From Candidatus Binatia bacterium (lineage in GTDB: Bacteria; Desulfobacterota; Binatia; UBA12015), in contig JAQWJE010000053.1 in the NCBI GenBank assembly GCA_029248525.1, positions 1-64,000 on the forward strand: a DNA stretch of 64,000 bases. Reading direction: 5' to 3'. The notes under the pieces are model-generated. The model worked only from the letters and a program-made list of their open reading frames with translations. It was not told where the DNA came from and did not search any database. A program made the translations under genes and the position numbers. Of this stretch, positions 1 through 64,000 are shown one piece after another (positions within the stretch are counted from its first letter, which is position 1; each line of letters opens with the position of its first letter).

Positions 1-516
1 CAACGGAAGTGGCACCGCGTTGCTCTGCCGCTAACGCGGTCTCGACCATTGTTGGGAGGTGGGGGCCCAATGCGGCCCTCCCTCTCTTCGGTGGCGAGTC
101 AGGATGGGGTAGCGTTGGGCATCTGCATGAGACTCCCGAACGATTGGACAAAGCCTGCTCTCAAGAAAGCAGGTAGAAGAGGGGTAGGGAGGCTGCTACC
201 GCAAGAAGGCGGCAACGCTTTGATTCCCCGCGAGAATCGCTGCCGGTCGGTCCGGGCAGAGTACGGTTTCGTAGGCCGTCCCAGCGCGCGGAAATCGGCC
301 GCGATCAGCCTCCGCGGAGCTTTCGGGCAGTACGCGTCGCGTGCAGGATGGGGCAGTGCCTGCTCCGTTCGATTTAGCTGCATGAAACCTATTTTCTCAT
401 GGGCGAAACGTCACGCGGCGAACGTCAATGTTTGAAAAATCCAATATTGACGTAGGTTATTTTCCGCCGTAACCTTTTTTGCAATCGACATTAAACACCA
501 AACTGAAGCAGGTCCC
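1..516. other. Left-edge stretch without a convincing gene
   Basis: I see no recognisable protein in this stretch. Open frames exist on both strands but resemble no family I know and carry no good ribosome-binding site. The segment just before 517 is AT-rich compared with its surroundings (about 420-500) and is the likely promoter region of the secreted protein that starts at 517. A 20-bp sequence at 391-410 recurs near 7117. Confidence 0.4.
391..410. repeat. Dispersed 20-bp repeat, copy 1
   Basis: The sequence attttctcatgggcgaaacg matches 7117-7136 with one mismatch. On the minus strand both copies translate to the same octapeptide RFAHEKIG, so they may be leftovers of one duplicated coding sequence and not a regulatory site. 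Copy 1 lies about 107 bp upstream of the secreted Cys-rich gene at 517. Confidence 0.5.
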
Positions 517-1245
517 ATGAAAACCACAATCCTCACCCTGGCCGTCGCGCTGGCATTCTCGTTCACCGCGACCCCGGCTGATGCACTCGACGTTCTAGCC
601 AAATGCCGAGTCTACAACGCCAAGATCAAGATGAACTACGCCAAATGTCTCGAACTGGACAAGGTTCTGGTCGAGAAGGGCAAAGCGGCCAAGGGCATCT
701 GCGGTTCCAGGCGCACCGCATCGCTCGAGAAAGCAACGGCCAAGGTTGTCACCAAGCTGGGCGTCCGTGCTGCTGACTGCGGAATTGATACCGATACCGC
801 CGACGCGGACCAAGCCCTGCAGTGGCTAGCCTCCGGCGACGGATCTCTGACGGCAGAGCAGGAAGCCGCCTTGGCGGGAACGGCGGCTGATATCACCTCG
901 GACAACCCAGCGGTTTGCGAGGCTGCGGGCGGGACGTGGGAGAACGACGCGTGTACGGCGTCCTCGAACTATGACTGCGCGCTTGGCGCGATATGCAGTT
1001 TTTTTGCCGAGAAATACCCCCAAGACCTGAGGTACTATACCAACTATTATTTTGGTGACACCGCCGTTTCAAAGAGTTGCAACGATAAAATTTGGAGGGA
1101 GCTACAGTCACACGCCGAGAGTGATTTTGTTTTTTTCGCAGGCTCAATTAGTGGTTTTTCGGAAGGGGGTTCCGTGAACGACCTGTGTGGTCCGTACGGT
1201 CAATGCGACAATCTGGCAAACCCAGCGGACTGTGTCTTTTCTTGA
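517..1245 (+). CDS. Secreted Cys-rich protein, C-x13-C family (member 1)
   Basis: 242 residues with a Sec signal peptide (hydrophobic core ALAFSF, cleavage near TPADA, residue 23). The mature N-terminal part is Lys-rich and probably helical, with Cys at 30, 44, 62 and 88. The 13-residue gap between the first two Cys, and a basic residue three positions after the third, are shared with the small secreted proteins at 9767, 14718 (minus) and 37257 (minus). The C-terminal half is a second Cys-rich domain containing CEAAGGTWENDAC. The signal-peptide DNA is about 93% identical to that at 9767 although the mature parts are diverged. A decayed copy of part of the C-terminal domain lies at 6561-6641. 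Function unknown; export to periplasm or outside is inferred from the signal peptide. Confidence 0.8.
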   Translation: MKTTILTLAVALAFSFTATPADALDVLAKCRVYNAKIKMNYAKCLELDKVLVEKGKAAKGICGSRRTASLEKATAKVVTKLGVRAADCGIDTDTADADQALQWLASGDGSLTAEQEAALAGTAADITSDNPAVCEAAGGTWENDACTASSNYDCALGAICSFFAEKYPQDLRYYTNYYFGDTAVSKSCNDKIWRELQSHAESDFVFFAGSISGFSEGGSVNDLCGPYGQCDNLANPADCVFS

Positions 1246-1397
1246 CCGTTCCCAATCAGCAAAACTCGTTGGACAGATTATGTGCGGGTAACCAATCGCA
1301 CCGCGCCCGTCCCGCACCTGCGGGCCGTTTGAAAAACGACGACGAACACAACTCGCTGTCTCCAAGCGCCGCGTGCGGCCTGCTCATCGAACTGCGT

Positions 1398-3365
1398 TCA
1401 TTCGGTCACGCAGGGCTCGCCGCCGCAGATGTCGATCAACCCGCCTTCTGAGCGTAAGTATTCGGTTACGGCAATCAGGATCGCTGGGACTTCGGAAGGT
1501 TTCCCGTGAGGATCTTCCCCATCCCGGGGTGCAAGGTTCTCGATCGGGGGGGGCGGTGTGCCGAAGTCCCAGACCAGAAGTGCATGCCCGCTATAGGGGT
1601 AGGTCTCGATCGGCTCGATTCCCCAGAACTCTTCGACGGCAGTGCCGCGCCCTTCCCGCAAAGCTGGCGCGCGGAGGCGAGCACCGATCGATCGGGCCGC
1701 ATATTCAGTCCCGACATTGGCCACTTGGTGGTCGCCAAATGCCTCCAGGTAGAGGATGTTGTGCTCCGGCGTGTCCGGGTAGCTGTCGGGGCCGAGTCGC
1801 TCGAGGTGCCCATTGGCCTCCGCGGGGTCCCAAAGCATCTGCATGAGTCCGAAGCCAATTTTTCGCTCCAGTGCTGCGGGGTATGCCTCAGACATGAAGC
1901 TCGCGAAAGCGTCAAAGTCGATGCTGCGCGGGATGAGCAAGCCATATTGAGCAGCGCCCACCGCCATCACGGCACGCGTCCAATCCTGCGCGATTGCGGT
2001 CGTGGCACCACCGAGAATGCCGCCCTGACTGGCTCCGAGGAAGAACAAGTCGTCTTTTCTCAGGACCGAGGCGTTGCCTCCATTGCGGAAGGCTGGATGG
2101 CTGCCGAGGCCCGCCGGATGGAGCATCAGGCGGCCCAGGAATAGAAATTCGAGCTGTCCCTGCTGGAGGCGATCGGCTTGTTCGCGGAACCGTCCGAGTT
2201 GCCCGAGGATCTGGGTCACGGTCGGGACATCCTCGGTTGACATCCCGATCCAGTCCGCGCCGCAAAAAGCAATATTGATGCTGCCGCCGAGACTACCGAG
2301 CCCGGCCGTCTGGGATGCTTCGCCCAGCAGTCCATGGCCAAACACAAACTGGCGGGCGGGATTCTCGGGTGTGGCCATCTTGGGAACGGTGCAGACAAAG
2401 TTGGCTTCCCGATAGGGAACTTCCGGATTCTGTTGGGGGAGGGAGTCCCCCCCCTCGTCATGGAACACGTTGCCCGGACCGCCGTCGCCCGTCAGGTATA
2501 AGGGGACTCGGAATGTTCCGCGCACGATCTGGACCAGCCCGCCGTCGGAGACCGAATCGATGGTGAATTCGGGCGAATCATCGGCGAGCATCGCGAAGGC
2601 ATCGTCCCGTATGTGGAGGAGCCTGCGTGCCAGCGAATCCTGACTTCGGACGGTATGGGCCCAAGCGAGCTGCAGGGTGTCCCGTGGCACGCCGGCCGAC
2701 TCGAGGTCCTCGAATATCCTTTCCATGGCCTGCCGACGGGCCTCGACCCGCGGCGCGTCCGTGCGGACTCCGTCGCGGTAGGCGGCAAAGATGATCGACG
2801 GTTCCAGCAACTCGCCTGCGGCGTTGCGCAGGTTACGAATCCCCACGACGTGCCGATGTCCGGCACGCAGCGAGCGGGCCGGTCGGATCAATAGAGCCGG
2901 ATCCTCGCCTTCGGGGAAGGAGGCATCAAGTTCGGACCAGAAGGGAACCCGTTCCCCCGTATTCGTATCGATCAGCACGATGCTCGCGTCCGTGTCCAGA
3001 CTGCGAGCAATATCGGTCACGGGCGGCAGATCCGAGGTTTCGGCATCGAGGCCCGGGAACATCGTGATCATCAATCCTCCCGGGCTGAAACCGTCGTTGC
3101 GATTCCATTCGGCAGGGTCCATCCGAATGCCCTCGCTATTGCGCAGGAGTACCTCGGGGCCGAAGTCCACGCGTCGTCCGGTCACCGTGGCATCGTCCTC
3201 GCGGGTAAAGACATCACTGGGAAAGGGGGTGAGGCAATGCTGAGGGTCGAGAAACTCGCAATCGCGGTCGGTCTCGATCTCGACGGGCACTACAGTTTGG
3301 GAGCTTCCCCCGCAGGCCGCAGAGAAAATGGATATAATTGCGATGGGGGCGAGGACTCTCTTCAT
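1398..3365 (-). CDS. Large lipoprotein of the alpha/beta-hydrolase (lipase-like) fold
   Basis: About 655 residues from the ATG at 3365, chosen because it begins a lipoprotein signal (MKRVLAPIAIISIFSAAC, lipidated Cys followed by GGSS); the open frame extends further upstream without a plausible signal. The central segment GHGLLGE and the serine elbow GASQGG (roughly residue 450) indicate an alpha/beta hydrolase, and the C-terminal YSGHALLVWD probably supplies the catalytic His. The length resembles large extracellular lipase-like lipoproteins. Substrate is not predictable. It is transcribed in the same direction as aconitase B but 164 bp separate them, so an operon is not implied. It is one of five lipoprotein hydrolases in the window. 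Confidence 0.75.
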   Translation of the reverse strand: MKRVLAPIAIISIFSAACGGSSQTVVPVEIETDRDCEFLDPQHCLTPFPSDVFTREDDATVTGRRVDFGPEVLLRNSEGIRMDPAEWNRNDGFSPGGLMITMFPGLDAETSDLPPVTDIARSLDTDASIVLIDTNTGERVPFWSELDASFPEGEDPALLIRPARSLRAGHRHVVGIRNLRNAAGELLEPSIIFAAYRDGVRTDAPRVEARRQAMERIFEDLESAGVPRDTLQLAWAHTVRSQDSLARRLLHIRDDAFAMLADDSPEFTIDSVSDGGLVQIVRGTFRVPLYLTGDGGPGNVFHDEGGDSLPQQNPEVPYREANFVCTVPKMATPENPARQFVFGHGLLGEASQTAGLGSLGGSINIAFCGADWIGMSTEDVPTVTQILGQLGRFREQADRLQQGQLEFLFLGRLMLHPAGLGSHPAFRNGGNASVLRKDDLFFLGASQGGILGGATTAIAQDWTRAVMAVGAAQYGLLIPRSIDFDAFASFMSEAYPAALERKIGFGLMQMLWDPAEANGHLERLGPDSYPDTPEHNILYLEAFGDHQVANVGTEYAARSIGARLRAPALREGRGTAVEEFWGIEPIETYPYSGHALLVWDFGTPPPPIENLAPRDGEDPHGKPSEVPAILIAVTEYLRSEGGLIDICGGEPCVTE

Positions 3366-3529
3366 AGGCAGGTCATATGCTGTTGGTCTGGTGGTCGGCA
3401 AGTCTTGTGGGTTTAGGGGGTGGGCCTCGGACATGGCGGCTGGCAAGGTTTTTGCGGTCAGGCAGCCGGTTGCCTCATCGGTTTCGCTCTTGCGCTAGAC
3501 GGAAACGACGCCGGGCAAGGGCGCGGTGC

Positions 3530-6310
3530 CTAGCTCGGCGGTGCGCTCAGGTCTTTGCTCGGGGGCGCGAATTCAGTGAGCTTGATTCCACTGACGGCAG
3601 CCTTGTACTCGTCGAGGGTGGGGGTGCGACCCAGGATCGAGGAGAGCACGACGACAGGTGTTGACGCGAGGAGAGACTCGCCCTTCTTGTCTGTCGCGTC
3701 GGCGACGACGCGTCCCTGAAAGAGGCGAGTTGAGGTTGCCATGACGGTATCACCCTTCGCCGCTTTCTCCTGGTTGCCCATGCAGAGATTGCAGCCCGGG
3801 CGTTCGAGGTAGAGTTGATTCTCGTAATCGGTGCGGGCAATGTTTTTTGGGGCCGTGTCGTCGAAGACAAAGCCGGCGTACTCTTGCAGGACATCCCAGT
3901 CGCCTTCGGCCTTGAGCTCATCGACGATATTATACGTCGGCGGGGCGACGACCAGAGGCGCTTTGAACTCGACGCTGCCGTGCTGTTCTTTAAGGTTCTT
4001 GAGCATATGCGACAGGATCTTCATGTCGCCCTTGTGGACCATGCACGAGCCGATGAAGCCGAGATCTACCGCCTTTTCACCCTTGTAGTAGGTGAGGTCG
4101 CGGATAGTGTCGTGGGTGTAACGTTTGGAGGCGTCCTCGTTGTAGACATCGGGGTCCGCGATCATGGGTTCATCGATCTTGTCGAGGTCGACAGTGAACT
4201 CCGCGTAATACTTGGCACCGCCATCGGGCGCGAGGGCGGGCTTGTCGCCTGCGTGGATCTCGGCGATGCGTCTGTCCGCATGGTCGATGAGGCCCTTCAG
4301 CACTTTCTTTTCGTTGTCCATGCCCTTGTCGACCATGATCTGGATACGGCTCTTGGCGATCTCGAGCGACTTGATCAGGGTCTCGCCCTCCGAGATGCAA
4401 ATGGAAGCCTTGGCTTTCATTTCCGCTGTCCAGTCAGTGAAGGTGAAGGCCTGGTCGGCCTCGAGCGTGCCGATATGAACCTCGATGATCCGCCCCTGGA
4501 AGACGTTGTCGCCACCGAACTGCGCGAGCATCTGCTGCTGTGTTGCGTGAACAACATCACGGAAGTCCATGTGGTCGGCCATTTTTCCCTTGAAGGTGAC
4601 CTTCACGGACTCGGGAATGGGCATGGAGGCTTCGCCTGTGGCGAGCGCGAGCGCCACCGTGCCGGAGTCGGCTCCGAAGGCGACGCCCTTGGACATGCGG
4701 GTGTGGGAATCGCCACCGATGATGATCGCCCAATCGTCCACAGTGAGGTCGTTGAGCACCTTGTGAATGACGTCGGTCATCGCGGGGTAGGAGCCCTCGG
4801 GGTCCCGCGCCGTGATGAGTCCGAATTTCTTCATGAACGTCATGAGCTTGGGGATATTCGCCTCGGCTTTTTTGTCCCACACGGAGGCGGTGTGGCAACC
4901 GGACTGGTAGGCGCCATCGATGATCGGCGAGATGACCGTCGCAGCCATCATCTCGAGCTCCTGAGAGGTCATCAGGCCCGTGGTGTCCTGCGAGCCGACG
5001 ATATTGACCTCGACCCGGACATCGGAGCCGCAGTGAAGAATCTTACCGGGGGTGGTGCCGACCGCGTTCTCGTTGAAGATCTTCTCGACCGCGGTAAGGC
5101 CTTGCCCCTCGTGGGAGATCTCTTGCGAGCGGGCGTAGACCTCCGGAGCTTCGATCCCGAGTGTCCTGGCTGCGAAGGTCTGCAGCTTCTTTCCGAACAC
5201 CACCGAGTAGGATCCTCCCGCCTTCATGAACTCCACCTGCTGGGGAGTGAAGGCGCTGGAGACGTCGATCAGCTCTTCGCCATCCTTATAGAGCTTCTTT
5301 TCTTGGGTGTTGATGGTGAGAACGGTTCCAGTGTCGACGGAATATGTCTGCTCGAGCACGGGATCGCCGTCTTCACCGCGGATGATATTCCCGTCAGCGT
5401 CCTGCTTCTTGACCCAGTTGTTGAGGTCGAGCCCGATCCCGCCTGTCACACCGACAGTCGTCATGAAGATCGGGGAGATGCCGTTGGTGCCCGCGACGAC
5501 CGGAGCGATGTTGATGAATGGAACGTAGGGGCTGGCCTGCTCGCCAATCCAGAGCGCGACGTTGTTTACGCCGGACATCCGGGAAGAGCCGACGCCCATG
5601 GTCCCCTTCTCGGCGATGAGCATCACCCGCTTGTCAGGGTGCTCCTCCTTCAGCCCGACTAGCTCTCTCTGAGCGTCTTCGCTGATCAAACACTTCCCGT
5701 GGAGCTCGCGATCGGAACGGGAATGAGCGTCGCTGCCGGGAGAGAGCAGGTCGGTCGAGATGTCGCCGATGCCGGCGACGTAAGTCACAAGTTCGATGGT
5801 CTCGGGGATGTCGGGGAGCTTGGTGAAGAACTCGGCCTTGGCGTAGCTCTCGAGGATGCCCGTGGCGATCGGGTTGCCTGCCTGATGGGCCTCCTTGAGA
5901 CGCTGGGTGTCGGCGTCGTAGAGGAAGACCTGAGTCTTCAACACATCCGCGGCGGCTTTGGAGACCTCCTCATCGCCGCCGAGCGCGAGGTCGAGGAGAA
6001 CGGCGATGGAGGGGCCGCCTTTCATGTGGGAGAGCTGTTCAAAGGCGGAGGCGGCGTCGATCTCTTCGACCTTGGCTTCGCCGAGGATGATCTCCTTGAG
6101 GAAGGCCGCCTTGGCGCCGGCCGCGCTCGTGGTTCCGGGCAGCGTGTTGTAGATAAAGAAGCGGAGCGCCTCCGTTCGATGAGCGCTCAGGGGGTCCTTG
6201 ATCAGCCCGATGAGTTCGCCGACCAGATCGGCTCCGTCGATCGGTTTCGCGTGGAGTTCATCGTTTTTTCGGTCTGCAATTTCTGCGAGGTAGCTTTCGT
6301 AAAGGCTCAT
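3530..6310 (-). CDS. acnB: Bifunctional aconitate hydratase 2 / 2-methylisocitrate dehydratase
   Basis: 926 residues, slightly longer than the usual ~865 of AcnB. It begins with the AcnB HEAT-like helical domain (residues 1-160), followed by the swivel domain with DLLSPGSDAHSRSDRELHG around 190-210, then the catalytic domains. Substrate-binding GGDSHTRMSKG is near residue 530, GSCMVHKGDM near 750, and the [4Fe-4S] ligands are the GSCM Cys plus CNLCMGNQ near 840. It converts citrate to isocitrate in the cytoplasmic TCA cycle and, in many bacteria, 2-methyl-cis-aconitate in propionate breakdown. The domain order and cluster motifs make the AcnB assignment secure; the substrate range is from family knowledge. 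No other TCA genes are adjacent. Confidence 0.97.
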   Translation of the reverse strand: MSLYESYLAEIADRKNDELHAKPIDGADLVGELIGLIKDPLSAHRTEALRFFIYNTLPGTTSAAGAKAAFLKEIILGEAKVEEIDAASAFEQLSHMKGGPSIAVLLDLALGGDEEVSKAAADVLKTQVFLYDADTQRLKEAHQAGNPIATGILESYAKAEFFTKLPDIPETIELVTYVAGIGDISTDLLSPGSDAHSRSDRELHGKCLISEDAQRELVGLKEEHPDKRVMLIAEKGTMGVGSSRMSGVNNVALWIGEQASPYVPFINIAPVVAGTNGISPIFMTTVGVTGGIGLDLNNWVKKQDADGNIIRGEDGDPVLEQTYSVDTGTVLTINTQEKKLYKDGEELIDVSSAFTPQQVEFMKAGGSYSVVFGKKLQTFAARTLGIEAPEVYARSQEISHEGQGLTAVEKIFNENAVGTTPGKILHCGSDVRVEVNIVGSQDTTGLMTSQELEMMAATVISPIIDGAYQSGCHTASVWDKKAEANIPKLMTFMKKFGLITARDPEGSYPAMTDVIHKVLNDLTVDDWAIIIGGDSHTRMSKGVAFGADSGTVALALATGEASMPIPESVKVTFKGKMADHMDFRDVVHATQQQMLAQFGGDNVFQGRIIEVHIGTLEADQAFTFTDWTAEMKAKASICISEGETLIKSLEIAKSRIQIMVDKGMDNEKKVLKGLIDHADRRIAEIHAGDKPALAPDGGAKYYAEFTVDLDKIDEPMIADPDVYNEDASKRYTHDTIRDLTYYKGEKAVDLGFIGSCMVHKGDMKILSHMLKNLKEQHGSVEFKAPLVVAPPTYNIVDELKAEGDWDVLQEYAGFVFDDTAPKNIARTDYENQLYLERPGCNLCMGNQEKAAKGDTVMATSTRLFQGRVVADATDKKGESLLASTPVVVLSSILGRTPTLDEYKAAVSGIKLTEFAPPSKDLSAPPS

Positions 6311-6560
6311 GGTGCTCTCTTTTCTTCAGGCGAGTCCTGAGGGGGCCGCTTGGCGTCGCCGCCACGGGCAGGACGGGCGGGCAATGCTGACTTTTGGCAG
6401 AATCGGGATAGACGAATAGAGCGCCTTCCGCGAAAAAAGGGCCCCGGTGATGAATACCGACTCGATCATGGAAATGCCAACTGGCGCGGGTGAGATTGCG
6501 ATGTCGTGGCATTTGGGACTGCGAATATTCGTGTGGATGCGCAGCGCTCAGGTGAAGTGA

Positions 6561-6641
6561 TTCGCAGACGTAGCTGTGGCGACGAGCTACAACTGCGCGA
6601 TTGGCGCGATGTGCAGCTATTGGGCGGCACGAGTTACATGA
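6561..6641 (+). pseudogene. Relic of the Cys-rich C-terminal domain seen at 517-1245
   Basis: Frame 6585-6641 reads SYNCAIGAMCSYWAARVT and then stops. It aligns with NYDCALGAICSFFAEKYP of the protein at 517 (DNA 968-1010), including both Cys, with about 80% nucleotide identity over the core 33 bp. There is no start codon, and a stop lies just upstream in frame. I read it as a decayed fragment of a paralogue. Confidence 0.55.
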
Positions 6642-6771
6642 TGTGGGTATACAACGAGTTCGAAGAGTGTTGCGACGCAGCTGCGCCGGACCGAACAGTC
6701 TTCTGCCGGTGCAGCCGCGACCTGCTTCACGATGGTTCTGGACATGGTCCTGAGAGATAAGGATGGTGTCT

Positions 6772-7151
6772 TCAAGGCCCTGAAGAAGTAGTTTTCGCAC
6801 ACCGTTGCTGGTTTCGAGTCATCCGCTGATGCCGTTCGCCGCTGCCGGATGCATGATGCATGAAGTACTGGAACGTCTCTCCGAACAGGTTGTCCCGATA
6901 CCGCTGTAGATCGATGAAGCGTTTGGCGGCTTGGTCACTGGCCGCATCAAGCGGTAGGCCACGGTCTGTAATTCCTTGGATGATTATGGCGATTCGTGAT
7001 TCTTGTTCAGGAACTCCCAGATGAATTGGGTGCCTTTATCTGTGGAGCATCCCCAAGGGCTGCGATTGTCGACCAGGCATTCCGGGTAGCCTTTTTGATT
7101 CACGTGTATAAGGCCAATTTTCTCATGCGCGAAACGCCTGCAGGGCTGCAT
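6772..7151 (-). pseudogene. Frameshifted gene remnant of unknown family
   Basis: On the minus strand an ATG at 7151 opens a 55-codon frame ending at 6984 (includes EKIGLIHVNQKGYPECLV and STDKGTQFIWEFLNKN). A second frame, open from about 7035 to 6772, continues with RIAIIIQGITDRGLPLD and AAKRFIDLQRYRDNLF. Joined by one frameshift near 6995 the two give a plausible ~125-residue protein start. I do not recognise the family. The first part shares RFAHEKIG with the minus-strand translation of 391-410. It could be a mobile-element or enzyme relic. Confidence 0.3.
7117..7136. repeat. Dispersed 20-bp repeat, copy 2
   Basis: The sequence attttctcatgcgcgaaacg differs from 391-410 at one base. Here it lies inside the beginning of the minus-strand gene remnant at 6772-7151, encoding RFAHEKIG. 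Confidence 0.5.
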
Positions 7152-7224
7152 GCTATCTCCTCAAAGGCTATGTGTTGGCGGGGTGGTGCAACCAAATGTT
7201 TTGCAACGAATCGCGCAGCGCGGC

Positions 7225-8277
7225 ATGATCAACAAGATGGAGAGCAACGATGTTGGGGGTCGGGGCAAACGCGGCCGTAATGCCGCGTTCCTGATTGCGT
7301 GTAGCATCCTGCTGATCGCCGGCTGCGGGGGTTCCAGCTCAGGGACGGTCCTGACCGAGCCGACACCCCTCCCGGAAGCACTGTCGGAACTCGATGCGAG
7401 CTTTCATGAAGCGATCGCCTATGGCCCGTCCGTCGAGAAAAACCTCTTCGATATACTATTGCCGAAAAATCCTTATGCGGCCCCTCTGGTGATCTACTTT
7501 CATGGTGGCGATTTCACCGGTGGCTCTCGGTCGGTTGCGTGGTCCGAGGACTCGGCTCCCCAGATCAAGAGACTGATCGATGCGGACGTCGCGGTCGCGA
7601 GCGTCGACTACCGGTTTCTGAACAGGTCCGAGGCATTGGGCCTCCGAACCCCTTTGGGGGACGGGGCGCGCTCTGTTCAATTCATACGCCTCCATGCCGA
7701 GAAGCTAGGTATCGACGCCGCTCGCATCGTGCTTCTGGGTGATTCGGTTGGCGCCGGCATGAGCCTCTGGATTGCCGTGAGCGACGACCGCGCGGAGCCT
7801 TTCAGCACCGATCCGGTCCTGCGGCAGTCGACGCGAGTGCAGGGCGCGATCCTGCGCGAGACGCAGGCTAGCTTCGACGTGGACCGTTGGAGCGAAGATG
7901 TATTTTATGGAAGCGGCGCTTGCTTTCGGGGGGGATCGCGTTGTCCCGAACTCGAGGACAAAATCCTGGATTTCTACGGCATCTCCGACCTCGACGACCT
8001 TGGTTCGTCCGAAACCCGCGCTTACCGGCGCGACGTTGACATGATCCCGCTTATGACAGCGGACGACCCCGCCCTCTTCATCCGAAACCAGGACCGACCG
8101 AATCGATTGCCGTCCAATTGGGACCTCATCTTGCACCACCCAAGACACGCGACCACGATCGCGGACAAAGCCAGCCGGGTCGGGATCGAGTACACTCTCT
8201 ACGCGCCCGCTTTGGGCATCGAGGACTTCCGCGGCGAGAACGAAGTCGACTTCGCGTTACGAATTCTGGCGAAATAG
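7225..8277 (+). CDS. Lipoprotein carboxylesterase-like alpha/beta hydrolase
   Basis: 350 residues from the ATG at 7225; an ATG at 7237 is equally possible and neither has a clear Shine-Dalgarno. The start is placed by the lipoprotein signal (hydrophobic FLIACSILLIAGC, lipidated Cys before GGSSSG). The oxyanion motif FHGGDFTGG and the nucleophile elbow LGDSVGAG are typical of carboxylesterase / alpha/beta hydrolase fold-3 enzymes, with acid and His expected near PALFIRN and the C-terminal ALGIEDF region, though these are less certain. It probably sits on a membrane facing the periplasm or outside and cleaves esters. It stands alone, downstream of a gene graveyard. Confidence 0.75.
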   Translation: MINKMESNDVGGRGKRGRNAAFLIACSILLIAGCGGSSSGTVLTEPTPLPEALSELDASFHEAIAYGPSVEKNLFDILLPKNPYAAPLVIYFHGGDFTGGSRSVAWSEDSAPQIKRLIDADVAVASVDYRFLNRSEALGLRTPLGDGARSVQFIRLHAEKLGIDAARIVLLGDSVGAGMSLWIAVSDDRAEPFSTDPVLRQSTRVQGAILRETQASFDVDRWSEDVFYGSGACFRGGSRCPELEDKILDFYGISDLDDLGSSETRAYRRDVDMIPLMTADDPALFIRNQDRPNRLPSNWDLILHHPRHATTIADKASRVGIEYTLYAPALGIEDFRGENEVDFALRILAK

Positions 8278-8439
8278 GAGCCGCCCGTCGACGACTCGAT
8301 GAGATTCCAATCTGATCTAATCCGGTCGTTATGGCATCGCAGAACAAGAGAGTAGTTGGGCGAAGGCGGTGGCTCGGTTATTTCTTCGTTTTCTCAAGAG
8401 CCCTTTGTTAGGCTGGGCTTTTAACGAATGGAGCGATTT

Positions 8440-8790
8440 ATGAAACCGTATACAGCAAGTTTGATTAACGGGTTGATTCTCATCTTACTCTCGGGGTGGG
8501 GCTATCTCGCGTCGGAATCTCCGTCGCCGACCGCCTTGATTCCTGCCGCTTTCGGGGTTGCCTTGTTGGCTTGTTACAGTGGCCTGAAGTCGGAGAATAA
8601 GGTGGTCGCGCATGCCGCAGCCGGCCTGACGCTGGTAGTTCTCGTGGCGCTGATTATGCCGCTGCGCGGGACTATCGCTCGTGGCGATTTTGCTGCGATC
8701 AGTCGAGTGGTGGTCATGATGGTCTTTACGGCCATCGCTCTGGTCACGATGGTCAGGAGCTTCATCGAGGCCCGCCGTAACCGAGCCTGA
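8440..8790 (+). CDS. Small integral membrane protein, four predicted helices
   Basis: 116 residues, almost entirely hydrophobic: about four membrane segments (residues 5-24, 30-47, 58-77 and 85-106) and a short basic tail EARRNRA. The ATG at 8440 is preferred over 8428 because GGAG at 8430-8433 lies six bases before it. It resembles small TMEM14-like or other four-helix proteins in size and topology, but no diagnostic motif is visible, so no function is assigned. It is followed after 158 bp by tRNA-Arg. Confidence 0.7.
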   Translation: MKPYTASLINGLILILLSGWGYLASESPSPTALIPAAFGVALLACYSGLKSENKVVAHAAAGLTLVVLVALIMPLRGTIARGDFAAISRVVVMMVFTAIALVTMVRSFIEARRNRA

Positions 8791-8948
8791 TGTATTGACG
8801 GAATGTGGCCCTTGGCGACCTCGGTTCCGCCAGGTCTGAATCCGATCGGCCAACGTGCCCAGTGGTCTCGTCGGGTTTGGAACGAACCAGGTTCTCCGGC
8901 CTTTACATAGGTCTCTCGGAAGACTACATCCATGTTTCTCGCTGAATT

Positions 8949-9022
<74 letters not shown>

Positions 9023-9041
9023 TTTGAAAAGCCTCCGGTAG

Positions 9042-9065
9042 ACCCCTTATTTGCAGGGGTTTTCC
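9042..9065 (+). terminator. Rho-independent terminator after tRNA-Arg
   Basis: The stem ACCCCT (9042-9047) / AGGGGT (9055-9060) with a 7-nt loop is followed by TTTTCC, and a further T-rich tract lies at 9073-9081. It is 20 bp after the tRNA 3' end. Confidence 0.65.
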
Positions 9066-9174
9066 GGGGGTTTTTCTTTTTCCCACGCTGGCCCGTCTCG
9101 CCTGGTCGCCGATTTTCTGGCCTGAATTTGGCTCTGTTTTGGTTCTGCTCGGCGAAACCTTGTATCGCTGCGTC

Positions 9175-9615
9175 GTGGCGAAGTTGACGGAGGCAGAGGT
9201 GGAGCGGATGGGGCGGGAGGCTGCGACTAAGCGGCGAGCCGTCTGGCGATCAGACTCTGAGGTGCGAGGTCTGCGCATTAAGGTCACGCCACGCGGGAGG
9301 CGCTACTATCAGTCCCGATGGATGCGAGCAGGCGAGGCCGGGGCGATGGCGCTTCAGACCAGCGGCTCGCTATCGAAGGCGCGAGCCGAGGCGTTCAAGA
9401 TGCGGGCTATCGTCGAGCGCCGACGCGATCCTCGCGACGAGGCGAGCTACCAGCAGGCGGCGGGCGTCACCTTCGGCGAGCTTTGCGTGGCGGTCACCGG
9501 CCTCTCGCTCACCCTGGACGAGCTAGGGTTTGCCGACATGGTTCTCGTCGCGGAGTCGGCAGAGGATCAAGCGGCGATCGCGGCGTCGGTGTTCGCGGGG
9601 CGGGGATTGCAGTAG
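9175..9615 (+). pseudogene. Truncated tyrosine integrase (N-terminal part only)
   Basis: From the GTG at 9175 about 146 residues are readable. The first ~100 look like the arm-binding domain of phage-type tyrosine recombinases (DUF4102-like): VRGLRIKVTPRGRRYY, a Leu/Ala stretch with SLSKARAEAFKMR, and RRDPRDE, followed by the start of the core-binding region (GVTFGELCVAV). The whole catalytic domain with the R-H-R-Y residues is missing; the frame ends after an unrelated tail. It begins about 150 bp downstream of tRNA-Arg, the usual position for an integrated element's integrase. I read it as the remains of a lost or decayed integrative element. Confidence 0.6.
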
Positions 9616-9766
9616 TCGCCCGCAAATCGGGGCAGGCTGGAGAGATCAGCAAACGCCAACCGAGGCCAATTTTGCGGGTGCGGCGGCTTCCAAACCGCTG
9701 TGTTGACCGTCGCGGTTATCCAAAGGTACCATTTGTACTCCACGAACCACGAACGGAGCAGATCCC

Positions 9767-10282
9767 ATGAAAACCACAATCCTCACTCTGGCCATCGCGC
9801 TGGCTTTCTCGTTCACCGCTACGCCGGCTGATGCGGGCCTCTCCAACCAGACAAAATGCGACTCCGGCAAGTTGCTGGCCGCCGCGAAGTTTTCGCAGTG
9901 CCGCATCAAGGTGGACTCCATCGCGCTCAAGAAGGGCGACAAGCTCAGCGCCGAGAAGAAGGCCTCAATGGAGAACAAGTGCGACGCGAAAATCAACGCC
10001 TCTTTCGTCGCGCTCGAAGGTAAGTATCCGGACGCAGGAGACGATAAATGCTCCGCCTATGGCAATGCTGCGAACGTAATTGCCTTTCTGGTGGCCGCAA
10101 GCGATTTGGTGGCAGATGGTACGGCTGGCGCAGAAGGCAGCCTAGGCACAGGTTCCACCTCGGACTTGCAGGCCTATTGCGCGTCTATTGACTGGGCGTG
10201 GAATCCCAATTCGGAAGAGTGTTGCGGGTCTGTCTGTGGCTATGGGTGTGCTGGGGTGTGTATCGGGTCGGACGCGCAGTAG
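9767..10282 (+). CDS. Secreted Cys-rich protein, C-x13-C family (member 2)
   Basis: 171 residues. The signal peptide is nearly identical to that of the protein at 517, at DNA level too, and the few bases before the ATG are similar (gcagatccc against gcaggtccc). Mature Cys at 31, 45, 72 and 95 give the family pattern C-x13-C-x26-C-x2-K, in a Lys/Ala-rich, probably helical segment. The C-terminal tail is Cys-rich (ECCGSVCGYGCAGVCIG). Beyond the signal peptide the sequence is diverged from member 1. Function unknown; secreted by inference. It follows the integrase remnant, so it may lie in DNA that came with that element. Confidence 0.8.
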   Translation: MKTTILTLAIALAFSFTATPADAGLSNQTKCDSGKLLAAAKFSQCRIKVDSIALKKGDKLSAEKKASMENKCDAKINASFVALEGKYPDAGDDKCSAYGNAANVIAFLVAASDLVADGTAGAEGSLGTGSTSDLQAYCASIDWAWNPNSEECCGSVCGYGCAGVCIGSDAQ

Positions 10283-10350
10283 CAGAGTGGGCTTGACCCT
10301 TCGGCGAGAATATTCTCGGACAAGCCAGTCGCCCCGCGTGCGGCCTGCTC

Positions 10351-10794
10351 ATGCAGCGGGCTGGCGCGGCGTTTGTGCGTTTGCAAACCCCCGCAGACTT
10401 TGAGGGAACTCCTAGAATCAAAGCACCCTTCTATTTGCTCGCCGCCGTCATGCTCCTCGCCGCTTCCTGTGGCGACTCGAACAACAAGGGACCGGAGCGT
10501 CTCTTTGTCGAGACCTCAAGCGGTGCGACCCTCACCGACTCGACGCTGACGCTCACGGGCATCAGTCCACAGACGGGCTGGTTTACCGATCGCCCTTACC
10601 GCGAGGCAGGACAGATCCCGGCCGAGGAGCATCGGCAGGCTATCGGCACGGTCCGGTGCGGCCGCGGCGTTGTCCGCCCGCATTGTCTTCAGGACCCGGG
10701 CGCCAAGAATGGTTCCTCCGCCACCTGGTTTGGGCGCGATGCCGATCTGCGCGAGTCCTTGGATAGTCCAATGACCCCATCGCGCGTCTGGTAG
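10351..10794 (+). pseudogene. Lipoprotein truncated at its 3' end
   Basis: The reading frame has a lipoprotein signal (FYLLAAVMLLAASC) followed by LFVETSSGATLTDSTLTL, then GISPQTGWFTDRPYREAG, which resembles a known family of small exported proteins carrying a W/Y-F-[ST]-DRP-R-x-G motif. After about residue 95 (near 10651) the similarity stops and the frame runs on through unlike sequence to 10794, overlapping the end of a minus-strand gene that is also cut short. I interpret a deletion that joined two truncated genes tail to tail. It may still be translated as a short lipoprotein. Confidence 0.5.
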
Positions 10795-11255
10795 CAAGAG
10801 CTTCCTTTGGGGGGATACGCGTAAGCTCCCCCGATCTTGAGATTTTTGACGGATGCCAAAAACGGCTTTGTTACGGCCAAGCCGCCGATGCCGATTTCAT
10901 CAATGGCATATTGATTCACCATGCCTCCGGTAGCGAACCTCATGGGGACTGTCGGCTGTGGAATCAACCGGCCGCGGTAGACCGTCTTCAGTTCGCACTC
11001 CGCCTCGCACTTGCTGGAACCGACGATGAGATTTGAGCTGCCGGTATCTGGCACCAGGCGAAAGACCTTGCCGCCGATCGTGACCGGAATGGTAGAGGGC
11101 TCTGAGGCGCTACCAGCTTCTTCCACGGTACAGCCCGAAGAAAAAATAGGACTGTAACCAAGTTTGTTGGAAGAGTTTGCTTGGGCCGTGACGGAGGACA
11201 ATAGATTACCAAGATTCGCCAGGCCCGCGATCAGGACTATCCAAAATAAACGCAT
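10689..11255 (-). pseudogene. Pepsin-like aspartic protease, C-terminal half missing
   Basis: From the ATG at 11255 (signal peptide MRLFWIVLIAGLANLG) the protein shows the first lobe of an A1-type aspartic protease: VTIGGKVFRLVPDTGSSNL with the catalytic DTGS, then IGIGGLAVTKPF and DGVIGLS. The second lobe with its DTGT/DSGT motif is absent; the frame ends at 10689 after ~188 residues, where pepsins have about 330. It overlaps the truncated plus-strand lipoprotein by about 100 bp. Bacterial pepsin homologues are known but uncommon. Activity is unlikely unless it dimerises. Confidence 0.55.
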
Positions 11256-11535
11256 GCAAGATCTCGGAGAAACGAGGCGTGTCATGCAAAAGGATCTGAC
11301 GTAAGGCGATGGGCGGTACGAACGCACTGGCCCGGGCGCCTCGTGGCCACATTGGCGATTTCTTCGAGAATTTCTGCGCCTGCCCAGAGCTGCGGCTAAC
11401 TGGCGCAGGCGGGAGTGTGTGCGGCTGCGTCGGAATTCTCTTGGTTTGGCGAGATGCAGCGGGTTTGGGCCTTCCTGTTTCCTAACGTCGGGTACGGAAT
11501 TGACAGCTGGGTCGAGTCATGAAGAGATATAGGGC

Positions 11536-12549
11536 ATGCGACTTACGACATCAGTTCCCCTGCGCCCCGCGATGGCGGGGCCGCGTGCGAAGCGTTTTCC
11601 AGATCGAAGATGGTTGGGAGCCATACTTCCCGCCCTCCTGGCTGTCATGGGAGTTGGCTGCGGTGAGTCCTCTTCCGGCCCCTCCGAGGTCGACCCAGCG
11701 CAGGTCCTCGCGGAGTCCCGCACCTTCGAAGATTCCAGTCGCAGAACGCCGGCGAATGGCGATTACGCAGGAGCCGAGAGCCGCACGGTGCGGACGAATC
11801 TCTGGTACGCACCGACGTCCCTTGCTGCTGTGCCCTGTGGCGGCTCAGGCTGTGGCTTGGTGGTGCTTGCGCACGGATTCGGAGGGAATCCGGATCGGTT
11901 CGAGATTCTCGCACGACAGCTCGCAGCGCAGGGTTGGGTCGTGGCAGCAATCTGGTTCCCGCTGACGAATGACCAGGCACCGGGAGGGTATAGTCAGGCG
12001 ATTGGGGACCTGGTTTCGCAACCGGGAGATGTATCGTTCCTCATCGATCAGTTGCTCGCAGCAGCTAGCCAGAGCGGTGATCCGCTTGAAGGGCGCATCG
12101 ATGGTGCAAGGGTCGGCGTGCTCGGACACTCTCTCGGCGGAGCGACGACAACGGCTCTGGATCGGCATCCCTGTTGCCGGGATGAGCGTATCGGAGCGAA
12201 CTTTCTTGTCGCTCCGGCGACGATGTTGATGGGTGTTTTTGGAAGCTCGAGCCTCGAGGAGCCGAGCCCGACGTTTCTCTCGGTCGGAACGGACGACTTC
12301 CTGATCCCGCCGGCGGCGATGGAAGAGTATTTTGCAACCATTGAAGGGGACCACGTGCTGGCGATCATGGAGGGATATGACCATGTGACCCACGTTGAAG
12401 CCGCTGGGACCGTTCCCTTTCCGCAACGTATTGACGAAACTGCCGAGCTGGTCGACTTGTTCTTCGGAGATTCCTTGATCGGCACGCGGCGCCTGCCGGC
12501 GGCCCTCGATGCACTTCGCGATCGCGGTCACGAGGTGCGGACCAAGTAG
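11536..12549 (+). CDS. Lipoprotein alpha/beta hydrolase (PAF-acetylhydrolase/dienelactone-hydrolase-like)
   Basis: 337 residues from the ATG at 11536 (GAGATATAGGGC upstream). The lipoprotein signal ends LLAVMGVGC with the acylated Cys near residue 42. VVLAHGFGGNPDRF forms the oxyanion loop and VGVLGHSLGGAT (near residue 220) the nucleophile; TDDFLIPPAA and YDHVTHVE probably bring the acid and His. This pattern fits bacterial lipase-like hydrolases related to platelet-activating-factor acetylhydrolase and chlorophyllase. The substrate is unknown; ester hydrolysis at the cell surface is inferred. No operon partners. Confidence 0.75.
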   Translation: MRLTTSVPLRPAMAGPRAKRFPDRRWLGAILPALLAVMGVGCGESSSGPSEVDPAQVLAESRTFEDSSRRTPANGDYAGAESRTVRTNLWYAPTSLAAVPCGGSGCGLVVLAHGFGGNPDRFEILARQLAAQGWVVAAIWFPLTNDQAPGGYSQAIGDLVSQPGDVSFLIDQLLAAASQSGDPLEGRIDGARVGVLGHSLGGATTTALDRHPCCRDERIGANFLVAPATMLMGVFGSSSLEEPSPTFLSVGTDDFLIPPAAMEEYFATIEGDHVLAIMEGYDHVTHVEAAGTVPFPQRIDETAELVDLFFGDSLIGTRRLPAALDALRDRGHEVRTK

Positions 12550-12644
12550 CAGCGTTTGACGGAATCGCTGGTTGGCACGAGGCGGAGGATGGCTCGGGAA
12601 AAAACGGCCTTCATGTTTCCTACCGTCTGGCTTGCCCAGAGGGT

Positions 12645-13436
12645 ATGGCCAATCCCATGAGAGAGAATCGCGGCGCTCCGGCGCCCACCCTGGGCGACGT
12701 CGTGCGGACGGTCCTGGCCGTCGGCGCCATACTCCCCGGCCTTGCGGCCGGCGTTTTTACGGCGTTGGTGACGGGCGAACGCAGGCGCGGCTTCAATCGG
12801 GCCACCCGGCTCTGGGGCCGCCATGGCACGCGGGCGGCGGGCATTCGCCTTCGTGTGGAGGGCGTCGAGCGGCTTCGCGTGAGGCCAGCCATTTTTACGA
12901 TCAATCACCAGAGCGGCATCGACCCGATTCTCGTCTGCGCCCTCTTGAAGGAGGATTTTGTCGCGGTGGCCAAAAGCGAAATCCGCAAGAACGTCGTGCT
13001 GGGGCCTGCCTTTGCTTTCGTGGGCACCGTGTTTGTCGAGCGCGACCGCGGCCGCGACGCGGAGGCCGCCATGCGACCCGCTGTCGAGGCCTGCGAGCAG
13101 GGCCTGGGGCTGGCCCTCGCCCCGGAGGGCACCCGTAGCGAAGGCCAAGCGGTGGGCCGCTTCAAGAAGGGCGCTGCCCACGTGGCCGTCGGGACGGGGG
13201 CACCTCTCATCCCCATCGTGATCCACAACGCCGGCGAGATCCTGCCCCAAGACGGCTTCATCATGCGGCGCGGTGAGGTCCGCATCGAAGTTTTGGAACC
13301 CATTCCTACGGAAGACTGGACGCTGGACTCCGTCGATCCGGAAACTGCGGCGCTGGAAGAGCGTTACCACGAGGCGCTGGGGGCCGGGGAGAACCGCCGC
13401 TCGACCGTGCAGGTCAAAGCGAGCGTCGCCTCCTAG
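12645..13436 (+). CDS. plsC: 1-acyl-sn-glycerol-3-phosphate acyltransferase
   Basis: 263 residues with one N-terminal hydrophobic segment (about 20-40). PlsC motif I is NHQSGID (HX4D) near residue 87, motif III is APEGTRS near 163, and motif IV is PLIPIVI. The enzyme transfers a fatty acyl group to the sn-2 position of lysophosphatidic acid to give phosphatidic acid at the inner membrane. The ATG at 12645 has GAGGG almost abutting it; the ATG at 12657 is an alternative. A second acyltransferase of the same superfamily is at 51286-52197. The gene stands alone between a lipoprotein hydrolase and a hydroxylase gene. Confidence 0.85.
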   Translation: MANPMRENRGAPAPTLGDVVRTVLAVGAILPGLAAGVFTALVTGERRRGFNRATRLWGRHGTRAAGIRLRVEGVERLRVRPAIFTINHQSGIDPILVCALLKEDFVAVAKSEIRKNVVLGPAFAFVGTVFVERDRGRDAEAAMRPAVEACEQGLGLALAPEGTRSEGQAVGRFKKGAAHVAVGTGAPLIPIVIHNAGEILPQDGFIMRRGEVRIEVLEPIPTEDWTLDSVDPETAALEERYHEALGAGENRRSTVQVKASVAS

Positions 13437-13720
13437 GACAAGAACGGCGAGGTGGAGTCAGCCAGCTGCACCGGTACTCGGCGTTGCTTTTTTGATCGCG
13501 GGATCGTTGGTTGTCGGGCCAATGAGTCAACTCGCATTGGTCTGCGTCTATCGTTCCCTGCGGCAACAGGGTGAGGACGGGTAGACGTTGGGCATCGCCT
13601 CCGTCTCGGGCGGGAATGGGATTGGAAGGCCTGGGGCGGCACGATCGGGCTTGACGAACAGCGCGTCGTTGGGGCTAATTCAGTCCTCACGTTTTCGAAC
13701 CTCAGCGGAGAATAAAGGAT

Positions 13721-14443
13721 ATGACCTACGACTGGCAGGCAGCTCTTGCTTTTGTGGCAACCCTGGTGGTGCTGACCACGGTCGGGAGCAAATTACTTTT
13801 GCGAGTGCCGGCGGTTCAGCGGATGCGCACGCTCAATCGGGAAGCCGATCGACCGAAGTTGGCTCGCAAATCCTTCAAGGAGGCGGTCGAGATCAATACT
13901 CGGCTAGGTCTGGGAACAAACCTTGTCTTCTACGCTGCGATCCTGCCGTTTTCTGTGAATCTGGAAGCCCGGCCGATTTGGGCCAGTCTCGTCGAAATTG
14001 CGGCCGTTCTGTTGCTCTTCGACTTTCTTTACTATCTGACGCATCGCTTTGTGTTTCACGGAAGGCTCCTGCGCCGCATTCATGCGCTCCATCACCGCGC
14101 ACTGAAGCCGACCTATATCGACGCGCTCTATGTGCATCCGCTCGAGACATTTATAGGGCTCTGTCTTTTTCTGGGTTCGATCCCGCTCGTTGCGGCACTT
14201 TCGGGCGGCCCACTGAATGCTTTTGCCGTGGCAATCGCGACCTTGATATTCACGCAGGTAAACACTCTGAATCACACATTCGTTGATCTTCCGTATTTTC
14301 CCTTCAGGACGATTGACCGGATGACTTCGCTCCATGCGGCGCATCATGTGAACATGAACCGCGGCAACTACGCGACTCTGACGATGTTGTACGATTGGCT
14401 GTTCGGGACGCTGGAAGAGCCCGTCAGTCGCGCCGATCCTTGA
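13721..14443 (+). CDS. Sterol desaturase / fatty acid hydroxylase family membrane protein
   Basis: 240 residues with four or so membrane helices. The eight-His di-iron signature is visible: THRFVFH near 109, HALHHRA near 125 and HAAHHVNMNRGNY near 207, followed by the family's YDWLFGT end. Such enzymes hydroxylate or desaturate lipids (fatty acids, sterols, hopanoids, carotenoids) using O2. AAAGGA lies just before the ATG at 13721. The specific lipid cannot be told from sequence. Its neighbour upstream is PlsC, which may hint at lipid modification, but 284 bp separate them. Confidence 0.88.
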   Translation: MTYDWQAALAFVATLVVLTTVGSKLLLRVPAVQRMRTLNREADRPKLARKSFKEAVEINTRLGLGTNLVFYAAILPFSVNLEARPIWASLVEIAAVLLLFDFLYYLTHRFVFHGRLLRRIHALHHRALKPTYIDALYVHPLETFIGLCLFLGSIPLVAALSGGPLNAFAVAIATLIFTQVNTLNHTFVDLPYFPFRTIDRMTSLHAAHHVNMNRGNYATLTMLYDWLFGTLEEPVSRADP

Positions 14444-14587
14444 TCGGCGTTGATTTTTCCCGCCAGGGACTCTGCGGCGGGCGGGTCGGGGTAGCGGATG
14501 CGCCCCGGGAGAGCTTATGCGTTCGGGATCAGAACGCGCTCCGGTCCCACACGCTTTCGCATGTTTCCCAGCGTGGCAAAACAAGAG

Positions 14588-14613
14588 GGGGGCAGCTCTT
14601 TCGAGCTGCCCCC
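14588..14613 (-). terminator. Hairpin terminator for the minus-strand gene at 14718
   Basis: An 11-bp perfect stem GGGGGCAGCTC / GAGCTGCCCCC with a 4-nt loop, which is GAAA on the minus strand. On that strand it is followed by CTCTTGTTTTGCC, a T-rich run, about 105 nt after the stop of the Cys-rich gene. It sits between convergent genes and may also help stop the plus-strand hydroxylase transcript. Confidence 0.7.
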
Positions 14614-14717
14614 TGCCTGGTCCCCACCCGTGGCCCCCTGCCATGAGTGGGCTTCAGCTTCGGACGGCCCCGCGAGATTGCCTCGTGGCAAATGTCCGAT
14701 GCCGCCCGACCCTCCGC

Positions 14718-15233
14718 TCAGCGGGGACGGCTGTGGATGTCGCCGCCGGGGCTGAACGAACCACCGAGGCCTTCGTGGTGATTGTCGCCACCGCCATCGC
14801 AGGATCCTTCGCCGGGTGCGACACACCAATTCTCGAGACAATAGTTGGTCCCGCTGGTGTTCACGATGGCGGCGTCGAGGCTTTCGAGGCAGGCTTCGTG
14901 CGCCGCAGGATCGCCGTCGAGGACGCTGCAGCAGGCCTTCACGGATTTTTTCGCCCAGCGAAAAACTTTTGCTTCGCAAGCAGAAAAGTTGGGCTGGCGG
15001 CCACTCCTGGCTGCCTTGGCCCTCGCCTTGAGCGTGCAGGAACTATGCTTCGCCGCCACGTCATAGATGGATGCGGAGCACTCTCCCGGTGCGGAAAGTA
15101 AATGGAAATCAAAATCGATAATATGGGGCATGGCTTGCCCCGGTTTCGCATACCCGAGAGCCGCGAGGAACAGAGCGGCCACGACGAGGGCTCGTTTGAA
15201 GTTCAGGGTTTTGATCAGCTTGATTGTTTTCAT
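14718..15233 (-). CDS. Secreted Cys-rich protein, C-x13-C family (member 3)
   Basis: 171 residues from the ATG at 15233, which has a strong AAGGAGG eight bases upstream. The signal peptide (MKTIKLIKTLNFKRALVV..., hydrophobic to about 27, cleavage near PGQA) is unlike those of members 1 and 2. Mature Cys at 52, 66, 86 and 101/102 give C-x13-C-x19-C-x2-K. The C-terminal third has four more Cys and a Gly/His-rich tail (GGGDNHHEGLGG). A good terminator follows. The function is unknown; a disulfide-braced helical hairpin is my structural guess. Confidence 0.8.
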   Translation of the reverse strand: MKTIKLIKTLNFKRALVVAALFLAALGYAKPGQAMPHIIDFDFHLLSAPGECSASIYDVAAKHSSCTLKARAKAARSGRQPNFSACEAKVFRWAKKSVKACCSVLDGDPAAHEACLESLDAAIVNTSGTNYCLENWCVAPGEGSCDGGGDNHHEGLGGSFSPGGDIHSRPR

Positions 15234-15302
15234 GAGGCTTTCCTCCTTGGTCGCGCGGAGCGACCTTTTGTCAGCGGATCGGCGGGATGCCGTTCCTGCC
15301 CC

Positions 15303-16010
15303 TTGGGCGTGACAGATCCCGGTACGAGTTGTGACACCGCGAAAATCGACGGTTTTTCCTCGGGAAGCCCCTGGGAGACCCTCGATCCGTTTCAAAACAG
15401 TGCAACCAGCGAAGGTTGGCCTGCTCTCGCCCGAAGCAACAATGCCGTCGGGGGAATTTTCGCGAGGGCGCCAACTGTTCCTGCCAACGACTCCCAAAGG
15501 GTTCTCGTTGCCGGTTGGATCGAAACCCCGGTGCCGGGAATCGAGAACACTCGAGAAATCCTGACTTCCCTGGGCGCAGAAACGTCCGCGAAGCCAGGTC
15601 TCGCCACTGTTGGCGAGACTTTCCTTGCGGCATAGGGCTCTGCTGCGACCCGAGGCGGCCCACTCACCGAGTTGCGCGTCCTCCGATTCACGGCGCAGGG
15701 GGGCGGGGCGGCTCTCGACCCAGATGGAGGTCTGCTGCTCGCAGAGGCCGACACGATTCGCTCTCCGGTGGTCAGCAGCAGCGGATCCGAGTTTCTGGTG
15801 CTCTGGGCCGAGCCTGTTGGTGATTCGGAAACTCTATTCCTGCAACGCCTGGCCGCAGACGGCGTCCTGTTGGGCGATGAACCGGTCGCCGTGACGCAGA
15901 TTCCCACAGGGACGCCTTTCGATCTGGCGAGCACCGACACCACGGTCGGGGTCGCGGACTGCGCTCAGAACGACGCGGGGACTAACTGCATTCGGTTGTC
16001 CTGGCCCTGA
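15303..16010 (+). pseudogene. Beta-propeller-type secreted protein with an in-frame TAG
   Basis: One frame runs through this segment and is interrupted by a TAG at 15633-15635. Before the stop: GWPALARSNNAVGG and KPGLATVGETFLAA. After it: TELRVLRFTAQGGG, then SSSGSEFLVLWAEP and LFLQRLAADGVLLGD. These are the 'save/fetch value, W, output qRl-dadG' blades common in bacterial extracellular propeller repeats. No start codon with a signal peptide is present and the 5' end runs into the promoter region of the divergent gene at 15233. I call it a decayed 3' part of a larger gene. TAG is not a plausible Sec codon. Confidence 0.55.
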
Positions 16011-16186
16011 AGGCGGCGAGGCCCACCCGCACTGGATGCCGTCGGAAAGCGTGCGGCGGCATCCAGGACAGGATTGTCAAATTCGAGGCGAGCCTGGAAG
16101 GCTGTTAGAAGCCTAGAATCGACTGCTTGTAGTCCCAATATAGGGCAGAGATTCTTGAGAGCTGATCAACCAAAGGTAAGCACGTT

Positions 16187-17569
16187 TTGAGAAATTATCT
16201 ATTTTCAATCCTCGTCACTTCGTTTTTTGTGGCATGCGGCAACAGCGGGACGCCTGATCCAGCCGGGCCCTATGCCAGCCTTGTGCCGGTTCTTTCCGGC
16301 GTCTTGCCACTGGAGGTGACACTCCCTCCTGAGGAACTGCAGGACGACCCCGTTGCCTCCCGGCCATTCTTCGATACGTTTTCGTGGCAATCGTTTATCG
16401 CACTGTCGTGGCCCGCGGATCCAGTGAATCGCGGCGCACCCCTCCAGCCAAAAAGCGTCAAGAAATTTCGCCAAACGAATAAAATCGGGGGCCGAAGCTC
16501 AGCAATCGTCTGGGAAAGCTATCGGGCGGGTTTCGAGCTGTTTCGGACCGACGGGTCAACCCCGCTCGAGTGGAGTAGTACCGAACCCATTATGACACCG
16601 GCCGGTTTGATCCCCGGGGGTAGGGTCCTCGCCATGGTGACGAAGGGCGGGTTTCCCGGCGAAGTAAATGAGGCGTTTAGCGGCCCCTTGACCGACCAGA
16701 ACCGCAACTACGCCCGTTACGAAGTCCGCGTGAACCAGATCCAATATAATCAGGTCCGTCGCAATGGCTGGTATGACAAGGCGACCGTCGAGGCGGCCAT
16801 CGAGCAAACCGTCTCCGAGCAGATCGCCGCAGGGATCAGCCCACCACAGGGAATCCAGTTCGACGCGAACGCTCTCGAGATCAAGGCTGCGTGGCGTCAG
16901 ATGACGGATGACGATGATCTTTCGAGATTCTATACCGTGGAGGCGTTTATTTCTGGCCCCGAGGGGCGTTATTTTCCGGCGCGGATGGGTCTCGTCGGAA
17001 TTCACATCATGCAGAAAACAGAAATCTTCCCGCAGTGGATCTGGTCAACATTCGAGCACGTCGACAACGTCTCCGGAGCTCATCCGTCATTCAATAATGG
17101 CACCGCCAATCCGCCAAGCCAGATGGATGGAGATCAGCCTCTCGGCTTCGACTTCCAGCCCTTGCCTTTGGAGGTCCCCTATCCCGCGATTGCCGACCGC
17201 CAACCCGTTCAGGTCACCCGTGCCCTGCCGATCCCATCGACACCTGTCGTCGATGGTGGCTACTCGACTCAGGATCTCAATCTTAAATACCGGGCCTTGT
17301 TGGCAGGGACAGTTTGGGAAAACTACGAACTGGTTGTGACGCAGTGGCCGCTTGACCCGTCGTTACGCACTCCGTACGACCCGGACTTCAGTCCGCCCTC
17401 GTTTCAACCGTCATTTGCCGGAGATCCCTTCCCGGAGGTGGCTGCCAACACGACAATGGAGACCTATTTCCAGACCAACGACAGCTGTCTGGAATGCCAC
17501 TATCATGCTGCCGCGTTCGGCGTGGATTACAGCTGGATTCTCTATGATCGAGTCATGAAGGCAGACTAG
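16187..17569 (+). CDS. CxxCH (cytochrome c-like) lipoprotein
   Basis: 460 residues from a TTG at 16187 with AAAGGTAAG upstream; the start is fixed by the lipoprotein signal FSILVTSFFVAC. The body contains FFDTFSWQSFIALSWP, WSTFEHVDN and, near the C-terminus, DSCLECHYHAA, a single c-type heme motif (CxxCH) with a nearby His. I recognise the layout from a widespread but uncharacterised family of exported proteins of this size. It is presumably periplasm-facing and heme-carrying; a redox role is inferred from the motif alone. A sixth-ligand Met or His is not identified. Confidence 0.75.
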   Translation: MRNYLFSILVTSFFVACGNSGTPDPAGPYASLVPVLSGVLPLEVTLPPEELQDDPVASRPFFDTFSWQSFIALSWPADPVNRGAPLQPKSVKKFRQTNKIGGRSSAIVWESYRAGFELFRTDGSTPLEWSSTEPIMTPAGLIPGGRVLAMVTKGGFPGEVNEAFSGPLTDQNRNYARYEVRVNQIQYNQVRRNGWYDKATVEAAIEQTVSEQIAAGISPPQGIQFDANALEIKAAWRQMTDDDDLSRFYTVEAFISGPEGRYFPARMGLVGIHIMQKTEIFPQWIWSTFEHVDNVSGAHPSFNNGTANPPSQMDGDQPLGFDFQPLPLEVPYPAIADRQPVQVTRALPIPSTPVVDGGYSTQDLNLKYRALLAGTVWENYELVVTQWPLDPSLRTPYDPDFSPPSFQPSFAGDPFPEVAANTTMETYFQTNDSCLECHYHAAAFGVDYSWILYDRVMKAD

Positions 17570-17609
17570 CGTTCCGCCTCAGGTTCGCATCTGTCTGGTG
17601 TCAGCCTCG

Positions 17610-18410
17610 TCATGGAATTGCGCTGCGCAGATCCAGGGTGAAGCCGGAGCTACGCTGTTTCCAGTCCGTTGTCAGTTCGTAGTAGGCCCCGCAGGTGGTC
17701 ATGCGTAGCGTCATATTCGACTCGGTGGCTGCGTCGAGGTTTGCGAAGGCCTTGAATTGGAATCGCCAGAAGCCGCCTGGTCGTGGCGCCATCTGAATGA
17801 GCCCGATTCCATCATTCGAGGCTGGGTTAATGCGAGCGGAACGGTCCTTGTAGAACCAGCGGGTGCCTTTGCGGGGTAGCTCCCCGGCGGCCAGACCGCC
17901 GCTGTAAATTACACCGGCAGCGTTGGAGATCTGTATCTCGAATTCGCAGGATTCAGGATCATACGCAGCTCCGCCAGGCGGGTTGAACCCAGCCTTCAGG
18001 TAGAGGTAGTCGAGCTTGGCTGGGTTTCGAATCAGGCGGATACGAGACGGGCAAGGGTGATTGCACACTGCAATGAAGTCTTCGGCGTCGGGGTTGCAGA
18101 TACCGCCTCTACATTGCTCGAGATCAGCTGGATCGTCGCCGTCTTCGCACGTGGTCCCGTCTGGCTGATCATTATCCGACGTGTCACCACACGTTGTCCC
18201 GGATGCGGCCGGCGTTGCCTCGCAGCTGTCGGTGCTTTCGTTGCAGCTTCCGGTGTTGCATTCATCAGCCGATCCCGAGCAGTCGGTGGCTCCACCGCCC
18301 ACGCAAGATCCCGCCGCACAGGTCTCGCCTGCGGTGCAAAAGGCACCGTCGTCGCAAGAGTTGCCCTCGTTGTCCGGAGTCGCATCACATCTGGCACTTT
18401 CGGTTTGGAG
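17610..18410 (-). pseudogene. 5'-truncated extracellular Cys-rich repeat protein
   Basis: The minus-strand frame is open from 18410 to the stop at 17610, preceded by a TAG (18411-18413) and with no start codon or signal peptide at the upstream end. It begins inside repeats of the type CDATPDNEGNSCDDGAFC, TAGETCAAGSCVGG and TDCSGSADECNTGSC, common in secreted proteins of this lineage, and ends in a ~150-residue domain with NPAKLDYLYLKAGF and TTCGAYYELTTDW. The 3' part looks intact, so the damage is loss of the 5' end. The sulfatase relic just upstream supports a deletion in this area. Confidence 0.6.
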
Positions 18411-18678
18411 CTATCCCCAAGTCTCGACAATTGCTTCGCGCATGGTTCATCGCGCGATCGCCTTCGGTCGGAGGTCCGAAAAATGCTGTTCTGGCGAACG
18501 CCAGACTATGGGCTATTTTCTTCACGGCCTGCGGCCAAGGGTAGAGCAAAGCGCTGGTTTCGAATCCCAAAATAGAGGAGATCGGGCTTTGGAAAATATC
18601 GATAATCCTGCACAACCCAGATGTTCGTTCCTCCTCGCCGGTGGCCTACCGGGGTGGGCATCGGCGACTCGTGCTCGT

Positions 18679-19260
18679 CTAATCGATATACCCAAGCGCT
18701 CGAAGTCTCGCCTCGTGCGGCTTTGTGGTTGCCGCTGACTTTCGGAAAGGAGGTTTGTCCCGACTGGTGAGTATCTGGTCTCGTTCGGCCGCACGCAACG
18801 CCTCGCCGAATGCGGGCGTACCCGAATTCCGGTGACTGCGGAATCCCGACGAGGCCGAGAATGGTAGGTGCGATATCGGCGAGCCGAACCTGTGTCTCGC
18901 TGACCTGGCCCGGAGGAATCCGCGAAGGTTGTGAAATGGTTATCGGGATACGAATCGTTCGCTCGGAGGCGCCGATCTGTTCGAGCACGTTCAGAACCTT
19001 GCCGACGTAGCTGTCGGTAGGGCGAAGTCATAGTGAACGTCCCAGATATGAAGAAAGAGAAAGAACGGCGCGTCATCGCGCCAGGCTTTGTCGCTGGGCC
19101 AGATTTCCTTTGGGGGAACTGCTCCATGATGGGCGATTGACGACACGCCGCATGGAGGCAGTCTTGTGTTGGTAGTCCTCGAATTGTCAACCCCGAGGAT
19201 CGCGGCCTGAATCCCTGCCTTTTTTATTTGAGGCCGGTTGATTTGCGGCGTCGTGAACGG
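18679..19260 (-). pseudogene. Decayed arylsulfatase (alkaline-phosphatase superfamily)
   Basis: Pieces of a sulfatase are readable in order on the minus strand in different frames: VDNSRTTNTRL, then APFFLFLHIWDVHYDF, a frameshift near 19012, SYVGKVLNVLEQIGA, VRLADIAPTILGLVGIPQ, another frameshift near 18835, and the typical C-terminal RLRALGYID ending at 18679. The N-terminal C-x-P-x-R formylglycine site and the DHG segment are gone. At least two frameshifts plus an internal deletion make it non-functional. The family is well known; the assignment rests on the WDxH, DIAPT and ALGYI landmarks. Confidence 0.65.
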
Positions 19261-19405
19261 TTATGACAGTTGCTGTGACTGAATATTGTTCGGATCCCCG
19301 CCATGTCTCAGGTCTTCGGTCGGGTATCAGACCGCATTGCAGTCGAGCATCCGTCACAGCAATGGTGCCGTGGTTTCTCGACCCCAAAGCCCAAGGAGAA
19401 ATATC

Positions 19406-21103
19406 TTGACTTACGATCTGATTATTCGACGAGGTCTTATTGTTGACGGAACCGGCTCGGAGCCGTTCGTGGGAGACATTGCGGTTGCGGGGGATACCAT
19501 CGTGGCTATCGGTGACGTGGAGGGTGAGGCGAGGCGGGAGATCGACGCCGAAGGGCACGCGGTGACGCCGGGCTTTATCGATCTGCATACCCACCTTGAT
19601 GCGCAGGTCGGATGGGATCCCGCGCTGACGCCTGTCGTCTGGCATGGCGTCACGACGGCACTTCTCGGGAACTGCGGCGTGACATTTGCGCCTTGCAAAC
19701 CGGGCGATCGTGACGTGCTCGCGGGAATGATGGAATCCGTAGAAGATATTCCGGGAAAAACGATCCTCGAGGGATTGCCCTGGGATTGGGAAAGTTATGG
19801 CGAGTACCTCGACTCGCTGGAGAGGCTTGCGCCGGCCATTAACGTGGCCGGTCTGGTTGGCCACTGCGCGATCCGCACTTATGTGATGGGCGATCGAGCC
19901 GTCGACGGGGAACCGACGACTGACGAGATCGAAGAGATGGCAGCCTTGGTCGGGAAATCCGTTGCAGAGGGGGCCGTTGGTTTCTCGAGCAGCCGCTTGC
20001 TCGCCCATCGGATGCCGGACGGTCGCAGTATTCCGGGCACCTTCGCCAAGACCGATGAGATGGTCGCGATCGCCAAGGCGCTTGGTGAGAATAATGGGCT
20101 GGTGCAGAACGTTCTTGAATACACGCGATTCGCATCCGAGATGGAAATCCTGAGACAGCAGTCGCTGGCAGCCAAGACCCGAACCATTTTTACGGCGCCA
20201 CATATTCCCGGCTCGGAGGGCAAGGCTAGTGCCTATGAGGATTATGTCGAGGGGATGCGAGCCGAGGGCCTCGACGTGACGGCTCTGACCTTGCCGCGTT
20301 CGGGAGGATTCTTGTCGGGGCTCAAAACGAACATCATGGTGATGCCACCGGATACATTCGTTCCGGGTTCGATGACACCCGCATGGCTTGAACTCGTGGC
20401 GCTCGACTTCGAGGATCGCCTCGAAGCCATCCGGGACGAGAAGACTCGCGGCCAGCTGATCGAAGAAGCCAGGGGATCAAAGCTCGTCGATATGTTCGCG
20501 GTCAATTTCTATTCGCTGGATGATGGCGATGCGCCCGTTTACGACCATGACCCGAGCGCAAGCCTTCCGGCGCTAGCAAAGGAGGCCGGAGAGCATCCCG
20601 CAGAGACCTGGCTGCGAATCATGCTCGAAACCGATGGCGAGGCGCTTTTTCATGTTCGTTTCTTCAACCACGACTACGCGGCGGTCGAGAAGTTCCTGCA
20701 GAAGGATTGGGTCTTGCCCAGTCTCGGCGACGCGGGCGCGCATTTGACCCAGATTATCGACGCTGGTTGGCCGACTTTCATGCTGTCTCATTGGTGCCGT
20801 GAGAAAGGTACCTTCAGCCTGGCCGAGACGGTTCGGATGCTGACCAGTGCGCAGGCCCGCATTCTGGGATTCAGCGACCGAGGGACGCTGGCGGTCGGGA
20901 TGCGTGCCGATATCAACGTCATCAATACCGAGAAGGTTGTGGAGGCACAGCCGCGGCTGGTCAACGATTTTCCCGGTGGTGTGCCGCGATTGATCCAGAA
21001 GGCGCAGGGCTACCGTGCGACGATCTGTAACGGGAGTGTGATTGTGTCGGAAGGGGAAATTACTGGCGAGCGAGCCGGCAAGGTTCTGCGGAACAACGCC
21101 TGA
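19406..21103 (+). CDS. N-acyl-D-amino-acid deacylase / amidohydrolase family protein
   Basis: 565 residues from a TTG at 19406 placed by AAGGAGAA five bases upstream; the protein then starts TYDLIIRRGLIVDGTG, the usual N-terminus of this family. The metal site HTHLD is at about 70, the Cys ligand occurs in LLGNCGVTFAPC near 95, and VGHCAIR and the late GDAGAHL match D-aminoacylase-type amidohydrolases (the last Asp being the catalytic acid). Close homologues are annotated as D-aminoacylases or 'amidohydrolase 3' and their true substrates are mostly untested. Cytoplasmic, zinc-dependent hydrolysis of an N-acyl bond is the family expectation. Confidence 0.88.
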   Translation: MTYDLIIRRGLIVDGTGSEPFVGDIAVAGDTIVAIGDVEGEARREIDAEGHAVTPGFIDLHTHLDAQVGWDPALTPVVWHGVTTALLGNCGVTFAPCKPGDRDVLAGMMESVEDIPGKTILEGLPWDWESYGEYLDSLERLAPAINVAGLVGHCAIRTYVMGDRAVDGEPTTDEIEEMAALVGKSVAEGAVGFSSSRLLAHRMPDGRSIPGTFAKTDEMVAIAKALGENNGLVQNVLEYTRFASEMEILRQQSLAAKTRTIFTAPHIPGSEGKASAYEDYVEGMRAEGLDVTALTLPRSGGFLSGLKTNIMVMPPDTFVPGSMTPAWLELVALDFEDRLEAIRDEKTRGQLIEEARGSKLVDMFAVNFYSLDDGDAPVYDHDPSASLPALAKEAGEHPAETWLRIMLETDGEALFHVRFFNHDYAAVEKFLQKDWVLPSLGDAGAHLTQIIDAGWPTFMLSHWCREKGTFSLAETVRMLTSAQARILGFSDRGTLAVGMRADINVINTEKVVEAQPRLVNDFPGGVPRLIQKAQGYRATICNGSVIVSEGEITGERAGKVLRNNA

Positions 21104-21139
21104 GGTACGACTCCAAGGTAAGGCCTCGCCGAGCCTGGT

Positions 21140-22330
21140 TCAGTGCGTCGCGAACCACGCCTCGCTCTGTGAGCCTACGATCGCCACCAGATTCCCCATC
21201 GCGACGTTGACGTCCACGATATGCATGCCCCACTCTGGAGTGAGATCGCCGCCGATGTTGTCGGTCCGCGGGCCGGGATCGGCATTGACCCGGAGAGAGA
21301 GATAGGTGTAGTCCCCCTCGGTGACGCACTCCGAGGTCACCAGGCCGGGCAAGGAGACGTAGTCGACATCGAGCTGCGGAGGGTCTTCCAGGTCGTCCGC
21401 CCAAGCCAGGTCCGGGGCGGGGTTGCTGAACTGAGTTCCGTCAACGAGGCTGAAATAGGGTGTCAGCAAGCCGGCTCCACCGCTCAGGCTGGCTGGATTT
21501 GTGCACAGCGCCTGTTGGCCGTCCGCTCGGGCGCGTCCGAAGAGCGAACCGGCTGCAGGTGGCGAGGTGTGGCGAAACGATGCGTAGGAAATGACGCAGC
21601 CTGTCTGTTTGTCGCTGCGGCAGGCAGCCACGTTTGCGAAGCTGCCCCCGACGTCTTCGCCGACCGGGACCTGCACGCCGGACCCCAGCAGCAGCGCCGA
21701 TACCATCCGGTCTTGCAGCGCCGAGTTGGTGTCGATTTCCTCTCGGATCAAACGGCGGAGATGGCCAGCCCCCTGGGAGTGCCCCATTAATACGAAGGGA
21801 CGACCTTCGTTGAGGTTGGCCAGGTAATGCTTGAAAACATCGACCACATCACCGTAGGCCCGACCTGAAACCTCACTAGCGCCCGCGGTCAGGGTGCGTT
21901 GTCGATAGACCGGCGCGTAGACTTCGCAAACCTCACCAAAGCGGGCTGCCTGATTGCGAGTGGTGGCGATTTCCTCTGAGTAATTTCCGTCGAAAGGCGC
22001 GTTGCCCTCGGTCCCGAGTCGCACGGTGGGGTAGATGTAGAGACAATCGACTTCTGCATCGGCCAGAGCGACGTGGGCCACGATTTCGTAGCGCCCGTCG
22101 GCCTGAACGATCGCGGTGTCGAGATCGCGATCGCATTCGTCGCCGGGGAGACCTCGCTTGCACATCCAGTGGGCGTCATCCGCGTAGATATCGCTCGAGT
22201 AGCCCTCGTAGAAGATCTCACGCTGGACCTCCCCGCCGGATTTGGTGGTGCTGTCGTCTCCACAAGCCATCAGGCCGAGCATTCCCAACCCGACCAAGGG
22301 TCCGATCCAATTCCCTAACGAATTCCGCAT
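21140..22330 (-). CDS. DUF3089 lipoprotein (lipase-like)
   Basis: 396 residues. The lipoprotein signal ends LGMLGLMAC with Cys at 23. The DUF3089 alpha/beta hydrolase features are clear: VDCLYIYPTV, RFGEVCEVYAPVYRQ, AYGDVVDVFKHYL and the serine elbow MGHSQGAGHL near 190, then WGMHIVDVNVAMGNL at the end with the candidate catalytic His. The family is exported and probably hydrolyses lipids or esters. It converges with the deacylase gene (37 bp between stops). Third of five lipoprotein hydrolases in the window. Confidence 0.85.
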   Translation of the reverse strand: MRNSLGNWIGPLVGLGMLGLMACGDDSTTKSGGEVQREIFYEGYSSDIYADDAHWMCKRGLPGDECDRDLDTAIVQADGRYEIVAHVALADAEVDCLYIYPTVRLGTEGNAPFDGNYSEEIATTRNQAARFGEVCEVYAPVYRQRTLTAGASEVSGRAYGDVVDVFKHYLANLNEGRPFVLMGHSQGAGHLRRLIREEIDTNSALQDRMVSALLLGSGVQVPVGEDVGGSFANVAACRSDKQTGCVISYASFRHTSPPAAGSLFGRARADGQQALCTNPASLSGGAGLLTPYFSLVDGTQFSNPAPDLAWADDLEDPPQLDVDYVSLPGLVTSECVTEGDYTYLSLRVNADPGPRTDNIGGDLTPEWGMHIVDVNVAMGNLVAIVGSQSEAWFATH

Positions 22331-22376
22331 ACTTCGACGCTAGCGAAATCCGAGGAATGACATAAGCTTCTTCCTT

Positions 22377-22556
22377 CTATTTTTTCACACGGGGAGTTCG
22401 TCCTGAATGCTGGCGAGAGGCGACGCGGCTGGCCGGGGTATCCAGCGGAAATCCCCGTATGGTCGGGCCCCGATTCGTCTGATGCAGCGTAAGTAGATTT
22501 TGCTGAACGTCGTAGATGCGATCGGAGAGGGCCCTCTGACCAGCGGCTTCGCTCAT
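22377..22556 (-). CDS. Possible small protein, 59 residues
   Basis: An ATG at 22556 opens a 59-codon frame (MSEAAGQRALSDRIYDVQQN..., basic C-terminus RTPRVKK). No ribosome-binding site is evident and no family is recognised. It sits between the divergent DUF3089 and GST genes, so it may equally be chance. Confidence 0.25.
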   Translation of the reverse strand: MSEAAGQRALSDRIYDVQQNLLTLHQTNRGPTIRGFPLDTPASRVASRQHSGRTPRVKK

Positions 22557-22621
22557 GATTGAAACTTCGGAACTCCGCATCGGAGATCTGAACTCGTGGA
22601 TTTCAAAGAGAGAAGGAACGA

Positions 22622-23230
22622 ATGTTGAAGCTTCATTTTGCCCCTAACTCACGGGCTGGCCGTATCGTCTGGTTGTTGGAGGAACTTGGCCTCGACTATG
22701 AGGTGAATCGAATGGATTTTCATCCCAAGGATTTGAAGTCCGACGAGCACCGGGAACGGCATCCGCTGGGTCGGGTGCCGGTTCTCGATGACGGCGATGT
22801 TTCGATCTACGAATCGGGCGCCATTGTCGAATATGTGTTGGCGCGCCATGGCGACGGCGGTTTGAAGCCGGCCGTGGATTCTCCCGAGTTCCCCGAGTAT
22901 CTGCAGTGGTTTCACTATTGCGAGGGCATGGTCATGCCGCCCATGAATACGGTCGTGGTGCATACGATGCTGCTGCCCCCCGACCGTCGGGACGAAACCG
23001 TGCTCGGGCAAGCCAAGAAGCTTCTGGGGCGTGCGATCGCAGCCATCGACAAAGCCCTCGAGGGACGTGATTATCTGATCGGCGACTTCTCGGCAGCCGA
23101 TGTGATGCTAGGGCATTCGCTCTATATGTCGAACCGATTCGGGGAAGTCTCGGATGAAATGGCCAATATCAAAGCCTATCTGGGTCGGGTGGAGGCTCGT
23201 CCCGCGTTTCAGAAGGCGATCAGTTTGTAG
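22622..23230 (+). CDS. Glutathione S-transferase family protein
   Basis: 202 residues with AGAAGGAACGA before the ATG. The N-terminal thioredoxin-like domain has the family cis-Pro GRVPVLDDG and YESGAIVEYVLAR (residues 50-75), which binds the glutathione gamma-glutamyl part. The C-terminal helical domain has DYLIGDFSAADVMLG, the N-capping box. A Ser near residue 10 (APNSRAGR) is the likely glutathione-activating residue. It would conjugate or reduce electrophiles in the cytoplasm; the substrate is unknown. A second, unrelated GST-like gene is at 33428. Confidence 0.9.
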   Translation: MLKLHFAPNSRAGRIVWLLEELGLDYEVNRMDFHPKDLKSDEHRERHPLGRVPVLDDGDVSIYESGAIVEYVLARHGDGGLKPAVDSPEFPEYLQWFHYCEGMVMPPMNTVVVHTMLLPPDRRDETVLGQAKKLLGRAIAAIDKALEGRDYLIGDFSAADVMLGHSLYMSNRFGEVSDEMANIKAYLGRVEARPAFQKAISL

Positions 23231-23312
23231 CCATCGATGAGCGGATTCCGGGGACGGGGGCCGGCAACAGGCTTTTGGCGAATCCGGTCTTGAGCAGTTA
23301 ACCAAGGACACG

Positions 23313-24698
23313 GTGCCTCCTGACGCGAATACCCCGCAGGGTGCGAGCTCGACTGCCACCGGGAAAAGGGAAGGGCCGCTGCCTTTGGGGGTATCGATGG
23401 CCTACGGCCCACCGGTGGTGGGCGCAGCGTCGATGCTTTTTTTCGCGCAATTCTATTTCCTCAACTTCGCGACAGACGTGTTGTTGCTGTCGCCAGCCCT
23501 GATTGGTGGAATTTTTGCACTCGGCCGATTGTGGGATGCCCTGACCGATCCGCTCGTGGGGACGTGGAGCGACCGGACGCGGTCGCGTCTGGGGCGACGT
23601 CGTCCATGGCTTTTCGCGAGTACGCCGCTGCTCTTGCTCACCTTTGCGATGTTGTTTCTCCCGCCGGCGGGGCTCTCCGAGGGGCTGACCCTGATCTGGA
23701 TCACGATCGGTTTATTCAGCTTCTACACCGCTCTCACCGCCTATCTCGTGCCCAGCCAGGCGCTCGGTGCCGAATTGACCGATGACCATCACGACAGATC
23801 GCGGGTATTCGGTTTGCGCGGCGCCTTCTTCACGATGGGCATGGTCTATGCGTTTGGCGGGATGCAATACGTGATCAACGCGTCAGATCCACGTGCAGCG
23901 CTCGGACCGGTGGTCGCCGTCGGGCTGGGGCTCGGCCTCCTGCTGCTGATACCGCCCCTGCTGGTGAAGGAGCGGGAGGAATTTCAGGGCCGCGGTTCGC
24001 CGCATCCTCTTCAGGCGATGCGGGATGTCCTGCGCAATCCTCATGCGCGTTTGCTGCTTTTCGTTCAATTTGTCGAGATGGCTGGCGCCGGGGTGCTCGG
24101 CATCCTGTCTCCTTATATGATGAAGTACATCCTGAAGCGGCCCGACCTCGTCGGAATTCTTCCGGCAATTTTCGTGGTCTTCAGCGTGGCGTCGATTCCC
24201 GTATGGGTCCGCTTGATGCGGAAGTACGGCAAGCGGAATGTCTGGGTCGTTTCGATGGTCTTGTTTGCGTTCAGTTTCGGGGCGATCGCATTTGTGGAGC
24301 CCGGACAGTGGCAATGGATGGCTGGACTTCTTTTGATCGCCGGGACCGCGGCTGGCTGCGGCGCGGCCGCGGGGCCCTCGATTCTGGCCGACGTGATCGA
24401 CTATGATGAGTTCCTGACCGGGGAGCGCAAGGAGGGCGCCTACTCGGCGGCCTGGGGCTTCTCGATCAAATCCGCGAACGCGGTGATCATCTCTGTCACA
24501 GGTTTCGCGCTTGCGCTGGCTGGCTTCGAACCCAATGCGGAGCAGTCTTATCAAGCCGAGTTCACGCTCCGGGCACTCTTTGGTGGGTTGCCGTTCGTTC
24601 TTTATATAGCCGGCGCTTTCCTGTTCTCGCGTTTCCAACTGAACGAAACCGAGTACGCGAAGATCCGTCTCGATCTCGATCGCCGCCGCGAGCCTTGA
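23313..24698 (+). CDS. MFS transporter, GPH (MelB-like) sugar/cation symporter family
   Basis: 461 residues from a GTG with AAGGACA upstream; 12 predicted helices. Family landmarks are GRLWDALTDPLVGTWSDRT (the Na+-site Asp residues of MelB lie here) and RLGRRRPWLFASTP near residue 95, and ADVIDYDEFLTGERKEG after helix 10. GPH transporters co-transport sugars, glucuronides or other small molecules with H+ or Na+. No sugar-metabolic genes are adjacent; the next gene is a TonB receptor, so the pair may import one substrate across outer and inner membranes (inference from order alone). Confidence 0.88.
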   Translation: MPPDANTPQGASSTATGKREGPLPLGVSMAYGPPVVGAASMLFFAQFYFLNFATDVLLLSPALIGGIFALGRLWDALTDPLVGTWSDRTRSRLGRRRPWLFASTPLLLLTFAMLFLPPAGLSEGLTLIWITIGLFSFYTALTAYLVPSQALGAELTDDHHDRSRVFGLRGAFFTMGMVYAFGGMQYVINASDPRAALGPVVAVGLGLGLLLLIPPLLVKEREEFQGRGSPHPLQAMRDVLRNPHARLLLFVQFVEMAGAGVLGILSPYMMKYILKRPDLVGILPAIFVVFSVASIPVWVRLMRKYGKRNVWVVSMVLFAFSFGAIAFVEPGQWQWMAGLLLIAGTAAGCGAAAGPSILADVIDYDEFLTGERKEGAYSAAWGFSIKSANAVIISVTGFALALAGFEPNAEQSYQAEFTLRALFGGLPFVLYIAGAFLFSRFQLNETEYAKIRLDLDRRREP

Positions 24699-24828
24699 CG
24701 TGCGGGCAGTTGCTCAGAAGCGTCGGGTTTGACGAATGCCGTGCGCTTGGGCCAAAAAGGGACGTCTTTTATTCTAATTTCGTCAGCCACTGTCGAGGAT
24801 CGTTTCGGTCGTCGATCACGGAGATCCA

Positions 24829-27288
24829 ATGCTCGCCAAATCACTTTTCCCGACGATTCTTGTCGCCACCCTCATCCTGCCCAATGCGGTGGCGAATGCC
24901 CAGCCCGCGGCGCCCAGCGAATTTCTCGATTCGGTCATCGAGGGGCAGCCGTCGACAGGTGGCGTCGCTTCCGAAGATGATGCTCTCGACGCGCAGGCGG
25001 CACGTCTTGCCGAAGGGGAGCAGGTCCCCGGGGTTTCCCGCCAGGCCGCAACGGAGATCGAGCAAATCGTGGTGAGCGCCCGGAAGCGGACCGAGTTGCT
25101 CGAGGATACACCGCTTTCGGTAACCGCGCTCGGTGAGGACTTTCTCCGCGAAACCGGCACAACGCGGCTGGACGAGATCAAGAATTTCGTCCCGAACCTC
25201 CAGATCATCACCGGTCGCGCCGGACAGGATGCCATTGTCCGCATCCGTGGGGTGGGCACAGCCACCGGCGAGATCGCCTTTGACCCCGGTGTCGGGATCT
25301 ACGTTGATGGTGTGTTTCTTCCCCGGTCGCTGGGGTCCCTTGTGCAGGTTTTGGATGTGGCTCAGATCGAAGTCTTACGTGGCCCTCAGGGAACGCTTTT
25401 CGGGAAAAATACCATTGGTGGCGCGATCAATATCACCACGGTGAAGCCGAGCGAGGAACTTGAGGGTTTCGCTCTGGTACGCCCCGGTAACTTTGGTCGA
25501 ATCGATACGCAGGCCATCCTCAACTTGCCCATCGATATTGGCTGGCTCGAGGACAAGCTCTTTACTCGCTTGACCTTCGGTTCGAGCAACGACAACGGCT
25601 ATACCTACAATCGCACTCTCGACCGAAACTGGTCGAATCGCGGAAACTACTCTTTCCTGGGCAGTCTGCGTTTCCTGCCGACAGATTCTGTCACGATCGA
25701 TATCAGTGGTACGTGGGGCAAGACGCATACTCGCCCGAAGGGCGGAAATTGCCGCTTCATCGAGTCGACGGTTGCACAGGCTCTTTTGTATCCCTCCTAC
25801 AAGGAGGCCTGCGAGGAGTCCGGTGAACTCGGGGGCGTGTATCAATTCGAGGCGGACACCACGAGCTTCTTTGATATTGCAAGCTACGGAACGTGGGGCA
25901 CGATCTCGTGGGACGCCGGCGACCTTGGCCCGATCCGGGACCTGACCTTGAAGTCGATCACCTCCTGGCGCGAGCAGCGTCCCAGCACCCGACAGGATCT
26001 GGATATGAGTCGTGAGCTCGTCCTGAATCTAGCTCTGACCGAAGGCGGGCTGGACGGTTCGACCGCCGGGTTCCAGCAGCAGTTCAGCCAGGAGCTTCAG
26101 GCGAATGCCAGCGCACTGGACGAACGTCTGCAGATGGTCGGCGGCGTGTTCGGATTCTGGGAGAAGGGGGATATGCCTTTCGTGACGTACTCCGAGCCCG
26201 AGTCGACGTTCATTCCGGTAAGCCCCATCAATGTCGAAAGCCAGTCGCGAACGGACAATTGGAACTGGGCACTCTACGGACAGGGCACGCTGGATGTCAC
26301 CGAGTGGCTCAGTCTGACCGGCGGGCTTCGCTACACGCAGGAAAAGAAAGGTGCGTCTCAGCAAAACACCAACCGCGGGACTGGCGAGGCTGACCCGCCT
26401 TACAGCGGTCGCGTTGTCTATGAGGCATGGACTCCCATGGGGTCGATCGCCATGACAGTTCCGGACGCCTTGCTGGACGGGACTGAAGTAGACCATCTGC
26501 TGGGCTATTTCACATACTCCCGGGGCTTCAAGGGCGGTGGCTTCAATGCGATCGTCAACCTCGACGTCACCGAGCTGGAGCCGTTTGCGCCTGAGTATCT
26601 CGACTCTTTCGAGGTGGGAGTGAAAACGGTTGCTTTCGACCGGCGGCTGGTCGTGAATATGGCGGCGTTTGTCGGAGAGTACAAAGACAAGCAAGAGTCC
26701 TCGATGCGTGTGAACAACGATCCTGAAGATCTGGACGTCCAGCGCCTGACCCAAAACGCGGCGTCGGCAACAACACGCGGTATCGAGCTTGATATCTTTG
26801 CCATGCCTTTGCCTGGACTGCAGATTACCGGATCGATCGGCCTTCTCGACGCACGCTATAACTCGTTCCCCGATGCGATCAGCGAGCTGAACAATGAAGA
26901 GACCGTCAACCGGGCTGGCCAGCCCTTCTTCGATGTCCCGCAGATGCAGACCCATATCGGCGCGCAGTTTTCCCTGCCTCTCGACCTCGGCGGGCCGGAG
27001 TGGATGGTCGGCTGGGTCACGCCGAGGATCGACTGGTCCTATACAAGCGCGATCACGTTCGGGGGCGAGGAACTTCCCTACGCGACGCAGGGCGGGGTCA
27101 ACCTGCTCGCGGCCCGCTTGTCCTACGGATTTATGGACAACAGGGCTCAGGTGGCTGTTTGGGGCAAGAATCTTCTCGACAAGCGATATTTCGGAGCGAA
27201 GAATTCCTGGGCTAATCTCTTCGGGAGCGTGATCCGTTACTACGAGCCACCGCTGACCTTCGGCGCCGAGCTCTCTTATCGATTCTGA
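24829..27288 (+). CDS. TonB-dependent outer-membrane receptor
   Basis: 819 residues: signal peptide to about 24, an extended ~60-residue segment, then a TonB-box-like EIEQIVVSARKR (near 75), the plug domain with RIRGVGTATGE, GIYVDGVFLPRS and EVLRGPQGTLFGKNTIGGAINI, and a 22-strand barrel ending in a Phe (ELSYRF). Such receptors import siderophores, cobalamin, carbohydrates or hydrophobic compounds with energy from TonB-ExbBD. The sequence resembles the large 'iron complex receptor' group common in degraders of hydrophobic compounds, in which iron is often not the substrate. It follows the GPH transporter after 130 bp. Confidence 0.95.
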   Translation: MLAKSLFPTILVATLILPNAVANAQPAAPSEFLDSVIEGQPSTGGVASEDDALDAQAARLAEGEQVPGVSRQAATEIEQIVVSARKRTELLEDTPLSVTALGEDFLRETGTTRLDEIKNFVPNLQIITGRAGQDAIVRIRGVGTATGEIAFDPGVGIYVDGVFLPRSLGSLVQVLDVAQIEVLRGPQGTLFGKNTIGGAINITTVKPSEELEGFALVRPGNFGRIDTQAILNLPIDIGWLEDKLFTRLTFGSSNDNGYTYNRTLDRNWSNRGNYSFLGSLRFLPTDSVTIDISGTWGKTHTRPKGGNCRFIESTVAQALLYPSYKEACEESGELGGVYQFEADTTSFFDIASYGTWGTISWDAGDLGPIRDLTLKSITSWREQRPSTRQDLDMSRELVLNLALTEGGLDGSTAGFQQQFSQELQANASALDERLQMVGGVFGFWEKGDMPFVTYSEPESTFIPVSPINVESQSRTDNWNWALYGQGTLDVTEWLSLTGGLRYTQEKKGASQQNTNRGTGEADPPYSGRVVYEAWTPMGSIAMTVPDALLDGTEVDHLLGYFTYSRGFKGGGFNAIVNLDVTELEPFAPEYLDSFEVGVKTVAFDRRLVVNMAAFVGEYKDKQESSMRVNNDPEDLDVQRLTQNAASATTRGIELDIFAMPLPGLQITGSIGLLDARYNSFPDAISELNNEETVNRAGQPFFDVPQMQTHIGAQFSLPLDLGGPEWMVGWVTPRIDWSYTSAITFGGEELPYATQGGVNLLAARLSYGFMDNRAQVAVWGKNLLDKRYFGAKNSWANLFGSVIRYYEPPLTFGAELSYRF

Positions 27289-27327
27289 TTTTCGTTCGAC
27301 AAGCTGATTGTGCAGGAAAGGTTTCTG

Positions 27328-27720
27328 ATGAATCATCCTTACGCAGAACTGCTCGGGTTCGAAGTGGAAGATTCGGGTGACGGCCGCAGTACCTGTCGCC
27401 TGAGTGTAGCCGAATCCCACTACAATCCGCTCGGTGTGGTGCATGGCGGGGTTTTGTACTCCCTTGCCGATACCGGAATGGGTGCCGCTCTTTTCCCCAG
27501 TCTCCAGCCCGGCGAAATCTGCGCTACCATTGAGATTAAAATGAACTATTACCGACCCGTCCGGTCGGGAGAAATTCGCTGCCTCACCGAAGTTCTGTAT
27601 CAAGGCAAACGGGTCGCCAACCTTGAATCCTCTCTCTACGTCGAGGGCCGTCTGGTGGGTAAGGCCAATGGAAGCTACTCGATCTTCAGGCTGGAGAAAA
27701 AACCGGAGGCCGGGCAATAG
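27328..27720 (+). CDS. PaaI-type hotdog thioesterase
   Basis: 130 residues from the ATG at 27328 (GGAAAGG upstream; a GTG at 27310 is less likely). The hotdog core is typical: YNPLGVVHGGVLYSLADTGMGAA, with the HGG motif and the catalytic acid in the ADT segment, and KMNYYRPVRSGEI later. It hydrolyses acyl-CoA, often phenylacyl or short-chain esters. It lies 39 bp after the TonB receptor, close enough for one transcript. Confidence 0.88.
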   Translation: MNHPYAELLGFEVEDSGDGRSTCRLSVAESHYNPLGVVHGGVLYSLADTGMGAALFPSLQPGEICATIEIKMNYYRPVRSGEIRCLTEVLYQGKRVANLESSLYVEGRLVGKANGSYSIFRLEKKPEAGQ

Positions 27721-27838
27721 TGCCAGAGATGCCCTTTGCGCGGGGCATACGATCCCAAACGGGAAGGATCCGTTGTTGTATCGTTCGCCTCCGTAGGCGA
27801 TCTATGAGAATTTTTTGTTCAAGGTAGCGGGGGGTGTT

Positions 27839-28687
27839 GTGGGTCTGATTGTCAAAAAGCAGGGTGGGCTTTTGGGGGCTCGTGTCGAGGGAGTCGATTT
27901 TTCGAAACCTTTGACAGGAGAAGTCCTCGAGGAGATCGCCGACGCTCTTCACGCGCATCAAGTGATCTCGATGTCGGCAAGGGAGATGACGCCGGAGCAA
28001 CATGTCGAAATCGCGCAGCACTTTGGAGAGCTGGAACTCCACGCCACCGACCAATTCGCGGTCGACGAGAATGCATCACATATAACGGTCGTGGACTCGG
28101 AGGCTGGTCATCGGGCCGACTCCTGGCACGCGGACGAGACGTTTCTGGAGGAGCCGCCGCTTGTGAATGTGCTGCACGGCAAGGTCATTCCCGAAGCTGG
28201 CGGAGACACGGCATTTCGCAGCACGGCTGCCGCATATGATGCCCTCTCTGAGAAAATGAAATACCTGATCGATGACCTGAACTCGATCCACGACTACGGC
28301 CACCTCTACGAGATGGGTTGGCGGAGCGGAATACCGCTGGCGCCGCAGATGGGGGAGGCGCTCGTGAAGGGATTGCTCCACTCGCATCCACTGGTTCGCA
28401 CCCATCCGGTCACGGGCCGCAAGTGGCTCACGATCAACCCGACCTACACGCGTTTTGTCGAGGGGCTTCCGCCTGCCGAGGGCGAGGCCATCCTGGCGAT
28501 GCTGCTCGCACACCTGCAAAAGCCCGAGTTCGGCTTCCGATATTCGTGGCAAGAGGGTGATTTGCTGATGTGGGATCAACAAGCGGTTCAGCATTATGCC
28601 GTGAACGACTTCGAGGGCCGTCGATTGGTTCACCGAATCGCGGTTTTACGGTCGGCCGCAACCTACAAGGGCATCAAGACAGTTTGA
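27839..28687 (+). CDS. TauD/TfdA-family Fe(II)/2-oxoglutarate dioxygenase
   Basis: 282 residues from a GTG at 27839, preceded by GGGGGG; a TTG at 27815 is possible. The iron ligands are SWHADETF (HxD near residue 100) and the His of VQHYAVNDF near 255, with the 2-oxoglutarate-binding Arg in LVHRIAV. Members oxidise taurine, 2,4-D, alkyl sulfates or other carboxylates and sulfonates with O2. The substrate cannot be named; nearby thioesterase, SDR and hydratase genes suggest carbon catabolism rather than sulfur scavenging. Confidence 0.88.
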   Translation: MGLIVKKQGGLLGARVEGVDFSKPLTGEVLEEIADALHAHQVISMSAREMTPEQHVEIAQHFGELELHATDQFAVDENASHITVVDSEAGHRADSWHADETFLEEPPLVNVLHGKVIPEAGGDTAFRSTAAAYDALSEKMKYLIDDLNSIHDYGHLYEMGWRSGIPLAPQMGEALVKGLLHSHPLVRTHPVTGRKWLTINPTYTRFVEGLPPAEGEAILAMLLAHLQKPEFGFRYSWQEGDLLMWDQQAVQHYAVNDFEGRRLVHRIAVLRSAATYKGIKTV

Positions 28688-28761
28688 GATGGTAGGCCGT
28701 CGACGCCAGCGGGGTGGATCGGGCAGGATTCCATGAGGGCGAACTCGCATCGGAAAGCTGT

Positions 28762-30870
28762 ATGTCGCCGCGACAGGTGAAGGCCTTGAGCGCCGTTGTG
28801 TTGCTCGCGGTGATTACTTTTATCTGGGACTATCTTGCCAGTTTGGAGCTTCCGGAAGGTGGATGGGAGTCTACCAAGTGGCCCACGGATCTGGTGCGTT
28901 ATTATTATCCGGTTGCCCGCTATCAAGGTGCGATGCTCGCAAGCGGAGCGCTACCTTTCTGGAACCCGTGGCAGCTCGCTGGGTTTCCGCTGCTGGCAGC
29001 GCCCGCAGCCGGGATCCTTTATCCTCCACTGATTGTCCTGACTTTATTGCTGCCAGCCGAAGTCGCGCTTGAAGTGCACGCAGTCTCTCATCTGTTCATC
29101 GGTGGTGCCTTTATCTGGCTCCTGCTTCGCCGGCTGCAAGTTGGACCGGTAGCCGCACTTTTGGGATCGTTCGCGTTTGCTGTTTCCGACGAGATGCTGA
29201 GGGAAACCGAGATCACTTCCTATCTTTCGACCGAGGCTTGGATTCCCGGAATCTTTTGGGCCATCCTGGCTCTGATCGACGAACCCCGGTTCCGGCGTGC
29301 TTTGGTTTTGGCGTTGATTCTGACGATGAGTTTTCTCGGAGGACATGCGCAGGGGCTTCTGTACGGAATGTTTTGGGCGGTTCCGTTCGGTGTCGCGGGC
29401 CTTCTCTGGCGAGCCCCTGACAACGCTGCACGTCTTCATGTTCTTGGCTGGTTGGTGCCAGCTGCGCTTCTGACGATTCTGTTCTCGGCACCGCAGCTCT
29501 TCCCGAGTCTCGAGTTGATGTTCGACGGAAGCCGCAGCCAGGATCCATTAACGCCATGGCAAGCGGCCTTCGGCTCCTCGCAATGGCAGCGCATCTGGAA
29601 CGCGATTACGACGTTGAACACGCCGGGGGCACTCTTTGGCTACCCGGCACTTCTGCTCGCCCTGTGGGGTGCGGTTGGGCTAACTGAGCGATGGGCGCGC
29701 CTGACGATTCTCTCGCTGGCCGTGCTTGCCTTTCTTTATATGCAGGGCCAAGCCTCTCCCGTCTGGTGGTTTTTCTACGATCTTCCGTTTGGTAAATCGT
29801 TTCGGGGGCCCGGGCGGATTGCTCCGCTATTGGTCTTTCTGGTGGCGGTTCTGGCGGGCCTCGGCGCGCAGAACTTGATTGAATTTTGCCGTCGCCTTCG
29901 GCCAGGTCGCTCGCTGGAAGTCGCCGCTGCCGGCATTGTGTTCCTTCTGATTCTCGGTGATGCGCTTTGGTTCGGGCCACCGCGCTATCAGTACCAGCAA
30001 TTACGTCAGATGGATTCCTGGGGAGTTTCGATTTTAGGGACGCGCCCTCCGGCCTTGCCTGCCTCTCAGCGGACTCTTTTGCTACCTGCGCTGCACTTCG
30101 GAACCCTGGACAGACAGGTCAAGACGGGAATGACGCAGCGTCGGCCGGTTTTGAATGAGTATGAGCCTATCCTGCCTCAGCCTTATTTGGACTTTTTCAA
30201 CAAATCGGGGCTGTGGCATGGGGATCTGAAGCTCGAACGCGAGGCGGGGGGAAACCGGCCACTACCGGAATTTACTCGGATTCTTGATCTGATGGGTGTG
30301 GACGAGACCATCGCTTTCGGGAAACCCGCTGCCCTGGCTGCCGTGCAAGAGGCGAAGGAGGTGACTGTGCAAGTCGATGATGTATGGATCACGAAGCGCC
30401 GAAACGCTCTTCCTCGAGCCTTCGTCGTTTATCAGACTCTCGTCGAGTCCGATCCGGAAAAGGCGCGGGAGAAACTCTTGGGCGCGAGTTTCCGCCCCCG
30501 AACGACCGCAATCGTGGCGAACGGCGAGGCGCTGCTTCCTGTTGAGGATTTCCTCCACGGGCAAGCCACGATCGAGAACTATGAAGAAGGTCGGGTCGAT
30601 GTAAGAGCAGTTTGCGGGGGGCCCTGCCTGCTGGTTTTGACCGATCTTTTCTATCCGGGCTGGGAAGCCTGGGTGGGAGAGCGGGAAGTGCCGATCGTGA
30701 AAACGAATATTGCATTTCGAGGCATCAGGCTTCCCGCGGGCGCGCATCAAGTCGAATTCCAATATCGGCCCGCCAGTTTTCGTTGGGGCATGATTCTTTT
30801 TCTCGGCGGGGTTGTGCTCGCGTTGTTCGGATTGTGGCGAGACCGGTCCAGTGTCGCAGGCGGATCCTAG
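28762..30870 (+). CDS. YfhO-like polytopic membrane protein (GT-C-type)
   Basis: 702 residues from the ATG at 28762, with GGAAAG five bases before it. About 12 membrane helices occupy residues 10-420, including the first periplasmic loop DLVRYYYPVARYQGAML and LPFWNPWQLAGFPLL, the signature of YfhO-type proteins (acidic residue and WNP). A soluble C-terminal domain (about 440-680) ends with LTDLFYPGWEAWVGERE and a final helix. YfhO proteins are thought to glycosylate lipids or teichoic acids from polyprenyl-linked sugars; here the acceptor is unknown. Its stop overlaps that of the convergent selenoprotein gene in a shared CTAG. Confidence 0.85.
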   Translation: MSPRQVKALSAVVLLAVITFIWDYLASLELPEGGWESTKWPTDLVRYYYPVARYQGAMLASGALPFWNPWQLAGFPLLAAPAAGILYPPLIVLTLLLPAEVALEVHAVSHLFIGGAFIWLLLRRLQVGPVAALLGSFAFAVSDEMLRETEITSYLSTEAWIPGIFWAILALIDEPRFRRALVLALILTMSFLGGHAQGLLYGMFWAVPFGVAGLLWRAPDNAARLHVLGWLVPAALLTILFSAPQLFPSLELMFDGSRSQDPLTPWQAAFGSSQWQRIWNAITTLNTPGALFGYPALLLALWGAVGLTERWARLTILSLAVLAFLYMQGQASPVWWFFYDLPFGKSFRGPGRIAPLLVFLVAVLAGLGAQNLIEFCRRLRPGRSLEVAAAGIVFLLILGDALWFGPPRYQYQQLRQMDSWGVSILGTRPPALPASQRTLLLPALHFGTLDRQVKTGMTQRRPVLNEYEPILPQPYLDFFNKSGLWHGDLKLEREAGGNRPLPEFTRILDLMGVDETIAFGKPAALAAVQEAKEVTVQVDDVWITKRRNALPRAFVVYQTLVESDPEKAREKLLGASFRPRTTAIVANGEALLPVEDFLHGQATIENYEEGRVDVRAVCGGPCLLVLTDLFYPGWEAWVGEREVPIVKTNIAFRGIRLPAGAHQVEFQYRPASFRWGMILFLGGVVLALFGLWRDRSSVAGGS

Positions 30871-32390
30871 TCGGGTACGATCCGCTCGCAGGCATCCCAG
30901 AGTCGCCGTCGCTCCTGCTCGGTTTCAGTTGTAAAGGGCAGGAGATGGGTCCGTCGGGCGATCCGGTCCAGGAAAAATTTGCCTGTGGATTTTCGCGCGA
31001 CCTCGCTGGCAGCCAGCCATAGCAGGGTGTCTGCACCTTCGGTCGGAGTGCGCAACAGGGGGCCCATGATGCGGTGAAAGAGCGGTAGCGATGAACGTAC
31101 GGCGGGCGTGTCAGCCCAGCCGGGATGCATCGCATGGACAGTCGCTCTTTTTCCCAGCCGTTCAGCCCATAGTTCCGAGAGGACGACCTGCGCCCGTTTG
31201 GTTTGGGCGTAGGCCATGACGCCATCATAGGGCGCTGCGGGTGCAAGCAGTCGATCGACGTCGAGCCGTGTGGAGTACATTCCGCCGGAGGAAACCCAAA
31301 GAAGTCGACCGTCGCCGGATTTGCCGAGCGCTTCTTCCAGACGACGGGTAAGCAAATGTGGCCCCGCAATATGCGTCGCGAACGCGAGTTCGAGGTCTTG
31401 CGGAGTTCTTTCGAATCGATCCGAGAGAACCCCGGCATTGTGGATGAGGATATCGATCGGTTTCGCTTCAAGTTGCTCGGCGGCTCGCTCGACCGATTCG
31501 AGGTCCGACATATCGACCTGCACCGTTTCGATCTGTTTGCTGCCGGTACTTTCTTCGATTTTTGCCTTGGCAACTGCGGCACGCTCGGGATTGCGACAGA
31601 GCAGGGTGACCCGGGCTCCCAAATCGGCGAGGCCCATTGCGGTTTCGAGGCCGATGCCGGAGTTCGCCCCTGTGATCACGCAGTGGCGCCCGCCCAGATC
31701 GACGTCGAGATCCCCCGGGGAGAATGCCAAAGAGCGGAGCAGGAAGCCGGTTCGGTCGAATGAGAAGATGATTGTCGGATCGACAGCGGCCCCAAGTGCC
31801 AACCCCGCGAACCGCTGGGCGGCCGGTGGCTCGGGCAGGTTCAGGTCTTCGACAGGTTGCGGACGGTCAAGCGATGCAAGAATCTCGGCCGGGTCTGCGT
31901 GATCCCCGGCTTCCCGGCTGCGATGCTGATAGAGAAGATCTCCTCCTGGCCGGATGACGAAGGTCCCGCCTAATTGCCAGGGGTCGCCTTCGACGGAATT
32001 TTGCCGATATCCGGCCGCCAGCGCGCGAGCAGCGTTGGTCCAGAGTCGGGGTGAAAGAATCTCGGCTCGGCCTCGGCGCATACCTGCGGCCCGGTAGCTC
32101 AGAAGCTCCGGATCGACGAGAATCGTCCCGGCCAAGTCGAGGTCTTCGCGGAAGGCACGGGCGAACTCGGGAGTCCCGTTGCCGATGATGATGAGAGAGG
32201 CTCCTCTTGCCTCGATGGCGTCTATTTCGTCACGCAACTGCGCGACTTGCTCGCGGCAAAAGAGTCAGCCGAAATGGCGAACAAAGAGAAGCACGGCTGG
32301 CCGATCAGCCCAAAGGCTGCTCAGGCGCACTGGCATCCCGGCATCATCGGAAAGTGAGATCTGGCCGAGGCGGCGCTCCAACAAACTCAT
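30867..32390 (-). CDS. Selenoprotein: SelU/PRXL2-like peroxiredoxin domain fused to a short-chain dehydrogenase (in-frame UGA = Sec42)
   Basis: Read with TGA at 32265-32267 as selenocysteine, the frame starts at the ATG at 32390 (MSLLERRLGQISLSDD) and gives 507 residues. Residues 1-175 form an AhpC/TSA_2 thioredoxin fold: VLLFVRHFGULFCREQV has Sec in place of the first Cys of the family CxxC, followed by LIIIGNGTPEFARAF and LSYRAAGMRRG. Residues 230-507 are an SDR: NAD(P) motif TGANSGIG at 240, HNAG, catalytic Ser in VSSGG and YAQTK, closest in style to DHRS12/retinol-dehydrogenase-like SDRs. Thiol peroxidase or redox-relay action coupled to an NAD(P)H-dependent reductase is inferred. Standard gene calling would start after the UGA and lose the first ~50 residues. 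Divergent from the enoyl-CoA hydratase gene. Confidence 0.85.
32229..32246 (-). promoter_or_regulatory. Candidate bacterial SECIS hairpin for Sec42
   Basis: On the minus strand, positions 19-36 after the UGA form GUCGCGC-AGUU-GCGUGAC: seven pairs (one G-U) closing a 4-nt loop whose second base is G. The loop begins 25 nt after the UGA, inside the usual 16-37 nt range for bacterial SECIS elements, and a G in the first two loop positions is the known requirement for SelB. The fold was done by hand. Confidence 0.55.
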
Positions 32391-32502
32391 ACTTCAGTGT
32401 ATCCCGGGGGAACGCGCTTACAAGCCCTCGACATTGTTGATCGGCGCATGCGAGCGGGGCTCGACGCTTCCCCCGCAATCCGGAATGTGGCAAGGGAGCA
32501 AC

Positions 32503-33333
32503 GTGATTGAACGTGTCGATCTGGCGACGGGAACAGACGAGCTGCTGGCCCATATCGAAGCGGGAGTAGCCATTCTGACTCTGAACCGACCGGAGGTGCG
32601 CAATGCACTCTCGGACACCCTGAGTCCCGCATTGCGCGAGATGATCGCTACGCTCTCGGAGGACGCTCGTGTCCGTGCCGTGGTGTTGACCGGTGCGGGT
32701 GCTGCCTTCTGCGCCGGGGGCGACGTGAAGGGGATGGGGGGACGCACCAAACGGGAGGATGTACCGCGAACGCGCGACGCAGCTGTGGTCGATCTGGCCC
32801 GACGTCAGCAGACACTGACAGGTGCGCTCTATGCGATGCCGCAACCGACATTGGCCGTATTGCCGGGACCGGCAGCTGGCGCCGGGTTTGCCATTGCACT
32901 GGCTTGCGATCTGCGTGTGATGGCCGATTCGGCCTTTGTCACCACGGGATATAAGCGTGTGGCGCTGTCGGGAGACTACGGCGCAAGTTTTTTCCTGACG
33001 CAGCTCATCGGGACGGCTCGTGCCCGGGAGCTGTTTTTCACCGGAAAACGGCTGGGAGCCGTGGAGTGCGAGCAGCTGGGGATCGCGAATCGTGTGGTGC
33101 CGGCGGAGCGTCTTCAGGAAGAGTCAATGTCCCTTGCTCGAGAACTCGCTTCGGGCCCCACAGTGGCCTATCGTTTCATGAAACGAAATCTCGACCTGGC
33201 GATGCGTACGGATCTGGAAGCCTGCCTGAGGGCAGAGGCCGAGGGCGTTGTTGCTACGGCCACCACGGAAGACCATCAGGAAGCTGTGCGAGCCTTTATC
33301 GAAAAGCGTGAGCCCCGTTTTCGGGGGCGCTGA
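32503..33333 (+). CDS. Enoyl-CoA hydratase/isomerase family protein
   Basis: 276 residues from a GTG at 32503, chosen for AAGGGAG four bases upstream; an ATG at 32485 is the alternative. Crotonase-fold landmarks are AILTLNRPEVRNALS, the oxyanion-hole GAAFCAGGDVKGM near 60-80 and GPAAGAGFAIALACDLR near 120. The catalytic Glu pair of true hydratases is not evident: the second position falls in VALSGDYGASFFL where an acidic residue is replaced by Gly/Asp, so it may be an isomerase or another crotonase. Acts on CoA thioesters in beta-oxidation-type pathways. Confidence 0.88.
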   Translation: MIERVDLATGTDELLAHIEAGVAILTLNRPEVRNALSDTLSPALREMIATLSEDARVRAVVLTGAGAAFCAGGDVKGMGGRTKREDVPRTRDAAVVDLARRQQTLTGALYAMPQPTLAVLPGPAAGAGFAIALACDLRVMADSAFVTTGYKRVALSGDYGASFFLTQLIGTARARELFFTGKRLGAVECEQLGIANRVVPAERLQEESMSLARELASGPTVAYRFMKRNLDLAMRTDLEACLRAEAEGVVATATTEDHQEAVRAFIEKREPRFRGR

Positions 33334-33427
33334 GAGGACCGGCCTCGGCTCCGGACTGGAATCGAAAACAAGCGGTGCTAGGTTTTCGACCTGAAATATC
33401 GGTGAGTGAAGCAAAGCGAGGAAACTT

Positions 33428-34072
33428 ATGATCAAATTATATGGAGCGAACGCCTCTCCCTTCGTGCGCAAGGTCATGGCCGTCCTGGCGATCAAGAAAT
33501 TACCCTATGAGCATATCCCATCCATGCCGTTTTCGGGCGATGAGGAACTGGCCCGCGTGAGCCCGTTGAGCAAGGTGCCCGCCCTGATCGACGGCGATCT
33601 GAATATCGCGGACTCCAAGGTGATCTGCCGCTATCTGGAAAGCGCTTATCCGGAAGTCCCGGTCTATCCCGCAGCGACTGGCGAGCGAGCTCGCGCGGAT
33701 TGGTTCGAGGAATACGGGGGGACCGCCCTTGCTGAGGCCGCCGCAGGTATCTTCTTCAACCGATTCATGGTCCCCATGGTATTCAAGAAGCCGGTGGATG
33801 AGGCGCTCGTGAACACGATCATCAATGAGAAATTACCGCCTATGCTTGATTACCTCGAAGGGGAAGTCCCGGCAGATGGCTTCCTTTTCGGTAATCTGAC
33901 GGTTGCGGATCTCGCACTGGCATCTCCCTTCGTGAACGCTGGTTACGCGGGGTACACGGTGGACGCCGAGCAATGGCCCAAGTTTTCCGCCCTGATCACT
34001 CGGGTTCGGGAAGACCCGGCTATGGCGCCGCTGCTGGAAGTTGAAGCGGCGATGTTCCCGTCTGCGGATTAG
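33428..34072 (+). CDS. Glutathione S-transferase-like protein
   Basis: 214 residues; GAGGAAAC precedes the ATG. The N-terminal thioredoxin-like domain begins MIKLYGANASPFVRKVMAVL, with Ser at the usual catalytic place, and has SKVPALIDGDLNIADSKVICRYLE. The C-terminal domain includes GFLFGNLTVADLALASPF (N-cap box). It resembles bacterial GSTs of unassigned class. It is on the same strand as the enoyl-CoA hydratase (94 bp before) and methyltransferase (79 bp after), so co-transcription is possible. Detoxification or isomerisation of CoA-pathway intermediates is speculative. Confidence 0.88.
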   Translation: MIKLYGANASPFVRKVMAVLAIKKLPYEHIPSMPFSGDEELARVSPLSKVPALIDGDLNIADSKVICRYLESAYPEVPVYPAATGERARADWFEEYGGTALAEAAAGIFFNRFMVPMVFKKPVDEALVNTIINEKLPPMLDYLEGEVPADGFLFGNLTVADLALASPFVNAGYAGYTVDAEQWPKFSALITRVREDPAMAPLLEVEAAMFPSAD

Positions 34073-34151
34073 CGTCTGACAGGTCGCGATCGTGCGAGCG
34101 TGTCGGTTCGTTTGACTCCCCCGCAGGGATCGAACTATCGAGAGGGTGGCG

Positions 34152-34958
34152 ATGGCAAAGACAGAACCCTCTCACTACACCTTCGGAGACCAGGGGCCGG
34201 CAGCAGAACGACTGCGACGTCTGGCATCGCTTTACTTACCGCTCAGCCGGAGCGCGCTCGAAGAGGCAGTGGCTGGAGTCGGTCAGCCGATCGCCCTGGC
34301 GATCGACCTTGGCTCTGGGCCTGGATACACCACCGAACTCGTTGCGGACGTTAGCGCGGCGGCCCGCGTCATCGGTTTCGAGCGCTCTGCGGAATTCTGC
34401 GAGGGGGCGCGCGCGCGCATCCCTCGCGATATCGAGTTCATGGAGCACGACGTCAGCACGGAAGACCTGCAATGCAAAGACGTCGATTTGGCCTTCTGCC
34501 GCTTCTTGCTTACTCACCTGGCCGACCCGATCGCCACACTCCGACGCTGGCATGCAGCGCTGCGGCCCGGAGGCATTCTGGTGCTGATCGAACTTGAGCA
34601 GCTGAGTTCAACCGACCCGACGCTGGCAATTTATTACGAGATCATCGACGGTGTGCAGGCCCAGCACGGCCAACAGATGTATATCGGGGGGGCGCTGGAG
34701 GGCCAGGCTCGGGAGGCCGGTTACGAAATCGTGACCTCTCGTGTGATTGATCCCGGTATCGCCGCGGCGAGCATGGCGAGTTTGCACCGGCCGAACCTCG
34801 AGAATGTACGCAAGGATCCTTGGGTGCAGGAGAACTACAGTGAGACTGAACTCGACGCAGTCGCTGATGGACTCGAACGCATCGCGGCAGAAAATGCCGG
34901 CAAGACGCCGATCGAAAACTTGCTGCGCGTTGTTCTGGCCCGACGGGTGGAGGCGTAG
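34152..34958 (+). CDS. Class I SAM-dependent methyltransferase
   Basis: 268 residues from the ATG at 34152 (GAGAGGGTGG just before). Motif I is LAIDLGSGPGYTTE near residue 45; VIGFERSAEFCEGARAR holds the acidic motif II residue; DVDLAFCRFLLTHLADP and LRPGGILVLIELEQ are the post-I and motif III segments of UbiE/Methyltransf_11-like enzymes. It uses S-adenosylmethionine to methylate a small molecule that is not identifiable here. It may form a transcript with the upstream GST gene. Confidence 0.88.
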   Translation: MAKTEPSHYTFGDQGPAAERLRRLASLYLPLSRSALEEAVAGVGQPIALAIDLGSGPGYTTELVADVSAAARVIGFERSAEFCEGARARIPRDIEFMEHDVSTEDLQCKDVDLAFCRFLLTHLADPIATLRRWHAALRPGGILVLIELEQLSSTDPTLAIYYEIIDGVQAQHGQQMYIGGALEGQAREAGYEIVTSRVIDPGIAAASMASLHRPNLENVRKDPWVQENYSETELDAVADGLERIAAENAGKTPIENLLRVVLARRVEA

Positions 34959-35032
34959 TGCCGTGTGCACGCCGATGCAGGTGTCCGGTCGGTTGACATG
35001 CTCCGCGGCTTTGGACTAGCCGAGATCAGACG

Positions 35033-37192
35033 ATGGGGCGGCTTGTTCGAAATCTTCTTGTGGGGCTGCTCGCAGTCCTTGCCCTCGCCGTGGTCATTTT
35101 TTCGTTTGTCCTTGGCGGTTTCTATTGGAATGCAAATCGTTCTGACTGGCCGCGTTCGGGCGAGATTGCTCTTGAACGGTTGCCCGAGAAACACGTCCGG
35201 GAGCGTGAAGGTCGCCGGACTGAGGCCGCCGAGGCTCTGGGGATGGGTTCGCAGAAGCAGATCCTTTTTGGCGATTTGCACGTCCACACTTCCTACTCGA
35301 CGGATGCAATGACACAGGGTGTGCCGGCCCTGCATGGAGAGGGGGTTCATCCGCCGGCGGATGCATGCGACTTCGCCCGCTTTTGTTCCGCCCTCGACTT
35401 CTGGAGTATCAACGATCATGCGGAGTCCCTCACGTCGAGCGAATGGGCACTTACCCGTGAAGTGATTCGCAACTGTAATCAAGTTTCTGGCGATCCGACC
35501 AATCCTGATCTGGTATCCTTTCTCGGTTGGGAGTGGTCGCAGATCGGAAGAACTCCCGAGACCCATTTCGGGCACAAAAATATCGTCTTGCTGGGCACGG
35601 AGGAAGGTGAGGTGCCGCTGCGACCGATTGCCTCCGCGGGCTTTGGGAATGTGGCGTGGGGGCTGTTGGGGCTGGGACTGTCGTTGGGCGACCTGGATCG
35701 ATGGGGTCAATATGCCGATGTGCACCGGGCGACTCTCGCGGCCTTCAGCCGAGACGAATGCGAGCCCGGCGTTGACGTTCGGGAGCTTCCGGCGGATTGC
35801 TTCGAGATGGCCCCGACGCCCGCAGACCTGTTTGAAAAGCTGGATCAATGGGACCTGCCGGCGATTGTCATTCCGCACGGCCTGGCATGGGGCACGACCA
35901 ATCCGAAGGGGCAGGATCTGGCCCTCCAGCTGGGCGGCGCCTTTCACGACCCCTCGCGACAGCGTCTGGTGGAGGTCTACTCGGGCCATGGTAATTCCGA
36001 GGTCTTCGTCGAGCTGAACCAGACGTCCGAGGCGGCTCCGGGGGAGGCGACTTGCCAGGAGCCCACCTCCGAATTCGAACCCTGCTGTTGGAGGGCCGGC
36101 GAGATCGTGCGGGCGCGATGCCCTGAACCCGACAGCGCGGCATGCCAGGCGAAGGTTGAGGCCGCGCGCGCGCGCACCGCCGCCGGATCTTTCCGGAACC
36201 CCGCAGCTGCGGTCGAGGGAAGTACCATCGAGGACTTCGGTGATTGTGGTCAATTGCAGGGCGCCTTTCTGCCGGCGTTCAACTACCGACCCGGCGGCAG
36301 TGCGCAGTACGCGCTCGCGGTGGGAGATTTTGCCGAGGAAGGGAAGCCCAAGCGGTTTCGATTGGGGCTGATGGGTTCGAGTGACAACCATCGTGCGCGG
36401 GCGGGTTCGGGTTACAAGGAGTTCGGTCGCACGGCCATGACGGATGGTGCTGCCATGGGCTCGGACTGGCGAGATGCTCGTGTCAGTTCGTTCTACTACA
36501 CCGGTGGGCTTGTCGCGGTCCATGCCGAGGGGCGCGACCGTACCTCGATTTTTAACGCCCTTGATCGACGCGAAGTCTATGGCACCTCGGGCGATCGGAT
36601 CTTGTTGTGGTTCGATCTGCTGCAGTCCGATGGGGAGCGGGTGCCGATGGGGAGCGAGATCGCGTTCTCCGGAACGCCGCGCTTCCAGGTGCGAGCCGCC
36701 GGCGCGTTCGAGCAGCGCCCGGGCTGCCCCGAGGTGGTCGAACAACGTCTGTCACCGGAACGCCTGCAGCGATTATGTCTGGGGGAGTGCTATTTCCCCG
36801 GTGAGAACCGGCGCGCGATCTCCCGAATCGAGGTCGTACGGATCCGACCCCAGAGAGCGTCCGGCGAGGCGGTGGGTTCCTTGATCGAAGATCCCTGGAA
36901 GGTGCTCGATTGTCCGAACAACGAAGCGGGCTGTCGGGTGTCTTTCGAGGACCCGGAATTTTCCGAGGCACCCCGCGAAACCGTATACTACGTCCGCGCC
37001 ATTCAGGAGTCGTCGCTGGCTGTCAACGGAGATCCTCTGGCGTGTGAACGTAACGAGAATGGCGTATGTGTCCGCGGGAATATTTGTCAGGGTGGCGGCG
37101 AGCATGGACCACCTGTCGCGGATTGTCTTGGGCTGGTCGAGGAACGCGCCTGGTCCTCACCGATTTTCCTCGACATCGGACCGCAGAGCTAA
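35033..37192 (+). CDS. DUF3604 protein (PHP-like metal-dependent exported protein)
   Basis: 719 residues with an uncleaved or signal-type N-terminal helix (LLVGLLAVLALAVVIFSFVL). The DUF3604 core is clear: FGDLHVHTSYSTDA (HxH metal ligands near 83), FWSINDHAES near 125, FLGWEWSQIG, LPAIVIPHGLAWG and LGLMGSSDNHRARAGSG (late DNH ligand). Cys pairs suggest a periplasmic location. The family is widespread in marine and soil degraders and its reaction is unknown; a phosphoesterase-like hydrolysis is inferred from the PHP-like His/Asp motifs. It stands alone. Confidence 0.9.
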   Translation: MGRLVRNLLVGLLAVLALAVVIFSFVLGGFYWNANRSDWPRSGEIALERLPEKHVREREGRRTEAAEALGMGSQKQILFGDLHVHTSYSTDAMTQGVPALHGEGVHPPADACDFARFCSALDFWSINDHAESLTSSEWALTREVIRNCNQVSGDPTNPDLVSFLGWEWSQIGRTPETHFGHKNIVLLGTEEGEVPLRPIASAGFGNVAWGLLGLGLSLGDLDRWGQYADVHRATLAAFSRDECEPGVDVRELPADCFEMAPTPADLFEKLDQWDLPAIVIPHGLAWGTTNPKGQDLALQLGGAFHDPSRQRLVEVYSGHGNSEVFVELNQTSEAAPGEATCQEPTSEFEPCCWRAGEIVRARCPEPDSAACQAKVEAARARTAAGSFRNPAAAVEGSTIEDFGDCGQLQGAFLPAFNYRPGGSAQYALAVGDFAEEGKPKRFRLGLMGSSDNHRARAGSGYKEFGRTAMTDGAAMGSDWRDARVSSFYYTGGLVAVHAEGRDRTSIFNALDRREVYGTSGDRILLWFDLLQSDGERVPMGSEIAFSGTPRFQVRAAGAFEQRPGCPEVVEQRLSPERLQRLCLGECYFPGENRRAISRIEVVRIRPQRASGEAVGSLIEDPWKVLDCPNNEAGCRVSFEDPEFSEAPRETVYYVRAIQESSLAVNGDPLACERNENGVCVRGNICQGGGEHGPPVADCLGLVEERAWSSPIFLDIGPQS

Positions 37193-37256
37193 GCGGTTTT
37201 CGCACCCGCCTCGGGCCTCGGTGTCGTTTTGGTTGTTTTCAGGGGAAGCCTGAGCG

Positions 37257-37790
37257 TCAGCCACATGTGCTTATATTGTAAGTGTCCCCCTCGGCGCCGT
37301 CGAAGATGATCACGACATTGCTTTGCGCAACGCCCGGATCGGCGCCCTCCACGCATAAGTCGATATTGTATAAATCCGAGGCGATTCCGTCGAAGATGAT
37401 GATGGTGTTGGAGGCGCTTTCGTCCGGGCGGGCATCGAGATCGACCTCGGTACCATCTTCGTTCACCAGCCATCTGCACGAGTTACCCGACCGTGCTGCT
37501 CTCAGGTCAGCTTTTGTGATGGCTGCCGAAAACTTTGCTGCACAAAGCGCCGGATGCGACGATTTACCGGCCACCTTGCGGCTGAGTTGCTGTTTCAGGC
37601 AGAGACTCATTTTGCCCGACGCGATCAGCTTGGCTTGCTGACACCTTTGTTCGGCATTGACGGCTGCGTGGGCGAAGGGAACTCCGGAGAGTCCGGACAA
37701 GGAGAGGATGAGGGCGGCAAACCAATAGCCAATACGAAACCTCCCGCGATTAGGGTTGTTTTTCGTTCGGCGTGCGCGAGTCGTCTTCAT
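37257..37790 (-). CDS. Secreted Cys-rich protein, C-x13-C family (member 4)
   Basis: 177 residues from the ATG at 37790 (GGAGACTCC before it). A long basic N-region (MKTTRARRTKNN...) precedes the signal helix, with cleavage near FAHAA (residue 43). Cys at 50, 64, 83 and 105 give C-x13-C-x18-C-x2-K-x18-C, the same core as at 517, 9767 and 14718. The C-terminal part is a tandem duplication of a 19-residue unit: NTIIIFDGIASDLYNIDLC and NVVIIFDGAEGDTYNISTC. Function unknown; the duplicated acidic IFDG unit could bind metal (speculative). Confidence 0.8.
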   Translation of the reverse strand: MKTTRARRTKNNPNRGRFRIGYWFAALILSLSGLSGVPFAHAAVNAEQRCQQAKLIASGKMSLCLKQQLSRKVAGKSSHPALCAAKFSAAITKADLRAARSGNSCRWLVNEDGTEVDLDARPDESASNTIIIFDGIASDLYNIDLCVEGADPGVAQSNVVIIFDGAEGDTYNISTCG

Positions 37791-37922
37791 GGAGTCTCCG
37801 GTGTGGTCGGGGTCGGAATTGTTGAGGGTGGATCCATGCGTTCTCGAGGAGCATCTCATGGGTCCCGGAATTCGGAATGGACCACCCTTGCCGAAATACG
37901 ACTTGGCGGTCAATGGGAAACT

Positions 37923-39017
37923 TCATGGGTCAAATTGGATCACCGAGCGAAGCGGTGCGTGTTCCTCGCTGGAGCCGCAGCAGGGGAATCCATAACTTTC
38001 CGGAGGACTTCCGGCAGGGCAGGTGTCCGGTTGATAGACTGTCGGTGCAACCATCGAGACGCCCGGCGAGCTGGCTCCGCCTGCTGTGACGATCGAGCGT
38101 GCGCCTCGGGCACCGATGCGGTCGGTTGGGTATTGATTGACCTGAGGGGAGGTCGACGGGTTGCTGGCGTCATTGTCGAAGCAGCACGTATAACGCCCGC
38201 CTTCTGATTCCCTTGTCTGCGAGAGCGGGCCGGCGGGGAACATTTGGCTGAGAGTCCAGGTGGAGCTGCTGGCATTCGTGTCGCCGAGGAAAACGATCCG
38301 GCCGACATCGTCGCATAGGACGGTAAGCTTCTCGACGAGGTTGTCGGTGCCGAATGGTCCGGAGCCGTCGCTGTTTTGCAGGCAGTCGACGGGGTCCGTC
38401 AAGTCGCAGCCGCGTTGGTTTCGGGCGTCTACAGGATGCGGCAAGTTGGCGGTCACGACACATAGATTCGTGCCGGCGGGGTCCTCGAAGCGGCCAATGA
38501 GGAAGGCTCGGTCGCCGATGGGTTTGTCTCCCGGAACCGCGGCTGCCTCGGGGTTTCCGGTGCAGGCACAGCAGGGTGTGGATTGTCCCCAGATACAGGT
38601 GTCCGGGGGGATGCTGTCATCCGTAAGGGGACATGCCTCGCCGGTTGGGCTAATCGGGAATGAGGCGTTCAACCTCCAGGTATCTGCATTGTAGAGAATA
38701 CCAATCACATCCGCCCGCCCTTCGGAGCCGGCATGATCGCAGAAGGCTCCGATGGATCGAAAGTTGTCGGGCAGATCGATGGTCTGTTTTTCCAATTGGG
38801 AAATGGCAAAGAAGTCGGGCGAGCCACCGCTGCCGTCGCCTCGGAGCACTTGCTCGACCCATCCGATGGCGTTGGCGCGTCCCTCACCGCTGCACGCATA
38901 ATGGGGCTTGTAGTCATAGACCTCGACCGTCCGGCCTGAGCTCTCGGCGCAGCTCGAGAAAACGAACGGGGCAAGCAGGAGACAGGCGAATTTGAGGCAG
39001 GAACGGTTGCGTTGCAT
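37923..39017 (-). CDS. Lipoprotein of the endonuclease/exonuclease/phosphatase fold
   Basis: 364 residues from the ATG at 39017, whose lipoprotein signal is FACLLLAPFVFSSC. Segments EGRADVIGILYNADTWRL, LCVVTANLPHPVDARNQ and RIVFLGDTNASSSTW match the beta-strand motifs of the DNase I-like superfamily (the N-H-P-like and GD-x-N steps), and the C-terminal SSEEHAPLRSVI carries the usual catalytic His (S-x-H). Many Cys (CSGEG, CCACTG, TCCFDND) fit an extracytoplasmic protein. The substrate could be a nucleic acid or phospholipid/sphingolipid; the sequence does not decide. Confidence 0.65.
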   Translation of the reverse strand: MQRNRSCLKFACLLLAPFVFSSCAESSGRTVEVYDYKPHYACSGEGRANAIGWVEQVLRGDGSGGSPDFFAISQLEKQTIDLPDNFRSIGAFCDHAGSEGRADVIGILYNADTWRLNASFPISPTGEACPLTDDSIPPDTCIWGQSTPCCACTGNPEAAAVPGDKPIGDRAFLIGRFEDPAGTNLCVVTANLPHPVDARNQRGCDLTDPVDCLQNSDGSGPFGTDNLVEKLTVLCDDVGRIVFLGDTNASSSTWTLSQMFPAGPLSQTRESEGGRYTCCFDNDASNPSTSPQVNQYPTDRIGARGARSIVTAGGASSPGVSMVAPTVYQPDTCPAGSPPESYGFPCCGSSEEHAPLRSVIQFDP

Positions 39018-39109
39018 GAATTTGGAACCTTTCGTGAACCCTTGTCGCAGGATTCGTTGCTGGTTTTTTTGTCGGAACGAACTTGGATCGAAGCCCGGCT
39101 CCGGGATCT

Positions 39110-40531
39110 CTATAATTCGATTGCGACCAAAAGGTAGGCCTGCATGGCGTTGTCCAGGGGCGCCGGATCGCCTGCGCCCGGAGTCGCGATCCACTGGAGT
39201 CCCGGCTGGATATAGAGCCAGGGAAGGATCTGCAGCAGATAAAAGGCCTCGATGGAACTCTCGGTGCCGCCGCTGGGTCCGGGCAGCCCGGCCCTTGTCC
39301 GAGATCGGAATACTTCGGGATCATCGCTGAAGCGCGAATGAGCGCCGAGCAGGCCGATGGCATCGGCGGGACGCGTGGGGATCACGCCCGTGGCGCTGAT
39401 ACCTGCCATCATGGACCAGTGCACCGGGTTCTTGTCCGCATCGCTCCAGCCGAATTGACCAAAAAGGCGAACCCCACCGCCGCGCTCGGCCAGCCATGGG
39501 GTCTCGCTCCAGAGCGTTTGCGTGGCTTGCAGGTAGAAACCCGGGACGTCACGTACGCCTGTGGTGCTGGTGCCATCGGTTGCGCTTGTGCCGGTCTGGA
39601 GCCACATCCCCGCGCCTGCCGTGCCAGGCCGGGTCGGGTCGATCTCCCATCCGTGATTGGCCTCGGCGATCAGGAACCAGTGGCCGTCGTTGTTGAAAAA
39701 GCTCGATGGTCCACGTCCTCCGGTAGCGGGCCCCGTCTGACCGGTTCGCGGGTTCAGTGCTGCGGTGGTTCCGTCGAACCAACCAATCTTCGTCTGGAAG
39801 TTCTCTGTGGGCGCTGCGATGACCTGCAGTCCGGTGGTTTCGTTCGGGTAGGTCGCCATGAAGGGGTTCAGGGTGCTGGTGAACATGGCGATGGAGTTCT
39901 GAAACGCGCCCGCGGCTGCTACTGCGGCAAAGCTCGCGTTGACGTCCATCTTGCCGAATTGCAGGTTGAGTCGGTCATCCAGCAGTGCCTGATTCCAGTA
40001 GACTTGCGCGAGTTGGTTGAGGACGCTCGCGTCTCCATCAATCAAGTTGGTGTTGTCGCCGACATAGGAGCCCGTTGGGTCGCGTGATCCTGTCGGTTGA
40101 TAGCGGCGATTATACCAGCTGAAATATTCCCAATCGACGAAGAAGGTTGCACCGGGAATGCCGGCCAGTCTCTCAAGGTCAGCGGTGAACGTCAGCTGGA
40201 GAGGGGCACCGCCGTAGTATCCCTGATCGAGGCCGCCGCGGAGATTGACCATCGAGATCGAAGTATATTGCGCACTGATACGGATGCCGTGATTCTGCAG
40301 CCAACCGCGCGTCCCGCCCCAGTTCCCCGATAGGCCCTCGGTGCCCCACGGCCAATCCAGGTAGAAGCCGTCGGGGCGGAAGCCCTGACGGTTGGCGACT
40401 GTGGGCGAGAGATACTGGTTGGGCTCGCTCATCACCGGCGAGGCCGTCTGGTCATTGGCCCGAGACGTTTCTGCCACCGCCAAGATCGCGGCGTTCAACA
40501 AAACCAGAAAAATGATGTACTTTGTGTGCAT
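39110..40531 (-). CDS. Carbohydrate-selective porin, OprB family
   Basis: 473 residues with a signal peptide ending near ETSRA. OprB features are WGTEGLSGNWGGTRGWLQNHGI at the start of the barrel, NLQFGKMDVNASFA, QTLWSETPWLAERGGGVRLFGQFGWSD and a C-terminal barrel strand ending AIEL. OprB porins are outer-membrane channels for sugars and polyols, though distant members serve other solutes. It is divergently transcribed from the multicopper oxidase with only 49 bp between start codons, so the two promoters must overlap and may be co-regulated. Confidence 0.88.
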   Translation of the reverse strand: MHTKYIIFLVLLNAAILAVAETSRANDQTASPVMSEPNQYLSPTVANRQGFRPDGFYLDWPWGTEGLSGNWGGTRGWLQNHGIRISAQYTSISMVNLRGGLDQGYYGGAPLQLTFTADLERLAGIPGATFFVDWEYFSWYNRRYQPTGSRDPTGSYVGDNTNLIDGDASVLNQLAQVYWNQALLDDRLNLQFGKMDVNASFAAVAAAGAFQNSIAMFTSTLNPFMATYPNETTGLQVIAAPTENFQTKIGWFDGTTAALNPRTGQTGPATGGRGPSSFFNNDGHWFLIAEANHGWEIDPTRPGTAGAGMWLQTGTSATDGTSTTGVRDVPGFYLQATQTLWSETPWLAERGGGVRLFGQFGWSDADKNPVHWSMMAGISATGVIPTRPADAIGLLGAHSRFSDDPEVFRSRTRAGLPGPSGGTESSIEAFYLLQILPWLYIQPGLQWIATPGAGDPAPLDNAMQAYLLVAIEL

Positions 40532-40580
40532 TATTTGGCCGGACTTTCGCGGGTCTGGAAATATTGGAGAGGACCGAAGA

Positions 40581-42152
40581 ATGCACGAGAAGGATCAAAA
40601 GGGAAAGGGGCCCAGCAGGCGGGCCGTAATATCTGCAGGCGCCGCAGCGTTGCCGCTGGCCATCGCAGGCTCCTACGCCTCGCGATCCACGGCTGACGCA
40701 TCCTCCAATGGTAAAGCGGCTCCCCCGACACTCGCGGGAACTCGCGCAGGCGCGCTGGCTCCGAGGCCCGACTATGTGTTCAGCGTCGACAAGCAGGAGA
40801 GCGCCCCGCTAGGCGTGCCGGTCGAGGCGCTTTTGGTCAATGGTCAGAATCCGGGGCCGGAGATCCGCTACCGGGAGGGCGATATGTTCCGCGTGCTCCT
40901 GCAGAACAAGATGGACGTTCCCATGACCGTCCATTGGCATGGTCTGATCGTGCCCAACTGGATGGACGGCGTCCCCGAGATTACCCAATTGCCCATCGGG
41001 CCGAAGCAATCGTTTTTTGTCGAATACCCGATCGTGCAGGCGGGGAGCTATTGGTACCATTCGCACTTCGAATTGCAGGAGCAATCAGGCTTGCGGGGTC
41101 CCTTTGTCATCGAAGAAAAACGCCCGGCCTACGATTATGATCACGATGTAACCTGCTTTGCGGCCGACTGGCTCAATCAGTCGCCGGCGGGGATCGTGCC
41201 GCAAATTCGCGGTGAGCAACCGCAGACGGAAGCGGTAAAGGAGCCCACCGGCGACCTCTACAACCTGCCCGGGGCGAACAAGCCGTTCAATGTGGATGTG
41301 AACTATCCCGGTTTCCTGCTGAACGCAGGTTCGAACAAGGACCCATGGACGTTTGCCTGCAAGGCGGGTGACCGGCTGCGTCTTCGCCTGATCAATGGAT
41401 CGACGGCGACTACTTTTCGTGTGGCCCTTGATGGGCATGAGATGACGATCATCGAGACGGATGGAAATCCATGTGAACCGGTGACTGTAGATAATCTCAC
41501 GATTTGTACCGCGGAGCGATATGATGTTCTCGTGACGATCAAGGAGTCCGGAAGCTTCTCCTTGCATTGGGCTTGTCTGGGCCAGGCGAACCAGGTGGTT
41601 GGGGTGATCCATACCGGAGATGTCAAACCTGTACCCAACTTCGAAAGGCCGGATTTCTCCGGCAGGGCCGGAGGGTTGCCGGACTATGCAGCCTTGCGGT
41701 CTCCTTACGATACAACGCTGCCGGAGGGGCCGATCAAGACGTTCGAGCTTGAGCTGGGAGGTATGATGCAGAAGTATCTATGGTCGTTGAGCGGCAAATA
41801 CTACCCCGAGCTATACGTGCCCGAGTCAGTCGCCGAGAATGTTCCTCTGAACATCGAGTACGGTGATCGGGTACGTGTCCGCCTCACGAACAAGACCATG
41901 ATGGTTCATCCGATGCATTTGCATGGCCACTTCTTTCGCCTTTTGGCAAAACCGGGAAATTGGGGGCAGGGCAACGCGGCCATGAAAGATACGGTCGGTG
42001 TGGCGCCGGGCCAGCATGTCGACTTCGAGTTTTTGGCCGACAACCCCGGCCATTGGTTCTTCCACTGCCACAATCTTTATCATTTGGCCGCCGGCATGGC
42101 GCGCGTGTTCCATTACGGCATCAACCCGGGCGGGATCTTTGCACCGAAGTAG
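40581..42152 (+). CDS. Tat-exported multicopper oxidase
   Basis: 523 residues from the ATG at 40581 (GGAGAGGACCGAAG upstream). A twin-arginine signal PSRRAVISAGAAALPLA is followed by three cupredoxin domains. All copper ligands are present: HWHG (about 115), WYHSHFELQ (about 157), HPMHLHGH (about 450) and HCHNLYHLAAGM near 500, which includes the T1 Cys and axial Met. Such enzymes oxidise phenols, Cu(I) or metals with four-electron reduction of O2. The lack of a Met-rich insert makes a dedicated cuprous oxidase less obvious. The divergent OprB porin next door may share regulation. Confidence 0.93.
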   Translation: MHEKDQKGKGPSRRAVISAGAAALPLAIAGSYASRSTADASSNGKAAPPTLAGTRAGALAPRPDYVFSVDKQESAPLGVPVEALLVNGQNPGPEIRYREGDMFRVLLQNKMDVPMTVHWHGLIVPNWMDGVPEITQLPIGPKQSFFVEYPIVQAGSYWYHSHFELQEQSGLRGPFVIEEKRPAYDYDHDVTCFAADWLNQSPAGIVPQIRGEQPQTEAVKEPTGDLYNLPGANKPFNVDVNYPGFLLNAGSNKDPWTFACKAGDRLRLRLINGSTATTFRVALDGHEMTIIETDGNPCEPVTVDNLTICTAERYDVLVTIKESGSFSLHWACLGQANQVVGVIHTGDVKPVPNFERPDFSGRAGGLPDYAALRSPYDTTLPEGPIKTFELELGGMMQKYLWSLSGKYYPELYVPESVAENVPLNIEYGDRVRVRLTNKTMMVHPMHLHGHFFRLLAKPGNWGQGNAAMKDTVGVAPGQHVDFEFLADNPGHWFFHCHNLYHLAAGMARVFHYGINPGGIFAPK

Positions 42153-42203
42153 CGGTGGGCCATCACGGCACCCGCTTGGGTAGCGATTAGGCGCGCTCAG
42201 GGT

Positions 42204-43148
42204 TCAATCTGTCGGCGGCGCCGGCAGGGATTCGGGAAATTGTGGCACCGAGGCGACGGCTTCGAGAAACGTACGCAGCAGGTCTTCGTCCGGGCCCTCC
42301 GCCGGACCATGTTGCCGGGCGCATTCGCCGTCCAGTGTCCGCGGAAGGACTTGCGGAAACAAGTCGCCCCGCAAGGGGTCGCCCCTCTCGAGACCGTGTG
42401 TCCATAACAGGGGCATGGTCGCATGCCGGGGATCATAGAGGACTTCGTCCCGGAACCAGCGTGAAGAGAAGGCGCGTCTTGGCTGGTCGGTGGTATGGTT
42501 GCCGCTCGAGCCGTGCAAGATGTGGGCATCAAAGATCAGGCAATCGCCGGCCCCGAGTTCCGGGGAGTAAATCTCGTAGGCTTCACGGTTCTCGTCGATC
42601 GCCGGAGGCCAGGTGAACGGAGAGTCGCGCATATAGGGATCGTCATGGGGCGTGATTGCCTTGAACCGCTCCGGCCACCGATGGGACCCGATGATGAACT
42701 CCAGTCCACTGGACGCCGAAGTAACCGGGTCGAGCGTGATCCAGATCGAACAGAAATTCCGGCTCTCCACATCGACCGGCCAGAACGTGATGTCCTGATG
42801 CCACGGTGTCGGGAGGTGGCAGCCGGCAGGTTTGACGAAGAGCTGGTCATAAAAGTGGCGGATGCTGCGGCCGCCCAATGCCTGATGGGCAATTTGGGCA
42901 GCAGGCGAGTTGAAGATCCAATCCCGAAATCCATCGTTGGTCTTCCAGAGAAAAAGATCACCGCTAAATTTTTCTTCTGGCACGGAGATCGGCCCGGCCA
43001 TCGGCCCCGGCTCCTGGACGACTTGATCGATGTCGCTTGCCAGATGGTCAAGACAATCTTGAGAGAAGAGTCCGGAGGCAATAACGACGCCCCGCTCATG
43101 AAAGCTTTCCCTCTCGGACTGGGTCAGGTCTCTTTCGGGCTCTTTCAT
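42204..43148 (-). CDS. Phytanoyl-CoA dioxygenase (PhyH) family protein
   Basis: 314 residues from the ATG at 43148; the frame is open to 43364, but homology begins at LTQSERESFHERGVV. The double-stranded beta-helix dioxygenase has the iron ligands TPWHQDITFWP (HxD near 134) and the distal His in DAHILHGSSGNHT near 220, followed by RRAFSSRWF with the Arg for 2-oxoglutarate. PhyH enzymes hydroxylate acyl-CoAs, ectoine, or small carboxylates. The substrate is unknown. Converges with the multicopper oxidase. Confidence 0.88.
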   Translation of the reverse strand: MKEPERDLTQSERESFHERGVVIASGLFSQDCLDHLASDIDQVVQEPGPMAGPISVPEEKFSGDLFLWKTNDGFRDWIFNSPAAQIAHQALGGRSIRHFYDQLFVKPAGCHLPTPWHQDITFWPVDVESRNFCSIWITLDPVTSASSGLEFIIGSHRWPERFKAITPHDDPYMRDSPFTWPPAIDENREAYEIYSPELGAGDCLIFDAHILHGSSGNHTTDQPRRAFSSRWFRDEVLYDPRHATMPLLWTHGLERGDPLRGDLFPQVLPRTLDGECARQHGPAEGPDEDLLRTFLEAVASVPQFPESLPAPPTD

Positions 43149-43421
43149 CGGCGGATTGTAGGCAGGGTGGGCTGAGGCTGCAATACGCATGCGGACGAAG
43201 GCAAATATCTGCCGGATTTCGGAGGTCATTTCGAGATACTCTGCTGGGGGGCCTCTGAGGTTCGCGTAATCAATCGGAAGCCCCTTGGTATCCCGTCTGC
43301 CGGATTCGTGCCTGCACGGAATTCTCAAGTCCGAATCCGCTGCGAGGGGGGCGAAAATCGCCAAGGATCGCTCGGCGGAATGTTCGTTGCTCGTTTGTGC
43401 CGTTAGGGTAGGGATGAAAAT

Positions 43422-45470
43422 GTGACCTTTTTTGTTTTCCGACCTTTGACGGCTGTTTTGGCAGTGACCCTTTCAACTCTGAGTGCCGGGTGGGCTCTCG
43501 CAGGTGAACCGGAGGTCCAATGGCATGTTGGCCTCGGCACGAATTTCGAGGAGCATGTCCACGAGGGGCATCCGACCTCTGACGGGGGTTATATTGCGAT
43601 CGGCCATACCCACGAGTCCCAGCAACTGGAAGGTTCGACGGATATGCTGGTGATCAAGGTCGATGCGGACGGCAACGAGCAGTGGCAGACGCAGGTGGGC
43701 ACCTCGGGGCAAATGGATTTAGGCGTAGCGATCGCCGAAACTGCGGAAGGCTTCGTCGCCGGAGGCGGACTATGGTCCGGTGGTCGGCAGAAGAGGGCGC
43801 TGGTCGGGTTGTCGGCGAGTGGTTCGGTTCTCTGGGAGCGCACCTATTCGGGAAGCGGGTCGGGGGCCGTGCGGGGTATCGAGGTGCTCGATGACGGGTC
43901 GCTGATTGCGACCGGTTATACCGCCGCCGAGGAAGCTGGGTACCTTTTCATTGCCGAAGCACAGGCGTTCTTGCTCAAAACTCATGGGGACGGGCGTTCG
44001 ATCTGGGATCGGAACCTCGACGGATTGCAAGGAACCAAGGTGCGCCAGGAGTCTGGTGGTGGTTTCGCGATCCTCTCCACCGCATGGACGTTTCAGCAAG
44101 GTCGAGATGTCCTTCAGCCAAAAGTGATTCGTACGAATTCCGCAGGCGTTGTCCAATGGGACGAAACCTTTGGCGGTGGGAATCATATGGATATTTTCGA
44201 TTTCGACCTCACCGGCGATGGCGGATTTGTCCTCGGGGGCCACACGACGGGTTTGGGTGCCACGAATTGGGACTGTGTGATGTTGCGAATCGGACCTGGA
44301 GGCGAGACTCTCTGGACCAAGCGATTTGGTCAGCCCCGCGGCTATAATCCGGCCTATATCCACGATGAGTGCTACGGCGTGCGTTCCCTCGCAGACGGTG
44401 GCTTTCTATTAGCCGGCGCCAGCGGCGACGAGTACCGATATAGCGAATCGGGACATCCGTCAGGGCCATCGGATGAGTGGAAAGTCTATCTCATTCGGAC
44501 CGACGCCATGGGAGAAGTCGAAAGCGAAACGGTGTTCGGGGACGGTGCCGATCAGGGCAATAACGCCGGAGAGTTCCTCTCGCTGACTGACGACGGCTGC
44601 TACATGGTCTACACGGACTCCGATTCGGCCGGAGATGTCGAGCCGAACAACTTCGGGTTCATGAAGATCTGTGAACTTTGTGGCAACGGCGTTTCGGACC
44701 CTGGAGAGGAATGTGACGACGGCAATCCGGACAATTGCGATGGTTGCGACCGAGATTGTCGACTCTCAACGACGTGCGGGAACGGTATCGTCTGTGGCGC
44801 AGAGCAGTGCGATGACGGGAATCTGCTCGACGGAGATTGCTGCACCTCGGCGTGCGCTTTTGCCGCCGCCCAATCCTTTTGTGATGATCAGGACCTTTGC
44901 ACACCTGAGGACCGCTGCGATGCTGCGGGTGTTTGCGTCGGCAATGCCGTGCCTGCGGATACCTGCATGGCGGCGGGCGCCGGACGGCTCGATATCCGCG
45001 ACCGCGAAGGAGCCGCCCGGGACCAGATTTTGTGGGAATGGAAGAAAGGTCCTGAGGTCGCCTTCAGTGACTTTGGGGATCCGGTGGCCGGAGGCGACGA
45101 GTTGGCACTCTGCTTATACGTGGAGGACCAGGATTCGACTGTTTTGGCAGCGTCGCTGAGGCCTTCCCGCGAAGAATTCTGTGGCGGACGGCCATGCTGG
45201 AAAGCGCGGGGCGAGAAGAAACTCATCTATCGAGACCGTGACGGCTCGAGCAATGGCCTTCAACAGTTGCTGCTCAAGCCGGGTCTTGCGAACAAGGGCA
45301 AACTGAAGCTGAAAGCCGGCGGCGAGCAACTACCGCAGATTGCTCTGCCGTTTTCGCAAACGGCGCGGTTGGAGGCGCAATTAAGGAGTTCGACCTCGGC
45401 TTGTTGGTCGACCTCGGTCTCTGTTGCTGGTGCCCGCAACGATGATGATCGATTCCAATCGCGTTACTGA
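43422..45470 (+). CDS. Secreted beta-propeller protein with GNG/CDDGN Cys-rich repeats
   Basis: 682 residues from a GTG; signal peptide ending ALAG (about residue 28). Residues 30-415 contain propeller repeats of the SDGGYIAIGHT / DGGFVLGGHT / DGGFLLAGASGDEY kind, each followed by 'LIRTDAMGE'-type strands. Residues 420-485 are two DUF4215-type repeats (CGNGVSDPGEECDDGN and CGNGIVCGAEQCDDGN) plus CDDQDLCTPEDRC. The last ~170 residues form a beta domain starting RLDIRDREGA and ending in SACWSTSVSVAGARNDDD, which I recall as a recurrent C-terminal module in this lineage. Extracellular; possibly adhesive or sorting-related, unknown. Confidence 0.8.
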   Translation: MTFFVFRPLTAVLAVTLSTLSAGWALAGEPEVQWHVGLGTNFEEHVHEGHPTSDGGYIAIGHTHESQQLEGSTDMLVIKVDADGNEQWQTQVGTSGQMDLGVAIAETAEGFVAGGGLWSGGRQKRALVGLSASGSVLWERTYSGSGSGAVRGIEVLDDGSLIATGYTAAEEAGYLFIAEAQAFLLKTHGDGRSIWDRNLDGLQGTKVRQESGGGFAILSTAWTFQQGRDVLQPKVIRTNSAGVVQWDETFGGGNHMDIFDFDLTGDGGFVLGGHTTGLGATNWDCVMLRIGPGGETLWTKRFGQPRGYNPAYIHDECYGVRSLADGGFLLAGASGDEYRYSESGHPSGPSDEWKVYLIRTDAMGEVESETVFGDGADQGNNAGEFLSLTDDGCYMVYTDSDSAGDVEPNNFGFMKICELCGNGVSDPGEECDDGNPDNCDGCDRDCRLSTTCGNGIVCGAEQCDDGNLLDGDCCTSACAFAAAQSFCDDQDLCTPEDRCDAAGVCVGNAVPADTCMAAGAGRLDIRDREGAARDQILWEWKKGPEVAFSDFGDPVAGGDELALCLYVEDQDSTVLAASLRPSREEFCGGRPCWKARGEKKLIYRDRDGSSNGLQQLLLKPGLANKGKLKLKAGGEQLPQIALPFSQTARLEAQLRSSTSACWSTSVSVAGARNDDDRFQSRY

Positions 45471-45744
45471 GACTCTCGAATTTCCGGAGCGGACGAGGCC
45501 ATCCACGATAGACTTTTCCGAAGATTTGGTGGTTTCAGCATCTTGAAAGCACCCCTTTTGAAGCATGTGCCCGATCCTGTGGGAGCCGCTCCCGTGGTGG
45601 ATGCGGTTCTCGGTATTTCGGGAAGCTCTGCCCGAATCTCTTGGGTCCAGCTGCGGGAAGTGCAAGAACGGCAGAGGGCTCGGGAGCATCTCGATCGGAT
45701 ACGCCTGAGCTGTTCATGAGTCGCCCGCGCCCAGAGGAGCTCTG

Positions 45745-46962
45745 ATGCAGAGGGAAACAAATACGATATTCACCGGAGAAGATTCCTGGTGGCAGGATCC
45801 CTACCCGAATCTTGCCGCGGTCCGGGACGAGCATCGCACCGGTGTGACCAGCGAAGGGCTCAAGGCAATCCTTCGCTGGAATGATGCTGAGGACATCCTG
45901 AAGAGCGACCGATTCGAGAATGAGGGTTTGGAGTTCATCGAGCGCCGTGGGTTTTGCGAGGGGGACCCTCTCTACGAGTGGCGACGCCACTCCATCGGGG
46001 CCTTGAACGGAGAAAACCACCGACGAATCCGTTCCTTGGTGAGTCGGGCGCTGACGCATCGTTCGGTCGATGGGATGCGGCCCAAGATCCGCGAGCATGC
46101 TCGGAACCTTCTTCAGGGCTCGCACACCCATGGTGTGATCGAGGTTCGCTCCGCGTTCGCCCAACGGCTGCCGTTCCTGACGATCACGGATTTTCTGGGT
46201 ATTCAGCTGGACGAGGCAATCGCCGTTGCCGAAATCATGGGCAAGGGATCGGCCGATGCTTTCGGTCCCAAAGTCACTCAGGAGATTCGCGACAACGCGA
46301 ACGCGGCTTTTGCCGCGATGATGACGTTTGTGGGTGAGTTGTATGAGGCGCGTCGTAGCGAGCCACAGGAGGATCTTTTGACGGATCTGGTCCAGGCCGA
46401 GGAGGCCGGGGACCGCCTGAGTCACGAGGAACTGATCGTCCTGTTTACGAATATTTTTGGCGGGGCCATCGAAACAACGGCCAGCGTGATCAGCAGCGGC
46501 CTGTACGAGCTGGCCCGACATCCCGATCAGGCCGATTTGCTTCGTTCCGATCCGGATCGCTGGAAACAGAGTGCTGCCGAGGAAGTGCTGCGACACCGAC
46601 CGGGTTTTTACGCCGCCGGAAAAAGGGCAACTCGTGCACACCGAGCTTATGGTCTGGAGTTTACGGAGGGCGAGCCGATCAGCATTCTTATTGGCGGACC
46701 AAACCGCGATCCGGAGCGTTGGGAGGAGCCAGACCGCTTCGATATTACGCGTGATCCCCGCAATTGGTCTCTGAGTTTCAGTATGGGCGAACATTTTTGT
46801 CTCGGTCAGGCTTTGGCTCGTGCCGAGATCCAGGAAGCCATGCAGATCTTTGTCACCGAATGCGAAGAGATCGAGCTCAGCGAAGAGCCGCGCTGGATGC
46901 CTCATGTGATGGTGAACCGACTCGAGTCGCTACCCCTGCAGTACCGGGCCAAGGTGGGATGA
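45745..46962 (+). CDS. Cytochrome P450
   Basis: 405 residues, the usual size of soluble bacterial P450s. The I-helix oxygen-binding motif is FGGAIETTAS (about 238), the K-helix ExxR is EEVLRHRP (about 285), and the heme-ligand loop is FSMGEHFCLGQALARAE with the Cys near residue 352. It hydroxylates a hydrophobic substrate with O2 and electrons from a ferredoxin or reductase; none is encoded nearby. CYP107/CYP125-like class B fold is suggested by general layout only. The neighbouring selenoprotein follows after 117 bp on the same strand. Confidence 0.95.
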   Translation: MQRETNTIFTGEDSWWQDPYPNLAAVRDEHRTGVTSEGLKAILRWNDAEDILKSDRFENEGLEFIERRGFCEGDPLYEWRRHSIGALNGENHRRIRSLVSRALTHRSVDGMRPKIREHARNLLQGSHTHGVIEVRSAFAQRLPFLTITDFLGIQLDEAIAVAEIMGKGSADAFGPKVTQEIRDNANAAFAAMMTFVGELYEARRSEPQEDLLTDLVQAEEAGDRLSHEELIVLFTNIFGGAIETTASVISSGLYELARHPDQADLLRSDPDRWKQSAAEEVLRHRPGFYAAGKRATRAHRAYGLEFTEGEPISILIGGPNRDPERWEEPDRFDITRDPRNWSLSFSMGEHFCLGQALARAEIQEAMQIFVTECEEIELSEEPRWMPHVMVNRLESLPLQYRAKVG

Positions 46963-47079
46963 ACTGTTTTTCTGGCAAACAGTGCGATGGATCTTCGCCT
47001 CCGCTGGACGCCTTGCTCGGGGTCGATTACGTTCCGGCCTCACGACTGGTCAGGCGCCCATGAGTCAGGATGTCGAGCG

Positions 47080-48240
47080 ATGATGGTTCAGGAGGAAATC
47101 CCGGCGGCGCTGCGGCCCGAGACAGAGGCAGCGCTTGCCTGGTTCAACAAGACGCAAAGGTCTCCCTACTCGGTGACCGGTATTGTGGACCCCGAAGTCC
47201 CCCTGAACGCTGGAGCGACCCGCCTGCTTCATCTGGTTTTGTGCAGCGGGACAAGCTGCGAGCAGCGCACCTTCCGTGTGACGAGGAGCGACAATGGCTT
47301 CGCGGTCGAGTCTGCCGAATCCGAGGCATTTGCACCGGCGGATGGGAAGGTGATTGCGGAACTCGATCCGCCTCCGGGGCCGCGCCGCGCCTGGCTGGAC
47401 CGCGCATTGGGCGAGCAGGCATTCGTTCTTTTACTATTCTATCGAGGTTTTTGGTGACCACCGTGTCGCGCCGAGTTGCGGGGCTATATGAATGCTGGTG
47501 TGGCGGATCGAGTGCGGGCCGCCGGAGGTGCGATCTACGCGATCTCGAGCGAGCCACAGTCGTTGGCGAATCGAGCGCAGGAGGCGTGGGGGCTGGACTT
47601 CGAAACTCTTGGTGATCCACACCACGAGATTGTCAAACAGTGCCGCGCCAACGATTGGCTCGACCTCCTGGTGAATGAGCGCCTCGGGTTCCTCCAGGCG
47701 AGTCTCGGTGAGGGACTGGACTGGGAGCCGACTCACCCCAAGGGATATCTGCAGCCTGGCGTGCTTGCTCTGCGTGGGGATGGTCGCGTCCTCTATCGGT
47801 GGAGGGGGGTGCCGACGCGTTCCAATATGGGCGGCGCGATGGGGCGGCCGACGCCCGAGCACGTGTGGTCGAGTATCGAAGCTGTGTTGGGAGCGCCCGT
47901 CCGAGATCGAGACGCAGAGCTTGATAAGGCGCCTCCGCTGGACGGCAAGGGCGTGCCCTGGCCAATATTCGTCTCTCTGCTGCTCGCCAACGGCTGGTTT
48001 CTTCGTGGACGCGGTTTCGACTCGGTCCAGCAACTCAGGCGCGCGCCGCTCAAATTAGCCGGCTTCATCGCTCTTTGGACCGCGGCTTTTCTCTGGTTGC
48101 CCTTGATTCTCACAGGAACCGCTCTGGCTCTTTGGGTGGCCTATATCATTCCGAAGGTCCGCTGGTTGGGTGAAGAGTTTCAGGATGTGACTGGCGACCC
48201 GCAGCCTGCTGCTGCGCGAAGGTCTGATCGAGAAACTTGA
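47080..48240 (+). CDS. Selenoprotein: AhpC/TSA-like thioredoxin-fold protein with C-terminal membrane hairpin (in-frame UGA = Sec126)
   Basis: Read through the TGA at 47455-47457, one frame gives 386 residues from the ATG at 47080 (ATG at 47083 also possible). Residues 1-100 form a small beta-rich domain with CSGTSCEQ. Residues 105-295 are a peroxiredoxin-like domain: FVLLLFYRGFWUPPCRAEL carries Sec in place of the first Cys of the family FYRGxWCPxCR motif, then GGAIYAISSEPQSLA and YLQPGVLALRGDGRVLYRWRG. Residues 335-370 hold a hydrophobic segment (LWTAAFLWLPLILTGTALALW), so it is probably membrane-anchored. Peroxide or disulfide reduction is inferred. The 3' end overlaps the convergent hydrolase gene by 95 bp. 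No hairpin as good as at 32229 follows this UGA. Confidence 0.8.
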
Positions 48241-49315
48241 TCATGACGTTCAGCGCTTCGGGAGCATCGTGGTCGAAGCTCGAGCCCAGGAGCAGGCTGC
48301 TGCCGGAGTCCAGAAAGGCGTGATTCCGTCCCTCGTATTCCCAATAGACGGTCGGATGCCCGGCAGCCTCCAATTGACGACGATATTCCTGGACGGAGGC
48401 TGGCGTCACCAGCAGGTCTTCGCTGCCGGCGGTCAGCAATTGGGGCGGGAATGCTCGTTGGTGCCGCGCGGCGATATTGTAGAGGGGGGAGACGCCCTTG
48501 TACAATTCCGGGTGGGTAGCGGCATCGAAGCCGTCACCGAAAAGCCCACGCGGGCGCACCCCGGCCAATAGCCAGAATGGGTTCGTCCAACCCTCGTAGC
48601 CATCGAGGCTGGTGCGATACAAATCGAATCCGCCATAGCTCAGAATTGCCGCCTGAACTTCGATGCCACCGTCTGCCGCTATCTGATCGGCGGTGATCCC
48701 GGGGGGCAAGTAGGAGGGGTTGAAGGCCTTGGTGTCCTCGGAGTAGCCACGCGAATCGAGTTTGTCGCCCGAGTTCACGATCATGGCCGATAGATGTCCG
48801 CCAGCGCTGTCGCCTGTGACCGCCAATCGCGAGGGGTCGCCTCGGTAGCGAGAGATATTTGCTTGCGCCCAAAGAACGGCGCCGAAGGCATCTTCAACGA
48901 TCTGGTCCATCGTGACCGTATTTTCCTGATCAGCCAAAAGGCGATAGTTGACGTTGCAGACGACATAATCGGCATTGGTTGCGATATATGCGGCCGCCTG
49001 ATCCATGATCGAGTTGTCATTCAACAACCAACCCCCGCCGTGGAAGATCATCAATACGGGGTAGGCGGGCTGGTCCGAGGTGGGCGTGTAGATATCCATC
49101 GTCAGGGCAAAGCCGTCTGGTGCGGCCCATTGGATATCGCGAGCCACGGTGTACCGAGCGGGATTGTCATGGGCGATCAGGGGCGGTTTCGTGGCGCACG
49201 CCCCCAGTGCGATGCTCATGCTCAAGGAGAGCAGCAGCAGAATCCCATCCGAGAAGATTCCTGCCAGGGGCCTCCGCGCAGCCGAACTCTCCGCGCGCGG
49301 ACCTTCCGCGGACAA
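48146..49315 (-). CDS. Lipoprotein esterase, alpha/beta hydrolase fold-3
   Basis: About 389 residues from a TTG at 49315; the frame is open to 49495 and the true start is uncertain. The lipoprotein signal LLLSLSMSIALGAC fixes the exported nature. The HSL/BD-FAE-type features are IFHGGGWLLND (oxyanion HGGGW), LAVTGDSAGGHLSA (nucleophile), and the late GSEDLLVTP (acid) and GRNHAFLDSG (His). It would hydrolyse acyl or carboxylic esters outside the cytoplasm. It converges on the selenoprotein gene and may be expressed with the spermidine-synthase-like gene upstream. Confidence 0.8.
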   Translation of the reverse strand: MSAEGPRAESSAARRPLAGIFSDGILLLLSLSMSIALGACATKPPLIAHDNPARYTVARDIQWAAPDGFALTMDIYTPTSDQPAYPVLMIFHGGGWLLNDNSIMDQAAAYIATNADYVVCNVNYRLLADQENTVTMDQIVEDAFGAVLWAQANISRYRGDPSRLAVTGDSAGGHLSAMIVNSGDKLDSRGYSEDTKAFNPSYLPPGITADQIAADGGIEVQAAILSYGGFDLYRTSLDGYEGWTNPFWLLAGVRPRGLFGDGFDAATHPELYKGVSPLYNIAARHQRAFPPQLLTAGSEDLLVTPASVQEYRRQLEAAGHPTVYWEYEGRNHAFLDSGSSLLLGSSFDHDAPEALNVMIKFLDQTFAQQQAAGRQSHPETLHPTSGPSE

Positions 49316-49472
49316 CCTTTCGGCAGACCGCCCCGCTACAAATGGTATGCTCGGGCTGTGCCGCGAGTCCGTCGCGCAGATTCGACGCTCGGGTGCATGC
49401 TGATTTTCATGATTGGGTACCGACACCTGACCCGTATCGTCCTTTCTCGCGGCGCTGGCAAGAGATGCCGAA

Positions 49473-50168
49473 TCAGCTAGTCGTTTCCGGCCCAAGGGGG
49501 CTTACCAGCCAGATGGTATGACGGATGCCCTTTTTTCCATGCGCATGGACCGATCGCTCGACGATCCGGGCGCCGGTCCGCGCGACCCGCTCCGGGAAAA
49601 TTCGGTCGGAGGTCGCCGCCCAATACGCGATGACGCCGCCGGGTCGAAGGGCATCCGTCGTGGCGGAGATCCCCGCAGCGGAATAGAGCCAATCGTTTCC
49701 TCGTGAGGTCAGGCCCTCGGGGCCATTGTCAATGTCGAGAGCAATGACGTCGTACGCGGATATCTTTTTGCGGAGAAGGTCGGTGACGTCGCCTGCATGC
49801 AGAATCGTGCGCGGGTCGTCGAGAGGACGCCCGGATCGCTCGCCGAGCGGGCCCCGATTCCATTCGATAACCTGGGGCAGTAGCTCAGCGACGGTGATTC
49901 GAGCGCCTCGCCCGGCAGTGTCGAGGGCTGCCGCAAGAGTAAAGCCCATTCCAAGACCACCGATGAGAACCGATGCCTCCTGCGAGTTTTTGATCTCGTC
50001 GAAAGGCAGTCTGCCAAGGGCGTCTTCGGAACCATGCCGTCGGGTGCTCATGAGTTCCTCGCCGGAACCTGTGATACGAATCACGAAATCATCCTCGTTT
50101 TGATGAAGGCTCAAGGCGCGATCGGAATCGGGTAGTGGCGCGAGGCCCAGCTGGGTCCATTTCTGCAT
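49473..50168 (-). CDS. Spermidine synthase-like protein (SAM-fold)
   Basis: 231 residues. The core SVLIGGLGMGFTLAAAL, ITVAELLPQVIEWNRG and ISAYDVIALDIDNGPEGLT correspond to the nucleotide-binding and DxDN-like catalytic segments of spermine/spermidine synthase homologues (PF01564-like). True spermidine synthases have GGGDG and a longer N-terminal beta domain; here GGLGMG replaces it, so it is probably a methyltransferase-like relative of unknown substrate. Cytoplasmic. Confidence 0.8.
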   Translation of the reverse strand: MQKWTQLGLAPLPDSDRALSLHQNEDDFVIRITGSGEELMSTRRHGSEDALGRLPFDEIKNSQEASVLIGGLGMGFTLAAALDTAGRGARITVAELLPQVIEWNRGPLGERSGRPLDDPRTILHAGDVTDLLRKKISAYDVIALDIDNGPEGLTSRGNDWLYSAAGISATTDALRPGGVIAYWAATSDRIFPERVARTGARIVERSVHAHGKKGIRHTIWLVSPLGPETTS

Positions 50169-50369
50169 CGTTTACTGCGGTCAGGGATGTTCTTCCGGCC
50201 TGGCACACTCTCTAGCAGGGGTCTTCCGGATATCCGAGCCATCGCGATCACCCCCCTTGCTTGACCGGGCTTCGGTCGATCGCCACCGTAGAGTCATGAA
50301 TTTTTGCAGCATCGCTCTCTGCAAGCGGCGGAGGGACTCCAGGCGCGTCCGGGCTGCGAACTCCGAAGT

Positions 50370-51275
50370 GTGTTTGGCGACGCGATGGCTCTGATCCTTC
50401 TATGCCTGGCCGTGGGTTGGGTTCTGCGAAGCGTCGGCATTCTATCTGAGCAGCGGACCCAAAAGGCTCTTTCGTGGGTGATCTACGTTGCATTGCCCGC
50501 CATGGCCTTGTTGCATATCCATGGTATCGAATTCACGGGAGAATGGCTGTTAGCCGCCGCGATGCCCTGGGTCAGCGTGGCGCTGGCCTGGTTGCTCTTT
50601 CGCTCGAGGGCATCGCGATATGGTTGGAGCCGCGAAAAGGTCGGGGCTTTGGTGCTGGTTTCGGGGTGGGGCAATACATCCTTTATCGGGATTCCGATGG
50701 TGATTACGTACTTCGGGATCGAATGGATCAGTCTGGTTCTGGTCATTGACTCGTTGGGTTCGTATCTGGCTCTGTCCACGGCCGGTATTTTTCTCGCGTC
50801 GCGTTATAGCAGCAGCGAGTTGGGAGCTGGCGATATGATGAAGCGCATCTTCGGGTTTCCACCGCTCCTCGCGCTGTTGGTGGCGCTGGCCTGCAATGGC
50901 CTTCCGCGGCCGGAATGGATCGAGCAGGTCTTGCAGCCGATTGCGGCTACCTTGACGCCGGTTGCCATGATTGGCGTTGGCGCGACCTTGCAGTGGGGGG
51001 CGATCTTCGAGCATCGTCAGGCGATTGCCTCAGGTCTGGCTTACCGACTGGCGGTAGCACCAGCGATTACCCTGTTGATCTACAAGTTGGCAGGGTTTTC
51101 GATCGATGGAGTTTCGGCGATCGCCATTTTCGAAACAGCAATGCCACCGATGGTTGCATCCTCTGTCGTCGCGATCCGCTACGGATTGATGCCGCCGCTG
51201 GTGGCGGGGATGATCGGTGTCGGCATTCCCTTGTCGATGGTGACTCTCGCTCTTTGGGCGCGAGTTTTGAGCTGA
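50370..51275 (+). CDS. AEC-family permease (auxin efflux carrier-like)
   Basis: About 301 residues from a GTG at 50370; an ATG at 50385 is possible. Ten predicted helices in two inverted halves, with GWVLRSVGILSEQRTQKALSW at the first helix and the cross-over motifs GWGNTSFIGIPMV and MPPMVASSVVAIRYG typical of bacterial AEC transporters. These export or import small organic acids. It is transcribed toward the acyltransferase gene; no substrate hint in context. Confidence 0.85.
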   Translation: MFGDAMALILLCLAVGWVLRSVGILSEQRTQKALSWVIYVALPAMALLHIHGIEFTGEWLLAAAMPWVSVALAWLLFRSRASRYGWSREKVGALVLVSGWGNTSFIGIPMVITYFGIEWISLVLVIDSLGSYLALSTAGIFLASRYSSSELGAGDMMKRIFGFPPLLALLVALACNGLPRPEWIEQVLQPIAATLTPVAMIGVGATLQWGAIFEHRQAIASGLAYRLAVAPAITLLIYKLAGFSIDGVSAIAIFETAMPPMVASSVVAIRYGLMPPLVAGMIGVGIPLSMVTLALWARVLS

Positions 51276-51285
51276 TGGCGGGGCT

Positions 51286-52197
51286 TCAGATTCTTTGCGG
51301 ATCCGCGGTTTTCTCCATGGCGAAAAACTGACCGAGTTGAAGATCCTTTTCCTGGTAGCGCTCCATGATCCAACTCTCGAGTTCTGTTTCGCTCTCCGGT
51401 AGTTGTTCGATCGGGTAGCGCTGCACATGAATATGCACCTTGCCGACGACTCCGCGGACCCATTGCCAAAGAGAGGGGACGCCGCCCTCGTACATGATCG
51501 TTGTGTCGTAAACCGCGTCGAGATGGTCGCGGAGTCCGATGACCGTAGCCACGAATCCTTTGGTCCGTGGCAGCATCAGATGCTCGAGTCTGGGCAGATC
51601 TCGGCTCTCGGCAAACTTCTGGCTTTGGGCAAGATTTTTTTTGCTGAGCCGACTGCCTTCGACAAACGATACGACCCACATCGAGATATTTTCGCGTTTG
51701 AATTTTCCGAAAGTTCGATTGAGAGAAGCTTTGTCCAGACCCCAATCTCGCGTCAGGAAGATGCAGTCCAGAAAAACCATACCCCAGCCGATTCCGGGTA
51801 TATATTTGATAATATTCTTTACGTACCATTTGAGATCGCCGAGCCGTCTGTTCTTGCGGGCGAGTCGAAAGAGAGCCGGAATGTCGGCAACCGAAAGGTG
51901 GTTGGCGGTCAGCAGTACGTTTTCGTCGGCGGGGAGGTCGTCGCCGGTGATCTCGATCTGGATGCCGCAGCCATCGGCTGCCCATATATCGCAGAGGGTC
52001 CACCACGTGTTTGCGATTTCTCGGTTGAGCTTGCGGACCAGTTGTCGGGAAACAGGCAAGAACACGAAGCTTGCGATTTGAAGGACGTTACAGATCATCA
52101 CCGACGCGAAGAGCAGGAGTGATGCGAGCAGTCCCTTGAGGCTGCCGGGCAGGGATGCCGGGAAGCGCGAGGGCTCGGGGAACGGTTTGAGGGACAT
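51286..52197 (-). CDS. Lysophospholipid acyltransferase-like protein (LPLAT superfamily)
   Basis: 303 residues with an N-terminal hydrophobic segment (SLLLFASVMICNVLQIASFVF). Motif I is TANHLSVADIPAL (HX4D) near 98, FVEGSRLSKK near 178 is a variant of the EGTR glycerol-phosphate-binding motif, and LMLPRTKGF follows. The arrangement is that of the YihG/LCLAT-type branch rather than classical PlsC. It would acylate a lysophospholipid at the inner membrane. It converges with the AEC transporter (10 bp between stops). Confidence 0.85.
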   Translation of the reverse strand: MSLKPFPEPSRFPASLPGSLKGLLASLLLFASVMICNVLQIASFVFLPVSRQLVRKLNREIANTWWTLCDIWAADGCGIQIEITGDDLPADENVLLTANHLSVADIPALFRLARKNRRLGDLKWYVKNIIKYIPGIGWGMVFLDCIFLTRDWGLDKASLNRTFGKFKRENISMWVVSFVEGSRLSKKNLAQSQKFAESRDLPRLEHLMLPRTKGFVATVIGLRDHLDAVYDTTIMYEGGVPSLWQWVRGVVGKVHIHVQRYPIEQLPESETELESWIMERYQEKDLQLGQFFAMEKTADPQRI

Positions 52198-52426
52198 TGG
52201 CCTCGAGTTTAGCGAAATTTCCGGCCGGAAGTCAGCAATGGGACATTAGAAATCTGAGTAGGCATCGACTTTTCCGTCCAGCGAGTGGCAAGATTGGGGT
52301 TTCGACGTATTTTCGGGATCGCGATGCTCCGGATCTAGAGATGATCTGCGAGAGGCGCAAGCTCGCCCACGTTGGATTCTCAGGGTTGTTTCCTCTCGCT
52401 GCGGTCTCGGAACAAAACGCAGCTTC

Positions 52427-53101
52427 TCAAATCGGTTTGCCACCCGTGGGCGTGGTGACCTTGTACACTTTCGAGTTGATGCAGGCATCGCCATCGCCTT
52501 CGTCGAACTCTTTTTTGGCGCGCTCGACAATTGCCAAAGCCTCCTCGGCATCGGTCGCGGTTACGATATTGTCCAGATCCTCAGGTGAGAGAAAGCCTCG
52601 TTGGACAACGGTTCCCTGAAGCCATTGGAGAATTTCACTCCACATGGGGTCGAGCAAGATGATCGGAATCGGACAGATATGTTTCACCTGAGTCAGCTGC
52701 AGGGTGTAGAAAAGCTCGAGAGCCGTGCCGATGCCGCCCGCCGTGATGATCACCGCGTTCGAGAGCGCCATGAAGTGGTCGAGGCGGTTCCCGAAGCGCT
52801 GGAAGTGCCGCTCCATATCGAGGAAGTCGTTGTGCTCGGTTTCGAAGGGCAGACGCACGGTGAGGCCGATGGAGTTCGTGCCGGAGGCGGCCCTGTCGTG
52901 GCCCTTGTTTGCGGCTTCCATCTGGCCTGGCCCGCCGCCCGTGACAACGCTGATCTCGCGTTTGCCCAGCTGGTAGGCCAACTCCTCGACCAGTTGATAG
53001 TCGGCATCGCCGGGGGTGGTTCTGGCGGATCCGAAAATACTGACGCGAAAGACCTCGGGGTGTTCCAGCGCGTCTTCGACGGAACGAATGTTCTGGTTCA
53101 T
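52427..53101 (-). CDS. LOG-family (lysine decarboxylase-like) protein
   Basis: 224 residues from the ATG at 53101; long upstream in-frame sequence has no homology. Rossmann-type segments are FRVSIFGSARTTPGD, VVTGGGPGQMEAANKG, SIGLTVRLPFE and NAVIITAGGIGTALELFYTLQL. LOG phosphoribohydrolases that activate cytokinin nucleotides carry PGGxGTxxE; here the Pro is Ala (AGGIGTALE), while the Glu is kept. Some homologues are described only as nucleotide-5'-monophosphate glycosidases. It is divergent from the small membrane protein at 53252. Confidence 0.82.
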   Translation of the reverse strand: MNQNIRSVEDALEHPEVFRVSIFGSARTTPGDADYQLVEELAYQLGKREISVVTGGGPGQMEAANKGHDRAASGTNSIGLTVRLPFETEHNDFLDMERHFQRFGNRLDHFMALSNAVIITAGGIGTALELFYTLQLTQVKHICPIPIILLDPMWSEILQWLQGTVVQRGFLSPEDLDNIVTATDAEEALAIVERAKKEFDEGDGDACINSKVYKVTTPTGGKPI

Positions 53102-53251
53102 CCTCTTCTTGATACCCCAGAACTCTCTCGTTGCCGACCGTTCGCGACCTTTAACTCGTGGGCCCGCGAACTCTTGCCGATCACTTCTGCCGCTCGGCTG
53201 CCGTAGAGGCCTGTTGACCGCGGGCATCCCGCCGGGCACAGATAGGAAACA

Positions 53252-53536
53252 ATGCCCCAACCCGCTCTCGGAAAAAAGGAACAATGTGATTCCTGCCGCG
53301 GCCTTTCGACGAATCTGCGCTCGTTGCCACCACGATTGCGGACGGTATTGATCTTTTCGTTCGCCGCGGTGCACTTCGGTACGGTCGTGGGCCAGTCGAC
53401 TCTGGGTCGCCTTTGTATCGAGTGTCGTCGCCGGGCGTGGTTTTTCCTGCTGCCGATGGCGTGCTTTCTGGTGCTCGGGGCGTTGACAGCCCTGTTTTTG
53501 ACGACTCGTCAGATGCCGCTCTTCTTCAAGCTCTAG
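53252..53536 (+). CDS. Small membrane protein with two CxxC motifs
   Basis: 94 residues; AGGAAACA lies just before the ATG. It has CDSC near residue 12 and CIEC near 55, which could form a metal site on the cytoplasmic side, with two hydrophobic helices (TVLIFSFAAVHFGTV and FFLLPMACFLVLGALTALFL). No family is recognised. Divergent from the LOG gene with 150 bp between starts. Confidence 0.6.
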   Translation: MPQPALGKKEQCDSCRGLSTNLRSLPPRLRTVLIFSFAAVHFGTVVGQSTLGRLCIECRRRAWFFLLPMACFLVLGALTALFLTTRQMPLFFKL

Positions 53537-53806
53537 GTGCATTCCCTGCGCAGCTCAGACCTGCGAAGGTCGGCCTCACCGCCTCCCGATCAGCCGCGTT
53601 TTGAGTCCTGGCTGACGAATCTTCGCGCGTTTCCCGTAAACCCCAATTTTTGGGCTGGTTTTGCGATTCCAACAACAGTATCCAACAAGCCTGTGAAGTC
53701 GCTTGCCGAGCTTCTCACGATACCATGACAGAGTAGGATGGGCGGTCCCTCAGGCCCCCGAGCGAATCCGGATGCATGCCCGAGATCTGGATGGAGATGA
53801 TTGAAG

Positions 53807-55075
53807 ATGGCCCGAAGCAAAGCTGAATTGAATGACTTTATTTCCTCGCAACGCGCACAGACGTGTTTCGAAGGCCTTCCCCTGGCGGGGAAGCGGGTGC
53901 TCGATATGTCCACCGTAATGGCCGCGCCCTATGCCGCCGCGATGCTTGGGGATGCCGGCGCGGACGTGATCAAGATCGAGAACCCACGCGTGGCCGACGC
54001 GCTTCGGACGTGGGGCACGCTCAAGGAACTTGGTATCGAACCCTACCATTCGGTCGTCGGGCGCAATAAATTTCCTGTCACCATCAACCTCAAGGCAGAG
54101 GAAGGAAAAGAGATCTTCATCGAGCTGGTCAAGCAATCCGACGTCTTGATCGAGAACACGCGCTTGGGCGCGATGGATCGCTTGGGGCTTTCGCACGAGT
54201 CCTTGATGGAGATCAATCCGGGACTGATCGTCGGCAAAGTCTCCGGTTACGGGATGACAGGGCCGAAAGCGGAGCAACCCGGCTTCGGGACTTTGGCTGA
54301 GGCGTATAGCGGGTTTTCCTATTTGAACGGAAGTCTGGAACGCGGCCCCTTGAGCCCGCCGATGGCGCTCGCGGACCTGACCACGGGGATTCATCTGGCC
54401 TACGCGATCAGCCTCGCTTTCATCCAGCAGGAGCGTGGCGTTCGGGGCGGCCAATTGATTGATATCTCGCTCTATGAGCCACTCTTCGGATACCTGGGCG
54501 GGGAGTTCGTAAGCTACAAGCTCACCGGGAACAACCCCGAGCCTATTGGCAACGAGTTGCGCGCCGCGGCACCAAGGAGCGTCTACCGCACCAAGGATGA
54601 TCGTTGGATTGCGCTTTCGTGTTCGGCACAGAAGCCCTGGGAGAATTTGGCGATTCTGATGGAGCGGGAAGAATTGATCGAGGATCCTCGTTTTCTCACC
54701 AACACAGATCGCATCAAGTCGGAGCATCGGGTGGCGCTGAACGAGATCATTCAGGAATGGCATTCGACCCGCACGGAAGCCGAGGCGCTCGAACTTTTCC
54801 GTACCAAGGGAATTACCGCGGGTCCGATCTTGACGATGGCCTGTATCGATGAGGATGAGCACTGTCGGGAACGAGGCTCTTTTCGGGTGATCGAGGACCC
54901 TTCGACCGGGATTGAACTCGAGATGCCGGACGTGCCCTATCGGCTGATGGGGCAGCCCGTGAAGATTCGCTTCCCGGGGCTCCCGCAGGCTTCGGCCAAC
55001 GAAGTCGTCTACGGCGAGCTGCTCGGATACGCGGCGTCGAAAGTGGAAGAATTGCGCGAGAAGGGCGCGATCTAG
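53807..55075 (+). CDS. CaiB/BaiF (family III) CoA-transferase
   Basis: 422 residues from the ATG at 53807. It has GKRVLDMSTVMAAPYAAAML and GADVIKIENPRVADALR at the CoA-binding N-terminal Rossmann-like fold, the family SGYGMTGP, and the catalytic Asp in PPMALADLTTGIHLAYAI near residue 190, then QLIDISLYEPLF. It moves CoA between carboxylic acids through a covalent aspartyl-CoA intermediate. The aldehyde dehydrogenase gene follows after 47 bp, with inverted repeats in the gap. Together they could make and use an acyl-CoA from an aldehyde or acid (inference). Confidence 0.92.
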   Translation: MARSKAELNDFISSQRAQTCFEGLPLAGKRVLDMSTVMAAPYAAAMLGDAGADVIKIENPRVADALRTWGTLKELGIEPYHSVVGRNKFPVTINLKAEEGKEIFIELVKQSDVLIENTRLGAMDRLGLSHESLMEINPGLIVGKVSGYGMTGPKAEQPGFGTLAEAYSGFSYLNGSLERGPLSPPMALADLTTGIHLAYAISLAFIQQERGVRGGQLIDISLYEPLFGYLGGEFVSYKLTGNNPEPIGNELRAAAPRSVYRTKDDRWIALSCSAQKPWENLAILMEREELIEDPRFLTNTDRIKSEHRVALNEIIQEWHSTRTEAEALELFRTKGITAGPILTMACIDEDEHCRERGSFRVIEDPSTGIELEMPDVPYRLMGQPVKIRFPGLPQASANEVVYGELLGYAASKVEELREKGAI

Positions 55076-55122
55076 TCGCCCTGGCGACTAGTGATAATGC
55101 CGCTGCAGCGGCCTTTTAAAGG
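55072..55122. repeat. Cluster of short palindromes between CoA-transferase and aldehyde dehydrogenase genes
   Basis: Three perfect inverted repeats are packed between the two genes: CTAGTCGCC-CT-GGCGACTAG (55072-55091), which includes the TAG stop codon; the 14-bp palindrome GCCGCTGCAGCGGC (55099-55112); and CCTTTTAAAGG (55112-55122), whose AAAGG is the ribosome-binding site of the next gene. They could be an attenuator, a transcript-processing site or a regulator operator. No T-run follows the first hairpin. Confidence 0.5.
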
Positions 55123-56490
55123 ATGTCCATTCGCACGAAAAACCCGGCCACCGGTGAATTGATTGCGGAATATCCGACCATGACAGACGCGCAGGTTCGC
55201 TCGCGGCTCGACCGGACCGGGGCAGCATTTCGACAATGGTCGCGATCGAGTTTTGCGGAGCGCTCTCGAGTCGCTGGCCGCATAGCATCGCTGATACGCG
55301 AACAGTCGGAGGTTCTCGCCGAACTGATTACGGACGAGATGGGAAAGCCGATCGAGCAGGCACGCGCCGAGGTAGCGAAAAGCGCCTGGATGTTTGATCA
55401 TAATGCCGCTCATGCGGAAGAAGATTTATCCCCGCGCGAGGTGGCGACCGAAATGAGCCGAAGCATGGTCTGCTACCGACCACTCGGGGTCGTCTTTGCG
55501 ATCATGCCGTGGAACTTTCCCCTTTGGCAGGTGACACGCTTTACCGCGCCGAACTTGATGGCCGGCAATGCTGCGGTCCTGAGTCACGCGCCAATCTCCA
55601 CCGGTATGGGGCTGGCGATCGAGAGCTTGTTTCGTGATGCGGGTCTCCCGGAAGATGTATTCGCATCCCTGGTGATCGAGGATGCGCAAGCGGCCGGGGT
55701 GATCGCGGATCCGAATGTCGCGGCCGTGACCATTACAGGAAGTGGAAGCGCCGGCCGGGCGGTTGCGGTAGAGTCTGCCCGTCACTTGAAGAAGGTGGTT
55801 CTGGAACTCGGGGGCAACGACCCGTACCTGATTCTGGAGGATGCGGATCTCGACCACGCAGCCGACTGCTGTGTGGACCTGCGCATGCTGGTCTCGGGGC
55901 AGGTCTGTGTTTCACCGAAGCGCCTGATCGCCGTGAACTCGATTTACGATGCCTTCGAGGCTCGTGTGCTCGAGCGGGTATCGGAATATCTTTGCGGTGA
56001 TCCAAGATTGAGCACCACGAAACTTGGCCCTCTGGCGCGGAGTGACCTTCGCGAGACGGTCCACCAACAGGTCACTCGCACCGTCTCGGATGGGGCGACA
56101 TGCCTGATGGGGGGGCAGATTCCGGCTGGACCTGGATTCTTCTACCCGGCTACGGTCTTGCGCGATATCCCGCGGGGATCTGCTGCGGACCGTGAGGAGA
56201 TTTTTGGTCCGGTACTCAGCCTGTTTTGCGCGGATGGCGAGGCCGCCGCAGTTCGTATGGCCAACGATACTCCCTTCGGTCTCGGCGCAGCAGTTTTCAC
56301 GGCGGATGTCGCCAAGGGAGAGCGGCTGGCTCGGGAGGAACTCGAAGCCGGGACTTGCGCGGTAAACACCTTTGTTTCCTCGGATCCGCGCCTGCCGTTT
56401 GGCGGAATCAAACAAAGCGGTTTCGGTCGAGAGAGCTCGGCCGAGGGCATTCGCGAGTTTTGTAATACCAAAGTCCTCCATATTCGATAA
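55123..56490 (+). CDS. NAD(P)-dependent aldehyde dehydrogenase (succinate-semialdehyde-like)
   Basis: 455 residues. Motifs in order: IMPWNFPLWQVTR (about 127), TITGSGSAGRAVAVESA (about 205), VVLELGGNDPYLIL with catalytic Glu (about 228), SGQVCVSPKRLI with the nucleophilic Cys (about 263), EEIFGPVLSLF and GGIKQSGFGRES. The layout and length fit succinate-semialdehyde/aldehyde dehydrogenases of the GabD/YneI type. It oxidises an aldehyde to the acid in the cytoplasm. Likely co-transcribed with the upstream CoA-transferase gene. Confidence 0.93.
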   Translation: MSIRTKNPATGELIAEYPTMTDAQVRSRLDRTGAAFRQWSRSSFAERSRVAGRIASLIREQSEVLAELITDEMGKPIEQARAEVAKSAWMFDHNAAHAEEDLSPREVATEMSRSMVCYRPLGVVFAIMPWNFPLWQVTRFTAPNLMAGNAAVLSHAPISTGMGLAIESLFRDAGLPEDVFASLVIEDAQAAGVIADPNVAAVTITGSGSAGRAVAVESARHLKKVVLELGGNDPYLILEDADLDHAADCCVDLRMLVSGQVCVSPKRLIAVNSIYDAFEARVLERVSEYLCGDPRLSTTKLGPLARSDLRETVHQQVTRTVSDGATCLMGGQIPAGPGFFYPATVLRDIPRGSAADREEIFGPVLSLFCADGEAAAVRMANDTPFGLGAAVFTADVAKGERLAREELEAGTCAVNTFVSSDPRLPFGGIKQSGFGRESSAEGIREFCNTKVLHIR

Positions 56491-56632
56491 TGCCGGTTGT
56501 CTTCGGACCTCCTCGCGGTTGATGTGCCACCCGCAATGTCGTCTGCGCCTGCCGAGCGTTTTGGCATTCGCTAGGTTGCCTTTATCGGCGTAATTCTTGG
56601 TGTTTACCCGGGAATTGGGATAAACCGTCTTT

Positions 56633-58669
56633 GTGAGCAAAGTGGATGGAAGATTTTCGCTGGTGATCCTTGGCTTGGCCCTCTCTTTGATGTTTGCGGA
56701 GGTCGGGCGCGCCGCGGAGCCTGAGGCCCCTGGCATTATCAACGGCAGTCCGAGTTCGGAATTCCCCGGCGTCGGCCAATTGCTCGAGTATCTGGCTCCT
56801 GAACTACCGGCTTCTGACGGATTGGGTACGTGCACGGTGACTCTGGTGGGTTGCTCAACTGCGGTTACGGCGGCTCATTGCGTCTGCGATCCGATCAACC
56901 GAATCGCAAACGGGGCCGATTGCCAACCGGGCGAAATCGACGCGCCGGACGCCAGTGAGTTTGGAGCTTTCTTCTCGAACCTCGGGATACGGGTGATTTC
57001 TTCGATCGAAGTTCACCCGGACTACGATCCAGCAGATAACTTCGATGCGGATGTTGCGGTGCTGCGATTAGGGGTCCCGGTGGACGGGATTCGCCCGATG
57101 CCTTTGGCGTCCGGTGCTGCGCCGGCGGTCGGAACCGCTGGCGAGATTGTGGGCTTCGGGGTTGGGGGTGCGGGGACCGCTCTCGGCAGGCCGGGGATCA
57201 AACGCTCGGGTGACGTCGAAGTCGCGGCTTGTGCTTTCACGACAGATACGCAGATTTGTACGGATTTCGCGGAACCGCTGGGTCAGCCAGGTGATAATTC
57301 GGCACCGTGTGATGCTGATTCGGGCGCACCTCTTCTGGTTGAGTCGGGTGGTACTCTGGAGGTTGCTGGAATCGCTTCCTTCCATGCTGACGACGCCGGG
57401 GATTGTGCGCCGCCGAGCCAGAGTCATTATGCGGCAACCGCCTCTGTGGCTTCCTTCCTGGCGGCAGCGTCCGCAGCGGACCTGTCAACCGCGGCCTGTG
57501 GTCCTTTCCTCCAAGCGGGCGAGTCAGGCGCGCAGAGTAACTACTGGTTGTCGAATTTAGTGGATCTCGGTCAGGGTTCGTTCGACTCCGAAGAACACTC
57601 TTTCGTGGTACCTGCCGGAGCCTCACGTCTGATGGTTACTCTCAATGGCGAGCAAGCGGTTTATCTGGATAACGGATCGGACTTGAGATTTACTGATTTC
57701 GATCTGGAGGTTTGGCGGGATGCCGACCCGAACACGATCATATGTTCTTCTGAGGGAGATAGCGTCGTTGAGTCCTGCGATGAAATCTTTGCCCCGCAGC
57801 CGGGCAGTTGGACCGCGCGAGCGACCCGCTACTCGTTCGTCGGCGGTGAATACCAACTCGTTGCGAATTATCTCCTTCCCGACGGTACAGAGCCTCCGCA
57901 GGGCAACCCGCTGCTCGTCTCGTCGATCCTGCCGACCAGCCGCTCGGTTCAGGTCGGTGATGGTGCAACTGCCTTCGCGACGATTTTGAACGCCGGGGAT
58001 GGCGCAGGGCAGTCCTGCACCCTGACTTTGGGGAGCGAGATTCCTGCGACGCTGACGAGTTGGCAGACCGACCCCGCAACGAATGCGATTATCAGCGAGG
58101 CCAACCCCGCAATCGAGATTCCGGCAGGCGGGGCCTCGACGTGGGTTTTCCGAATTGTGGCCGATGAACCCGTGGCACCGACGGAGGTCGAGCTGATTTT
58201 TGACTGCGAGAATTCCTTGGCGGCGACCATCTACCCGGGAATCAATACCCTGCTGCTTTCAGCCTCCGCGGCACCGGTGCCCGATGTTGTGGCCCTGGCG
58301 CTGACGGGGAGTGGTAACGGGATTCTCGAAATTGCGGGTTCGTCGGCGGCGTCGGCTTTTGTCACCGCATCGATTAATCTGGGTTCGGCTTCGCCCATGA
58401 ATGTCACGGCGCGCGCGTCGAGTGCTAACCTGCCGTTGAATGTAGTGATTTGTGAGTCGAACCCGCTGACAGCGGTTTGCCTTTCCCCTCCGGGCAGCGT
58501 GGCAAGTTTGACGATGGGCGCCGGTGCGACCCCGACGTTTTCCATTTTTGTGACAGCGCGAGGCTCTGTGCCGCTCGACGCCGCACAGAATCGGATTTAC
58601 GTTGAATTCCGCGACGCCGACGGAGTGCTACGTGGCTCAAGCAGCGTCGCTGTATCGACGAATGGTTAG
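56633..58669 (+). CDS. Secreted trypsin-like serine protease with C-terminal beta domains
   Basis: 678 residues from a GTG; signal peptide ending near GRAAEPE. The S1 domain (35-285) has PGIINGSPSSEFP at the activation-type N-terminus, VTAAHCVC (His), DNFDADVAVLRL (Asp) and APCDADSGAPLL (Ser; GDSGGP is changed to ADSGAP). Six or more Cys suggest disulfides. The remainder (290-678) is a set of beta-sandwich domains, including a 'PGSWTARATRYSFVGGEYQL' pre-peptidase-C-like segment. It probably digests extracellular protein or processes surface proteins. Stand-alone. Confidence 0.85.
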   Translation: MSKVDGRFSLVILGLALSLMFAEVGRAAEPEAPGIINGSPSSEFPGVGQLLEYLAPELPASDGLGTCTVTLVGCSTAVTAAHCVCDPINRIANGADCQPGEIDAPDASEFGAFFSNLGIRVISSIEVHPDYDPADNFDADVAVLRLGVPVDGIRPMPLASGAAPAVGTAGEIVGFGVGGAGTALGRPGIKRSGDVEVAACAFTTDTQICTDFAEPLGQPGDNSAPCDADSGAPLLVESGGTLEVAGIASFHADDAGDCAPPSQSHYAATASVASFLAAASAADLSTAACGPFLQAGESGAQSNYWLSNLVDLGQGSFDSEEHSFVVPAGASRLMVTLNGEQAVYLDNGSDLRFTDFDLEVWRDADPNTIICSSEGDSVVESCDEIFAPQPGSWTARATRYSFVGGEYQLVANYLLPDGTEPPQGNPLLVSSILPTSRSVQVGDGATAFATILNAGDGAGQSCTLTLGSEIPATLTSWQTDPATNAIISEANPAIEIPAGGASTWVFRIVADEPVAPTEVELIFDCENSLAATIYPGINTLLLSASAAPVPDVVALALTGSGNGILEIAGSSAASAFVTASINLGSASPMNVTARASSANLPLNVVICESNPLTAVCLSPPGSVASLTMGAGATPTFSIFVTARGSVPLDAAQNRIYVEFRDADGVLRGSSSVAVSTNG

Positions 58670-58735
58670 AACGAGCGAGGCAAGATCGATTTGAAAAGCT
58701 CGGTCGCTCGGACGAGTTGGGCGAGAGGTGGGGAT

Positions 58736-59950
58736 TCAATCGCTGATGGATTTGGTGATCGCTCGGAATAGGGCGATGGTCTCATGCTCCCGGTAGCTCT
58801 CCTCGCTGGCAGTCTCTCCGTAGTCACTGTTCGCGGATAGTTTCACGATCACGGTTTTCCTGAGCGGGTTGACGAAGATGAACTGGTTATAGACACCGAT
58901 TGCTGAGAATTCGCCTTCCGTGCCGGCCGGCACCCACCACTGGTGGCCGTAGCCAAGACCGAACATGGTATTTCCCTCGGCCGGTTGCAGATGTGGGGCA
59001 TCTGGCGTGACCGAAGCGCGGGTCCAGTCGGCGGGGACGATCTGCGTGCCATTGAACTGGCCGCCAAGCCGGTAAATCTCTCCGAGTTTCGCATAATCAC
59101 GCGCGGTTGCATTGAGTCCGGCGAAAGCCATTTCCATGTTCTCGTTGTCCAGAAGCCAGTAGCCCGAAGACTCAGCCCCCATCGGTAACCAGATTTTCTC
59201 CGACATATAATCGGTGATGGGCTGTCCGGTCGCTCGGACGAGAAGCATGCCCAGCGCCTGCGTGTCTGCGGAATTGTACCGAGCGACGGTGCCGGGTTCG
59301 TTTTCCGGCTCGAGTGACTTGGTGAATTCATCCGTGGATCCCCCCCAGGCAAAGATCTTCGCGAAGCGATTGATATCCGAATTCGGATCGCTGTAGTCTT
59401 CGTTCCAACGGGCACCCGAAGACATCTGCAGGATGTCTTTAATCCGGACCCCATCATAGGCCGAAGCCTTGAGCTCGGGCACGTAGCGGGTGATGGGATC
59501 CTCGATGCTTTGAATTTTCCCTTCATGCACGGCGATGCCGACCAGTGCGGAGATGAAACTCTTGGCAACCGACATGGAGAGCCACGGCGTCTCGGGGCCG
59601 CCGGTAAGCCAGTACTCCTCGAATTGGATTTCTCCCTCGTGCAGAACCAGCAAAGCCGCGGTATCAGTTTCGCTTAAAAAATCATCGACGGAAATCGACT
59701 TGCCCCGATAGGGAAAGCTCGCCGGAAGCTGGAGGCCTATGCCGGTCGGGAAGACGTAGGGTGCGTCCGCCGGCAGCATTTCCGATGTGGGATAAAACTC
59801 TCTGGTGCGATGGAAATTTTGATATTGTTCAGCGCCACTGAAAAGAGTCGCGACCATGTAGATGCGCTCGAACCGCTCCCGAAAGAAAATGCCACCGATA
59901 GCGATGGCTGCGATTACGATAAGGACGGTCGTCCCGAGGAATTTCTTCAT
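58736..59950 (-). CDS. Beta-lactamase-fold serine hydrolase (class C / esterase-like)
   Basis: 404 residues with AAAGAGACC before the ATG and a single N-terminal membrane helix (GTTVLIVIAAIAIGGIFF). The penicillin-binding-fold active site is present: SMSVAKSF (SxxK, about 130) and ARYNSADTQ (YxN, about 222); a KTG-like third motif is not obvious in the GLGYGHQWWVP region. It resembles 6-aminohexanoate-dimer hydrolase and EstB-type esterases rather than resistance beta-lactamases. Membrane-anchored, periplasmic, probably an esterase or amidase. Confidence 0.88.
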   Translation of the reverse strand: MKKFLGTTVLIVIAAIAIGGIFFRERFERIYMVATLFSGAEQYQNFHRTREFYPTSEMLPADAPYVFPTGIGLQLPASFPYRGKSISVDDFLSETDTAALLVLHEGEIQFEEYWLTGGPETPWLSMSVAKSFISALVGIAVHEGKIQSIEDPITRYVPELKASAYDGVRIKDILQMSSGARWNEDYSDPNSDINRFAKIFAWGGSTDEFTKSLEPENEPGTVARYNSADTQALGMLLVRATGQPITDYMSEKIWLPMGAESSGYWLLDNENMEMAFAGLNATARDYAKLGEIYRLGGQFNGTQIVPADWTRASVTPDAPHLQPAEGNTMFGLGYGHQWWVPAGTEGEFSAIGVYNQFIFVNPLRKTVIVKLSANSDYGETASEESYREHETIALFRAITKSISD

Positions 59951-60249
59951 GAAGGTCTCTTTCTCGAAAAAGGGGCTCTCCGGCGGGTGGGCATTCGGTG
60001 CAGAAATTCAGGGATACCGGGACGATCACAGGAAAATCGACTTCCGCACCCTAGTTGGATCTATCCAGGTTGCAAGAAGGTGTGTCCGTGACCGACCGGG
60101 CATGTCGGCTGCCCCGTGAATGCTGCGGGGTAGCTTGAGTTTGCATCGGTCGCCCGTCTGTCTGCGTTTCGGGGCTGTCGCTGGTAAAGAGTCGCCACGT
60201 TTGCGGTCAAGCACCGAGCCGTGCCTGCGATTTCCGGAGCAAAGGAGAA

Positions 60250-61506
60250 ATGATGACGAACTGGATGAATTCACGAATGTGGACTGGGAATTTCCGAAAG
60301 GCGGCTCCGTTGCTTTGCGCTCTGATGCTGGCCTCCTGCAGCGGGAGTTCCGTTCCCGATTGTCCGGATCTGGTGGGCGAGTGGTCATCATCCACTTACA
60401 ACGCCTTCGGGGTGACTTCCGATGGCGAGAATCGAAAGCTGCCCGACACCTTGATGACGCTCGAGATCACCGAACAGGGTGGCTGCAGCTTTCGTGCTGT
60501 GAATCGTTGGAGCAATGGCGAGTTTGGTCGCGCGGAGTACGTGGCCGGGCTGATCCATCAAGGCGACGATGGCGTGACGCTTGTGGAGCTACCTACAACA
60601 CCCGAGGATGTTACGACCGGTCGCGTTGCCGGCAAGTTGCGCGGCGATCATATGGATTGGAGCTATGTTGGCCTGCGCGATAACGACCGCATCGCGACGG
60701 TGTTTCGTACAGTTCTGTCACGCGAGAATACGGTGGACTCCACCGTATGCCCGGACATCTCGGGCGAATGGCGCTCGAGTGAGTATCAGGCCTTGCGCCG
60801 GGACGCCTCGGGCGCCGAGACCGTGATTGAAGGTCTCTCGATGGTACTCGAGATCGAAGAACAGGTTGGGTGCACGTTTCGCGGCTACAACGTCTGGTCC
60901 AACGGCGAGATCGGAGGCCGAGAAGTAGTGGCCGGCGTGATCCATGAAGACGCAGAATTTGTGTCGATCGTAGAACTCGGCCCGCATCCGATCGACGGCA
61001 CCAGTGCCGAGATTCGGGCGCGCCTGGTCGACGGCGAGATGGAATGGGCCTACACCGGCTTGGCGATTCGCGGCGATTACGGGATTGTCTTCCGCTCGAA
61101 ATTATCGCGTTCGGGTGACGTTCAGATGGAAGACGCCTGTCCGGACATGCTCGGAAATTGGGAATCGGGCCGCTACGAGGCCTTTACCGTCGACACGCAG
61201 GGCGACGCGTCGACGATTGAGAATCTCGGCATGACCTTGCGGGTCGACTCGCAACAGGGCTGCTTGTTTGGTGGGGCAAACGAATGGAGCAACGGGGAGA
61301 TCGGTGGCTCCGAGCCAGTCCTCGGCGTGCTCTATGCCGATGGCACCAAAAGCTCGGTGGTCGAGATCGGATTACCTCCCAATGGTGGCTCTGCCGGTTT
61401 GGTGACCGGTCTTTTTCTTGGCGAGAACCGGATCCGATGGGAATACGCCGGGCTCGCAGTTGACGGCTCGAAAGCCATCGTCTTCGGCGCCTCGATTCGG
61501 CGCTGA
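60250..61506 (+). CDS. Lipoprotein made of three tandem copies of an uncharacterised domain
   Basis: 418 residues (AAGGAGAA before ATG 60250; ATG 60253 also possible). The lipoprotein signal ends LCALMLASC (Cys30). Three repeats of about 125-130 residues begin at CPDLVGEW (38), CPDISGEW (167) and CPDMLGNW (297). Each has one Cys pair with exactly 41 residues between positions (38/79, 167/208, 297/338) and a WSNGE[FI]G motif about nine residues after the second Cys, then V.G.[IL]...G and W.Y.GL segments. These are the only Cys in the mature protein apart from Cys30. This looks like a small beta-barrel (lipocalin-like) domain, but no family is recognised. Confidence 0.75.
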   Translation: MMTNWMNSRMWTGNFRKAAPLLCALMLASCSGSSVPDCPDLVGEWSSSTYNAFGVTSDGENRKLPDTLMTLEITEQGGCSFRAVNRWSNGEFGRAEYVAGLIHQGDDGVTLVELPTTPEDVTTGRVAGKLRGDHMDWSYVGLRDNDRIATVFRTVLSRENTVDSTVCPDISGEWRSSEYQALRRDASGAETVIEGLSMVLEIEEQVGCTFRGYNVWSNGEIGGREVVAGVIHEDAEFVSIVELGPHPIDGTSAEIRARLVDGEMEWAYTGLAIRGDYGIVFRSKLSRSGDVQMEDACPDMLGNWESGRYEAFTVDTQGDASTIENLGMTLRVDSQQGCLFGGANEWSNGEIGGSEPVLGVLYADGTKSSVVEIGLPPNGGSAGLVTGLFLGENRIRWEYAGLAVDGSKAIVFGASIRR

Positions 61507-61513
61507 GCGATGC

Positions 61514-61547
61514 AGCCGCCTGCCGACGCAAATTGGCAGGCGGCTTT
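61514..61547 (+). terminator. Strong hairpin terminator after the triplicated lipoprotein gene
   Basis: An 11-bp stem AGCCGCCTGCC / GGCAGGCGGCT with a 10-nt loop and TT after it, eight bases beyond the stop at 61506. It also separates the gene from the convergent ppnP. Confidence 0.7.
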
Positions 61548-61584
61548 GAAGTCGGCTGCGGCGCGGCAGCGTTGCGCAGTCCGC

Positions 61585-61866
61585 TTACTCGTAAGTACAG
61601 AGGTAGGCGCTATCCACGGCGATCTGCAGGTGGAAGACCTGGCCGGCGGCCACGGTGAACGAATCGCCGGGCTGGAAGTCCTGCCAGGTATCCTCGCCCG
61701 GCAGCTTTACGGTCATCAGGCCCGAGACCACGGTGACGACTTCCTTCTTGCTGGTGTCGAACTCGTAGTTTCCGGGTGCCATGACGCCGACGGTGGCGGG
61801 CAGGGTGGCTGTCTGGAAGGCGATCGATTTCACCTTCCCGTCAAAATATTCGTTCACTTCCAGCAT
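61585..61866 (-). CDS. ppnP: Pyrimidine/purine nucleoside phosphorylase
   Basis: 93 residues from the ATG at 61866, preceded by AAAAGGAGTCC; the family (DUF1255, E. coli YaiE/PpnP) is 94 residues. The small cupin has the conserved [16 protein letters not shown]-terminus, [16 protein letters not shown] and [18 protein letters not shown]. It phosphorolyses nucleosides to free bases and ribose-1-phosphate in purine/pyrimidine salvage. Cytoplasmic. Monocistronic by position. Confidence 0.93.
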
Positions 61867-62090
61867 TGCGGACTCCTTTTCGGGGATCTCTAGCGCAATG
61901 GCGGGGATTTGCCATGGGTCGGCCACGGGAAACACCAGCGTAATCGAGGGATTTTCGGTCTGGACAGCCTGAATCGCCAAAATTCCAACTTGAACGGATT
62001 TCGGGATTCCTCTAATTTCTTGGCTTGAATTCAGGTTTATCGCGTTGGCGCTCTGAGAACCTGAGCGCGAAAACCCGGCAGTCTACCCCT

Positions 62091-62138
62091 CAACCAACTC
62101 AGCAACCTACTCAGCAACCTACCTATCAACCTACCTAC
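62091..62138 (+). repeat. Four 12-bp tandem repeats just upstream of the beta-helix gene
   Basis: Units at 62091-62102 (CAACCAACTCAG), 62103-62114 (CAACCTACTCAG), 62115-62126 (CAACCTACCTAT) and 62127-62138 (CAACCTACCTAC) are C/A-rich and lie in the 5' leader, ending 19 bp before the ATG at 62158. Slipped-strand change in copy number would alter the leader length. Confidence 0.75.
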
Positions 62139-62157
62139 CGACCGGAGAACCGACCCC

Positions 62158-64000
62158 ATGATTTGGAAACCAGGATTTCTTTGCGCGCTCGCCGGCGTGT
62201 TTCTCGCCGCCGCTTTCTCGACCCCCTCCAACGCAGCGGAACTTTGCGTCAATCCCGCCGACGTTGCGTGCTACGCGACGATCCAGGAAGCTGTCGATGA
62301 AGCCGCGACCGGCGATGTGATCACGATCCATCCCAAGGCCGACGGCAGCGCCTACAACGAGGGCGTCATCGTGGAGACGCCGGGCCTCACCCTCACAGGA
62401 TCGGTACCGGGGGAATTGGACAAGATTCTCAACCGGGTCGGATTCGGAGGCGTCAAGGCAGCACTTACGCTCAAGGACGACGACGCGAAAACTTGGTTGA
62501 AGAATTACGCCAACGGAAAGGAACTGAAAAAAGAAATCAAGACGCTTGCAAAAGTCGCCCGGCAAAAGATCTTCCTCACGACCTGTCCGGGCGTGATGGT
62601 CGAGAGTTGCCAGTTGCGGGGCTGCGGTCGCACCGAGGAGCCGCCAAGCGAGAGTGGAATTCGCGTGGAAGCAAACGACACAACTTTGTCGCATCTGTCC
62701 ATCCGGCACGGGTTGTATGGTGTTGCCATTAACCCCGATGTGACCGGTACGACGATCTCCAATATATGCTTCCGCGCCAATAGCCGGATGATCGGGAGCG
62801 CGGTGCCGCGCGACTGGGACTATGATGCCGGCCCCAATGAGCGAGATGTCGTGGGCGGCAACCACAATACGACCATTCGATCGACAGCGCTGCTCAACGC
62901 TTCGTCGGAGTACGGGATTCGTATTGTAGGAGATGATGTTGTGATGGAGGAGAATATCCTCGTCAATACCGATGGCATCGAAGTGAAGGGCGAAGATTAT
63001 CGGATTTCTCGCAACGCCATCGCTGGCACCAACGACTACGAGTGCCTTGATGTCGTAGGGGCGAATGGCGTCATTACCCAGAACCTTCTCCTCGACTGCG
63101 AGGGGGCGATCAAGGTCACAGCGTCAGATGACATGGTTGTGCAGGGCAACCTGGTTCTCGGAAGCAAGAGAAGCCGCGAGATGATTCGATTTGGCCGCAA
63201 CAGTGGTCAGGTCTCGCTTCGGGCAATCATTCGCCACAATGTCCTGAGGCTGGGTACGGAATCGGGGATGGACCTGGATATAACGGGGGCTATTGTCGAA
63301 GGAAATCTGGTCGAGTCCGTCGGTAATCGCTCCTACAATGCCGGGATCGAAATGCAGGGAAGCAACAATATCCTTCGCGGAAACCTTCTGCGGACCAACA
63401 GCTACAGCGGGATCCACGTTCGCGTGAATGACGGAGATTTCGTGGAAGCGGGACTGCCTCCGGGTTCATGGAACAACGAAATCCGAGACAACTATGTTCT
63501 GGGCAATGGTACGAGCGGCATCGTTCTCGGCGTTGGAGAGGACGTGGGGTCGATGGACTCCAGCCCGGCCAAAGTCCAGAACACTCTGATCGCAGATAAC
63601 TACGTTCAGGGGAATCACGGCGAAGGCGTCGCGATCGCATCGGGCTCGGATCCGGGAGACTCGTGCCCGATCTACTGCGGTTATGACTCGGGGCGCGATG
63701 AGTGGAAGCTCTATACCAGCAATGATTCCTCAAGCTGCCAGTATTGGACCAGCAACGATACCAATGCGAGCGGTGGCGTGTGCGTTGTGACGACCGGAGG
63801 CTTCACCGAACAAGACTGCGATGATCTGGCATCGGGAAGTTGGGATTCCGGATCGCAGACCTGTCGTTTTGATTTGCCGAACGATGGCGAAGATCGTTGC
63901 CTCTGGTTCGGCGGCACCTGGGATGAGGCGGCTTCGTTTTGCGGTTATTCGGAAGCCGCGATTGCGGCCGGGCTGGCCTTGTTGGCGCCGGAAGCGACAA
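62158..64000 (+). CDS. Secreted right-handed parallel beta-helix protein (partial, runs off the window)
   Basis: 614 codons are open to the right edge. The signal peptide (about 1-26, ending SNAAELC) is followed by ATIQEAVDEAATGDVITIHP, the standard start of polysaccharide-active or CASH-type beta-helix proteins. Residues 140-480 contain successive rungs such as TTISNICFRAN, ENILVNTDGIEV, RISRNAIAG, VVQGNLVLGS, IVEGNLVESVG, NILRGNLLRTNSYSGIHV and NEIRDNYVLGNGTSGIVLGV. From about residue 500 it becomes Cys-rich (CPIYCGYDSG, CDDLASGSWDSGSQTC, CLWFGGTWDEAASFC); the last motif resembles one in the protein at 517. Carbohydrate or surface binding is inferred. Confidence 0.85.
   Translation, partial: MIWKPGFLCALAGVFLAAAFSTPSNAAELCVNPADVACYATIQEAVDEAATGDVITIHPKADGSAYNEGVIVETPGLTLTGSVPGELDKILNRVGFGGVKAALTLKDDDAKTWLKNYANGKELKKEIKTLAKVARQKIFLTTCPGVMVESCQLRGCGRTEEPPSESGIRVEANDTTLSHLSIRHGLYGVAINPDVTGTTISNICFRANSRMIGSAVPRDWDYDAGPNERDVVGGNHNTTIRSTALLNASSEYGIRIVGDDVVMEENILVNTDGIEVKGEDYRISRNAIAGTNDYECLDVVGANGVITQNLLLDCEGAIKVTASDDMVVQGNLVLGSKRSREMIRFGRNSGQVSLRAIIRHNVLRLGTESGMDLDITGAIVEGNLVESVGNRSYNAGIEMQGSNNILRGNLLRTNSYSGIHVRVNDGDFVEAGLPPGSWNNEIRDNYVLGNGTSGIVLGVGEDVGSMDSSPAKVQNTLIADNYVQGNHGEGVAIASGSDPGDSCPIYCGYDSGRDEWKLYTSNDSSSCQYWTSNDTNASGGVCVVTTGGFTEQDCDDLASGSWDSGSQTCRFDLPNDGEDRCLWFGGTWDEAASFCGYSEAAIAAGLALLAPEAT

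Follow-up and report, generated by a model that had tools for sequence, protein, structure and literature searches.

Several described systems share parts of the architecture of the protein considered here. The closest named family, the SelL-related redox proteins (NF040769), consists of single-domain proteins that often contain selenocysteine (Sec); these share the UxxC position with the domain found in the window (the whole 64,000-nt stretch of DNA that was analysed), and some of the Sec members have the same AGUU-type loop as the window gene. Amongst nine unfused matches over the cut-off of this model, eight are in frames of 186-237 aa and the ninth is in one of 566 aa, and those that were traced have, unlike the window gene, no short-chain dehydrogenase/reductase (SDR) behind them. 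The NCBIfam model also names as a relative the SelL of aquatic organisms, described with two Sec residues in the accessible part of PMC3473315; SelL proper has UxxU, whereas the window protein has a single in-frame TGA and Cys45 in the second position, and thus falls outside it. The peroxiredoxin-like AhpC/TSA selenoprotein (pfam13911 / cd02970) belongs to the same Pfam family and has Sec first in its motif, but the family tables of PMC9312934 (2022) and PMC13188914 (2026) give its motif as UxxS and show no domain fused to it; the window protein, with UxxC, is set apart from it by catalogue description only. The best solved fold and profile match is human prostamide/PGF synthase (SelU3 in the accessible part of PMC3473315), on whose Cys44 and Cys47 fall U42 and C45 of the window protein, although the human enzyme has Cys rather than Sec, is a single domain, and is only 22-27% identical. 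For the dehydrogenase, a similar setting is provided by PME6630 of Pseudomonas mendocina, an SDR of the LitR/UfaM light-inducible clusters located beside a photolyase, an FAD oxidoreductase, and UfaM (PMC9758184); by description only, this resembles the neighbourhoods of one fused relative (L002) and of an unfused pair in SAR324, and the fusion is not described in the accessible portion of that paper.

Single-domain relatives are therefore already known, while the SDR fusion is absent from the family tables of the selenoprotein catalogues compared, which cover 87 and 119 families (PMC9312934, PMC13188914). Literature searches covering titles and the beginnings of abstracts returned no paper on this fusion among the matches listed. 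The fusion ties the SelL-related Sec family, the function of which is unproved, to a dehydrogenase and, among certain relatives, also to light-response and lipid-modifying genes, which leads to a concrete guess at the substrate. Mechanical annotation truncates such a gene at the TGA or has it begin at TTG 32237, so that the redox half is lost and a headless SDR is reported. The features of the locus are as follows.

30867-32390, minus strand: whole fused selenoprotein gene (ATG at 32390, TAG at 30869-30867; 507 residues with Sec42)
32265-32267, minus strand: TGA, predicted selenocysteine 42, in a UxxC motif with Cys45; TGA in all 13 fused genes found; aligned with Cys44 of human prostamide/PGF synthase
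32229-32246, minus strand: SECIS-like hairpin with its loop at 32239-32236 (GTCGCGC-AGTT-GCGTGAC); pairing in 84 of 84 cells across 12 sequences; agrees with published constraints on bacterial SECIS elements
31866-32381, minus strand: SelL-related / AhpC-TSA_2 (PRXL2-like) thioredoxin-fold domain, residues ~4-175; profile matches and a fold match to human PGF synthase
31698-31865, minus strand: linker, residues ~176-231; model confidence low over 182-228
30879-31697, minus strand: short-chain dehydrogenase/reductase domain, residues ~232-504; TGANSGIG, S367/S368, Y394, K398, R266

The minus-strand frame from 32390 to 30867 is as the initial annotation had described it, with its only interruption at the TGA (32267-32265, in the motif FVRHFG-U-LFCREQ). 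Both halves of the proposed fusion were recovered on this one frame, AhpC-TSA_2 (PF13911, the PRXL2/SelU superfamily) over residues 51-159 (E 1.3e-18, 67.9 bits, gathering cut-off 27) and adh_short over residues 236-433 (E 5.2e-25). The earlier label of SelU/PRXL2-like holds for the wider superfamily but not for the closest named family, which is NF040769 (139.9 bits for the whole protein and 142.3 bits for the domain, curated cut-off 120; 133.5 bits for the window protein in a whole-genome profile search). The locus thus probably encodes one 507-residue chain in which a Sec-containing SelL-related (PRXL2/SelU-like) UxxC domain is joined by a linker, predicted to be flexible, to a classical SDR with an NADP-type binding site. 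The full-length structure model (pTM 0.58, linker of low confidence) says nothing about contact between the two domains. The ten neighbouring ORFs scanned in the window are all ordinary (MFS, TonB receptor, thioesterase, TauD, YfhO, enoyl-CoA hydratase, GST, methyltransferase, DUF3604, and OprB).

Comparison of residues 1-190 with 81 loci (80 among the matches listed, plus L001) gave 14 matching loci, 13 of which span residue 42. Eleven of these are full-length fusions that all carry TGA and align end to end, bearing out the conservation on both sides of the codon noted earlier; the others are an unfused copy that keeps the TGA (L056), an unfused copy with Cys at residue 42 (L016), and a match that begins only at residue 133, at its own contig end (L013). 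The Cys of L016, together with the alignment to Cys44 of the human synthase, places the TGA at the first Cys of a CxxC motif, as had been claimed. With a thirteenth fusion (L138), whose SDR part is cut by the contig end, TGA occupies the Sec codon in 13 of 13 fused genes found (the window, L002-L012, and L138); a frameshift, pseudogene, or assembly error is ruled out, since 12 other fused genes share the TGA. The second motif position is Cys45 in all 12 aligned fusions. The 12 further fusion genomes include at least 11 in GTDB r220 (a count among the matches listed) and one, G085, from another family of the window's class. No fusion besides that of the window was found in 58 relatives searched, nor in 395 genomes of the phylum (E <= 1e-20, with no more than 7 candidates per genome scored). 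The window's own genome has the Sec machinery, with selA, selB, selD, and tRNA-Sec each scoring over the family cut-off, and selA also passes its cut-off in all 11 GTDB fusion genomes as well as in SAR324 and the genome of L016. On each of the three refuting conditions that the initial annotation had set (sel genes, an assembly error at the TGA, aligned Cys homologues), the outcome favours its reading. The search models are not fully specific (over cut-off among 14 control genomes: tRNA-Sec in 5, selB in 2, selD in 2, and selA in 1). Because a dozen other bacterial genomes retain this arrangement, the gene very likely encodes a real selenium enzyme, of a kind absent from the catalogues compared.

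The most likely reading is that of a bifunctional enzyme whose UxxC domain acts as a reductase on an organic peroxide or endoperoxide and whose SDR reduces a carbonyl with NADPH; the following mechanism is a tentative elaboration of it. The selenolate of Sec42 would attack the peroxide or endoperoxide, a selenenyl-sulfide would form with Cys45 and be reduced by an external thiol or thioredoxin, and the SDR domain would reduce a carbonyl of the same substrate with NADPH. The human homologue with CxxC, PGF synthase, reduces prostamide H2. SDRs carry no flavin, so the SDR is more likely to provide a second catalytic step than to donate electrons directly to the selenium. The TGxxxGxG, Ser, and YxxxK of classical SDRs, along with Arg266, are kept in 13 of 13 fusions, while the Asn position of the catalytic tetrad is His340 in all 13, and SDR activity is consequently not certain. 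Amongst 71 unfused SDR relatives, this position is His in 25 and Asn in 35; the residue varies within this SDR group, so that activity, rather than family membership, becomes less certain. The domain presumably resembles the DHRS12-like (SDR40C) SDRs.

It is also conceivable, though unlikely, that the selenium domain serves the SDR as an internal redox switch or reductant, with oxidation of U42-C45 toggling the dehydrogenase. The fusion of a redox domain to an enzyme is compatible with regulation, as are the long linker of low model confidence and the occurrence of the SDR in unfused form (71 unfused rows), but the UxxC domain is closer in kind to an enzyme (PGF synthase) and to peroxiredoxins than to a regulatory domain, and the two parts are separate proteins in SAR324. 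Furthermore, C265, the only invariant Cys in the SDR part of the 12 aligned fusions, is missing from 41 of the 71 unfused relatives.

For the bifunctional enzyme, the substrate is perhaps an oxidised lipid, since photolyase, CMAS, DUF1365, or light-sensor genes adjoin the fused gene, or its two unfused halves, in some relatives. One SAR324 genome encodes both domains as adjacent separate genes near photolyase, CMAS, DUF1365, and BLUF genes; just 3 of the 13 fusion loci (L002, L138, and L008) have photolyase, CMAS, or DUF1365 as a neighbour of the fusion. DUF1365 is present in 9 of 11 GTDB fusion genomes and in SAR324, compared with 6 of 46 relatives from the class in which no fusion is known. 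The genome profile search found no DUF1365 in G085, the genome of L016, or the window's genome, and its absence from the last weakens the idea of a photo-oxidised lipid. The contrast for photolyase (FAD_binding_7 over cut-off) is weak, with 8 of 11 GTDB fusion genomes versus 17 of 46 such class relatives; the gene also occurs in the window's genome, G085, SAR324, and the genome of L016. CMAS says little, as each of the 14 genomes searched has it and 11 of 14 controls also score over cut-off. Repair of photo-oxidised membrane lipids by the selenoenzyme, with two coupled steps catalysed by a single chain, is a doubtful proposal; if true, the Sec domain would open a lipid endoperoxide (perhaps of a furan fatty acid), as PGF synthase does with prostaglandin/prostamide H2, and the fused SDR would reduce the resulting dione with NADPH.

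Rather improbable is a neutral fusion, in which neighbouring genes lost a stop codon and two unrelated activities came to reside on one protein. Little would be needed for such an event, as the two genes are adjacent in SAR324, and the link can also be lost, given that the unfused L014 and L016 lie inside the smallest SDR clade holding all 13 fusions (support 0.961; the clade also includes L013, L015, and L017, whose matches start at a contig end). Persistence of the fusion in 11 genomes, where identity to the window protein is 53-59%, and additionally in G085, points instead to selection for linkage. In the tree of the SelL domain (52 rows, three genes present twice), the 13 fusions group with a support of 0.081, which falls short of proving a single origin; support for the next larger clade is 0.943.

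The search for a SECIS element downstream of the TGA returned a SECIS-like hairpin at 32246-32229, which in the fusion genes has 7 bp, an invariant AGUU loop, and a fixed distance from the TGA. Sliding the pairing partner reduces the paired cells to 8-57%. One pair is altered on both sides in L005, and L138 carries the same double change, although covariation is thin, with 112 of 500 column shuffles attaining the observed score. The Leu codon at +10, part of the loop, is TTG in all 12 genes, compared with 53 of 688 other Leu codons there. Only 13 of 167 columns with an invariant residue use a single codon in all 12 genes, 4 of the 13 being at +5 to +10, and synonymous resampling retains the full stem in 0.8-12% of samples per gene. 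The 2026 review PMC13188914 gives rules for bacterial SECIS elements (loop of 3-9 nt whose first two places include a G, stem of 4-16 bp, spacing of 16-37 nt, energy of at most -7.5 kcal/mol), and the window hairpin conforms to them, with a 4-nt loop, G at loop position 2, a 7-bp stem, 25-nt spacing, and -11.6 kcal/mol. Folding of the 51-nt segment from the window by itself gave a stability no greater than that of dinucleotide shuffles (z -0.44), and hence the claim rests on the comparison between species rather than on energy. Internal restart (e.g., at TTG 32237) after an ordinary UGA stop, leaving a short peptide or decayed remnant upstream, is extremely improbable and is rejected as the source of the main product: the automatic ORF list does begin at this TTG (456 aa), and an invariant codon is what a start codon would show, but conservation across the aligned fusions extends over the 41 residues ahead of the UGA, which match the beginning of the SelL-related family, a start at residue 52 would cost the modelled domain its first three strands along with the UxxC site, and CAGTTG lies at the same distance after the TGA in 9 of 19 unfused TGA rows, all without an SDR behind. 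With its AGUU loop and fixed TTG codon, the hairpin would represent a clean comparative SECIS outside the well-studied elements of E. coli.

Comparison across genomes establishes a UxxC site at an in-frame TGA of the gene, a SECIS-like hairpin, selenocysteine (Sec) machinery in the genome, and a conserved fusion of a SelL-related domain to a short-chain dehydrogenase (SDR). The initial annotation had described a minus-strand frame broken by a single TGA, and this was borne out:

32390-30867, minus strand: fused gene, one reading frame of 507 residues with one internal TGA
32267-32265, minus strand: in-frame TGA of the fused gene, sole interruption of the 507-residue frame
32246-32229, minus strand: SECIS-like hairpin GTCGCGC-AGTT-GCGTGAC, beginning at column 22 (TGA = columns 1-3)

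The table 11 ORF list gives this frame only as a 456-residue ORF from TTG 32237. The read-through product is over the cut-off for both Pfam AhpC-TSA_2 and adh_short, confirming the proposed fusion of an AhpC/TSA_2-type domain to an SDR. NCBIfam SelL_rel_redox (NF040769, cut-off 120) is matched by the read-through protein at 139.9 bits and by the window's domain alone at 142.3 bits, and 13/13 members of the SelL-related domain alignment match it at E <= 0.001.

A single scan of GTDB r220 contigs returned at least 80 loci, including at least 11 with the whole fusion (L002-L012; 53-59% identity to the window protein), and the aligned codon is TGA in 11/11 of these full-length fusions among the matches listed. 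A further fusion (L138, from genome G085 of the window's class) is interrupted by a contig end; together with the window, TGA is therefore found in 13/13 fused genes among the matches listed. The aligned codon is also TGA in an unfused SAR324 copy (L056) and Cys in another unfused copy (L016, FLRHFG-C-IFC), so that the Cys homologue sought at residue 42 exists both there and as Cys44 of prostaglandin F (PGF) synthase; the match at L013 starts downstream of the TGA position. Among 118 genomes of the window's class, the NF040769 search gave 11 matches over cut-off, with one internal TGA each, the window and G085 included. Two TGA-bearing SelL-related genes (L152, L154) have halves in different frames, which suggests frameshifts or assembly errors.

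All seven hairpin pairs are standard in the 12 aligned fusions (84/84 cells); five are invariant, a sixth varies on a single side, and the seventh is changed on both sides in L005, a double change that the L138 hairpin also carries. Sliding the partner by 1-3 columns drops pairing to 8-57%, but 112/500 column shuffles do at least as well as the real alignment. RNAalifold recovers the same helix without a prior hint. Leu +10 is encoded by TTG in 12/12 fused genes, versus 53/688 of their other Leu codons. With the protein fixed, synonymous-codon resampling produced the full stem in 0.8-12% of samples per gene, the observed hairpin being stabler than the sample mean in 12/12 genes (z -1.0 to -3.5). 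The combination of a TGA and, 14-29 bases downstream, a 7-bp stem closed by an AGTT loop is unique to the fused gene within the window. As to the proposed check for a bacterial SECIS, the hairpin conforms to the bacterial SECIS rules of PMC13188914 and its pairing is kept in 12 fusions, but the window RNA alone is not unusually stable (z -0.44). CAGTTG stands at the hairpin place in 9/19 unfused TGA-bearing rows of SelL-related genes and CTC...GAG in 8 others (L130, L132, L133, L134, L135, L141, L144, L146), with three bases between; the predicted fold of this second SECIS-like type is a stem with a three-base loop in 6/8.

The sel genes named earlier as a check (selA, selB, selC, selD) correspond to matches over cut-off in the window's genome for selA and selB (540.6 and 332.6 bits, adjacent on contig C35), selD (265.5 bits, C14), and tRNA-Sec (70.1 bits, gathering 47, C49). 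Among 14 control genomes, selA was over cut-off in 1, selB in 2, selD in 2, and tRNA-Sec in 5. Further selA matches over cut-off occur in 13/13 genomes (11 GTDB fusion genomes, SAR324, and that of L016), a set without G085; the selB, selD, and tRNA-Sec searches covered, of the fusion-bearing genomes, the window's own.

Within the window's genome and its relatives (58 genomes), a full-length match was found in the window's genome only, among the matches listed. A profile of residues 1-232 matches 12 of 395 phylum genomes at E <= 1e-20, the linker being spanned by the window's match only, and the fusion is therefore patchy, and rare in the window's own group. The same-species genome G095 (63% complete) has one weak domain match (E 6.5e-5). 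The records of L002-L012 are titled Deltaproteobacteria, Myxococcota (or Myxococcales), or Proteobacteria. In L016 (6001-12735), an unfused SDR falls inside the smallest clade that contains the fusions, and a SelL-related domain with Cys lies ~5 kb from it on the opposite strand; fission with Sec loss is a possible explanation.

Single-domain relatives are already known. The prokaryotic selenoprotein tables, in the portions consulted (PMC9312934; PMC13188914), include a UxxS selenoprotein of pfam13911/cd02970, whereas the window protein combines UxxC with an SDR; no SDR fusion appears there, and the fusions seen in the GOS survey are other than SelL-related/SDR. As far as these sources extend, the Sec-domain/SDR fusion is therefore a new form of an already known kind, in line with the novelty first suggested for the fusion.

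Modelled alone, the N-terminal domain is predicted with confidence (pLDDT 85.7, pTM 0.81); among solved structures, human prostamide/PGF synthase matches it best (9usa, E 8.4e-12; 9us9, E 3.5e-10), and peroxiredoxins come next. A profile search finds the same human enzyme at 3e-22, with U42/C45 aligned on Cys44/Cys47. The SDR half resembles many SDRs, protochlorophyllide reductases heading the fold search. Residues G241, G245, G247, S367, S368, Y394, K398, and R266 are unchanged in 13/13 fusions; NADP(H) binding is typically marked by an Arg after the second strand. The tetrad Asn position is His340 in 13/13 fusions and His in 25/71 unfused relatives. Between the two domains, the model of the whole protein is of low quality (pTM 0.58; residues 182-228 below 50). 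The selenolate may reduce an organic (endo)peroxide, Cys45 and external thiols would resolve the oxidised selenium site, and the SDR domain would reduce a carbonyl with NADPH. Direct passage of the NADPH hydride to a selenenyl-sulfide is less likely because SDRs are without flavin.

Two loci illustrate the neighbourhoods:

L002: fusion in a stretch with DUF1365, an amine-oxidase-type flavoprotein, CMAS, a MerR regulator, a Polyketide_cyc2 protein, and photolyase
L056 (SAR324): SDR at 5968-6966; as a separate neighbour, a Sec SelL-related gene with TGA at 7113

The L002 regulator has a B12-binding match below cut-off, and the L056 stretch also contains DUF1365, CMAS, BLUF, and photolyase genes. 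The L138 fusion adjoins a photolyase-type gene and that of L008 a CMAS gene; photolyase, CMAS, and DUF1365 were not noticed beside L003, L005, L006, L007, L009, and L012 (by eye and BLAST clusters; 9 ORFs scanned). Thus 3/13 fusions have such a neighbour, flanking DNA being short for several. Less telling are a lipocalin and a Polyketide_cyc2 gene at L010, and an NmrA/DUF2867 gene at L011 that shares one BLAST cluster with an NAD-binding gene at L004. Two recurrent families gave no Pfam match in the members scanned (cluster 19: L002, L007, L008; cluster 18: L002, L007, L010). The 10 window neighbour ORFs scanned are all ordinary. A genome search found no DUF1365 in the window's genome, which does carry, towards one end of contig C15 (L184, about 23100-25600), a photolyase and then an adjacent CMAS gene; this CMAS shares 52% identity with the copy next to the fusion in L008 and 47% with that of L002. 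In the parts of the literature consulted, light-inducible Pseudomonas clusters hold photolyase, SDR, flavoprotein, and UfaM (PMC9758184), and the DUF1365 protein UfaO synthesises furan fatty acids (PMC7380195).

Elsewhere in the window, a tRNA gene (8949-9022, plus strand) is the sole Rfam gathering-level match. A second selenoprotein candidate has an in-frame TGA at 47455-47457 (plus strand; FYRGFW-U-PPC) within an AhpC/TSA domain that scores 37.2 bits against Pfam AhpC-TSA (cut-off 26); although GAGTTG recurs in the RNA downstream, this RNA is not unusually stable (z 0.70).
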